From: an uncultured Flavobacteriales bacterium | GTDB lineage: Bacteria; Bacteroidota; Bacteroidia; Flavobacteriales_D; Sanyastnellaceae | DNA: 39,472 bases | Assembly: GCA_905478325.1 (NCBI GenBank) | Contig: CAJQIB010000018.1 | Span: forward strand, 1 to 39,472 | Reading direction: 5' to 3' | The notes under the pieces: model-generated | What the model was told of the DNA's origin: nothing | The model's input: only the letters and a program-made list of their open reading frames with translations | Database searches by the model: none | Shown: positions 1-39,472 of the stretch, piece after piece | How the letters are laid out: the number at the start of each line of letters is the position of its first letter | Position numbering within the stretch: position 1 is the first letter of the stretch | Made by a program: the position numbers and the translations under genes

Positions 1-81
1 TCCTGCTCTTGGTCCTGTTCTTGGTCCTGTTCTTGGTCCTGTTCTTGGTCCTGTTCTTGGTCCTGCTCCTGGTCCTGCTCG
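1..81. repeat. 12-bp tandem repeat in batC tail
   Basis: Six complete 12-bp units plus a partial one, consensus TCCTGTTCTTGG on the plus strand with C/T variants in the outer units. Four central units (13-60) are identical. Read on the minus strand they encode EQDQ repeats. The array begins at the window edge, so its full length is unknown. The unit is a multiple of three, so copy-number change would alter length without a frameshift. Confidence 0.9.
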
Positions 82-530
82 TTTTTCATGCGCATGGCAT
101 ACGACAGGTTGTAACGAGCGGCGTCATGGCGTGGATTTGCTCGTAGAGCCGATTTGTACGCTTCGATGGCTCCGTCCAAATCATCTTCCATGAGCAACGA
201 ATTCCCCGTATTGTGCCAGGCATCTGCTTCCAATGAGGGGTCGCTTGTTTCTTGAGCAGCTCGTTGAAAAGCCTTGCGGGCCTCCAGTGGCTCTCCTTCC
301 TGTTCCATGATACTACGTCCTCGATTGTAGGCCGCAAGCGGCTGCAATTCAGAATGAGTCTCACCCAATGCGAAAAGGCTATCGGCGTTCATCTCGCCCG
401 AACGATAGGCCTCAATGCCATCGATAATGAATTTTTTTGCTTCGAAATCGGTTTGCGCCTGAGCACAAGGGACAGTCGCAGCAAGTGCAACGCATAGTGC
501 GAAGAGATAGGTATGGGGCATCCGATTCAT
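1..530 (-). CDS. batC: BatC-like TPR protein, partial (3' end outside window)
   Basis: Sixth gene of the Bat operon. The start ATG lies inside the batB stop (ATGA overlap), so translation is probably coupled. The product opens with a signal peptide (MNRMPHTYLFALCVALAAT, cleavage near AQAQ), so it should be periplasmic or membrane-associated. TPR-like helices follow (AAYNRGRSIMEQEGEPLEAR; DAWHNTGNSLLMEDDLDGAI; EAYKSALRANPRHDAARYNL). From about residue 150 the protein becomes a strict four-residue repeat EQDQ, encoded by a 12-bp tandem repeat that runs off the window. BatC proteins of Bacteroidota commonly carry an acidic/Gln-rich tail after the TPRs, which fits. TPRs here probably scaffold the VWA proteins BatA and BatB, which is inference. 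The C-terminus cannot be judged. Confidence 0.82.
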   Translation of the reverse strand, partial: MNRMPHTYLFALCVALAATVPCAQAQTDFEAKKFIIDGIEAYRSGEMNADSLFALGETHSELQPLAAYNRGRSIMEQEGEPLEARKAFQRAAQETSDPSLEADAWHNTGNSLLMEDDLDGAIEAYKSALRANPRHDAARYNLSYAMRMKNEQDQEQDQEQDQEQDQEQDQEQDQEQ

Positions 531-1693
531 GATTCATAGGTTTTGACCAGAGAACGGCTTCTTCCTAGTGGTAAACCGACGATGCTTTCGACCAATAGGA
601 GCAAGAGAACGGCAGCAAGGAAATACTGGAATAAATGGGTGTAGTCGGTGTATGAAAGTGTAGCAACCTCCTGCTGGTCCATGGCACGCATGGCATCAAA
701 AATAGGGTTGAGGTTGACCAGTCCTTGGCCAGCAAGAATGAAGGTTCCATTGCCTGTTTCCGCAATTTGAATCAACGTGGCCTCGTCCAGTGCTGTGACG
801 ATGGGTTGGCCCTCTTGGTCTACTTTGAATCCGTTTGAGCGACCGTATCGATCATACAAGGGGATGGGGCCTCCGTTGACTGTTCCCATTCCGATGGTAT
901 GAATTTCAATGGAGGCACCTGCGATTTGTTTTGCAATGTCCACGGCGTCGTCTTCGTGATTCTCACCGTCGGTCAAAACAACAATCATTTTTGATGCCAA
1001 AGACGCGGTGTCAAATCCCTCTTGGCACACTTCCATAGCCCGACCTACCGCCGTTCCTTGAACAGGAACCAATCCGGTACTGACCTGGTTTAAGAATAAT
1101 TTAATGGCACCATAATCAGTCGTGATAGGACATTGTACATACGCATCGCCAGCAAAAACAACGAGTCCAACCCGGTCGCCGTCCAACTGTCCTACCAGAC
1201 GTTCGATGGTCCGCTTTCCCAAATCGAGTCGGCTCATTCCAAGATCTTCGGCCTCCATGCTATTGGATACATCAAGAGCGAGCATGATGTCCACACCCTC
1301 ACTTTTCACTTCGCGCAAGCGCGCTCCCACTTTCAAGTCCATGATGCCGAAAACAGCACAGACCAAAGCCAGCCGCCACAAAGCAAATTTCCACCCCAGA
1401 AGACGTGGTCTCCAAGCGGGCAACGTATTCGGCCAAAGGTGTTCGTCAGCGAGTCTTTTCGCCCAGCGACTCTTGAGGTTGTATGACCAAATAAACAAGA
1501 CTACTGAAGTGGGAATTGCAAGCAAAAGGGGAGCCCAATTCAATTGACCCCATTGAACATTGGGGGCGATTTGTTGAACTCCATACCACACCATGCCCAC
1601 CACAATCCAGAAGACCACCTCGGTCAATACCAAAGCGACACCGGTCGGGAAGACTCGGAATCCGGTGAATTTTTTATCTCCAGTTCTGCTCAT
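527..1693 (-). CDS. batB: BatB-like membrane VWA-domain protein
   Basis: 388-residue membrane protein with a von Willebrand factor A domain. Hydrophobic segments lie at about 15-38, 54-70 and 103-120. The MIDAS motif DVSNS (residues 141-145) is intact, followed by a VWA threonine region (VQGTAVGRAM) and LTDGENHEDD. A final transmembrane helix (FLAAVLLLLLVESIVG) precedes the C-terminus. This is the usual BatA/BatB architecture: the VWA domain faces the periplasm and binds a divalent metal. It overlaps batA upstream and batC downstream by ATGA. Bat proteins have been linked to stress or oxygen tolerance in Bacteroides and Leptospira, but the molecular role is unsettled. Confidence 0.88.
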   Translation of the reverse strand: MSRTGDKKFTGFRVFPTGVALVLTEVVFWIVVGMVWYGVQQIAPNVQWGQLNWAPLLLAIPTSVVLFIWSYNLKSRWAKRLADEHLWPNTLPAWRPRLLGWKFALWRLALVCAVFGIMDLKVGARLREVKSEGVDIMLALDVSNSMEAEDLGMSRLDLGKRTIERLVGQLDGDRVGLVVFAGDAYVQCPITTDYGAIKLFLNQVSTGLVPVQGTAVGRAMEVCQEGFDTASLASKMIVVLTDGENHEDDAVDIAKQIAGASIEIHTIGMGTVNGGPIPLYDRYGRSNGFKVDQEGQPIVTALDEATLIQIAETGNGTFILAGQGLVNLNPIFDAMRAMDQQEVATLSYTDYTHLFQYFLAAVLLLLLVESIVGLPLGRSRSLVKTYES

Positions 1694-2769
1694 AGGATTG
1701 AACGGATGAAGAGGTGACTCAACAAGAATTCGATGAACAACGCCAGCAGTCCTGCCAATGCGAACGGGAAAAACTCTTCTGTTCGTTGATTGTAACGCAA
1801 CACATTGAAGCGGGTTTTCTCCAAGGCGTCAATTTCTTCATAAATGGACTCGAGTTTGGATTGGTTTGTCGCTCTGAAATACTTTCCGCCAGTCGAAGAG
1901 GCAATGGTTTTAAGCGTCTCCTCATCAATTTTAACTTCTATCCAATCATACTGGTATTGGTTGCCCACTTTTCGCACGGGACTCCGAGCTTTTCCAATGG
2001 TGCCAACTCCGACCGTGTAGACACGGATATCATTCAGTTGAGCCAATTGAGCGGCGTCCATTGGTTCGATTTGACCGGCATTGTTGACACCATCAGTCAG
2101 CAAAATAATGACCTTGCTTTTAGCTTCTGAATCACGCAGTCTATTCACGGCAGTAGCCAATCCCATTCCAATGGCTGTTCCCCCTTCAAGTAGCCCCGTT
2201 TCCAAAGATTCAATGCCATTCATAACCACGCGCTGGTCTGTGGTCAACGGAATTTGAGTAAAGGCTTCGCCTTCATACGCCACCACACCAATGCGGTCAT
2301 TGGGCCGTTCTTCCACAAATTGTGAGGCGACCTTTTTGGATGCTTCCAATCGGTTGGGATCGAAGTCTTTACTGAGCATAGACGCGGATAAATCCATGCT
2401 GAGTACGATGTCAATTCCCTCTCGAGTTAAGTCCTCTACAGAGGAGGACGATTGCGGTCTGGCCGAAGCGATGACGAGCAATCCAATGGCCAGCGTGCGC
2501 AGAGCAAAAGGGATTTCAGGGGTGAGTTGATGAATTTTCTGTCTCCAACTTGGTTGGCTTCCCGAAGACTGCCAGCTATGCTGCAATCCGGTTTGGACGG
2601 TTTGCCTGGTGCTCCAAATCCGAAGTAGAAGGTGGACACCAATGAGGAGTCCTGCCCAGAGCCAATGGGGCGATTCCCACTCGAAATGTTGGTGCGCATA
2701 GCGGGCTGCAAGACCTACAATCAATGCGGAAATGGCATGTGGAATTGAGATCCAAAGTGCTCTGTTCAT
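1690..2769 (-). CDS. batA: BatA-like membrane VWA-domain protein
   Basis: 359-residue paralogue of the downstream batB product. Two N-terminal hydrophobic helices (about 8-22 and 36-50), a third near 88-101, then a VWA domain with MIDAS motif DLSAS (126-130), GGTAIGMG and LLTDGVNNAG. A C-terminal membrane helix (FALAGLLALFIEFLLSHLF) is typical of BatA. The VWA domain contains a basic loop before WIEVKIDEETL, as in other Bat VWA proteins. The start ATG overlaps the stop of the upstream gene by four bases. The batA/batB order is assigned by position in the operon, because the two are similar in domain layout. Confidence 0.88.
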   Translation of the reverse strand: MNRALWISIPHAISALIVGLAARYAHQHFEWESPHWLWAGLLIGVHLLLRIWSTRQTVQTGLQHSWQSSGSQPSWRQKIHQLTPEIPFALRTLAIGLLVIASARPQSSSSVEDLTREGIDIVLSMDLSASMLSKDFDPNRLEASKKVASQFVEERPNDRIGVVAYEGEAFTQIPLTTDQRVVMNGIESLETGLLEGGTAIGMGLATAVNRLRDSEAKSKVIILLTDGVNNAGQIEPMDAAQLAQLNDIRVYTVGVGTIGKARSPVRKVGNQYQYDWIEVKIDEETLKTIASSTGGKYFRATNQSKLESIYEEIDALEKTRFNVLRYNQRTEEFFPFALAGLLALFIEFLLSHLFIRSIL

Positions 2770-3749
2770 GATGCAGAATTGGATTCGGATGCTTCTATGT
2801 TGGGAAGCGTTTGTTCCACGAAACGAATGGCTCTTTTGACTACGCGGATGTGGTCATCTGTTGTCGGATTCCATTTGGCGAATTTCACCAAATCCGTTAA
2901 TTCCAAGATATTCAACAGCGTTTCAGCATCTTCAGAAAGTAGGGGGAGGTTGGGGATTCCCCGCTTTATTTCCTCGGTAGAGCGCTCCAAGGCTCGGAAT
3001 TCGAACCGGCCTTCTAAATACCGTCTCAATACTTCGCTGGTGTTTGAATGGTGTTTTTTGACGTCGCCGTTCTCCCAAATCGCATCGGATTCAATGCGCT
3101 CTAGATCTCTGAGAGCCGTGAGGTGTGCAGGTTCGGTGGGTTTGATTACTGTAGGGACCATTTTTTCTTCCGAAAGCTCGCGCGCACGCCACTTTCGAAT
3201 GATCCATACCCAAAGGCCAATCACACAGAGTGCCACGAATATCCAGGGCAGCCACTTCGCAAAGCGCTCGGAAAGGCTCCATTCGGTCGTGCGAATGTCA
3301 GCGGCTCCTGCAATTTTTCCGTCCTCACCACGAGGCGCCAACAGAACGTTCAATTCCAAAGAATTCGAGAAAATGGTATCGGCTCCATACAGGATTCCCA
3401 CGGGGGGAATGGCGATAAACCCACTGTCCCAGCACGTCACCATATACATGCGGCGAATGGCGAATGCAACCGATCCGTTTTCCAAGTCGACGACCAATGT
3501 GTCCGTTTCGAAAGGGCCGAGCAGTTCAAGTCCGCCGGGTATGGAGTCGTTCCAATCGGGCCATGAGAAGTCAGCTTGATTTTGTTCAATGTCGCGCATC
3601 GCCGCAATGGTCAGGCGAGTCTGGTCACCAATGGCGATGGTCGTGGTGTCCAATGCCATCATGACGGACTGCCCGTGCGTTTGTCCAATCATGGAAATCA
3701 GACCCAATGCAAGGGCCACAGTGTGGAGTAGGGAGCGAAGTTTATCCAC
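2766..3749 (-). CDS. Small BatD-like membrane-anchored protein of the Bat operon
   Basis: Lies between the DUF58 gene and batA, where Bacteroidota Bat operons usually carry an anchored protein. It has an N-terminal signal sequence (LLHTVALALGLISMIG, ending near THGQ), a beta-rich extracytoplasmic region, one strong membrane helix (about 168-188 counting from the TTG at 3758; LPWIFVALCVIGLWVWII) and a cytoplasmic helical tail of about 140 residues. The layout resembles a short BatD or DUF4381-like protein, but I do not recognise the family firmly. No ATG exists near the 5' end. TTG at 3758 and GTG at 3749 are both possible; I chose GTG because it overlaps the DUF58 stop by only 8 bases. Confidence 0.65.
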   Translation of the reverse strand: MDKLRSLLHTVALALGLISMIGQTHGQSVMMALDTTTIAIGDQTRLTIAAMRDIEQNQADFSWPDWNDSIPGGLELLGPFETDTLVVDLENGSVAFAIRRMYMVTCWDSGFIAIPPVGILYGADTIFSNSLELNVLLAPRGEDGKIAGAADIRTTEWSLSERFAKWLPWIFVALCVIGLWVWIIRKWRARELSEEKMVPTVIKPTEPAHLTALRDLERIESDAIWENGDVKKHHSNTSEVLRRYLEGRFEFRALERSTEEIKRGIPNLPLLSEDAETLLNILELTDLVKFAKWNPTTDDHIRVVKRAIRFVEQTLPNIEASESNSAS

Positions 3750-4608
3750 GACGATCAAACAATTGCATCAGCGGTTGCACATAGGGCTTGTTGGTCATGA
3801 GGACCGCTTGGTCGACACCGGAACGAACAAACATGGAATTCAAATGCGCTTCGCGTTCCATTTCGGATACCACGTGTTTCTTCCTTGCGCGCTTACTGCT
3901 TGTTTGCATCCAGCGGATTTCAGACGTTTCGGGATCTTGCAACGGCAGCCATCCCACATTGGGAAGCGTTTTGTCAATGGGGTCTGTAACACGCAGGGCG
4001 ACCATGTCGTGTCGACGTCCGGCGTGTTTCAACGATTGTTCGAAGTCGTCATCTCTAAAATCTGAAATCAAAAATGAGATGGTCCTCTTTTTCATTGCAG
4101 AAAGAAAATGACCCAACGCTGAAGCGATGTCCGTTCCCTTTCCATCTGGCTCGATCTCAATGATCTCACGGATAATACGCAGCACATGTGAACGTCCTTT
4201 TTTAGGAGGGATAAATCGCTCAATCCGATCGCTAAACAAGATGGCTCCCACCTTATCGTTGTTGCCCATGGCACTAAATGCAATGACAGCACTGAGTTCT
4301 GCAATCAATTCGCGTTTCGTGCGCTCGCGTGTACCAGACGCATTGGAGGCGCTGACATCGATGAGTAAGAAAACGGTTAATTCACGTTCTTCCTCGAAAA
4401 CCTTCACGTATGGGTGGCCCATTCGGGCTGTCACATTCCAGTCAATGGTCCGGATTTCATCTCCGTGCTGGTATTCGCGGTTTTCGCTGAATGCCATGCC
4501 CCTTCCCTTGAAGGCGCTGTGATACTCACCGGAAAAAATCCGATCGCTCAATCCGCGCGTTTTCAATTCCACGCGACGAACCCGTTGAATCAACTCCGTC
4601 GTATCCAT
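3742..4608 (-). CDS. DUF58 domain protein of the Bat operon
   Basis: 288 residues. It carries the DUF58 signature: RGMAFSENREYQHGDEIRTI followed by DWNVTARMG and VKVFEEERE (about 36-77), then a VWA-like segment with LIDVSAS, where D84, S86 and S88 form a MIDAS-like DxSxS. No signal peptide or membrane helix is visible, so it is probably cytoplasmic. DUF58 proteins pair with MoxR AAA+ ATPases in nearly all operons of this type and are thought to link the ATPase to VWA clients. It starts 22 bases after moxR and overlaps the next gene. The role here is inferred from context. Confidence 0.9.
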   Translation of the reverse strand: MDTTELIQRVRRVELKTRGLSDRIFSGEYHSAFKGRGMAFSENREYQHGDEIRTIDWNVTARMGHPYVKVFEEERELTVFLLIDVSASNASGTRERTKRELIAELSAVIAFSAMGNNDKVGAILFSDRIERFIPPKKGRSHVLRIIREIIEIEPDGKGTDIASALGHFLSAMKKRTISFLISDFRDDDFEQSLKHAGRRHDMVALRVTDPIDKTLPNVGWLPLQDPETSEIRWMQTSSKRARKKHVVSEMEREAHLNSMFVRSGVDQAVLMTNKPYVQPLMQLFDRRG

Positions 4609-4630
4609 GTTGGTTGGTTCATCAAGTTCC

Positions 4631-5728
4631 TCAAGGAACCTGGATGTGGTCCATTATTTCGGTGATAATTTGCTCCTGACTGATGTTTTCCGCTTCTGCT
4701 TCAAACGTCAAGCCGATGCGGTGCCGCATCACATCCATGGCAACCGCACGAACATCTTCAGGCGTTACGTAGCCCCTGTGATTCAAAAATGCATGGGCTT
4801 TGGAAGCGATGCCCAAGCCAATGCTTGCGCGCGGACTCGCACCGAAGCTAATGAGTTGTTTCAGATGACCCAATCCGTGGTTTTCGGGTTGACGCGTCGC
4901 GAACACCAATTCGATGATGTAGCGCTCGACTTTTTCATCCATGTAAATTTCACGGACCAATTCGCGCGCTTTGATCACATCTGCTTTGGAAACTACGGCA
5001 CTAGGTTTGCGCATGCCATCTGCTCTCAGGTTGGCGCGAACAATTTGTTGCTCTTCGTCCTTGGTGGGATAGCCAATAACAACTTTCAATAAAAACCGAT
5101 CCACTTGAGCTTCAGGAAGCGGGTAGGTGCCTTCCTGTTCTACGGGGTTTTGGGTTGCCAAAACCAAGAAAGGAGAGGGTAAATCAAAGGTTTCTGGACC
5201 AATGGTTACTTGACGTTCTTGCATGGCCTCAAGCAATGCGCTCTGAACCTTAGCTGGAGCTCGGTTGATTTCATCGGCCAAAACAAAATTTGAGAAAACG
5301 GGTCCTTTTTTGACCTTGAAGCTTTCCTCCTTTTGATTGTAGATCATGGTCCCAATCAAATCCGCTGGAAGCAAGTCAGGCGTGAATTGAATGCGGCTAA
5401 AATCTGCTTGAATGGCATCCGACAAGCTTTTAATAGCGAGGGTTTTTGCCAATCCAGGAACGCCTTCTAATAGGACATGCCCATTTCCAAATAGACCAAT
5501 AAGGAGCTTGTCCACCATGTCGCGTTGACCGATGATGGTCTTGCTCATTTCCATGCGCAGGAGATCGATGAACTGACTGGCTTTGCCAATGCGCTCATTC
5601 AACGCGCGAATATCAGGGGCTCCTGAATCGACGGGTTGCGGTGCATTTGCTTCAGATGCAACTGAAGTCTCCAATGCAGGTTGGACTGTTCCTGCAATCT
5701 TGGAATCTTTATAATCGTTTTGTTCCAT
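4631..5728 (-). CDS. moxR: MoxR-family AAA+ ATPase
   Basis: First gene of the Bat operon. Of 365 residues, the first 40 are a low-complexity Ala/Pro/Ser-rich extension not usual in the family core. The AAA+ module follows: Walker A GVPGLAKT (89-96), Walker B with LADEI (150-154), sensor-1 region LATQNPVEQEGTYPLPEAQVD, and the C-terminal lid domain (SFGASPRASI, GYVTPEDV). This is the MoxR subgroup pattern. MoxR ATPases are considered chaperone-like remodelers acting with DUF58 and VWA proteins, here supplied by the next genes. The 5' flank (5729-5844) is a divergent intergenic region shared with the MazG-like gene. I found no exact TAnnTTTG box for moxR, only a one-mismatch TATATTCG. Confidence 0.93.
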   Translation of the reverse strand: MEQNDYKDSKIAGTVQPALETSVASEANAPQPVDSGAPDIRALNERIGKASQFIDLLRMEMSKTIIGQRDMVDKLLIGLFGNGHVLLEGVPGLAKTLAIKSLSDAIQADFSRIQFTPDLLPADLIGTMIYNQKEESFKVKKGPVFSNFVLADEINRAPAKVQSALLEAMQERQVTIGPETFDLPSPFLVLATQNPVEQEGTYPLPEAQVDRFLLKVVIGYPTKDEEQQIVRANLRADGMRKPSAVVSKADVIKARELVREIYMDEKVERYIIELVFATRQPENHGLGHLKQLISFGASPRASIGLGIASKAHAFLNHRGYVTPEDVRAVAMDVMRHRIGLTFEAEAENISQEQIITEIMDHIQVP

Positions 5729-5844
5729 GCGTCTAGCGACTCAAAGTCATTTGGGTTGAAAGCCTTGCGAATATACCTTTCGGTTGTCAATCTGCTTCTG
5801 CTGACTTGGTCAAATCATGTTAAACATCTGGAACGAATTTGCTC

Positions 5845-6291
5845 ATGCCTTCTTCACTTAACACACAAACCTCTCTGCCATTTACTTCGATCATCGATGC
5901 TGTTAGGGAATTTCATGATCGATTCGGAATAGCAAATGCACCGTCCTTGAATGGGGCGCTTCCTGCTGATGTGGTTCGTTTACGTCACCGCTTGATGGCT
6001 GAAGAAACGGACGAATACTTGGAAGCAGCGCTGAATCATGATGCCATTGAAGTGGCTGATGCTTTGGGTGATCAACTGTACATATTATGTGGTACGATTT
6101 TAAGTCACGGGATGCAGCATGTGATTGAGGAAGTGTTTCAAGAAATACAGGCTTCAAACATGTCCAAATTGGGTGCTGATGGCAATCCCATTTACCGGGA
6201 AGATGGAAAGGTCATGAAAGGGCCGGGATATTTTCGACCGGACATCGCTGGGGTGCTGGAGACTGCTCAAGCCTCAACCTCTTCTAAATGA
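5845..6291 (+). CDS. MazG-like nucleotide pyrophosphohydrolase (PRA-PH fold)
   Basis: 148 residues from the ATG at 5845; a TTG two codons upstream is possible but less likely. The all-alpha NTP-PPase pattern is clear: an acidic helix EETDEYLEA with the paired EExxE metal ligands, then a second helix VADALGDQLYIL providing the ExxD-type ligand region, and a short C-terminal tail with SKLGADGNP and GYFRPDI. These residues match phosphoribosyl-ATP pyrophosphohydrolase-like proteins such as HisE and MazG relatives. Because no his genes are nearby, a house-cleaning hydrolase of non-canonical nucleotides is more likely than histidine synthesis, but the substrate cannot be read from sequence. It overlaps the DUF4442 gene by ATGA. 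Confidence 0.8.
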   Translation: MPSSLNTQTSLPFTSIIDAVREFHDRFGIANAPSLNGALPADVVRLRHRLMAEETDEYLEAALNHDAIEVADALGDQLYILCGTILSHGMQHVIEEVFQEIQASNMSKLGADGNPIYREDGKVMKGPGYFRPDIAGVLETAQASTSSK

Positions 6292-6806
6292 AGGCTTTTT
6301 TCACGTGGGCCGTCGACAAGGCAAGGGGAGGTCGCCCTTTTTGGCTCAATGTGTTTTTTAAAAAAGCACTTCCTTTCAATGGTCCCCATGGAATTCGAAT
6401 AGTCGAGATGGGCAACTCGTTGGTGAGGGTTTCATTGCCCGATCGCCGGCGCAACAAGAATCATCTCAATGGAATGCATGCCTGCGCGATGGCGACCGCT
6501 TGTGAGTTTACTTCGGGACTTGCAGTACTTGAGCGCTTCAATATGGAGGATTATCGGTTGATCATGCACCGCTTGGAAATGGACTACCACCGCAGGCCAT
6601 CTCGGGGTGCCTGTGAATCCCGTGCAGCAATACCTCAGGCGTTAGAGCAGGAGATCCGCGATGAATTGGCATCTTCAAAGGACCGCGCAAGTCGGTTTTC
6701 TATGGTTTCGGAACTTTTTGACTCAGAGGGGCAGCGTGCAGCGACGGCCACTGTTCATTGGCATGTGAAGCCCTGGGACGCCGTGAAGTTTGGTCGCACA
6801 TCGTGA
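6288..6806 (+). CDS. DUF4442 hotdog-fold protein (thioesterase-like)
   Basis: 172 residues matching the DUF4442 family by the segment NKNHLNGMHACAMATACEFT, which places Asn-His-Gly-Met and the following helix as in hotdog thioesterases. The N-terminus (PFNGPHGIRIVEMGNSLVRV) forms the first strands, and the C-terminal strand TATVHWHVKPW completes the fold. Related proteins are assigned to acyl-CoA or acyl-ACP thioester hydrolysis, but activity has rarely been shown, so the reaction is inferred. No membrane helix or signal peptide is seen. It overlaps the stop of the MazG-like gene (ATGA), suggesting they are translated together. The 88-bp gap to thrS carries that operon's promoter. Confidence 0.72.
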   Translation: MKAFFTWAVDKARGGRPFWLNVFFKKALPFNGPHGIRIVEMGNSLVRVSLPDRRRNKNHLNGMHACAMATACEFTSGLAVLERFNMEDYRLIMHRLEMDYHRRPSRGACESRAAIPQALEQEIRDELASSKDRASRFSMVSELFDSEGQRAATATVHWHVKPWDAVKFGRTS

Positions 6807-6865
6807 TGCCGTCGATTGTCCTGTGGATTATTTGATTGGGTGGGGGTGCGCCGCTTTGCGCTGCG

Positions 6866-6873
6866 TATCTTTG
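6866..6873 (+). promoter_or_regulatory. Bacteroidota -7 promoter box for thrS operon
   Basis: TATCTTTG is an exact match to the Bacteroidota -7 consensus TAnnTTTG, 21 bases before the thrS ATG. No TTTG lies at the expected 19-base spacing upstream, so the -33 part is weak or absent. The predicted transcript starts near 6878 and would have a leader of about 15 bases containing AAAGG. Confidence 0.45.
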
Positions 6874-6894
6874 TGAATCCAATTGAACAAAGGC

Positions 6895-8838
6895 ATGATC
6901 AACATTACCCTTCCCGACGGTTCTACCCGGAAAGTTGAATCTGGCACCACTGCGCACGATATCGCATTGGAGATCAGCGAAGGCTTAGCGCGCAACGTAT
7001 TGGCAGCAGAAGTCAATGGCGAAGTGTGGGACCCCCAACGTGAAATTCACTCAGATGCTTCGTTGAAGCTGCTGACATGGAATGACGATGCGGGCAAAAA
7101 CACCATGTGGCACAGCTCTGCGCATTTGCTGGCGGAGGCGCTGGAAGCGCTTTACCCCGGAGTGAAGTTTTGGGTGGGCCCACCAATTGAGCATGGGTTT
7201 TACTATGATGTTGATTTTGGTGATCAAACGTTTACCGACAAGGATTTCGCAGCTGTCGAGCAGAAGATGCTGGAATTGGCCAAGGCGAAAAACCCTTTTA
7301 TTCGAAAGGAAATCTCAAAGGCAGATGCCATCGCCCTTTTCGAAGCGAAAGGAGATGAGTACAAACTTGATTTGTTGGAAGGGCTCGAGGATGGTACCAT
7401 TACATTGTATACCCAAGGGAACTTCACGGACCTATGCCGTGGACCACACATGCCGCATACGGGATTTGTGAAGGCCGCGAAGGTGATGTCCATTGCGGGT
7501 GCTTATTGGAAAGGCGACGAGTCGAACAAGCAACTCACGCGTGTTTACGGAATCACGTTTCCGAAAAAACAGGAATTGACGGCCTACCTCGAGTTGTTGG
7601 AACAAGCGCGTGCGCGAGATCATCGCAAACTGGGCAAGGAAATGGACTTGTTTGCTTTCTCTGATAAAGTCGGGCAGGGTCTTCCGTTGTGGTTGCCGAA
7701 AGGAGCTGAGTTGCGTTCTCGACTCGAAGATTTTTTGAAGGAGGCACAACGAAAGGCTGGTTACCAGGGAGTCATCACGCCGCACATTGGAAACAAAGAA
7801 CTGTACATCACGAGTGGACACTACGCGAAGTATGGTGCGGATAGCTTTCAGCCGATTCAGACACCTTCGGAAGGAGAAGAGTATTTGCTCAAGCCTATGA
7901 ATTGCCCTCACCACTGTGAGGTGTACAAATCACGTCCGCGCAGTTACCGGGATTTACCTGTTCGATTTGCTGAGTTTGGTACGGTCTATCGCTACGAACA
8001 ATCGGGTGAACTGCATGGATTGACCCGTGTTCGGGGATTCACTCAAGATGATGCCCACATTTTCTGTACGGCGGATCAGGTCAAAGAGGAAGTCAGCAAC
8101 GTCATCGATTTGGTACTCTACATCTTCAAGATTTTGGATTTTGAAGACTTCGTAGTCCAGGTGAGTTTGCGCGATCCTGAGAACCCTGAGAAATACATCG
8201 GTAGCGATGAAAATTGGGAGAAGGCAGAGCGCGCCATCCAAGAAGTGGCGGAAGAAAAGAGCCTAAAGACCATTGTTGAATTGGGTGAAGCGGCATTCTA
8301 TGGTCCCAAATTGGACTTTATGGTACGCGACGCCATCGGTCGGAAATGGCAATTGGGTACTGTGCAGATTGACTACAATTTGCCTGAACGATTTGAATTG
8401 GAATATGTCGGTGCTGACAACAGCAAGCACCGTCCCGTGATGATCCACCGTGCTCCCTTTGGATCGATGGAACGTTTTGTGGCCATATTGATTGAACATT
8501 GCGCTGGAAAATTCCCGCTTTGGCTGACACCGGAACAGGTGAAAATCCTGCCGATTTCAGACCGATTCAACGAATATGCAGAAGGGGTTTCAAAAGTCCT
8601 TGAAAATCACGATATTCGCGCCCTCGTAGATGACAGGTCTGAGAAGGTTGGGAAGAAGATCCGCGATGCGGAACTTGAAAAGATTCCTTACATGCTCATA
8701 GTTGGTGAAAGCGAGGCCGCTGAAGGAACCGTATCTGTGCGCAAGCAGGGAGAAGGAGATATAGGCGGATTGACTGTTGAAGCTTTTGCAGAACGTATTC
8801 GTTCTGAGATTGCAGAGATGCTCAAAAAAGAAGACTGA
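6895..8838 (+). CDS. thrS: Threonyl-tRNA synthetase
   Basis: 647 residues, full length for the family. Attaches threonine to tRNA(Thr). Domains in order: N-terminal TGS domain ([19 protein letters not shown]), editing domain with the zinc-like motif HSSAHLL and the later [10 protein letters not shown], class II catalytic core with motif 2 in [16 protein letters not shown] and the zinc-binding MNCPHHCEV, motif 3 ([11 protein letters not shown]), and the anticodon-binding domain ([10 protein letters not shown] to the end). The start is the ATG at 6895, which fits the conserved TGS N-terminus and is preceded by AAAGG; an in-frame TTG at 6883 would add four residues. It leads an operon with infC, rpmI and rplT, a common bacterial order. 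Confidence 0.97.
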
Positions 8839-8861
8839 ATACTCATTAAATACCACGCGTT

Positions 8862-9416
8862 ATAGCTATTCGCAGAAAAAAGACCCCGTACAGGGGAAGG
8901 GTACGCCAAGAGGAGCTTCACCGGATCAATGACAAGATCACGGTAGCGGAGGTTCGATTGGTAGGTGACAACGTGGAGCCTTGTGTCATGAAGACACAAG
9001 ATGCCATTAACCTCGCCCTTGAAATGGAATTGGACTTGGTAGAAATTTCTCCCAAGGCTGAGCCACCTGTATGCCGGATCACGGAGTACAAGAAATTCTT
9101 GTACGACCAGAAGAAGAAGCAGAAAGAAATCAAAGCGAAGCAGCAAAAAGTGGTTGTTAAGGAAATCCGATTCGGACCGAATACGGATGACCATGACTTC
9201 CAGTTTAAGTTGAAGCACGCGCGAAAGTTCTTAGAAGAGGGTTCGAAGTTGAAGGCATATGTCTTCTTTCGCGGAAGGACCATCGTTTTTAAAGAACGCG
9301 GTGAGATTTTGTTGTTGAAGTTTGCACAAGAGTTGGAGGATATAGGAGTCGTTGAACAATTGCCGCGATTAGAGGGCAAGAGAATGACAATCATATTCAA
9401 TCCGAAGAAGAAATAA
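8862..9416 (+). CDS. infC: Translation initiation factor IF-3, non-canonical start codon
   Basis: IF-3 binds the 30S subunit and checks start-codon pairing. The reading frame is open from a TAA at 8847. It encodes (M)[20 protein letters not shown], then [19 protein letters not shown], which is the conserved IF-3 N-terminal domain. The second domain contains [20 protein letters not shown] and [10 protein letters not shown]. No ATG, GTG or TTG precedes the conserved N-terminus in frame; the first TTG is at 8958, inside the N domain. Candidates are ATA at 8862 and ATT at 8868, and ATA gives the MAIRR start seen in relatives. Rare start codons in infC allow IF-3 to repress its own synthesis in E. 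coli; the same is inferred here. Length about 184 residues. Confidence 0.9.
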
Positions 9417-9434
9417 CCAAAAAAATCCGAGGCC

Positions 9435-9629
9435 ATGCCGAAGATGAAAACTAAAGGAAGCGCCAAGAAGCGTTTCAAATTTACTGGGAGTGGGAAGATC
9501 AAGCGAAAGCACGCCTTTAAGAGTCACATTTTGACGAAGAAGGGAACGAAGCAGAAGCGGAATTTGACGCACACGACGACCGTTGATAAAGCGGACGTTC
9601 GAAGCATCAAGCGCCAACTCTGTGCTTAA
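9435..9629 (+). CDS. rpmI: 50S ribosomal protein L35
   Basis: 64 residues, the standard length. The sequence begins [20 protein letters not shown] and continues [20 protein letters not shown], the typical basic L35 pattern. It lies 18 bases after infC in the conserved infC-rpmI-rplT order and is a structural component of the large ribosomal subunit. Strongly basic composition, no other domain. Confidence 0.97.
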
Positions 9630-9684
9630 GCAGCATTGCCCCGATCTCACTTTTAACCATCTGGTTTTGTTAAACCCGGTATTC

Positions 9685-9722
9685 GGTATCCAAGCGTAGC
9701 CTTTGTGCTAACACCGCTTACC
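9685..9722 (+). promoter_or_regulatory. Bulged hairpin in the rpmI-rplT gap, candidate L20 leader
   Basis: Left arm GGT, then 4-base bulge ATCC, then AAGCGTAGC; loop CTTTGT; right arm GCTA, 4-base bulge ACAC, then CGCTTACC. Pairing covers GGT/ACC, AAGCG/CGCTT and TAGC/GCTA, with one 4-base bulge on each strand. It lies 16 bases before the rplT ATG, in an unusually long 109-bp gap. L20 in E. coli binds irregular stems in its mRNA; that this is an equivalent site is inference. A smaller AACC/GGTT hairpin lies at 9655-9666. Confidence 0.35.
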
Positions 9723-9738
9723 AAAAAACACAAAGAAC

Positions 9739-10083
9739 ATGCCACGTTCTAACAATGCAGTAGCGTCGAGGACACGCCGTAAAAAGGTCCTCAAAATGGC
9801 GAAAGGGTACTACGGTGCCCGTAAAAACGTCTGGACGGTCGCCAAAAACGCCGTTGAAAAAGGTTTGCTCTACGCCTACTCAGGCCGAAAGCAGCGTAAG
9901 CGTCAATTCCGCTCTTTGTGGATCTTACGAATCAATGCTGGAGCTCGTGAGCACGGCATGTCGTATAGCACATTGATGGGATCGCTTTCCAAGAAAGGAA
10001 TTGAATTGAATCGTAAAGTATTGGCTGATTTGGCCATGAACCACCCGGAGGCCTTCAAGGCTGTGGTGGACCAAGCGAAATAA
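9739..10083 (+). CDS. rplT: 50S ribosomal protein L20
   Basis: 114 residues, normal length. Opens [20 protein letters not shown] and continues [20 protein letters not shown], then [20 protein letters not shown], all diagnostic of L20. It binds 23S rRNA early in large-subunit assembly and represses its own operon in several bacteria. The gap to rpmI is 109 bases, longer than in most bacteria, and holds a structured hairpin that could mediate that control. The gene ends the operon: a rho-independent terminator follows 20 bases after the stop. Confidence 0.97.
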
Positions 10084-10103
10084 CCACCGCAAGGTGTTTC
10101 TAT

Positions 10104-10137
10104 AAAAAAAGCCGTCTCCTTTGGGGACGGCTTTTTT
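10104..10137. terminator. Bidirectional rho-independent terminator
   Basis: Stem GCCGTCTCC (10111-10119) pairs with GGGGACGGC (10123-10131), with one G-U pair and loop TTT. It is flanked by A7 on the left and T6 on the right, so it gives a U-tract on both strands. It ends the rplT operon on the plus strand and the TPR lipoprotein gene on the minus strand. Confidence 0.92.
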
Positions 10138-10166
10138 ACTTCAACATATTTTGGACTCAGTAGCGT

Positions 10167-11192
10167 TCAATTCAAAGCGCTAAGAGCTCGTTCTTTTGCT
10201 TTCGCAGCCGCAGTGTAATCAGGCTTAAGTCGCAAAGCTTCTGTGTAGTCGTCCAAGGCACGTTGGATCTGCCCCATGCTCTCCAAGGACAATCCTCGGT
10301 TGTAAAAAGCTTGGTGATAATACGGCAACCGTTCAATGGCTTCGCCAAACCAGAATGCGGCACTATCATAGGCTTGCAGGTACTCCAAATGAATGAATCC
10401 CTGGTTGTACGATGCCGTCGCATTTTGAGAATCCAATTCCAAAATTTTCTGATACAGCTTGAGCGCTTCTTGATAACGACCGGAATCTTGAAGAAAGATG
10501 GCCAAATTGTAGTGCGGCTCGACGGCATTTGGTCGCAACTCCATGGCAGATCGGTAGTACTCCTCGGCTAACGGGTCCTGTTGACTTGCTAAGAAAATGC
10601 CGAGTGTGATGAAGCCGTCAAAGAAATTAGGATTTACTTCAACCGCTGTTTGATATGAACTTTGGGCCTTTTCAAGGGCTCCTGTAGCTTCATAGATACG
10701 TCCCTTCATCCAGTATGCTTCGTGCAGCTGGTCGTCTACTCGGAGTGCACTATTGAGCCAATCAAAAGCATCTTCATATTGATTGAGATGAATGGCAAAT
10801 TCTGCTCGTCGCATTAAGCAGGCCACATCATCCGGAAATCGTTCAAGGCAGTTTTCGAGCTTGTCCAAACAAGGTTCGAATTGTCGAAGTTGGTACAGCA
10901 CTTCGGCTTGCATTTCCCAGGCGGGTGCATAATTAGAATCGGCGCGCAATGCGAGATCCCAATCTGCGATGGCGCCAGTGGCGTCCCCGTTTTTGAGTTT
11001 GAACTCAGCCCGTGCAGCATAGGCTTTTGGATCCTGTGGGTTATTCAGAATCAAGTCACGGATAGAGTCCGACTCAGACAGCTCGCGCTCTGGATTGAGC
11101 GGAGTCGTCTGATCAGAATGCTTACATCCCAGAAATAAAAGGGAACAAGCGAATGCAATCGCCGGTACAATATCCCGACAGGTCTGTGTCAT
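10167..11192 (-). CDS. TPR-repeat lipoprotein downstream of recA
   Basis: 341 residues. The N-terminus is a lipoprotein signal: a hydrophobic stretch ending LLFLGC with lipidated Cys23, so it is predicted to be membrane-anchored in the periplasm or at the outer membrane. The rest is a series of TPR units, for example [40 protein letters not shown] and [20 protein letters not shown], about eight in all. TPR arrays bind partner proteins; no enzyme domain is present, so the partner is unknown. Its ATG overlaps the recA stop (ATGA), a strange pairing of a cytoplasmic recombinase with an envelope lipoprotein. The shared terminator at 10104-10137 closes the transcript. Confidence 0.8.
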
Positions 11193-12223
11193 GCCTCAAC
11201 AGCTTCTTCAACGAGAGCTGGATCAGCAACAGGCCCAGCAATGGCTTGCTTGATGAGTCCTTCAAGTTCCTCCATCAATTCTTGGTTGTCCTCAAGCAAA
11301 TGACGCACGGCATCTCTTCCCTGTCCTAACTTGGTTTCCCCATAGCTGAACCACGATCCGGCCTTCTTAATGATATTCATCTCGACGCCCAAATCAATGA
11401 TTTCTCCAGACTTGGAAATGCCCTTTCCATAGAGGATGTCAAACTCAGCTCTTCGGAAGGGTGGAGCCACTTTGTTTTTGACCACCTTGACTTTCGTTCG
11501 GTTTCCAAGAACCACATCACCATCCTTAATCTGCGTAGACCGACGGATGTCCAAACGAACGGATGCATAGAATTTCAAAGCATTTCCACCGGATGTTGTT
11601 TCCGGGTTTCCGAACATCACTCCAATTTTCTCTCGCAATTGGTTGATGAAGATGCAGGAGCATCCTGTTTTGGAAATGGAACCGGTCAATTTTCTGAGGG
11701 CTTTCGACATCAGGCGAGCTTGCAAGCCAACCGATGAATCGCCCATTTCACCCTCAATTTCAGCGCGGGGTGTCAAAGCTGCAACCGAGTCGATGACGAT
11801 CAAGTCGATGGCGCCAGAGCGAATCAAATTGTCTGCAATTTCAAGAGCTTGTTCCCCGTTGTCCGGTTGCGAAATCAACAGATTCTCTGTGTCAACACCT
11901 AAGTTTTCGGCGTAGTACTTATCAAAGGCGTGCTCGGCATCGATGAAGGCACAAATGCCTCCTTGCTTTTGAGCCTGCGCAATGGCGTGAATGGCCAGAG
12001 TAGTTTTCCCGGAGCTCTCAGGACCGTAGATTTCGACCACCCGACCGCGCGGGTAGCCTTGAATGCCCAATGCGAGATCCAGGGTCAACGAGCCTGAGGG
12101 GATGGATTCGATGGCTTCTACAGGCTCATCGCCTAATTTCATCACGGCTCCTTTGCCGTAGGTTTTGTCCATGCGGTCCAATGTCAATTGAAGCGCCTTG
12201 AGTTTTTGTGCGTCTGCAGCCAT
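11189..12223 (-). CDS. recA: DNA recombinase RecA
   Basis: 344 residues, normal length. Forms a nucleoprotein filament on single-stranded DNA, catalyses strand exchange and promotes LexA-type cleavage. Visible motifs: Walker A GPESSGKT (67-74), Walker [11 protein letters not shown], the L1/L2 loop region with [20 protein letters not shown], and [14 protein letters not shown]. The N-terminus is [20 protein letters not shown], standard for RecA. The 104-bp gap to bcp suggests its own promoter; TACCTTCG at 12240-12247 (minus) is one mismatch from the -7 consensus. I see no LexA-like operator, but have no consensus for this lineage. Followed directly by a TPR lipoprotein. Confidence 0.98.
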
Positions 12224-12327
12224 TTTTTCTTGTTTAGGACGAAGGTATCTACCCTACATCGTAATGAACTTACGGAGTGAATGGTTTTTTGTCAACGAAG
12301 AACCTTGTTTTGTTCGCGTCGGAGCCT

Positions 12328-12804
12328 TCAGAGGCCAAACCCAGCGATAACTTCTGCGGCGTGATCCTTCGTTTTTGGTTTGAGGATAACGGTGACAATG
12401 TGTCCTTGCTCGTCGATGAGGAAGGTAGTGCGATGTGTGCCTTCGTATTCCTTTCCCATGAATTTTTTGAGCCCCCACACCCCAAAGGCTTCGTGCAGGC
12501 TCAAATCTTCATCACACGCCAAATCAAAAGGAATGCCATACTTGGTCATGAACTTCACGTGTTTCGCCGCTGGGTCAGGGCTCACGCCCAAAACGCGGAT
12601 ACCGGCTTCCGCCAAGGTCCCATGGTGTTCCGTTAAATTGCAAGCCTGCGCAGTACAGCCGGGAGTCATATCGCGAGGATAGAAATACAAGGCCAATTTA
12701 GAGCCTGCGTAATCGGATAAACTCCGTGTGCTACCATCTTGGATGGTGGTTTGAAAGGCGGGTGCAGCGGATTGGGCTGCAAGGGGGGAAGCGATTTTGT
12801 GCAT
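12328..12804 (-). CDS. bcp: Thioredoxin-dependent thiol peroxidase (Bcp/PrxQ)
   Basis: 158 residues. Peroxiredoxin of the AhpC-TSA superfamily that reduces peroxides with a Cys pair recycled by thioredoxin. The active site is YPRDMTPGCTAQACN, giving peroxidatic Cys50 and resolving Cys55 at the four-residue spacing typical of PrxQ. Further family segments are GVSPDPAAKHVKFMTKYGIP and TFLIDEQGHIV. No signal peptide is visible, so it is cytoplasmic. It is transcribed in the same direction as recA with a 104-bp gap. TAAAATTG lies upstream as a one-mismatch -7 box. Confidence 0.93.
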   Translation of the reverse strand: MHKIASPLAAQSAAPAFQTTIQDGSTRSLSDYAGSKLALYFYPRDMTPGCTAQACNLTEHHGTLAEAGIRVLGVSPDPAAKHVKFMTKYGIPFDLACDEDLSLHEAFGVWGLKKFMGKEYEGTHRTTFLIDEQGHIVTVILKPKTKDHAAEVIAGFGL

Positions 12805-12876
12805 GAAATAGAAACACTTGGATTAACTGCAAGTTCGGTGCTACTCTCTGCAATTTTATGCCCAATTTGCTAACGC

Positions 12877-15378
12877 ATGTCAGTCGAGTTCAAATATGTC
12901 GATGTGGTCCTTCCACTTCCCTTGCCTAAGTTGCTGACTTACAGTTTGGAGGGTGTCTTAAATCCGGTGAAATTCGGGATGCGCGTAGTGGTGCAAGTGG
13001 GGACAAAAAAACGTTACACAGCGATCGTTTGGCGCGTTCACAACGATGCTCCGCTGGTTTACGATGCACGTCCCATAGAATCTGTAGTGGATGAATATCC
13101 CGTGGTGGTTGAATTGCAACGCTCTTTATGGGATTGGATGTCCTCGCATTACATGTGTTCTCGAGGCGAGGTGATGGCTGCGGCTTTGCCTGCAGGTTTA
13201 AAGTTGAGCAGTCAAACCCGTTTGGTTTTGCATCCTGACCGGGACCCTTTGGCCGAGCGGATGTTAACGGATTCAGATGCTGCAGCAGGACTTCTTTTTG
13301 AGGCTGTTTTAGCGCAAGGGGGCCTAACAGTTCAGGATGCTGCAAAATTGTTGCAAGTGCAGTCTCCGCAACGAGCGATTAATCGATTGGTGGATGCGGG
13401 GTTGGTCCTTACTGAGGAAGAGTTGAAAGAGCGCTATCGCCCGAGGATGGAACGCGTCGTGGAGTTGGCTCCTGATTTTCAAGATGAAGCCACGGTGCAG
13501 TCAATGCTTGATATGTTGGAAAAACGGGCGCCCAAGCAGGCTGAAGCACTCATGGGTTATTTGTCGGAAGCACCTATTTGGGGTGCGTTGGTTGCCGAGA
13601 AGTCCTTGCTGAAGAGACTTGGTGCTGGAACAGAGATTTTTCGGAAATTGGAGGAGCGCGGTGTTTTTCGGCGTTCCAAGCGTCCTGAATTGGCGACAAG
13701 CCCTGTTCTGCCGGGCCAGAATCAGTCGCTCCCCATCCTCAGCCCTGCACAAAAAAAAGCGTATGATGCACTCGTCCAAAGTCGAGACGCAAAACGCTTA
13801 GCGCTGCTCCATGGGGTGACAGGGTCCGGCAAGACGGAATTGTACATTCATTTAATTGCGGATGCCCTGGAAGCAGGAGGGCAGGTGCTTTTCTTGGTGC
13901 CTGAAATTGCTTTGACCACCCAGCTAATTCAACGGCTTGAGTTGTATTTCGGGGCTTATATGAGTGTGTATCACAGTCGTTTTACGACCCGAGAACGCAC
14001 GGAAACGTGGCTTGACGTATTGGGAGCTCCATTGCACAAAAAGCGCAACCCGAAGGGAGGCCGTTTGGTGGTCGGACCGCGTTCTGCAATTTTCTTGCCT
14101 TTTACCGCATTGAAATTGGTTTTGGTAGATGAGGAGCATGAAGGGAGTTTCAAACAGCAAGATCCTGCTCCGCGCTACCAAGCGCGCGATGTTGCTATGT
14201 GGCTGGCTCAAAAGGCAGGTGCATTTGCGGTGCTTGGCTCTGCGACACCTTCGGTGGAGACGCACTGGCTTGCGGAACAAGGAAAGTTGGACCGCGTTGA
14301 TCTAACAGAACGGTTTGGAGGAGCACAGCTTCCAGAAATCTGGTGTGCTGATCTGAGAAAGGCACATCGTCAGCGCGCGATGTTTGGTCACTTTTCGCGC
14401 GAGCTTAAATTGGAAATTGAGGATGTTCTGAAATTGGGTAAACAGGTTATTCTGTTTCAAAATAGACGAGGATATGCTCCGATGTGGCAGTGCGCGACAT
14501 GCGCATGGATGCCCGGGTGCGAACGCTGCGATGTTCCGCTGACGCACCACAAATGGAAAAATGAACTGCATTGTCACCACTGCGGATACATGGAAAATCC
14601 TCCGCCCAAAACATGTGTGTCATGCGGAAAAGCCACAATGGAACCCAAGGGCTTAGGGACAGAGCGGATTGAAGAAGAGTTAAAGGAACATTTCCCTCAA
14701 GCACGTGTGGCCCGAATGGATTGGGATACCACACGGAGTAAGCACGGCCATGAACGCTTGGTACGGGCCTTTGCCAATCAAGACTACGATATTCTGGTAG
14801 GTACGCAAATGGTGACCAAGGGATTGGATTTTGCACATGTGCGCTTGGTGGGCGTTTTGAATGCTGATCGCATGCTGAGTTTTCCCGATTTCAGGTCGTT
14901 TGAACGGTCTTTTCAAATGCTCACGCAAGTAGCGGGACGAGCAGGCCGAACAGGTGAAAGAGGCAAAGTGATTTTGCAGACTTTCAATCCAGAGCACTGG
15001 GTCTTAAACAAGGTCATGGAACACGATTACCACGGCTTAGTGAAGCAAGAACTCTTGGAACGGAAGAATTATAAATACCCGCCATTTGACCGCTTGATTC
15101 GAATTACCCTGAGGCATTCCGATGCAAATCGTTTGGAGGCTGCGGCGGAGGTGTTGGCTTTGCGGCTGCGTCAGCGATTTGCGGAAAGGACAATCGGGCC
15201 AGAAACACCCGTGCTCAGTCGAATCAATGATTTACACCACCGCATCATCTTGTTGAAATTCGAACGTTCCCTCGCTCCAGCGAGTTACAAAACGCTTCTC
15301 GGAGAAGATGTCTTTTCCTTTCAGTCAGATGACCGATTTAAGCGAATCCGGATCACAGTTGACGTAGACCCGGTTTGA
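12877..15378 (+). CDS. priA: Primosomal protein N' (replication restart helicase PriA)
   Basis: 833 residues. 3'-5' DNA helicase that reloads the replisome at stalled forks. The N-terminal DNA-binding domain starts VDVVLPLPLPKLLTYSL. The helicase core has Walker A GVTGSGKT (313-320), Walker B with DEEH (418-421), and GSATPS. A zinc-binding domain with four CxxC pairs (about 539-586: CATC, CERC, CHHC, CVSC) is complete. The second RecA lobe contains LVGTQMVTKGLDFA and QVAGRAGR. The C-terminal domain continues to the end. Its 3' end overlaps the convergent secreted-protein gene by 26 bases. Confidence 0.96.
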   Translation: MSVEFKYVDVVLPLPLPKLLTYSLEGVLNPVKFGMRVVVQVGTKKRYTAIVWRVHNDAPLVYDARPIESVVDEYPVVVELQRSLWDWMSSHYMCSRGEVMAAALPAGLKLSSQTRLVLHPDRDPLAERMLTDSDAAAGLLFEAVLAQGGLTVQDAAKLLQVQSPQRAINRLVDAGLVLTEEELKERYRPRMERVVELAPDFQDEATVQSMLDMLEKRAPKQAEALMGYLSEAPIWGALVAEKSLLKRLGAGTEIFRKLEERGVFRRSKRPELATSPVLPGQNQSLPILSPAQKKAYDALVQSRDAKRLALLHGVTGSGKTELYIHLIADALEAGGQVLFLVPEIALTTQLIQRLELYFGAYMSVYHSRFTTRERTETWLDVLGAPLHKKRNPKGGRLVVGPRSAIFLPFTALKLVLVDEEHEGSFKQQDPAPRYQARDVAMWLAQKAGAFAVLGSATPSVETHWLAEQGKLDRVDLTERFGGAQLPEIWCADLRKAHRQRAMFGHFSRELKLEIEDVLKLGKQVILFQNRRGYAPMWQCATCAWMPGCERCDVPLTHHKWKNELHCHHCGYMENPPPKTCVSCGKATMEPKGLGTERIEEELKEHFPQARVARMDWDTTRSKHGHERLVRAFANQDYDILVGTQMVTKGLDFAHVRLVGVLNADRMLSFPDFRSFERSFQMLTQVAGRAGRTGERGKVILQTFNPEHWVLNKVMEHDYHGLVKQELLERKNYKYPPFDRLIRITLRHSDANRLEAAAEVLALRLRQRFAERTIGPETPVLSRINDLHHRIILLKFERSLAPASYKTLLGEDVFSFQSDDRFKRIRITVDVDPV

Positions 15379-16432
15379 TGGAATGCTGTGTCCCTGAGGG
15401 AGAGATGAACGTCCAGATGCAAGGCGTCGTTTGACTCCATCCAATGCGATCGATTCCAACTTGAGTCGGTGCACCTGGAAGAGAAATCTGAAATTCATTC
15501 AGTTTTTTCCCGGCCAAGTCAAAGGCTGTGCCATACCACAGACCGGCCTGTTGACAAGCGAGCGTCAACTGTCGACCATCCCATTGCACCGATTCCATGA
15601 AGGAAGGGGTTTCAATCAATTCACTGGTGTCTCCGAAGTAATGAAATGAGGGCGTTCCGTTTCCACTATTGGCTACACCAAGGGTGTCTGTTTGTGTCGC
15701 ATAGCTGATATCCGCAGGATTAGCGAGTCCACTGCCAGCACCTTGAACGGCCACTTCCGAAGTGCTAAAGTCATTGGAGTATTTGGTGATGCGCGCTGGA
15801 GACCATGAGCTGACGTAAAAATTTCCATCGGCATCCATGTCGATGCCATCCAAGTTGCCGATCCCCGAACCATTGACGAGGGTTGTGAGTTCCCCAGAAT
15901 CCAAATCAGCAGCGAGTATAGAAGCGTTGTTGCCCCAATTGACAATGATTGCACGGTTGTTGGCTTCATCGATCACGACGCCATTGGGTGTTGTGCCTGT
16001 AGTTGAAACCAGAACTTCCGAGCTCATATTGGCAGGGTCTGCGATGAGCACGCGGTGGATTCGTCCCGTTGAGAAATCACTCACGATCACTTCACCGGAC
16101 CGGCTGCCCATACCGTTGAGAAAGCTAGCTCCAGAAATGGACAAAGCTCCCAGTGCATCTCCGGATTCTAAATCATAGGCTCGGACGATGTTGTTGCCAA
16201 TGGCGATGAGCATTCCGTCCACGACCTCCATTCCATGCGTTGCTGTAGCTGTTCCGAAATAGGAGTAGGAGACACCCCCATTGCTTGTTTCGAGTAAGCT
16301 CGTCCCATTGGAAATGAACCAGCGGTTCTCGGTCGGGTCATACTCAGCGGCTTCAATGTTGCCTGGCGTTTGAGCAAAACCAACAGTAGCAATGAGAATC
16401 AAGAGGGGTGCAAGGGCCGTAATGTGTTTCAT
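15353..16432 (-). CDS. Secreted beta-propeller (SMP-30/NHL-like) protein with T9SS-like tail
   Basis: 359 residues with a cleavable signal (MKHITALAPLLILIATVGFA). The body is a run of four-stranded repeats, for example GNLDGIDMDADGNFYVSSWS and NRAIIVNWGNNA, typical of SMP-30/gluconolactonase or NHL-type propellers, which bind sugars or metals; no catalytic set is confirmed. The last 55 residues (FDLAGKKL at 304-311, GIDRIGW, then SPSGTQHSIKPGL) look like a divergent T9SS type A sorting domain, which would place it outside the cell. That is my reading of the pattern, not a match. The gene is convergent with priA and overlaps its 3' end by 26 bases. Upstream, 16433-16658 contains no gene that I can support. 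Confidence 0.6.
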   Translation of the reverse strand: MKHITALAPLLILIATVGFAQTPGNIEAAEYDPTENRWFISNGTSLLETSNGGVSYSYFGTATATHGMEVVDGMLIAIGNNIVRAYDLESGDALGALSISGASFLNGMGSRSGEVIVSDFSTGRIHRVLIADPANMSSEVLVSTTGTTPNGVVIDEANNRAIIVNWGNNASILAADLDSGELTTLVNGSGIGNLDGIDMDADGNFYVSSWSPARITKYSNDFSTSEVAVQGAGSGLANPADISYATQTDTLGVANSGNGTPSFHYFGDTSELIETPSFMESVQWDGRQLTLACQQAGLWYGTAFDLAGKKLNEFQISLPGAPTQVGIDRIGWSQTTPCIWTFISPSGTQHSIKPGLRQL

Positions 16433-16658
16433 GTCAGGAAGATTGATTTCGCGAAGTTAGGGGTCTTTTCAGCCGACTGCTGCGTTGTTCTCTCAGTTGT
16501 TCTAACCGGGAGCTTTCAATACAAGCAAAGACGTCAGTTTGTCGGCGCCGAAAGCCGTAGAAAGCGTCTTTTTTTTCGCCCTGTATCTGTCCATTTTAGA
16601 ATGAAAATGCAATGTGGCATGAACACCAGGGGATGTCAGGCTTACTCAATGCTCAAAA

Positions 16659-17324
16659 TCAACGGCCTCCAAATATGGAGCTGCCGACTCGGATCATGGT
16701 AGACCCTTCATCGATGGCGATTCTCCAATCTCCGCTCATGCCCATGGAAAGTGTGTCCCAAGAGGGGTTCGAATCAAGCAATGATTCGTACAAGAGACGG
16801 AGTCCTTTAAACTCACGTGCGACTTGTTGGTGGTCAGGGGTGAAGGTGGCCATGCCCATGAGTCCTCGTATTCTTACATGTTCAAGACCAGCCAACGCAT
16901 TGCCTTCGATGAAGCGCGTCAGGTCGGGAGCTTGCCATCCGAATTTCATATCTTCTTGAGCAATGTGTACTTGCAATAGGGCATCGACTGTTCTCCCGTG
17001 GTTCTTGGCCCTCCGATCGATTTCTACCAATAGACGTTCGCTGTCTACAGCGTGAATCAAGTGAACGAACGGCACAATGGCCTTGACTTTATTGGTTTGT
17101 AAGTGCCCAATTTGATGCCAACGAATGGATTTTGGAAGTGCCGCTTCTTTTTCTTGCAATTCCTGCACGCGATTCTCACCAAAGTCCAGTTGATCAGCCT
17201 CCATGGCGTCTTGAATGGATGCGTTGGGTTTTGTTTTGCTCACTGCAACGAGTGTGACTTCTGGTGGGAGTTCTTCTCGAATGGACACGATGCGGTCCGC
17301 GATTGAAGGGTTAGAATCACTCAT
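16659..17324 (-). CDS. yggS: YggS/PROSC-family PLP homeostasis protein
   Basis: 221 residues, normal for the family. Single-domain TIM-barrel protein that binds pyridoxal 5'-phosphate and buffers cellular PLP without known enzyme activity. The PLP lysine is K30 in VAVSKTKP. Other marks are DFGENRVQEL, RWHQIGHLQTNKVK and the C-terminal LSMGMSGDWRIAIDEGSTMI followed by RVGSSIFG. It overlaps the stop of the DUF1015 gene (ATGA) and is the last gene of a serine cluster whose serC enzyme itself uses PLP. No terminator with a clear U-tract was seen after it. Confidence 0.94.
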   Translation of the reverse strand: MSDSNPSIADRIVSIREELPPEVTLVAVSKTKPNASIQDAMEADQLDFGENRVQELQEKEAALPKSIRWHQIGHLQTNKVKAIVPFVHLIHAVDSERLLVEIDRRAKNHGRTVDALLQVHIAQEDMKFGWQAPDLTRFIEGNALAGLEHVRIRGLMGMATFTPDHQQVAREFKGLRLLYESLLDSNPSWDTLSMGMSGDWRIAIDEGSTMIRVGSSIFGGR

Positions 17325-18544
17325 TGTTCGAAGGAATGAATGAACAGTCCGCTTCGCAATTTGGGCTCAATCCATGTGCTTTTAGGGGGCAATGTGCCTC
17401 CGTTATTTGCAATGTCCTTCACTTGATCCATCAAAACAGGATGCAATTCAAAGATGCATCGGTCCGAGTTTTTCTCAACCCGAGCGACCAGTTGACTGGA
17501 TGCTAAAGTACCTGGTAGGTATTTTAATCGCGGGTCTTTTCGGGCGTCAATGATTTGGAAAAATGGTTTCAAAACAGACTCATTCAGCCAACCCGCATCG
17601 ATGCCCTGATCAAAAGGTGCGCGCAGCGTCCACTTCCAACTTCCATGCGTGCTGTGCACATGAAGAACCCCGTTTGATTGGGGTGCTTCGAATGGCGCTT
17701 GGAGTGGTTCACAGTCGAATTCGTCTTTGAGTTGATTGAATAAAGCGCTCCAGTCGTCCTTGGAGCGTTCGACCTTCACAACTTCACGGTGGTAGCCGCG
17801 AATAATCAATTCTGATTCTGGAATGGCAAAGGTTAAAAGACCTTGTTTATGGGCGTCTTCTGGATTGCGTCGACCCAATTCTAAGCTGGACGCGACCCGG
17901 TGGTGTCCATCTGCGAGATACAAAGCAGGCAATCCATCGGCAACGGACGATAGTTGCGCAGCCTGCGCAGGTTTTAAGATCCAAACGGTATGCCGGATGC
18001 GGTCGGTCGTAGAGAAGTCATAATCAGACCGGCTGGACGTGATCGCAGCGAGGTGCGCTGTCAATTGCGTCGCAGCTAAGTTGTCTTCAGGATACGCGCA
18101 CAAAATGGGCTCCGCATTGCAGCCAACCTCCTCCAAGTAAGACGCGAAGAGTCTTTCGCGTTTTTTCAATGTTTGTTCATGCCGTTTCAGTTTGCCTTGC
18201 TCAACGAAGGCGAGGTCCATCAAGCCTACAATACCAGTGCATGTTCCATGAGGAGATTCCTGCCGATAGATGGCTAAAGTGGAATCGGCGGGGGATTCAA
18301 GCCAGCTGTTTGCTTGAAAGGATTGGAACCCTTTCTTGACCCATTGAAAGAAGTCTTTGCTTCCGCGTTTGGCTTGTATTTTCTGTTGCCCATCGGGGTT
18401 GATGACGTGCAGAAAACTGTATGGATTGCGCTCGAGTTTATCCCTTAGCTCAGCTTTACTATAGGTCAAATACGACCTCGATGCCACGAGGTGTGCTTTG
18501 TCCTTGGATGGAAGGATGATGCGAAAGGAACGCAACCAGCTCAA
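17321..18544 (-). CDS. DUF1015 family protein
   Basis: 407 residues. The DUF1015 signature LYLADGHHRVASSLE is present, and the family segments RNPYSFLHVINPD and DARKDPRLKYLPGT match. The function of DUF1015 proteins is unknown; they are linked to serine biosynthesis because they sit next to serA/serC in many Bacteroidota. Here the gene overlaps serA (TTGA) and yggS (ATGA), so the group is co-translated. The start is a TTG at 18544, since no in-frame ATG or GTG lies close by; this is the weakest part of the call. No signal or membrane segment is visible, so it is cytoplasmic. Confidence 0.85.
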   Translation of the reverse strand: MSWLRSFRIILPSKDKAHLVASRSYLTYSKAELRDKLERNPYSFLHVINPDGQQKIQAKRGSKDFFQWVKKGFQSFQANSWLESPADSTLAIYRQESPHGTCTGIVGLMDLAFVEQGKLKRHEQTLKKRERLFASYLEEVGCNAEPILCAYPEDNLAATQLTAHLAAITSSRSDYDFSTTDRIRHTVWILKPAQAAQLSSVADGLPALYLADGHHRVASSLELGRRNPEDAHKQGLLTFAIPESELIIRGYHREVVKVERSKDDWSALFNQLKDEFDCEPLQAPFEAPQSNGVLHVHSTHGSWKWTLRAPFDQGIDAGWLNESVLKPFFQIIDARKDPRLKYLPGTLASSQLVARVEKNSDRCIFELHPVLMDQVKDIANNGGTLPPKSTWIEPKLRSGLFIHSFEQ

Positions 18545-19506
18545 GCGCTCAAGTTTTCGTTGATTTCCTGAACAATGGAAACGATTTCCATTCCAATGCG
18601 TTCTTGTGCTTCAGATGTGGCTGCACCAATGTGCGGAGTCAATGCGATTTTTGGATGGCGCATCAGGTCTTGTCTCGGCTTCGGCTCTCCCACAAAGACA
18701 TCCAGTCCTGCACTAGCAACCTGTCCTGAATCCAAGGCTTCAATGAGCGCATCCTCATCCATCACGCCCCCACGGGCTGCATTGATGAGAATGACCCCTC
18801 GTTTCATTTGACTAAATTCAGCCGCTCCGATGACGGCATCACCGTTGGCCTGTGCGGGAATGTGCAGACTGATCGCATCTGCTTTTGAGAATGCCTCACC
18901 CATGGTGACCAATGGGATATCAACCTCAACAGTTGTGTCACCGATGGTCACAGGAAGTCGGTGTGAACCGGTTTTCTGGTCCACTCCAATGACCTTCATG
19001 CCGCAGCCCAATGCATAACTCGCAAGAGACTGACCAATGCGGCCAAAACCGATAATCGCAATGGTTTTGCCTCTGAGTTCAGCTCCTTTACCGTAGGCTT
19101 TTTTCAATCCTTTGAACTGATCCGTTCCTTCAACGGGCATGCGTCGGTTGCTATCGTGCAAGAAGCGACTGAGGCCGAATAGGTGTCCCATGACGAGTTC
19201 GGCAACACTTTGCGAGCTAGAGGCTGGAGTGTTCCGAACAGCGACTCCTTTTTCACGAGCGTAGGCCACATCGATGTTGTCCATTCCAACCCCGCCACGG
19301 ATGACGAATTTTAATTGGGGACACGCATCAATAAGCGGTTGACGAATTTTCGTAGCGCTCCGGACAATCACCCCATGAACCTGTTCCTTTTGGATAAATT
19401 CGATCAGGTCTTGTGGTTCAATGAATGAAGTCCAAACGCGATGTCCAGCTGTTTCTAAGGCTTCTTTTGCTGCAGCGCTAATGCCGTCGTTGGCGAGGAT
19501 GTTCAT
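18541..19506 (-). CDS. serA: D-3-phosphoglycerate dehydrogenase, short form
   Basis: 321 residues from the ATG at 19506 (MNILANDGIS). An upstream TTG at 19554 would add 16 residues with no family support. Oxidises 3-phosphoglycerate to 3-phosphohydroxypyruvate, the first step of serine synthesis. The NAD-binding domain has GFGRIGQSLASYALG, and the catalytic set appears as the Arg in INAARGG, the Glu in FVGEP and His in TPHIGAATSEAQ. The ACT/regulatory domain found in longer SerA proteins is absent, so feedback inhibition by serine through ACT is not expected. Placed directly after serC. Confidence 0.94.
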   Translation of the reverse strand: MNILANDGISAAAKEALETAGHRVWTSFIEPQDLIEFIQKEQVHGVIVRSATKIRQPLIDACPQLKFVIRGGVGMDNIDVAYAREKGVAVRNTPASSSQSVAELVMGHLFGLSRFLHDSNRRMPVEGTDQFKGLKKAYGKGAELRGKTIAIIGFGRIGQSLASYALGCGMKVIGVDQKTGSHRLPVTIGDTTVEVDIPLVTMGEAFSKADAISLHIPAQANGDAVIGAAEFSQMKRGVILINAARGGVMDEDALIEALDSGQVASAGLDVFVGEPKPRQDLMRHPKIALTPHIGAATSEAQERIGMEIVSIVQEINENLSA

Positions 19507-19550
19507 GAAATCAAGTCTAAGTGTGAGAATAGGATATCGAAATGAGGGGG

Positions 19551-20618
19551 TCAATGGCGGCGTTCAAGTTCTTTCATGACGTCGACCAAGACTTGCACAG
19601 AAGATTCGGAGAGTGCGTTGTACATGGATGCGCGGTACCCTCCAACGCTCCGGTGGCCTTTTAAGCCATTGATTCCGGCTTCTTTCCAAAGGGCGTCAAA
19701 GGCAGTGCCTAGAGCATCGTCTTTTAGTCGGAAGGTCGCATTCATATTGGACCGGCTGTCCATGGTCGCGTGGCCCTCAAACAAGGCATTGCGATCGATC
19801 TCTTGGTAGATGAGGTTGGACTTTCGCTGATTGCGTGCTTCCATCACTTCTACTCCACCTAACGCGTGCATCCAACGCATGGTGAGCATGGAAACGTATA
19901 TCGGAAAGACGGGAGGTGTATTGAACATGCTGTCCTTTGAAGCATGAACGGCCAAGTCCAGGTACGAAGGAATCGAGCGCCCTGTTTTTCCCACAGCATC
20001 TCGATCAAATGCATACATGACGGTACCGGCAGGGCCCATGTTTTTCTGGGCACCTGCGTAGATCATGTGAAAAGCTTCCGGATTGAACGTCCTGGAAAAA
20101 ATGTCTGAACTCATGTCTGCGATCAACGGGACATCACTGGAAGGCACACCTGAAAACTGCGTTCCGAAAATGGTGTTGTTGGAGGTGTAATGCAAATACG
20201 CTGATCCAGAAGGGGTCGCGTCGAGGGTTGGAATCCGATCGTAATTGGTCCCTTTGGAAGAACCAACGACGTGGGCTATTCCCGCGTGCTTGGCTTCTTT
20301 GATGGCCTTGTTGGCCCACGTGCCGGTATCGACGTACGCTGCAGCGCCTCCTTCGGGCAGGAAATTGTACGCCGCAGTGAGAAAACCTAAACTGGCTCCA
20401 CCTTGCAGAAACAACACGTCGAAGCGTTCGGGCAGGCCTAAGAGGCTTTTGACCAAGCTGCGAGCCTCCTCCATGACAGCAACAAATTCCTTGCTGCGAT
20501 GGGAAATTTCGATCAACGAAAGTCCCATGCCATTGAAGTCCAAAACGGCCTGGGAGGCTTCTTGCATCACTTCCGGTGGGAGGATGCACGGGCCTGCAGA
20601 AAAGTTGTGTATTTCCAT
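19551..20618 (-). CDS. serC: Phosphoserine aminotransferase
   Basis: 355 residues from ATG at 20618 (MEIHNFSAGPCILPPEVMQE), which matches the family N-terminus; six codons upstream were discarded. Class V PLP-dependent aminotransferase that converts 3-phosphohydroxypyruvate and glutamate to phosphoserine. The PLP lysine is in IYAGAQKNMGPAG. Other family segments are LFLQGGASLGFLTAAYN, SSDIFSRTF and GHRSVGGYRASMYNALS. First gene of the serC-serA-DUF1015-yggS cluster. The 86-bp upstream gap holds a TTTGCG/CGCAAA inverted repeat, which I do not interpret. Confidence 0.96.
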   Translation of the reverse strand: MEIHNFSAGPCILPPEVMQEASQAVLDFNGMGLSLIEISHRSKEFVAVMEEARSLVKSLLGLPERFDVLFLQGGASLGFLTAAYNFLPEGGAAAYVDTGTWANKAIKEAKHAGIAHVVGSSKGTNYDRIPTLDATPSGSAYLHYTSNNTIFGTQFSGVPSSDVPLIADMSSDIFSRTFNPEAFHMIYAGAQKNMGPAGTVMYAFDRDAVGKTGRSIPSYLDLAVHASKDSMFNTPPVFPIYVSMLTMRWMHALGGVEVMEARNQRKSNLIYQEIDRNALFEGHATMDSRSNMNATFRLKDDALGTAFDALWKEAGINGLKGHRSVGGYRASMYNALSESSVQVLVDVMKELERRH

Positions 20619-20704
20619 GCTGTAAAGTTGGTGCATTGCATCCGGAAGTCACAGCGTTTTTTGCGAAGATTTTGTTAACGCAAATCGGCTCTTTTCCCTT
20701 TACG

Positions 20705-21436
20705 CTAACGGAGCATTTCTTCGGCTTTTGTTCGAAACACCTGCAAATGGAAAAGGTCGTCCAAGGGCAATTGTTGGATCAGGTTCGTATGCGGCACAAG
20801 TCCCTTTAAGATGAGTAGTCTGCGGTCTTCACTGGGGATGAGGTTGAGCAATTGAATGACCTGATCCTGTGTGAGGCAACTCTGATGCTGCCTGGAATCG
20901 ATGGCACGGCATTTATCGGATTCAAACGTGAGCGCATTGATGGCATTCAGCCAGCGTTGAAAGGCCCGTTCTGAAATCAACGGAAAACAGCTACCTAGCA
21001 ATGGGTAATGTGGCAATGAGTCGAGCTGTGAACGATGAATTTCCACATTGATGGCATAGCACGTCAGGCCGTCGGAGTCTTTGCTCAGTGGAGCATCCAT
21101 CTCCCGACCGTTTTCTTTTTCAGCGGCACGAAGTGAATCAGATTCCATTGGACTGTCACAAGGCATGACGCGCTCACAGTATGAGCCCTTTGCCTCGAAG
21201 CGCAGGGTAACGAATGGCCCATCGCATGGAGCGGACCATTGCCAAAGCGAGTCCGTCCAAACGGAGTCCAAAAGCAGAGTTTCTCCGGCAACGAGAACAC
21301 GCCAGGAGGGCAAGGCAGGTGTATCAGAGAGGAGGGAGTCCATGGCGGCTGATGACTGCGTTTCTTGTTGGGCATTGCCCGTGTATGAAAACGTAGAAAA
21401 GAGCAGGGTCAGCAAAGACAACGTGACAGACCTCAT
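20705..21436 (-). CDS. Secreted DUF4476-domain protein
   Basis: 243 residues with a signal peptide (MRSVTLSLLTLLFSTFSYTG, then NAQ). The middle is not recognised. The C-terminal part, from about residue 155, fits DUF4476: LNALTFESDKCRAIDSRQHQ, then CLTQDQVIQLLNLIPSEDRR and a final helix ending AEEMLR. DUF4476 is widespread in Bacteroidota exported proteins and has no known function. The gene overlaps the flippase stop by ATGA and is the last gene of the zapA-rny-flippase chain. This is a pattern-based family call. Confidence 0.6.
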   Translation of the reverse strand: MRSVTLSLLTLLFSTFSYTGNAQQETQSSAAMDSLLSDTPALPSWRVLVAGETLLLDSVWTDSLWQWSAPCDGPFVTLRFEAKGSYCERVMPCDSPMESDSLRAAEKENGREMDAPLSKDSDGLTCYAINVEIHRSQLDSLPHYPLLGSCFPLISERAFQRWLNAINALTFESDKCRAIDSRQHQSCLTQDQVIQLLNLIPSEDRRLLILKGLVPHTNLIQQLPLDDLFHLQVFRTKAEEMLR

Positions 21437-22965
21437 GACTCAGGGTCTGTGGTGGCATGAGGATGCGAACCGGAACGCCCTGAAAGCCAATCAAGGGGTT
21501 TCCCAATGCTTAACGTATTTGTTTTTTGCGCCACAAAGAGCATGCATGCCAATCCCCAAGCGCTAGCCAATGCTACGCGAAAGAGGTGCCATGTGGTGCC
21601 GTTTTGCTCGGAAAAGAGATGCTCGCTCCAAGTCGCTATGCCCCAGCAACCAGCGGCCGTGAGCAGCAGGGCCACGCTTCCTGCCTTCAAGGAGCGAAGT
21701 GCCGAAGGAGTCGTCCATTGGGTGATGTGGATTACGAGCACCGCCATGGCAATGAATTGCATGGCCGTAGCGACGGTCACTCCCCAGGCTACACCCAGTA
21801 TTCCGAAGTCATTGTTCATGGCATACCATGCCGTCCCGCCAATCGCCATGAGAAAGCCCAGTTTGATGAACGTTGCCGCCACTAACGAATCCAGCGCCCT
21901 GACCACGGCATCACCCAATTTGATGAGCGACCGCATGGCCACACCGAGAAAAAGAATTTGAACAACAGGACCAGCCAACAGATACTGGTCTCCTAAAAAT
22001 AAGACGGCGACATCGGTGGCGAACCACACCAGCACGGCACTCATCGGAAAAATGAGCCAGGCAACGATCGCGGCCGCGCGCTGAACAACGCGTCGCAAAG
22101 CCACCAAATCTTCTTGGAGTGAAGAAAGACCGCTAAACAATACGCTGTCTCCGAGTTTACCTAAAATGGTAATCGGCAATCCCAGGAGATAGGCCGAACG
22201 ATCGTAGAGGCCTGTTTCAGTCCATCCGGAGGTGTTTGACCCCGTATGTGAAAGATGTCCTACCATCAGCGTGTCCACCTTGCTGGCTGCGTAATTGCTC
22301 ACATTGAAGAGGGTAGAACGGCCGCCGTAGCCGAGCATTTCTTTTAACGTTGCGGGATCAAAGGTGAAGTTGACGCGGACAGGATGCTGCCACCAATAGA
22401 GTAAGGCCAATAGCGCATTTTGAGCGAGCAATGCCACCACATACGACCAGATTCCATACCCTGCGAAAGCCAACCCCAATCCCAAACAGAGATTGCCCAA
22501 AACCATCGCAATCAGCGAGGCAATGAATAATTTCTTGAATCCCATCGAACGAATCAAGAGGCTTCTAGGAACGATCGCGATTCCAGATAAAATGAAGCTC
22601 AAAGCGATCCATCGCAGAACATCAATTAACAAGGCATCCTCGAAAAAAGCTCCGATGGCAGGAGCGGAAAAATACATGGCCGCGAAGAACACGATGCCCA
22701 GAACCAACGAAAAGGAAAAGGCAGAACGTATGTGACGGTCTTCAAGATCCAATCGTTGAATCAAGGCTGGTCCAATGCCAACTTGAGCAAAAATTTCTAC
22801 AAATCCGACAACGACCAAAGCAATGGCCATCACACCAAAATCTGCCGGAGCAAGGATGCGGGCAAGAATGGAAATGAAGGTCAATTGCAACACCACTTGA
22901 GCGACCACATTGACGGATTGCCAGCGGATCGACGCAGCGAATGGTGGTGTCACCCTTTGATTCAT
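21433..22965 (-). CDS. Wzx-type polysaccharide flippase (MATE/MVF superfamily)
   Basis: 510 residues, almost entirely hydrophobic, with about 14 predicted membrane helices. The start fits the polysaccharide flippase family: IRWQSVNVVAQVVLQLTFIS then ILARILAPADFGVMAIAL and VGIGPALIQRLDL. Flippases of this type move lipid-linked glycan units across the inner membrane. No glycosyltransferase or polymerase gene is adjacent. The gene overlaps rny by one base (TGATG) and the next gene by ATGA, so it is translationally tied to RNase Y and a secreted DUF4476 protein, an unusual setting. Substrate unknown. Confidence 0.85.
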   Translation of the reverse strand: MNQRVTPPFAASIRWQSVNVVAQVVLQLTFISILARILAPADFGVMAIALVVVGFVEIFAQVGIGPALIQRLDLEDRHIRSAFSFSLVLGIVFFAAMYFSAPAIGAFFEDALLIDVLRWIALSFILSGIAIVPRSLLIRSMGFKKLFIASLIAMVLGNLCLGLGLAFAGYGIWSYVVALLAQNALLALLYWWQHPVRVNFTFDPATLKEMLGYGGRSTLFNVSNYAASKVDTLMVGHLSHTGSNTSGWTETGLYDRSAYLLGLPITILGKLGDSVLFSGLSSLQEDLVALRRVVQRAAAIVAWLIFPMSAVLVWFATDVAVLFLGDQYLLAGPVVQILFLGVAMRSLIKLGDAVVRALDSLVAATFIKLGFLMAIGGTAWYAMNNDFGILGVAWGVTVATAMQFIAMAVLVIHITQWTTPSALRSLKAGSVALLLTAAGCWGIATWSEHLFSEQNGTTWHLFRVALASAWGLACMLFVAQKTNTLSIGKPLDWLSGRSGSHPHATTDPES

Positions 22966-24506
22966 CAGCGGGCGATGCTCACAGAACGTTTTTCACGAAT
23001 CACGGTGATTTTCACTTGACCAGGGTAGGTCATTTCATTCATGATCCGCTGAGAAAGATCAATGGACAGCTGGTCCGCAGCTTCATCAGAGACTTGATCG
23101 CTTTCTACCATCACGCGCAATTCACGACCAGCTTGTATCGCAAATGACTTGGTGACGCCAGGATACTCCAGTGCAAGGTTCTCGAGGTTCCGCAAACGTT
23201 GAACGTAAGCTTCGACCATTTCACGTCGTGCACCAGGTCGTGCTCCCGAAATGGCATCGCACACTTGGATGATCGGCGAAAGTAGCGTCGTCATCTCGAT
23301 TTCATCGTGGTGCGCACCAATGGCATTGCAGATGTCTGGCTTTTCTCCGAATCGCTCGGCTAGCTTCATCCCCAACAATGCGTGTGGCAATTCACTTTCT
23401 TCATCGCTCACCTTGCCAATGTCATGGAGTAAACCCGCGCGTTTAGCGGCCTTCGGGTCCAGTCCCAATTCAGCGGCCATCGTAGAGCACAAGTTGGCCA
23501 CTTCCCGGCTGTGTTGCAGCAGGTTTTGTCCGTATGAAGAACGGTACTTCATGCGGCCGACCATGCGAATCAATTCGTTCTTGATGTTATGGATGCCTAA
23601 ATCGATGCACGTGCGCTTGCCAAGTTCGAGAATTTCTTCTTCGATTTTCTTGATGACCTTGGCAACGACTTCTTCAATTCGTGCAGGGTGAATGCGGCCA
23701 TCTGTAACCAGTTGGTGCAATGAGAGGCGAGCAATTTCACGACGGACAGGATCAAAACAACTCAAGATAATGGCCTCAGGAGTATCGTCTACGATAAACT
23801 CAACACCTGTAGCGGCTTCCAAGGCACGGATGTTTCGTCCTTCTCGGCCAATGATGCGGCCTTTGATGTCATCGTTCGCGATGTTGAAGACTGAGACGGA
23901 ATTTTCAACACTGTGTTCCGTTGCAACGCGTTGGATGGTTTGGATGACAATCTTCTTGGCGTCCTGGTTGGCCTTGGCCTTCGCTTCTTCTAAAATGTCT
24001 TGGACTTGAGAAGAGGCCAAAACTTTGGCTTCTTGTAAGATTTGTTCTTGCAGAGCGTTCTTCGCGTCATCTGCAGACATGTTGCTGATTTTTTCAAGCA
24101 ACTCGACTGACTTCTGACGATTCTTGTCCAGTTCCTTGCCCTTGTTCTCAAGTGCTTCGAGTCGCTGTTCTAGCTTCTCTTTTTCTTTGTTGAGGTCACG
24201 TTCCTGGTTTTTCACCCGATCCTGATTCTTTTGCAAGTTGTTCAGTTCGTTGCGCACCTTGTCCTCCCTGGATTGGGTTTTCGCGGCGCGTTCTTTGAGT
24301 TCAGCGTTGTGCTTCTCCTTGAGTTGGATAAATTTCTCCTTGGCTTGAAGGATTTTTTTGTCCTTGATGTTTTCGCCTTTCTGTTCCGCTTTTGCGATCA
24401 CATTGCTGGCTTGTGCTTTTAAGATTCGGGTGAACAAGGCGTAGCCGAGTGCAGCTCCGAGTGCGACGCCTGCTACGGCGCCAATAATCATTGATGAGGG
24501 TTCCAT
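22965..24506 (-). CDS. rny: Ribonuclease Y
   Basis: 513 residues. Membrane-bound endoribonuclease that begins mRNA decay. A single N-terminal membrane helix (about 6-25) is followed by a long charged coiled coil (to about 190). The KH domain carries [20 protein letters not shown], and the HD domain carries [17 protein letters not shown] and [11 protein letters not shown]. The gene follows zapA with a 17-bp gap, and its stop overlaps the flippase start, indicating one transcript. Confidence 0.97.
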
Positions 24507-24523
24507 GAATTTCTGTTCAGAAA

Positions 24524-24820
24524 TCAGGCTTCCAGGACACGTGTCAATCGCTCGTGCAGATGTTGTATCCGCTGTATTTGATGTTCATTGAGTTCCGCAT
24601 TACCAGGAGTCGGCATCGGATTTTCTGCTTTGTTTTTGGAGGCTAGCTGCAGTGCAGTCATGGCCAATAAATCGATGCTGTCTTCTACTTCAAACTGCTT
24701 TCGGAATTTCTCCACTTGGTCGTTCACAATAGCTGCTGCAGCGCTAACCTGGGTCTTTTCAGACGAAGGAATGCTGAGAGGGTAATTGCGACCGGCTATG
24801 TCGATGTGGATCGTTTCCAT
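24524..24820 (-). CDS. zapA: Cell division protein ZapA
   Basis: 98 residues. The N-terminal ZapA segment ([17 protein letters not shown]) is followed by long helices ([35 protein letters not shown]). ZapA binds FtsZ and bundles filaments at the division ring. It is two bases from the upstream coiled-coil gene and 17 bases from rny, so the three are probably one operon. Length is normal for a short ZapA. Confidence 0.9.
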
Positions 24821-24822
24821 GC

Positions 24823-25236
24823 TTAGGATTCAAGAAGGGCAATGCAGGAATCAACTTCATTCAAAAGCTCTTGAATGACCTTGCGGTCGAGGGCTTGGAT
24901 GGCTTGATTGTGGGGTAAATGGGGTGAATATATAGAGTTTGAAACAGGCATTTCTTGGCGCTCATCTTTCTGACTGTCCAACGGAAGTGACATCTGATCG
25001 TGTTGATCGCGTAACTCCGTCGCGGCAGTTTGCTCGCTCAAGGCTTCTTCTGCACGCTTGGCACGTTGCTGTGCGGCTGCGACTGCATTGCGGGCCGTTT
25101 CCATTTCTGAGTTCAAGACTCTCATTTCCGCGCGCTGCTTCTCATGAGCTGTTGCCAGCAATTCAACTTGATCCAATAGGTGGTTCAATGTTGAAGTTTT
25201 TGGAGTGCGCGCGTGCGGTGTATTGAAATCTTCCAT
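24823..25236 (-). CDS. Small coiled-coil protein upstream of zapA
   Basis: 137 residues from the ATG at 25236; a TTG one codon earlier is also in frame. The middle is a Glu/Ala-rich coiled coil (LLDQVELLATAHEKQRAEMR; AAAQQRAKRAEEALSEQT) and the end is a short helix (KVIQELLNEVDSCIALLES). No known domain is recognised. Its place just before zapA and the coiled-coil nature recall ZapB-like division partners, but I have no motif to prove it. A -7 box lies 19 bases upstream of the ATG. Confidence 0.65.
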   Translation of the reverse strand: MEDFNTPHARTPKTSTLNHLLDQVELLATAHEKQRAEMRVLNSEMETARNAVAAAQQRAKRAEEALSEQTAATELRDQHDQMSLPLDSQKDERQEMPVSNSIYSPHLPHNQAIQALDRKVIQELLNEVDSCIALLES

Positions 25237-25255
25237 CAAGGAATGCTGTTCTGTA

Positions 25256-25263
25256 CAAATTTA
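25256..25263 (-). promoter_or_regulatory. Bacteroidota -7 box for the zapA-rny operon
   Basis: Read on the minus strand TAAATTTG is an exact TAnnTTTG match, 19 bases before the coiled-coil gene ATG. No TTTG at the 19-base upstream spacing, so the -33 element is weak. Confidence 0.4.
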
Positions 25264-25311
25264 GCGAAATGAAGGTTGCGTTGGACATAACAAAGGCAGT
25301 GATTCACACGT

Positions 25312-25319
25312 TAGTTTTG
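25312..25319 (+). promoter_or_regulatory. Bacteroidota -7 box for the M23 peptidase gene
   Basis: TAGTTTTG matches TAnnTTTG exactly, 35 bases before the ATG at 25355. It lies in the same divergent gap as the minus-strand box at 25256-25263. Confidence 0.4.
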
Positions 25320-25354
25320 CCATTCCAATTGTTGATGAAATTTAGAAAGTCTCG

Positions 25355-27091
25355 ATGGTATTTCGCAATCACCTGTATCCTTTATTTCTGTCTATGAGTC
25401 GTTTAGGTTTTGTTTTGGGTATGATTTTCTTGTCGAGTCATGTCCAATCAGGATGGGGGCAATCCCCCGGGTTGCAACGAGATGGCTTGGCTTCACCACT
25501 GCCCATCCCGCTTGTATTGGCAGGGAATTTTGGGGAACTCAGGACAAATCACTTTCATACAGGGTTGGATTTTAAGACCCAAGGCAGGGAAGGTATCCCT
25601 GTCCTCGCGGCAGCTGATGGGGTGATATCACGTGTGAAAGTGTCTCCTTATGGATATGGAAGGGCCTTGTATTTGAATTCGCCAGCAGGGCTGACGACGG
25701 TCTATGCCCATTTGCAAAGATTTGATACAGCGCTTGAGCAGTGGGTCCTCGAAGAGCAGTACCGATTGAATAGGTTCGCCGTCAATTTGTATCCAAAACG
25801 CTCGTTTAGCTTCGAGAAGGGCGATACCATTGGGTGGTCTGGAAATTCGGGAGGGAGCAGCGGTCCCCACTTGCATTTTGAAGTGCGGGAAACGGCCAGT
25901 GAGAAGCCCTTGAATCCGTTGCTTTGGAATTTTCCGATTGAGGATCATCGAGCCCCGCAATTGGACGCCTTGTGGTTTTTACCGGTCAATGGCGCACAGA
26001 TTCAAGGGAAGGATGCGCCATTTCGAGCGAAGCATTCCCGTGATACCATTTCCGTGTCAGGTTCCATCCGCTTAGCTGTGGAAGCACTGGACCGTTTAGA
26101 CGCAGCAAACAACACGTGTGGCGTTTTTTCCATGGAGGCGCAATTGAATGGGGAACTTTGGTTTTCCTGGCAGTTGGACACCTTGGACTTTTCGTTGAAG
26201 CTGGATATGAATGCGCATGCCTATTTCCCCATTTGGGATGAACAGGGTGTTCAGGTTTATCGGTTGCATCGCTTGCCGGGCAACCGCCTGCCGGTCTACA
26301 AGGAATCCGGGCTTTCTCCCGAGTTGTCGTTGTCACCTGGTGCGTCTGCCGCAATCACCGTTCGTATTCAGGATATTCACGGAAATCGATCGGAACGTGA
26401 GTGGATCGTAAAAGGAGGGGATGCGTATTACGAGTGTATGCCTCCCAAGCTATTTCCGTATGATGAGAGTTGTTTTGTTTCGGGCTTGCAAGGGGGGAGT
26501 GTGAGTGCTCCTGCCGATGCTTTTTACGATGATTTTTGGTTGTACCTGGAGCGAGAAGGTGAGGAGCATTGGTTGTTGGGTTCTGTGGGTCAAGCTGTCC
26601 GCAAGAAATTGACGGTGCGCATTCCACTGCCGGCGAGCGACTCTTCTGAAGTGGCCCCCCAAAGAGGGTGGGTTGCTACCATGCGTGAAAAAGACGGCGA
26701 ATTAAATGCCGTTTATCCGGCTTCGTTGTCCGAGGGAGAGGCGGTCTTCGCAACGCGTACGTTTGGAACGTATGCCTTGGAGTTGGACACGATTCCGCCT
26801 GTGGTTGAACCGAATCGCGTGCACCTGCCAGCGTCGGGATCCATCTTGCGCATGAGTGGGCGGTCCGAGTTGCGCTTTTCTGTGTCCGATGATTTGTCGG
26901 GGTTGGAGGAGATCAATGGCTACATCGATGGAAACTGGGTGTTGTTTCGATGGGATCCGAAACGGGAGCGCATCTGGTATGAGCTGTCCGATGAAAAACA
27001 CCGTTCTGGAGCGGAAGTGCGCGTAGAAATTACCGCAAAAGATGCGGTCGGAAATGTGATGAAGTGGGACGGTATTGTCGCGTTTCCCTAA
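25355..27091 (+). CDS. M23-family zinc peptidase (LytM/peptidoglycan hydrolase)
   Basis: 578 residues. A hydrophobic N-terminal signal (LGFVLGMIFLSSH) precedes the M23 domain, which has the metal ligands in HTGLDFKTQG and the catalytic pair in SSGPHLHFEV, both intact. M23 enzymes cut peptidoglycan cross-bridges in the periplasm, although some lack activity; the ligands here are complete. The C-terminal 350 residues are beta-rich, with Ig-like segments such as FSVSDDLSGLEEINGYIDG, and are not recognised. A second ATG at 25394 could be the start. It runs convergently to the DUF5916 gene with only 12 bases between stops. Confidence 0.88.
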   Translation: MVFRNHLYPLFLSMSRLGFVLGMIFLSSHVQSGWGQSPGLQRDGLASPLPIPLVLAGNFGELRTNHFHTGLDFKTQGREGIPVLAAADGVISRVKVSPYGYGRALYLNSPAGLTTVYAHLQRFDTALEQWVLEEQYRLNRFAVNLYPKRSFSFEKGDTIGWSGNSGGSSGPHLHFEVRETASEKPLNPLLWNFPIEDHRAPQLDALWFLPVNGAQIQGKDAPFRAKHSRDTISVSGSIRLAVEALDRLDAANNTCGVFSMEAQLNGELWFSWQLDTLDFSLKLDMNAHAYFPIWDEQGVQVYRLHRLPGNRLPVYKESGLSPELSLSPGASAAITVRIQDIHGNRSEREWIVKGGDAYYECMPPKLFPYDESCFVSGLQGGSVSAPADAFYDDFWLYLEREGEEHWLLGSVGQAVRKKLTVRIPLPASDSSEVAPQRGWVATMREKDGELNAVYPASLSEGEAVFATRTFGTYALELDTIPPVVEPNRVHLPASGSILRMSGRSELRFSVSDDLSGLEEINGYIDGNWVLFRWDPKRERIWYELSDEKHRSGAEVRVEITAKDAVGNVMKWDGIVAFP

Positions 27092-27103
27092 CGCGATTTG
27101 GGG

Positions 27104-29521
27104 TTACTGACCGTCTTGAAATCCCCGCAAGCCCTGTTTGAATCGACTGTAGTCAATAAAGAATACTGCTCTGATAGACAGGCTGTTAACGAATCCTACT
27201 TCAATCATCTGTGCAAAGTTAGACCGATAGGAGTTGGGGAGGACTTCACCCTGGACGTCTTGCAATAAGTTGTTCTTCCAAACGACATTGATTTCGGAAC
27301 CCGGGGAGAAGATCCACCGATACACCAAGTCGATGCTCCATGCGTTGAAATTGACGTCGTATTCAGAAGTTCCATCAGATCTCAGGAGAACAGCATCGGT
27401 ATCGACCAAGACCCCGCTTTCCGGCAACATCAAAAAAGAATTTTTATAGCGCACTTGGCTCCAGGAGTGTCGGACCCGAGCTGACAAACTCATGCGATTG
27501 TTGAAAATATAATTGACGTTCAAGACTTGCGTACGCTCGATGTTGTCGCGTTGACCAAAGAGACTGATTGGAGGACCTTCCGGATCGCTGACGCTGTCGA
27601 TCAGCACATCTACCCAACCGCGCTCATTTGATTTTTGGATGATTTTCCAAACATATTTGACTGTCAAGCGGTCATTGAACCGAATCCGAGGTGCAATGCG
27701 AATGGTTTGTTCTTTCCAGTCCTTGTATAAAGCGCCAAAAGCGAGCCATCCACCCAAATCAATGGCGAGGCGTTTTCGGTAATCACTGCTGTACCAACTG
27801 TTCGCGACAACCCATGCGGGCTGCTTCCAAATCAAGCCGTCAATGCGGGAAGCGAAAAAATCGTTTCCCTGCGTGGGTTGACTGGAGAGTTCGACATTCC
27901 ATGTATTGAACAGTTTTGTGGTGGCGCGCCACCGCGCTTCAACGATCCATGAATTGAACATCCTGGGCGATTCGATGCGGTTATATTCCGTGTCCAGCGA
28001 CCAACTCATCCGATTGAATCGGCCAAAGGGTTCGTAGATCTTGTAAGAAACGGAGCCGAAGGTCACCGCTTCGTTGGGGGCTTCTAAGTAGCCCAAGTCG
28101 TTGGGGTCGAAATTTGCAGACTCTTCGGCGTGCCCGATGGAGTACGTTAGCTTTCCGGCCATTCTACTCGCCATGATGTTCCATGCATCTCCCTCGTCTC
28201 CCTCGTCGCCCTCGTCGCCCTCGTTTTCTTCGTTTGATGCCGCATTGAACTTGCGATTGAGCGCTCCCCCTCCTTCAAGGCTCCAGAGGTTTTTGCGGTC
28301 CCGAACCTCAAAACTCGCGGCTTGCACCCACGCGTCCATCCTTTCTCCTTCGCGCGCTACCAGCGTGCTGGTTGTTGTGACGTACCCATTGTTGGGCAGG
28401 TTTTGGTCTAAAACAGCCACGGAATACGATGTCATGGAGGAGTCGGCGTTTTCCCGAGCAAAAGCTTGCAGGATTCCGACGCCCAAGCCTCCTTTCGTTC
28501 TCCCCGATATCTTGGAGGCATTGAGTAGCTGCGCGTCTTCTCCGATTCGCCTGGAGTATACGATGCCACTTTTGTTAAAGAGTTCGGTTCCTTCTTTGAA
28601 GAATTGGCGGTTTTCATCAAACTGGATCTCGAATGGGGACAGGTTCAGCACCAAATTATCTGATACCACTTGACCAAAATCAGGAATCAAGGTCATGTCC
28701 AAGGTGAACGCATTGCCGAGTCCCACTTTCAAGTCCAAACCTCCATTGTACGATCCGGCCATCTCTCCATCCGAAGCTGTCGCGTACGAGCTGAAATAGG
28801 GAAATAAACTCAGTCTCAACGGCGGGTCAATTCCTTTGATTCCCTTGAGCACTCCTCCTTGGTTGAGCGTCTCTTGGGTGGGGTCCATGGGGTTCCAGAC
28901 GCTTTCTTCTCGAAGTCGCCTGATGCCGCGATAGAAGTTGATGCCCCAGATTTGCTCTTCGCTTTCGGGAAAACGAAAGGCCATCCAGGGGATGCGGAAC
29001 TCGGCAGTCCAACCGAGTGAGTCAATTTGGCAAGCCACGTCCCAAACGGCATCCCACGAAGCATCATTGTTTCCAGCGCTGAGCTGTTCGTCGCTTTGAA
29101 CGCCATCCGGTGTCGTGCTAAAGCGAACAGCATTGATGCCGTCATTGAAGGTGCTGAACCACACACCGAAATCATCGGCATTGAGTATTCGATCTCTTTG
29201 GGAAAGCTGGTGGAGAATGCTGTCAGGAGCGCTGTCCCACATGCGTGCACCGATGTACAGTGCGTCATCGTCATAGGCAAATCGCACATGGGTTTGATGA
29301 CTTGGAGACTCAAAGGGGTGCGGTGACAGCTGCGTGAAATCACCGGCTACAGGGACCTTGTTCCATCCCGTGTCATCAAGTTGGCCGTCCACGGAAATCG
29401 GTTGTTCTAGACGCACGGATTCAATCGAACGGATTGAGCGGTCTTGCGCTGCTGTTGATTGGGAGGCGAGCAGCCCAATGATGAGCAAAAAGCGAGGGGA
29501 GAAGTTGTTGGAGGTAGCCAT
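27104..29521 (-). CDS. DUF5916 outer-membrane protein with CBM9-like N-terminal domain
   Basis: 805 residues from the ATG at 29521 (MATSNNFSPRFLLIIGLLAS), which gives a signal peptide; 13 upstream codons are in frame. The first 230 residues hold a carbohydrate-binding family 9-like domain (ISVDGQLDDTGWNKVPVAGD; DALYIGARMWDS). The rest is a beta-barrel-like DUF5916 region with many alternating aromatic strands, for example LTVKYVWKIIQKSN and RMSLSARVRHSWSQVRYKN, ending in barrel-like strands. Function is unknown; it is an outer-membrane candidate. A run of EGD repeats (encoded at 28189-28224) is inserted in a likely loop. It follows mltG by 19 bases in the same direction. Confidence 0.85.
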   Translation of the reverse strand: MATSNNFSPRFLLIIGLLASQSTAAQDRSIRSIESVRLEQPISVDGQLDDTGWNKVPVAGDFTQLSPHPFESPSHQTHVRFAYDDDALYIGARMWDSAPDSILHQLSQRDRILNADDFGVWFSTFNDGINAVRFSTTPDGVQSDEQLSAGNNDASWDAVWDVACQIDSLGWTAEFRIPWMAFRFPESEEQIWGINFYRGIRRLREESVWNPMDPTQETLNQGGVLKGIKGIDPPLRLSLFPYFSSYATASDGEMAGSYNGGLDLKVGLGNAFTLDMTLIPDFGQVVSDNLVLNLSPFEIQFDENRQFFKEGTELFNKSGIVYSRRIGEDAQLLNASKISGRTKGGLGVGILQAFARENADSSMTSYSVAVLDQNLPNNGYVTTTSTLVAREGERMDAWVQAASFEVRDRKNLWSLEGGGALNRKFNAASNEENEGDEGDEGDEGDAWNIMASRMAGKLTYSIGHAEESANFDPNDLGYLEAPNEAVTFGSVSYKIYEPFGRFNRMSWSLDTEYNRIESPRMFNSWIVEARWRATTKLFNTWNVELSSQPTQGNDFFASRIDGLIWKQPAWVVANSWYSSDYRKRLAIDLGGWLAFGALYKDWKEQTIRIAPRIRFNDRLTVKYVWKIIQKSNERGWVDVLIDSVSDPEGPPISLFGQRDNIERTQVLNVNYIFNNRMSLSARVRHSWSQVRYKNSFLMLPESGVLVDTDAVLLRSDGTSEYDVNFNAWSIDLVYRWIFSPGSEINVVWKNNLLQDVQGEVLPNSYRSNFAQMIEVGFVNSLSIRAVFFIDYSRFKQGLRGFQDGQ
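28189..28224. repeat. 9-bp tandem repeat encoding EGD units
   Basis: Four 9-bp units, CTCCCTCGT twice and CGCCCTCGT twice on the plus strand, read on the minus strand as DEG repeats within the DUF5916 protein. Unit length is in frame, so changes would alter loop length only. Confidence 0.85.
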
Positions 29522-29540
29522 GGCTCCTTTAGGAACAAGG

Positions 29541-30515
29541 TTAACGGTAAATCTGTTCACGATTCAGCATGTTTTGCCACGCACGGGCATTCCGCAAGTG
29601 ATCCGCATAGCGAACGGCGAACGCATGCTTCCCAGATCCATCGGGTTTGGCACACATGTACAGGTAGGAGTGCTTCTCCGCATTGAGCACAGCGTCAATG
29701 TAGGAGGGTTCGGGGATGCGGATTGGTCCAGGAGGAAGACCGGGATTGAGGTAGGTGTTGTATGGCGAATTCACGCGTTTGTCTTTGTCCAAAAGCCGTT
29801 GAATTCCCCAATCACCTATGGCAAACTTGAGCGTAGGGTCGGCTTGAAGGAGCATGCCTTTTTTCAAACGATTCAAATACAAACCGGCTACGCGTGGAGC
29901 CTCATCGAGTCGTGCCGTTTCTTCTTGGACAATGGAGGCCAACGTGACCACCTCGCGAGCGGTGAGGTTCATGTCCCATGCTGTTGTGAGGCGATCTCGA
30001 TTCCACCATTTCTCACTTTCCCGGATCAACCTTGCTGCGACATCGTCAGCATCGGACTCCCAATACATGCGATAGGTGTTGGGTACAATGCGCCACAACA
30101 AGCTGTCAACATCAAGAGCGTGAACCAATGCCGCGCTATCCGCCCATACGCGCTTAGAAATGGCACCTGCAATTTCTTCTATGTGCCGCTTGGCAGGAAC
30201 GATTACGGGCATTTCATCCCGCTCTCCGGTCGCGATTCGTCGGGCGATGACATGGGCCGCAACAGGTCCGCTTTCACAATACCGGCCCGCACGAACACTC
30301 CACCCACGCCACGCGATGATTTGCGCAGCTTCCGGAAGCTGCGTTCCCCAATACGCTTCTGAATCGGGGTCCAACTCGTCCGGTCCGATATGAATGCACC
30401 AGGTGTCATCCGGTCCAACCGGTGCATGCCATAAGGTCCATTTCTCCCAGCCCCACAGTCCAGAAGCCCCACATCCAATGACCGCAATCATTCCAAAAAT
30501 GGCTTTCCACTTCAT
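29541..30515 (-). CDS. mltG: Endolytic transglycosylase MltG (YceG family)
   Basis: 324 residues. Inner-membrane enzyme that cleaves nascent glycan strands and is thought to set their length. The N-terminal helix (IFGMIAVIGCGASGLWG) anchors it. The YceG domain contains TLASIVQEET, where Glu199 aligns with the conserved catalytic Glu, followed by YLNRLKKGMLLQADPTLKFA, SPYNTYLNPGLPPGPI and HSYLYMCAKPDGSGKHAFAV. Overlaps the GNAT gene by ATGA upstream and is followed by the DUF5916 gene. The LysM domain seen in some MltG proteins is absent. Confidence 0.93.
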   Translation of the reverse strand: MKWKAIFGMIAVIGCGASGLWGWEKWTLWHAPVGPDDTWCIHIGPDELDPDSEAYWGTQLPEAAQIIAWRGWSVRAGRYCESGPVAAHVIARRIATGERDEMPVIVPAKRHIEEIAGAISKRVWADSAALVHALDVDSLLWRIVPNTYRMYWESDADDVAARLIRESEKWWNRDRLTTAWDMNLTAREVVTLASIVQEETARLDEAPRVAGLYLNRLKKGMLLQADPTLKFAIGDWGIQRLLDKDKRVNSPYNTYLNPGLPPGPIRIPEPSYIDAVLNAEKHSYLYMCAKPDGSGKHAFAVRYADHLRNARAWQNMLNREQIYR

Positions 30516-31048
30516 TTTTTAGCAAGGGTTTGAGGTCGAATACACTGCACGCAGAAAGCATCTATCCAGTGATCACCGTGACGGATCCAATCCCGTAACT
30601 CTCCAGAACGCGTAAATCCAGCGGTTTCGAAAACGGACAAGCTCGCCTGGTGCGTGTTGGGTATTTCTGCCCACAATTGATGCAGACCCACGTGTTCAAA
30701 GGCATAGTGAGCTAAGAGTTCCAAGCATTGCGCTGCGTGGCCTTTTCCCCGATGCTCTTCGAGAATGACGATCCCAACGCCTGCTCGTCGGTTCCGGGGA
30801 TCCAGTTGATAGAGATCTACCGCACCGATGGTTTTTGGAGAAGTTTCAATGGTTTCCACCATCAAACGCAACTGCAAATCCCGCCACAAGTCGTGTTGTC
30901 CCGAAGCAAAATTCCGCAAAGCCTCCCGCCCAATAGGGTTCATCGTGGCCCCAATCCACCATTCCTTTGAATCGTTTTCGATATCAAATAACAAGTCAAC
31001 ATCCTCCGGCTCCATGGCCCTCAGTCGGTGCGTTTCGTTCTCGAGCAT
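30512..31048 (-). CDS. GNAT-family N-acetyltransferase (SpeG/RimJ-like)
   Basis: 178 residues from the ATG at 31048; 12 upstream codons are in frame but lie above the promoter box. GNAT fold: the N-terminal HRLRAMEPEDVDLLFDIEND is like spermidine acetyltransferase-type proteins, GVGIVILEEHRGKGHAAQCL gives the acetyl-CoA binding loop (RGKGHA), and LHQLWAEIPNTHQASLSVFE the C-terminal helix. The acceptor could be an amine or a protein N-terminus and cannot be read from sequence. It overlaps mltG (ATGA). TATCTTTG four bases before the ATG implies a leaderless transcript. Confidence 0.82.
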   Translation of the reverse strand: MLENETHRLRAMEPEDVDLLFDIENDSKEWWIGATMNPIGREALRNFASGQHDLWRDLQLRLMVETIETSPKTIGAVDLYQLDPRNRRAGVGIVILEEHRGKGHAAQCLELLAHYAFEHVGLHQLWAEIPNTHQASLSVFETAGFTRSGELRDWIRHGDHWIDAFCVQCIRPQTLAKK

Positions 31049-31052
31049 GCAA

Positions 31053-31060
31053 CAAAGATA
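31053..31060 (-). promoter_or_regulatory. Bacteroidota -7 box at the GNAT start, possible leaderless mRNA
   Basis: Minus-strand TATCTTTG is an exact TAnnTTTG match that ends four bases before the ATG at 31048. With the usual distance from this box to the transcription start, the mRNA would begin at or just before the start codon. Confidence 0.45.
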
Positions 31061-31124
31061 CCGATGTTGCGGAGCGTCTTTCATTCCTTGGTAATTTGCG
31101 CTCGATTCTCAATTTAATCGCACC

Positions 31125-31958
31125 ATGCACGCATCGATTTCAAGGCCAACTCAAAGTATACGCCAAAAGCGTTTTGCTGAATTTAAGCTCCTGGGAGTGA
31201 TGCTGCTGGCCGGTCTATTTCTCAGTGGCTGCACCATCAACCGGGACATCATGTTCAAAACGGGCGATGGCTATGATTTTGCCTCGTTGGAGGATATCGG
31301 ATCTTCGGAATACCGCATTGCACCCAATGATTTGATCACCTTCCAGTTGTTTTCAAATGAAGGCGAACGCCTCAATCAAATGACAGCAGGAAGCGCAGGT
31401 AGCGAAGGCGGAGGGAACCAAAACATGATGAATCAGCAGAATCAGATATCTTACCTGGTACGTCAGGATGGTATTTTGGAATTGCCGGAAGTGGGGGATA
31501 TGCGATTGGAAGGCTTGACCATTGAAGCGGCAGAAGGGTTGTTGGAAGAGGCTTATAGTAGCTATTACAACAGACCCTATGTGGTCATTCGGGTCACCAA
31601 CAAGCGGGTACTGATGTTTCCAGGCGAGTCGGGACGCGCACTTGTCATTACGTTGGAAAACATGAATACCAGTCTTTTGGAGGTCATGGCTTTGGCCGGT
31701 GGCATAGGGTCACGAGCCAATGCTTCGAAAGTCAAGCTGATTCGCCGCACTGAAGAGGGAAACAAGGTGTATCAAATGGATTTGTCAACAGTGGAAGGAT
31801 TGAGCGATGCACAACTCGTGGTCCAGGCGAATGACATTATTTACGTGGAGCCTTTACCGCAATTGGCCAGGGAGTTGGGAGAAAGTTTGAGCCCGCTCAC
31901 CGCACTCTTGTCCACATTTACATTCTTGTATGCCTTCATTATCAACACGCCCAATTGA
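31125..31958 (+). CDS. Polysaccharide export lipoprotein, Wza-like
   Basis: 277 residues. A lipoprotein signal with lipobox LSGC (Cys36) is preceded by a hydrophobic stretch. The poly-export domain begins near EYRIAPNDLITFQLFSNEGE and runs to about YNRPYVVIRVTNKRVLMFPG, followed by an SLBB-like segment (LLEVMALAGGIGSRANASKV) and VVQANDIIYVEPLPQLAREL. The last 20 residues (LTALLSTFTFLYAFIINTPN) form a C-terminal hydrophobic helix, as in Wza, which forms the outer-membrane pore. No Wzc kinase or glycosyltransferase gene is adjacent. The last bases lie one base before the rfbC ATG. Confidence 0.85.
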   Translation: MHASISRPTQSIRQKRFAEFKLLGVMLLAGLFLSGCTINRDIMFKTGDGYDFASLEDIGSSEYRIAPNDLITFQLFSNEGERLNQMTAGSAGSEGGGNQNMMNQQNQISYLVRQDGILELPEVGDMRLEGLTIEAAEGLLEEAYSSYYNRPYVVIRVTNKRVLMFPGESGRALVITLENMNTSLLEVMALAGGIGSRANASKVKLIRRTEEGNKVYQMDLSTVEGLSDAQLVVQANDIIYVEPLPQLARELGESLSPLTALLSTFTFLYAFIINTPN

Positions 31959-31959
31959 A

Positions 31960-32523
31960 ATGGAAATTCGAGATTTGGCTTTGGAGGGAATGAAATTGTT
32001 GGTGCCACGTCAATTCAAAGATGACCGGGGTATTTTTTGGGAAACGTGGCGTGAAGGCATGTTGCTCGACGATCAAGGAAATCCCTTGGACTTTGTCCAA
32101 GACAACTTGTCCATCTCAAAAGCCGGCACGTTGCGTGGAATGCACTTCCAGCGGGCTCCACATGCCCAGGGAAAACTGGTCCGAGTCGTAGCGGGGAGCA
32201 TTTTGGATGCGGTTGTGGATTTGCGCGCAGATTCGCCCACGCGAGGACAATTTGAGGTTGTGCCCCTTTCAGCAACCAACGGCCACCAACTGTGGGTTCC
32301 GGCGGGTTTTGGTCATGGGTTTTTGGCCTTGGAGAACCAGACCACTGTGGAATACCGCTGCACGGCGAGCTACCATCCCGAGTCGGAGGGTTCGATTCGA
32401 TGGGATGATCCCGATGTGGCCTTAGACTGGCAGTTGGATTCGTTGAGTGATGTGGAGGCGCCGTTGCTCTCAGAAAAGGATGCCATCGCCCCCTTATTGA
32501 AGGACATCGATTGGCCTTTTTAA
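31960..32523 (+). CDS. rfbC: dTDP-4-dehydrorhamnose 3,5-epimerase
   Basis: 187 residues from the ATG at 31960, one base after the exporter stop; an ATG at 31930 overlaps it and would add ten residues. Converts dTDP-4-keto-6-deoxyglucose to the rhamnose precursor. RmlC cupin features: DDRGIFWETW, the catalytic His62 in GTLRGMHFQ, VRVVAGSILDAVVDLR, and VPAGFGHGFLAL. The other dTDP-rhamnose genes (rfbA, rfbB, rfbD) are not in the window. Confidence 0.93.
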   Translation: MEIRDLALEGMKLLVPRQFKDDRGIFWETWREGMLLDDQGNPLDFVQDNLSISKAGTLRGMHFQRAPHAQGKLVRVVAGSILDAVVDLRADSPTRGQFEVVPLSATNGHQLWVPAGFGHGFLALENQTTVEYRCTASYHPESEGSIRWDDPDVALDWQLDSLSDVEAPLLSEKDAIAPLLKDIDWPF

Positions 32524-32604
32524 TGGGACGAAGGGCCGTTCTCATTTGTTCATAATTCATGCATTATCGGCGGGGTTTTGCCCCTCGGAGCGACTTGCTG
32601 TGAA

Positions 32605-32612
32605 TAGTTTTG
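32605..32612 (+). promoter_or_regulatory. Bacteroidota -7 box at the lytic transglycosylase start
   Basis: TAGTTTTG, an exact TAnnTTTG match, ends four bases before the ATG at 32617, which implies a leaderless or very short-leader mRNA. A 10-bp direct repeat GTTTTGCCCC occurs at 32575-32584 and 32607-32616. Confidence 0.45.
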
Positions 32613-32616
32613 CCCC

Positions 32617-33585
32617 ATGGGTTTCAATGATCATTTCGCTTTCGGGAAGTACCGTGTTTCAGGCGTTCGCGGCATGTTTTTTCTGCTTTTAGTCGCCATT
32701 GGCTTTGGAGCAACGGCCTGGTCCCCCACGACTCCAGCTGTTGGGGATGAGAAAGATTTCCTGGAGGAGAGCACCTTAGATGTATTGGGCAATGGATCGC
32801 AGAATCAATCGCCCAGGATGCCAGTTCGCTTATCCCTGGCCGATGAAGTTGTCCCAATGGATGCCTTCGGGGTGCGAGAGCAATTGGATCGAGAGTTGGT
32901 GGTGAATGCTTACCGCCACGGTTCGACCATGTTGTATATGAAGCGAGCGGCGCGGTGGTTTCCGATGATCGAACCCATTTTAGAAGCGCATGGAATTCCG
33001 GATGACTTCAAGTACCTCGCAGTCATTGAGAGTGGATTGGATCAGGTGGTTTCGCCTGCCGGAGCCACCGGATTTTGGCAATTCATGAAAGGAACGGCCC
33101 CGCAGTTTGGATTGCGCGTGTCGTCTGAAGTGGATGAGCGCTACCATGTTGAGAAATCAACCCATGCCGCCTGTGCCTATCTCCTCGAGGCCAGAGAGGC
33201 ATTTGGGAGTTGGGCATTGGCCGCTGCATCGTACAATATGGGGATGGCAGGGGTGCGACGTGAATTGAAAGAACAGGGTGTCGGTTCGTATTGGGAGCTG
33301 CATCTCAATGCGGAAACTGCCCGCTACGTATACCGTTTGTTGGCCATCAAAACCATCTTTGAAGCGCCCGAAGCCTATGGATTCGACTTGCGCGCCGAAG
33401 CGCTATATGCTCCGTATGAAGTCGAGACGCATTGGGTCAAGGGATCCATTCCAGATTTGGCTCAGTTTGCGCGTTCACACGGTTCAAACTTGAAAGAATT
33501 GAAAACGTTGAATCCGTGGCTTCGAAAGGATCGGTTGAATCTGGTGCAAGGCGATTCTTTACGGATCCAACTGCCCATACACTAA
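32617..33585 (+). CDS. Lytic transglycosylase with LysM-like C-terminus
   Basis: 322 residues. An N-terminal hydrophobic stretch (MFFLLLVAIGFGATAW) is a signal or anchor. The SLT domain contains AVIESGLDQVVSPAGATGFW with catalytic Glu138, then QFMKGTAPQFGLRVSSEVDE and AAASYNMGMAGVRRELKEQG. The C-terminal 55 residues (THWVKGSIPDLAQFARSHGS then LKTLNPWLRKDRL and QGDSLRIQLP) resemble a LysM peptidoglycan-binding unit. Cuts glycan strands by forming 1,6-anhydro ends. MltD-like in layout. Confidence 0.9.
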   Translation: MGFNDHFAFGKYRVSGVRGMFFLLLVAIGFGATAWSPTTPAVGDEKDFLEESTLDVLGNGSQNQSPRMPVRLSLADEVVPMDAFGVREQLDRELVVNAYRHGSTMLYMKRAARWFPMIEPILEAHGIPDDFKYLAVIESGLDQVVSPAGATGFWQFMKGTAPQFGLRVSSEVDERYHVEKSTHAACAYLLEAREAFGSWALAAASYNMGMAGVRRELKEQGVGSYWELHLNAETARYVYRLLAIKTIFEAPEAYGFDLRAEALYAPYEVETHWVKGSIPDLAQFARSHGSNLKELKTLNPWLRKDRLNLVQGDSLRIQLPIH

Positions 33586-33607
33586 ACGCCACGGCGTAAA
33601 TTAGAGG

Positions 33608-34384
33608 ATGACTGATTATTTAAATATGGCGTTGAAAGCGGCCTTGGAGGCGGGCGAAGCGATTTTAGAGATTTACCATTCTGGCGATTTTGATGTCACG
33701 GTCAAAGGCGATGATTCACCGTTAACACGAGCGGATTTGGCTGCGCACGAGGTCATCGTTTCTCATTTGGAGGACACGAACATTCCCATCTTATCGGAAG
33801 AAGGCCGGGGGATTCCATTTGATGAACGCAAGGATTGGAAGCAGTTGTGGATCGTGGATCCGATTGATGGAACCAAGGAATTCATCAAGCGCAATGGAGA
33901 GTTCACCGTCAACATCGCTTTGGTCGAGGAAGGCGTGCCGGTGTTGGGGGTCATTTTCGTTCCGGCTACTGGAGAAATGTATTATTCGGATCGAGAATCG
34001 GGAGCATTCAAGGTAGAATCCATGGCGTCCATGGAGGATAGAACGTCGGCTCAGAATTTGCCTTTGAATGGCGAAGGACGTCCTTTTACAGTGGTGGCGA
34101 GTCGTTCTCACATGTCGCCAGAAACAGAGGTGTACGTGGAGGAGATGCGCCAAGAGCATGGCGAAGTGGCGTTGATTTCGAAAGGCAGTTCGTTGAAGTT
34201 GTGCATGGTCGCAGAGGGGAAGGCGGATTGCTATCCACGTTTCGCTCCGACCATGGAGTGGGACACCGCCGCCGGGCAGGCCATTTGCATGCATGCCGGA
34301 TTTGATGTCATCGACTGGAATACCAAGGCCACCATGCGGTACAACCGAGAAAATCTGCTCAACGCCTGGTTTTTAGTTCGCTGA
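33608..34384 (+). CDS. cysQ: 3'(2'),5'-bisphosphate nucleotidase CysQ
   Basis: 258 residues, normal length. Magnesium-dependent phosphatase that removes the 3'-phosphate from PAP, a by-product of sulfate assimilation and ACP modification. The metal sites are intact: SEEG at 63-66, DPIDGT at 84-89 with the following KEFIKRNGEF, and the later EWDTAAGQAI. The inositol-phosphatase fold is complete. It lies 22 bases after the lytic transglycosylase gene and converges on the CoA-transferase gene with four bases between stops. Confidence 0.93.
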   Translation: MTDYLNMALKAALEAGEAILEIYHSGDFDVTVKGDDSPLTRADLAAHEVIVSHLEDTNIPILSEEGRGIPFDERKDWKQLWIVDPIDGTKEFIKRNGEFTVNIALVEEGVPVLGVIFVPATGEMYYSDRESGAFKVESMASMEDRTSAQNLPLNGEGRPFTVVASRSHMSPETEVYVEEMRQEHGEVALISKGSSLKLCMVAEGKADCYPRFAPTMEWDTAAGQAICMHAGFDVIDWNTKATMRYNRENLLNAWFLVR

Positions 34385-34388
34385 GCCG

Positions 34389-35471
34389 TCAAGGCTTCCC
34401 CAAGAATGTCATGTGATAGGCGACGGTTGCGACCCGCTTGTGTCCGCTTGAATTGGTCAGGGTATGCTGGTTGCCCGCAGTACCACGAGCAAAGACTTCC
34501 GGCAGCTTCCGCACGACGCCCGCAGGCGCTCCTGATGCCCGGAGGGCTTCTTCCAAAGCGACTTTCTCCCAAGGCTTGGCTTTTTCAGAGAGCAACGGAA
34601 TCAAGTCCGATCGGTGGCGAACCCGCAAGGCATTCGTTTGGAAACGACTGTCTTCAATGAGCTCCACGCATTCCAGCACACCACACAATCCAGCAAATTG
34701 ACGGTCGTTTCCAACGGCCAAGACCAGCCAGCCATCGAGGCACGGCAGCAAATCTCCATACGGAGCAATGTTCGGATGGGCGCTTCCATTGCGGGTAACA
34801 TCCGCTCCATTGATCAACCAATTCGTGGCTTGGTTGGCCAAGGCTGAAAGCCCGCTAGCTTCCAGCGAAACCTCCGCGAAGATGCCGGAACGGCCAGCAG
34901 CACGCTCGAATAACCCTTCGTACACGGCAGATAGAATTTGTTGGGAAGCCAAGATGTCCATCAGCGCAACAGGCATGCGTGTCGGAGGTGCATCTGCTGG
35001 GCCGTTCATGTGCATGAAGCCGGTTTCCGCTTGGACTACGACATCATAGGCGAGTCGTTCAGGAGCGCTCGGGAACCCCACGAGTCGCACATGAACAAGA
35101 TGCGGATGGCGTTGCGCAAGATCCTGTGGTGTCAAGCCAAATCGTTCTAAATCGCTCGCTTTGAAGTTCTCCAAAACCACGTCGTGGGAGGCAAGGGCTG
35201 CATCGAGCCAAGCCCGGCCTGCGTCGGTTCGCAAGTCTTGCCAAGCGATTTTCTTGTCTCCATTGGCTGCTTCGTAGTATGCCGAAGTCGGCGATTCTGG
35301 AGATTCGTTGGGCATCTTCCAACTGCGGGTCACATCGCCATGCGGTGGACATTCCACTTTGGTCACGTGTGCTCCACGCTCGGATAAAGCCGTACCGGCT
35401 AAAGGCCCCGCCAATACGCTGGCCAATTCAAGGACACGTATTTTTTCGATGGCGCGCGGAGGGTGTGGCAT
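34389..35471 (-). CDS. CoA-transferase family III (CaiB/BaiF)
   Basis: 360 residues. Family III enzymes move CoA between carboxylic acids through an aspartyl-CoA thioester intermediate. Family marks are IRVLELASVLAGPLAGTALS, GAHVTKVE, ENFKASDLERFGLTP and MPVALMDI, where Asp172 is the likely catalytic Asp. The C-terminal part with LVLAVGNDRQFAGLCGVLEC is typical. The acid pair cannot be told from sequence; candidates include racemases of the same fold (alpha-methylacyl-CoA racemase). Gene lies 23 bases after the photolyase gene and is probably co-transcribed with it. Confidence 0.87.
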   Translation of the reverse strand: MPHPPRAIEKIRVLELASVLAGPLAGTALSERGAHVTKVECPPHGDVTRSWKMPNESPESPTSAYYEAANGDKKIAWQDLRTDAGRAWLDAALASHDVVLENFKASDLERFGLTPQDLAQRHPHLVHVRLVGFPSAPERLAYDVVVQAETGFMHMNGPADAPPTRMPVALMDILASQQILSAVYEGLFERAAGRSGIFAEVSLEASGLSALANQATNWLINGADVTRNGSAHPNIAPYGDLLPCLDGWLVLAVGNDRQFAGLCGVLECVELIEDSRFQTNALRVRHRSDLIPLLSEKAKPWEKVALEEALRASGAPAGVVRKLPEVFARGTAGNQHTLTNSSGHKRVATVAYHMTFLGKP

Positions 35472-35494
35472 GCTGTGAAATTAAGCATTCCACC

Positions 35495-36859
35495 TCAGTC
35501 TTTTTGAAGCGCAGCTTTGTAGGTTTCGATAGCTTTCACACGAGCAACGGCGTGCTCAACAATGGGCTCAGCATAGGCGGATGTGTCATATTCAGGGACC
35601 CATTTCTGGATGTAAGTCGCCTGTCCGTCAAATTTGGCTTGCTGAGCTGTGGGGTTGAACACGCGGAAATAAGGCGCGGCATCGCAGCCGCATCCGGCCG
35701 CCCATTGCCAGCCGCCCACATTGCTCGCGAGATCATAGTCCAGTAAGTGTGCTGCGAAATGCTGTTCTCCCCAACGCCAATCAATGAGCAAGTGTTTGCA
35801 TAAGAAACTCGCAACCACCATACGCACGCGGTTGTGCATGAATCCCGTAGCCAGTAACTCTCGCATGCCCGCATCCACGATGGGGTAGCCCGTTTTTCCT
35901 GCGCACCACGCTGCAAAGTGTTCTTCGTCATTGCTCCAAGGAATGCGGTCGTACGCCGGCCGAAAGGAGTCTTTGGCGGCATGGGGAAAGTGGTACAGGA
36001 TCATTTGATAGAAATCCCTCCAAATCAATTCCATGACCCACTTTTCGCTTGCTTCAATGCCCTGACGATAGGCCGCGCGAATGCTGACAGTCCCGAACCT
36101 CAAATGCAACGAGAGGCGACTCGTTCCTGCCACAGCTGGAAAATCCCGTTGCTCAGCATATTGCTTCAGTATGCTCGAATCGATGCGGGGAGAAGGAATG
36201 CAAGCGTCCAGGTCTGAAGGAACTTCAAACCCCATGGAGGTCAATGATGGAATTTCCGGAGCGGTCCAATTCTCAGGAGACTCAAAACAGTTGTCCGACG
36301 CAGCGAGAAGCTCGATGGAATTCGCTGCGATGGTATCGTGTTCGCGGAGCGCTTCCTTCCACTTCCTGCTGTAAGGGGTAAATACAGTGTAAGGCAAGCC
36401 ATCTTTTTTCAGAACCTCATCCTTTTCGAGAATCACACCGTCTTTGACGCCTTTAAAGACAACGTCATGATTCCGAAATAATTCAGCCATCGAACGGTCG
36501 CGTTCCTGAGCGTACGGCTCATAATCTCGTGCAGTATGGACTTCTGAGATTTGCATAGAAGCTGCAGTAAAGTCTGTCAGCCATTGAGTCCACACTTCGG
36601 AAACCGTTCCATAACCAACCAAAAGTGAGGTGCCATATTCATTCAACTCGGTTTGAAGACGATGAAGCTCTCTGTGAATAAAAGCGACTCGACGATCTTG
36701 TTTATTCTGTAAGAGATCGAGGATGCCTCGATCAAAAATAAAGCAACAGATCACAGGATGTCCGCTTTTCAATGCGTTCACCAACGCACGGTTGTCTTGC
36801 AATCTCAAATCACGGCGCATCCAGTGAATGGCCACCGATTGAGAATTGGAATGTTTCAT
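35495..36859 (-). CDS. phrB: Deoxyribodipyrimidine photolyase, class I
   Basis: 454 residues. Uses blue light and FAD to split cyclobutane pyrimidine dimers. The N-terminal antenna domain starts VAIHWMRRDLRLQDNRALVN, and the FAD domain has TSRLSLHLRFGTVSIR, WRDFYQMILYHFP, TGYPIVDAGMRELLATGFMH followed by NRVRMVVASFLCKHLLIDWR, and WQWAAGCGCDAAPYFRVFNP. The sequence around the FAD pocket fits CPD photolyase rather than a cryptochrome. The 5' gap to the fasciclin gene (36860-36972) is divergent and holds no other gene. Confidence 0.95.
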   Translation of the reverse strand: MKHSNSQSVAIHWMRRDLRLQDNRALVNALKSGHPVICCFIFDRGILDLLQNKQDRRVAFIHRELHRLQTELNEYGTSLLVGYGTVSEVWTQWLTDFTAASMQISEVHTARDYEPYAQERDRSMAELFRNHDVVFKGVKDGVILEKDEVLKKDGLPYTVFTPYSRKWKEALREHDTIAANSIELLAASDNCFESPENWTAPEIPSLTSMGFEVPSDLDACIPSPRIDSSILKQYAEQRDFPAVAGTSRLSLHLRFGTVSIRAAYRQGIEASEKWVMELIWRDFYQMILYHFPHAAKDSFRPAYDRIPWSNDEEHFAAWCAGKTGYPIVDAGMRELLATGFMHNRVRMVVASFLCKHLLIDWRWGEQHFAAHLLDYDLASNVGGWQWAAGCGCDAAPYFRVFNPTAQQAKFDGQATYIQKWVPEYDTSAYAEPIVEHAVARVKAIETYKAALQKD

Positions 36860-36972
36860 TGTAGCATGACAATTTAGGACTGTGAAATGTTTTAAATGTT
36901 AAAGTATCAAAGGCCATTGAACTTAAGGAGGAGCAAAGCGGTTAATTTGCAAATCAAACTTATCTAAAAAAG

Positions 36973-38874
36973 ATGAAGCAATTTTTATTCTCTCTCGCAG
37001 TATTATTTACAATCTCGATCTCGGGACTTGTTGCCCAAGACAACCCATGTGGTGTTGAAGGCATTGTTGTCGAAGCAAGTAGCTACCAGTATGCCCCTTC
37101 CAGTTTGGAAATTGAGGCGGGTCAAACCGTAGTGTGGGTCAACATGGGCGGCTTTCATGACGTCAATGGAGTCGCTAGCTCAATCGGAACAACCTGGAAC
37201 AATCCTGAAACATTCGCATTTGACGCAGTCAATGGGAGTACCATGGGAACGTGTATCGGCTTCCAAACTTTCACAGTCGAAGGAACGTACGATTATGACT
37301 GTGCCATTGGTAACCACGCTGAACAAGGCATGGTGGCTTCGGTCACGGTGATCGCACCTCCTTCAAACACAGTAGTGGATATCATCGTGAATAGCGAAGA
37401 TCACACTTTGTTAGAAGCAGCCGTTGGAGCAGCTGGTTTGGTCGATGCGCTAAACGGAGACGGTCCGTTTACAGTATTTGCACCTACAGATGCAGCTATT
37501 GTTGCGTTGACAGAAGTCTTGGAAATAACAGCTGAAGAGTTGTTGGCATTGCCCAACTTGGGAGATATTTTGCAATACCACGTAGTGGCTGCATCGGCCT
37601 TTTCTACGGATTTGACAGACGGTCAGATGATCGGTACGTTGCAAGGATTGGATGTAACGGTGACCATCAACATGGACGGCGTCTTCATCAATGAAGCGAT
37701 GGTAACGGTAGCAGACATTGCTGCGGACAACGGAGTCGTGCATGTGATTGACGCGGTCTTGTTGCCGCCAGCTCCTGTATCCAACACGGTTGTGGATGTT
37801 ATCGTGAATAGCGAAGACCACACTGTTTTGGAAGCCGCCGTTCTTGCCGCTGATTTAGCGGGTGCATTGAGTGCAGAAGGTCCTTTTACAGTCTTCGCTC
37901 CAACCGATGCAGCTTTCACTGCATTGATGGAAGCATTGGAAGTCTCAGCAGAAGAGCTGCTCGCTTTTGAAGGTTTGACAGATGTTCTTCTTTACCACGT
38001 TGTTGGCGCACAAGCGTTGGCAGCAGACTTGTCAGATGGTCAGGAGATTACGACGCTTTTGGATCAAGATGTCACAATCACAATCAATGGCATGGGTGTG
38101 TTCGTCAATCAGGCGATGGTAACCGTAGCGGATATTGTGGCCGATAACGGTGTAGTGCACGTCATTGATGCGGTTCTTCTTCCAGAGTTGGATGAGAACC
38201 TTCCTGAAACAGTTGTTGACATCATTGTAGCCAGTGAGGTTCACACGTTGTTGGAAGCAGCAGTCGTTGCAGCAGGTTTGGTTGACGCGTTGAGCGGAGA
38301 AGGTCCCTTCACGGTATTTGCTCCGACTGATGATGCCATTGTTGCATTGACTGAAGCACTTTCCATCACAGCAGAAGAGTTACTGGCTCTGCCAAACCTC
38401 GGTGAGATTTTACAATATCACGTTGTGGCTGCTGATGCGTTTGCTGAAGATTTGAGTGATGGACAGTTGCTGACAACCCTTTTGGGCCAGGACGTGACGG
38501 TATCAATCAGTGATGCTGGAGTGATGATCAATGATGCGATGGTGATTGTTGCCGATTTGGAAGCAGAGAATGGCGTTGTCCACGTGATTGACGCGGTATT
38601 GTTGCCACCAGCCTCGAACTTGGATGAGGTTCAAGTTCAGTTGGAATGTACGGTCTATCCAAATCCTTTGGTTGGCGGAGTGTTGAACGTTCAAGGCAAT
38701 TGGGCAATGGGAGCACAGTTTACCATCACTGATCTTCAAGGTCGCATGGTCGCTCAATCCATTCTCCAATCGAATCAAATCCAATGGGATGCGAGTGGCT
38801 TGGAATCGGGTGTATACGCGATCACGGTAGCCGAAGGCGTTCAGTTTGAAACGGTTCAGTTTGTAATTCGTTAA
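36973..38874 (+). CDS. Secreted cupredoxin-FAS1(x3) protein with T9SS sorting domain
   Basis: 633 residues. The signal peptide (FLFSLAVLFTISISGLVAQ) leads to a cupredoxin-like domain (about 25-128) with a full type-1 copper set: His62 in GGFHDV, Cys110, His115 and Met120 in DYDCAIGNHAEQGM. Three fasciclin (FAS1) domains follow at about 133-264, 272-404 and 413-544, each with GPFTVFAPTD and NGVVHVIDAVLLP. From 558 a T9SS type A domain (VYPNP, then FTITDLQGRMVAQ and SGVYAITVAEG) directs it to the cell surface. FAS1 domains mediate adhesion; the copper domain adds electron transfer or copper binding. The ATG follows an A-rich leader (CTAAAAAAG); TTAATTTG upstream is only a near -7 box. Confidence 0.9.
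   Translation: MKQFLFSLAVLFTISISGLVAQDNPCGVEGIVVEASSYQYAPSSLEIEAGQTVVWVNMGGFHDVNGVASSIGTTWNNPETFAFDAVNGSTMGTCIGFQTFTVEGTYDYDCAIGNHAEQGMVASVTVIAPPSNTVVDIIVNSEDHTLLEAAVGAAGLVDALNGDGPFTVFAPTDAAIVALTEVLEITAEELLALPNLGDILQYHVVAASAFSTDLTDGQMIGTLQGLDVTVTINMDGVFINEAMVTVADIAADNGVVHVIDAVLLPPAPVSNTVVDVIVNSEDHTVLEAAVLAADLAGALSAEGPFTVFAPTDAAFTALMEALEVSAEELLAFEGLTDVLLYHVVGAQALAADLSDGQEITTLLDQDVTITINGMGVFVNQAMVTVADIVADNGVVHVIDAVLLPELDENLPETVVDIIVASEVHTLLEAAVVAAGLVDALSGEGPFTVFAPTDDAIVALTEALSITAEELLALPNLGEILQYHVVAADAFAEDLSDGQLLTTLLGQDVTVSISDAGVMINDAMVIVADLEAENGVVHVIDAVLLPPASNLDEVQVQLECTVYPNPLVGGVLNVQGNWAMGAQFTITDLQGRMVAQSILQSNQIQWDASGLESGVYAITVAEGVQFETVQFVIR
37369..38604 (+). repeat. Three tandem FAS1-coding units
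   Basis: Units at about 37369-37764, 37786-38184 and 38209-38604 encode three FAS1 copies. Each begins TVVDxIVxSExHT and ends DNGVVHVIDA or ENGVVHVIDA. Units 1 and 3 share longer stretches (AIVALTE, TAEELLALPNLG, ILQYHVVAA) that unit 2 lacks. Confidence 0.85.
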
Positions 38875-38903
38875 GACGAATTCCCGAGGTAAACTCGTAT
38901 TGG

Positions 38904-38939
38904 AAATCGGGTCGTTTCGTCAGAAGCGGCCCGATTTTT
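38904..38939 (+). terminator. Rho-independent terminator of the fasciclin gene
   Basis: Arm AAATCGGGTCGT (38904-38915), 10-base loop, and arm GCGGCCCGATTT (38926-38937) with two G-U pairs, followed by more T residues. It lies 30 bases after the stop. The minus strand lacks a good U-tract, so it mainly serves the plus strand. Confidence 0.85.
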
Positions 38940-38956
38940 CTTTCCCGATACTTTTC

Positions 38957-39472
38957 TTAATGATCGAAGAGAGAAGCCATGGCCTCATCAAGGGTTGGAT
39001 GCTTAAATTCAAATCCCGCTTGTTCAACTTTAGAAGAGGCAACGCGATTTGATGCCAACAACACCTCACTCATGTCTCCAAAGACTGTTTTCAAAATCCA
39101 TGAAGGAACGGATGGGAAGAAGAATGGACGTTTTAGGGCAACGGCCAGTGCTTTTGAAAATGTGCGATTTTGAACAGGGTTGGGGCTCGCGGCGTTGTAA
39201 ACACCGGATATGCCTTCGGATTGGATCGCCCAGAGAATCATCTGGGATAGATCCTCAATATGAATCCACGATTGCCATTGCTCTCCGGTTCCAATCGGCG
39301 AACCCAATCCCAAAGAAAAGAGGGGCTTGAGTGAACCAATAATGCCTCCTGAGGCAGCGAGTACCAATCCAATTCTCAATCGAACGGTCCGGCATCCTAG
39401 AGCTTCCGCTTTTAAGGCAGCGTGTTCCCATACCTGCACGACCTCTGAGGCAAATCCATCACCTGAGGGAGC
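38957..39472 (-). CDS. SDR39U1-type (TIGR01777) NAD-dependent epimerase, partial
   Basis: C-terminal 171 residues of a short-chain dehydrogenase/reductase-type epimerase; the start is beyond the window edge, and the frame is open there. Visible features are SGDGFASEVVQVWEHAALKA, RTVRLRIGLVLAASGGI, SPIGTGEQWQSWIHIEDLSQ and the DUF1731-like C-terminus (SVPSWILKTVFGDMSEVLLA then SNRVASSKVEQAGFEFKHPT). The N-terminal NAD-binding motif is not in the window. Enzyme activity in this family is undefined; sulA-like division proteins are a distant alternative name only. Confidence 0.88.
   Translation of the reverse strand, partial: APSGDGFASEVVQVWEHAALKAEALGCRTVRLRIGLVLAASGGIIGSLKPLFSLGLGSPIGTGEQWQSWIHIEDLSQMILWAIQSEGISGVYNAASPNPVQNRTFSKALAVALKRPFFFPSVPSWILKTVFGDMSEVLLASNRVASSKVEQAGFEFKHPTLDEAMASLFDH

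Follow-up and report, generated by a model that had tools for sequence, protein, structure and literature searches.

The window, by which we mean the whole stretch of 39,472 nucleotides that was analysed, comes from an organism that is probably a marine bacterium. Close to its end it encodes a protein in which an N-terminal cupredoxin domain is followed by three FAS1 domains and, at the C-terminus, a T9SS sorting tail, hereafter the fusion protein. The gene, its immediate neighbours and the features discussed below are as follows.

35495..36859, − strand: DNA photolyase of 454 aa, divergent from the fusion gene (PF00875 and PF03441)
36919..36943, + strand: promoter-like element GAAC-N18-GTT, 29 bases ahead of the fusion start codon
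36973..38874, + strand: cupredoxin, three FAS1 domains and T9SS tail, 633 aa, an uninterrupted open reading frame
36973..37035, + strand: signal peptide, about residues 1-21, assigned by eye from the sequence
37045..37356, + strand: cupredoxin domain, residues 25-128, from Pfam, alignment and structure model
37156-37158, + strand: copper ligand H62
37300-37302, + strand: copper ligand C110
37315-37317, + strand: copper ligand H115
37330-37332, + strand: copper ligand M120
37369..37770, + strand: FAS1 domain 1, about residues 133-266
37789..38190, + strand: FAS1 domain 2, about residues 273-406
38209..38610, + strand: FAS1 domain 3, about residues 413-546
38653..38868, + strand: T9SS type A sorting domain, residues 561-632
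38957..39472, − strand: TIGR01777-family SDR with DUF1731, convergent neighbour, cut by the window end (the whole gene is seen in locus L074)

An earlier note had described three FAS1 domains and a T9SS sorting domain behind the cupredoxin, and profile searches confirmed this order with scores above the cut-offs of both libraries. In Pfam, Copper-bind (PF00127) was found at residues 33-126 with 29.6 bits against a cut-off of 21.2, Fasciclin (PF02469) in three stretches with 296 bits against a curated cut-off of 22, and Por_Secre_tail (PF18962) at residues 561-632 with 37.7 bits against a cut-off of 27, while the NCBIfam model of the C-terminal sorting domain (TIGR04183) gave 39.3 bits at a cut-off of 23. 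By sequence comparison, TGFBI, periostin and CupS are closer to the FAS1 domains than is AstaP (8c18), which is nevertheless matched with an E value of 3.9e-16. Orthologs of the fusion protein likewise carry a hydrophobic N-terminus ahead of an AQDN-like junction. As SprA (TIGR04189), the one T9SS component that was searched, is encoded in the same genome with a score over the cut-off, surface export is a reasonable inference, and the protein is apparently directed to the cell surface, its predicted location. An AlphaFold model of the full-length protein reached a mean pLDDT of 51.8, which is too weak to show how the cupredoxin and the FAS1 domains are arranged.

The cupredoxin domain and its copper site

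The putative copper ligands are arranged as C110-x4-H115-x4-M120 with H62 upstream. The earlier note had called this set complete; its residue numbers are correct, and all four residues are invariant in 14 aligned proteins, that of the window included. C26 and C94 are invariant in the same 14 proteins and may form a disulfide. Residues 21-130 were modelled with AlphaFold2, giving a cupredoxin beta-sandwich predicted without metal (mean pLDDT 96.6, pTM 0.89), and in an HMM alignment to 6yez the four residues H62, C110, H115 and M120 pair with the His/Cys/His/Met set of plastocyanin. Foldseek and VIA-align were applied to the model of this domain only; the top VIA-align match was plastocyanin 2plt, with a Z score of 13.2 and an rmsd of 1.4 over 87 residues at 28% identity. 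Against the NCBIfam equivalog for plastocyanin proper (TIGR02656), the score was 24 bits at a cut-off of 87.85, and the Cys-His loop of the fusion cupredoxin is two residues longer than that of plastocyanin. By its ligand set, the domain is predicted to bind copper.

The same genome holds further copies of this domain. A second cupredoxin-FAS1 protein, the C49 paralog (L069 6372-8660, − strand, 762 aa), carries two FAS1 domains and a broken copper site; an ECF sigma factor gene lies two open reading frames downstream of it (L069 5018-5581, − strand). The domain also occurs within an LTD-domain protein of 1329 aa (L070 4211-8200, − strand) and a T9SS protein of 207 aa (L071 7348-7971, + strand), and is thus a mobile module in the family. 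In an alignment of 33 cupredoxin domains, in which the C49 type is represented by two sequences, one from the window's own genome (L002/L069) and its relative L039 from another genome, Ser replaces the Cys and Gln the second His in this type, whereas the paralogs in the LTD-domain protein (L004) and in the 207-aa protein (L005) retain the full ligand set. Since the C49-type domain, otherwise similar, has lost the Cys and the second His, an intact copper site is not kept by default.

Distribution of the fusion and linkage to a photolyase gene

A close copy of the cupredoxin (at least 68% identity over the matched part) is present in 19 of the 22 genomes of the window's genus, its own included. 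None was found in genus genomes G003, G018 and G021, the second of which is 99% complete. FAS1 follows in the same stretch in 18 of these 19 genomes, and in the remaining one (G020) the contig breaks off within the cupredoxin. Fusion proteins differ in their FAS1 count, with two domains in L018 and four in L079. Outside the genus, the fusion was read in G029 (genus g9), in G033 (g13) and in four genomes of g3; among 20 further cupredoxin reading frames of the family, FAS1 matches were seen in four, all from g3, and 16 had none.

In a sample of 392 genomes of the phylum, for which at most three candidates per genome were scored and rare fusions can have been missed, matches to the fusion protein were obtained in 192 genomes; among the matches listed outside the own genome, none starts before query residue 118, so that the cupredoxin is left uncovered. 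The public records that contain the fusion bear titles of Flavobacteriales or Crocinitomicaceae MAGs, and since several overlap the counted genomes they were not added. The cupredoxin-FAS1 fusion looks rare: it was read in four genera, all of the same GTDB family, and among the matches listed for the 392 genomes none outside the own genome covers it, in keeping with the suggestion of the earlier note that it is unusual. No account of it was found in the available parts of the open-licence literature, where papers on FAS1 and cupredoxins included none that was bacterial by title and the listed papers on fasciclin, plastocyanin and T9SS concerned plants, judging by title or the start of the abstract. 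Wide occurrence with a known function, which the earlier note had named as an argument against its reading, was accordingly seen neither among the matches listed nor in those parts of the literature.

The photolyase gene is divergent from the fusion gene at 24 of 25 loci overall. These comprise the window, all 12 fetched regions and all six further loci of the genus, the single g13 locus (L088) and all four g3 loci; the g9 locus (L085) lacks the pairing. For this photolyase, the nearest NCBIfam model is the 8-HDF type, scored below its cut-off. On the other side of the fusion gene, the SDR is found in nine of 12 genus regions; in L083 it comes after a broken copy of the fusion gene, and L076 stops at the contig end. 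A Flavobacteriales MAG (L049) shows the same order of CoA-transferase, photolyase and FAS1 genes, and its FAS1 protein has eight such domains and a T9SS tail. L049 and the fetched Saprospiraceae relatives gave no cupredoxin match. The order in L049 without a cupredoxin suggests that the copper domain may have joined a FAS1 gene that was already linked to a photolyase. A linkage of FAS1 and photolyase genes throughout the Bacteroidota was also considered and rejected, with no case among 20 multi-FAS1 loci from elsewhere in the phylum sample, and no photolyase match was found at five single-FAS1 loci of Vibrio and Idiomarina.

Further genes of the region and of the genome are worth recording. 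A DUF5916 protein of 818 aa, conserved in the region, is encoded at window positions 27104-29560 (− strand). Beyond the SDR, and kept in several neighbourhoods, lies a gene for a protein of 692 aa with an LVIVD repeat and two metal-binding motifs of the Cu-binding_MopE type (L074 4195-6273, + strand); this motif, predicted two genes away from the fusion gene, was the sole copper-named match among the neighbours run against Pfam, which included no cytochrome or oxidase family. At the C31 locus (L072 4780-11191, + strand), a second photolyase/FAS1 neighbourhood of the same genome, genes for DPRP (photolyase-related), CRY-DASH and a T9SS protein with three FAS1 domains lie close together. The genome also encodes a rhodopsin.

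A promoter-like element ahead of the fusion gene

When the 5' regions of the fusion genes are aligned, little else is conserved besides the element GAAC-N17/18-GTT. It stands at a similar distance ahead of 21 of 21 copies and of all four g3 copies, 25 of 25 in total, with a spacer of 17 bases in 17 copies and of 18 in eight. Copies within one genus are non-independent events and two of the 21 elements are identical, but the DNA around them has diverged enough for the element to stand out. It heads the list of counted two-block motifs of its shape; in 40 shuffles, the count of any motif stayed at or below 7/21.

The element is shared with other genes. It precedes a second photolyase gene (G000:C20) at all 12 genus loci where the N-terminus of that gene was present, and is lacking in the outgroup L196. 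A search of 16 genus genomes yielded close copies of this photolyase in all but G008, G010 and G011. Ahead of a START-like gene (G000:C56), which has a weak Polyketide_cyc2 match below the cut-off, the element is found in 16 of 17 genus loci, always at −32/−33; the one locus without it is a short match in G010. Six order-level relatives have no element at this place, though one of them has a copy at −68. As a control, 13 other genes of the syntenic regions were inspected at 7 to 13 loci each, and 11 of these genes gave no match. The adjacent photolyase of the window's genus has the element in 4/13 loci only, and the gene at 27104 in 5/11 at scattered positions. In g3 (L215-L218), elements also face the adjacent photolyase (4/4), hinting at co-regulation of the two genes in that genus.

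Genome-wide, the bare pattern TGAAC-N17/18-GTTM is not enriched: it occurs at 69 places, the reversed control at 148. The context of all 69 places, and of 30 of the 39 places of a second pattern, was judged with crude ORF calls. Two of the TGAAC...GTTM places ahead of genes, both hand-chosen, were compared in relatives, namely those of the second photolyase and the START-like gene, and both proved conserved. Other matches before genes, inspected in the own genome only, precede an adenosylhomocysteinase, an LTD protein and others. The second pattern also led to a gene for a protein that has a T9SS tail and weakly matches deiodinase, below the cut-off (L278 1551-2645, + strand; C31:10961 of the own genome). 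Here the element occurs in six of 19 genus loci, of which five belong to the closest relatives, and is lineage-limited at best. The element is absent before the cupredoxin paralogs of L069, L070 and L071, the FAS1 and DPRP genes of L072 and the FAS1 gene of L049.

With its two short blocks, GAAC-N17/18-GTT resembles the −35/−10 geometry of ECF sigma promoters, and we infer that it is the −35/−10 pair of an ECF-type alternative sigma factor. LexA boxes have spacers of 4 or 8; as the spacer of 17/18 is unlike these, a LexA box was set aside. A dimeric operator in place of a promoter would account for those copies that form GAACC...GGTTC palindromes, but in our judgement the variation of the spacer between 17 and 18 and the loose base after GTT make it the less fitting description. 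The genome has eight Sigma70_r2 genes. For seven of them the roughly 260 bases upstream contain no element, and the eighth, L124, has one at −167; no cognate pair of ECF sigma and anti-sigma factor was assigned among these eight genes. Nor did the open-licence literature yield a promoter motif of the Bacteroidetes that connects ECF sigma factors, photolyase and light. The promoter sequence of R. sphaeroides RpoE differs from GAAC-N17/18-GTT.

Possible role and relation to known systems

The photolyase-linked element ahead of the fusion gene suggests that the protein serves in light or oxidative stress and not in adhesion alone. We consider it about an even chance that the fusion protein is the surface blue-copper/fasciclin member of a stress regulon that contains photolyase, made under light or oxidative damage, with the FAS1 domains as a stalk and the copper site for redox chemistry or binding. 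This reading draws on the responses of R. sphaeroides and M. kansasii, on a link between photolyase and proteorhodopsin in flavobacteria and on the rhodopsin of the organism itself. According to the available text of the respective reports, the RpoE/singlet-oxygen regulon of R. sphaeroides contains phrA and the fasciclin RSP_1409 (PMC7074977), light-exposed M. kansasii raises phrB 32-fold, mpk83 6-fold and mpk70 3-fold (PMC9861118), and in two single-cell flavobacterial genomes photolyase-like genes are linked to proteorhodopsin (PMC2668756). In M. kansasii the fasciclin genes thus rose far less than phrB, for which the authors saw no clear reason in the text available (PMC9861118).

Other explanations of the same observations have to be weighed against this reading. 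As the earlier note proposed, the protein might be a surface adhesin that handles copper or performs redox reactions at attachment sites; in this view nothing would tie it particularly to light or oxidative damage. Adhesion is the role usually assigned to FAS1 domains, and the T9SS tail, the intact ligands and the Cu-binding_MopE motif two genes away would also agree with this view. The conserved neighbour is nonetheless a photolyase and the element is common to a second one, and with a single copper-named match among the neighbours run against Pfam, copper handling hardly emerges as an organising theme; we therefore regard this explanation as rather unlikely. That the cupredoxin has only a structural role in an otherwise ordinary FAS1 adhesin, or is a vestige there, could be argued from its mobility in the family, where it turns up in the LTD-domain and the 207-aa T9SS protein, and from the persistence of the C49 paralog with a broken site. 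It is however at odds with ligands that are invariant in 14 aligned proteins and kept in the LTD and 207-aa paralogs, which renders it unlikely.

Loop spacing leads to another proposal, in which the cupredoxin would act as an outer-surface electron carrier, similar to auracyanin or rusticyanin, in extracellular electron transfer. Plastocyanin has C-x2-H-x4-M, whereas the C-x4-H-x4-M of the fusion protein also occurs in auracyanin, rusticyanin and phytocyanins, and the modelled fold is of the plastocyanin type. Neighbours without cytochrome or oxidase families in the Pfam run, and a fusion to FAS1 domains and a sorting tail that is unlike a diffusing carrier, make this quite improbable in our eyes. 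The FAS1 domains could finally bind carotenoid as a light screen, like the algal AstaP, with the cupredoxin being secondary, a proposal in line with the AstaP match and the light-linked gene context. We hold it to be highly improbable, given the better matches to TGFBI, periostin and CupS and the finding, in the available text of PMC10147662, that a cyanobacterial homolog bound no carotenoids when tested.

If the fusion protein does belong to a photolyase-containing stress regulon, an ECF-type alternative sigma factor would read the GAAC-N17/18-GTT element of its gene, and light, singlet oxygen or oxidative damage of a related kind would set off the regulon. Made under such stress, the protein would then be put on the cell surface, where its FAS1 domains may serve as a stalk or adhesive matrix and its blue-copper centre as a redox or copper-binding site. 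This centre might accept electrons from radicals or reduced species or, alternatively, sequester copper that would otherwise drive radical chemistry. Extended to rhodopsin-bearing marine Bacteroidota, an ECF regulon induced by light or singlet oxygen could send a blue-copper shield on a fasciclin stalk to the surface to intercept radicals or copper, while photolyases mend the DNA inside; we put this forward as a tentative idea that is possible rather than probable. If true, the surface shield would provide the first testable chemistry for the fasciclin proteins of light-stress regulons, as fasciclin genes appear in the light and singlet-oxygen responses of unrelated bacteria with a role that the available text of the reports leaves unexplained (PMC7074977, PMC9861118). 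The intact copper site, the adjacent photolyase and the shared element together pose a testable question, namely whether a surface copper centre takes part in a bacterial photo-oxidative stress response.

Among known proteins, the plastocyanin/azurin family (PF00127; nearest folds plastocyanin and amicyanin) likewise has the cupredoxin fold and the His/Cys/His/Met order. The fusion protein differs from it in the C-x4-H-x4-M loop, the additional invariant C26 and C94 and the joining to FAS1 domains and a T9SS tail. With multi-FAS1 proteins such as TGFBI, periostin and bacterial FAS1-T9SS proteins it has tandem FAS1 domains in common, and the FAS1-T9SS gene of L049 also adjoins a photolyase, but the N-terminal copper domain sets it apart. 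To our knowledge, neither RSP_1409 carries a copper domain nor AstaP a cupredoxin. AstaP, described in the available text of PMC10147662 as a fasciclin that binds carotenoids, shares the FAS1 domain. The RpoE-ChrR regulon of R. sphaeroides unites photolyase and fasciclin in one stress regulon, as we propose here (PMC7074977, available text); it belongs to another phylum, and the parallel lies in gene content.
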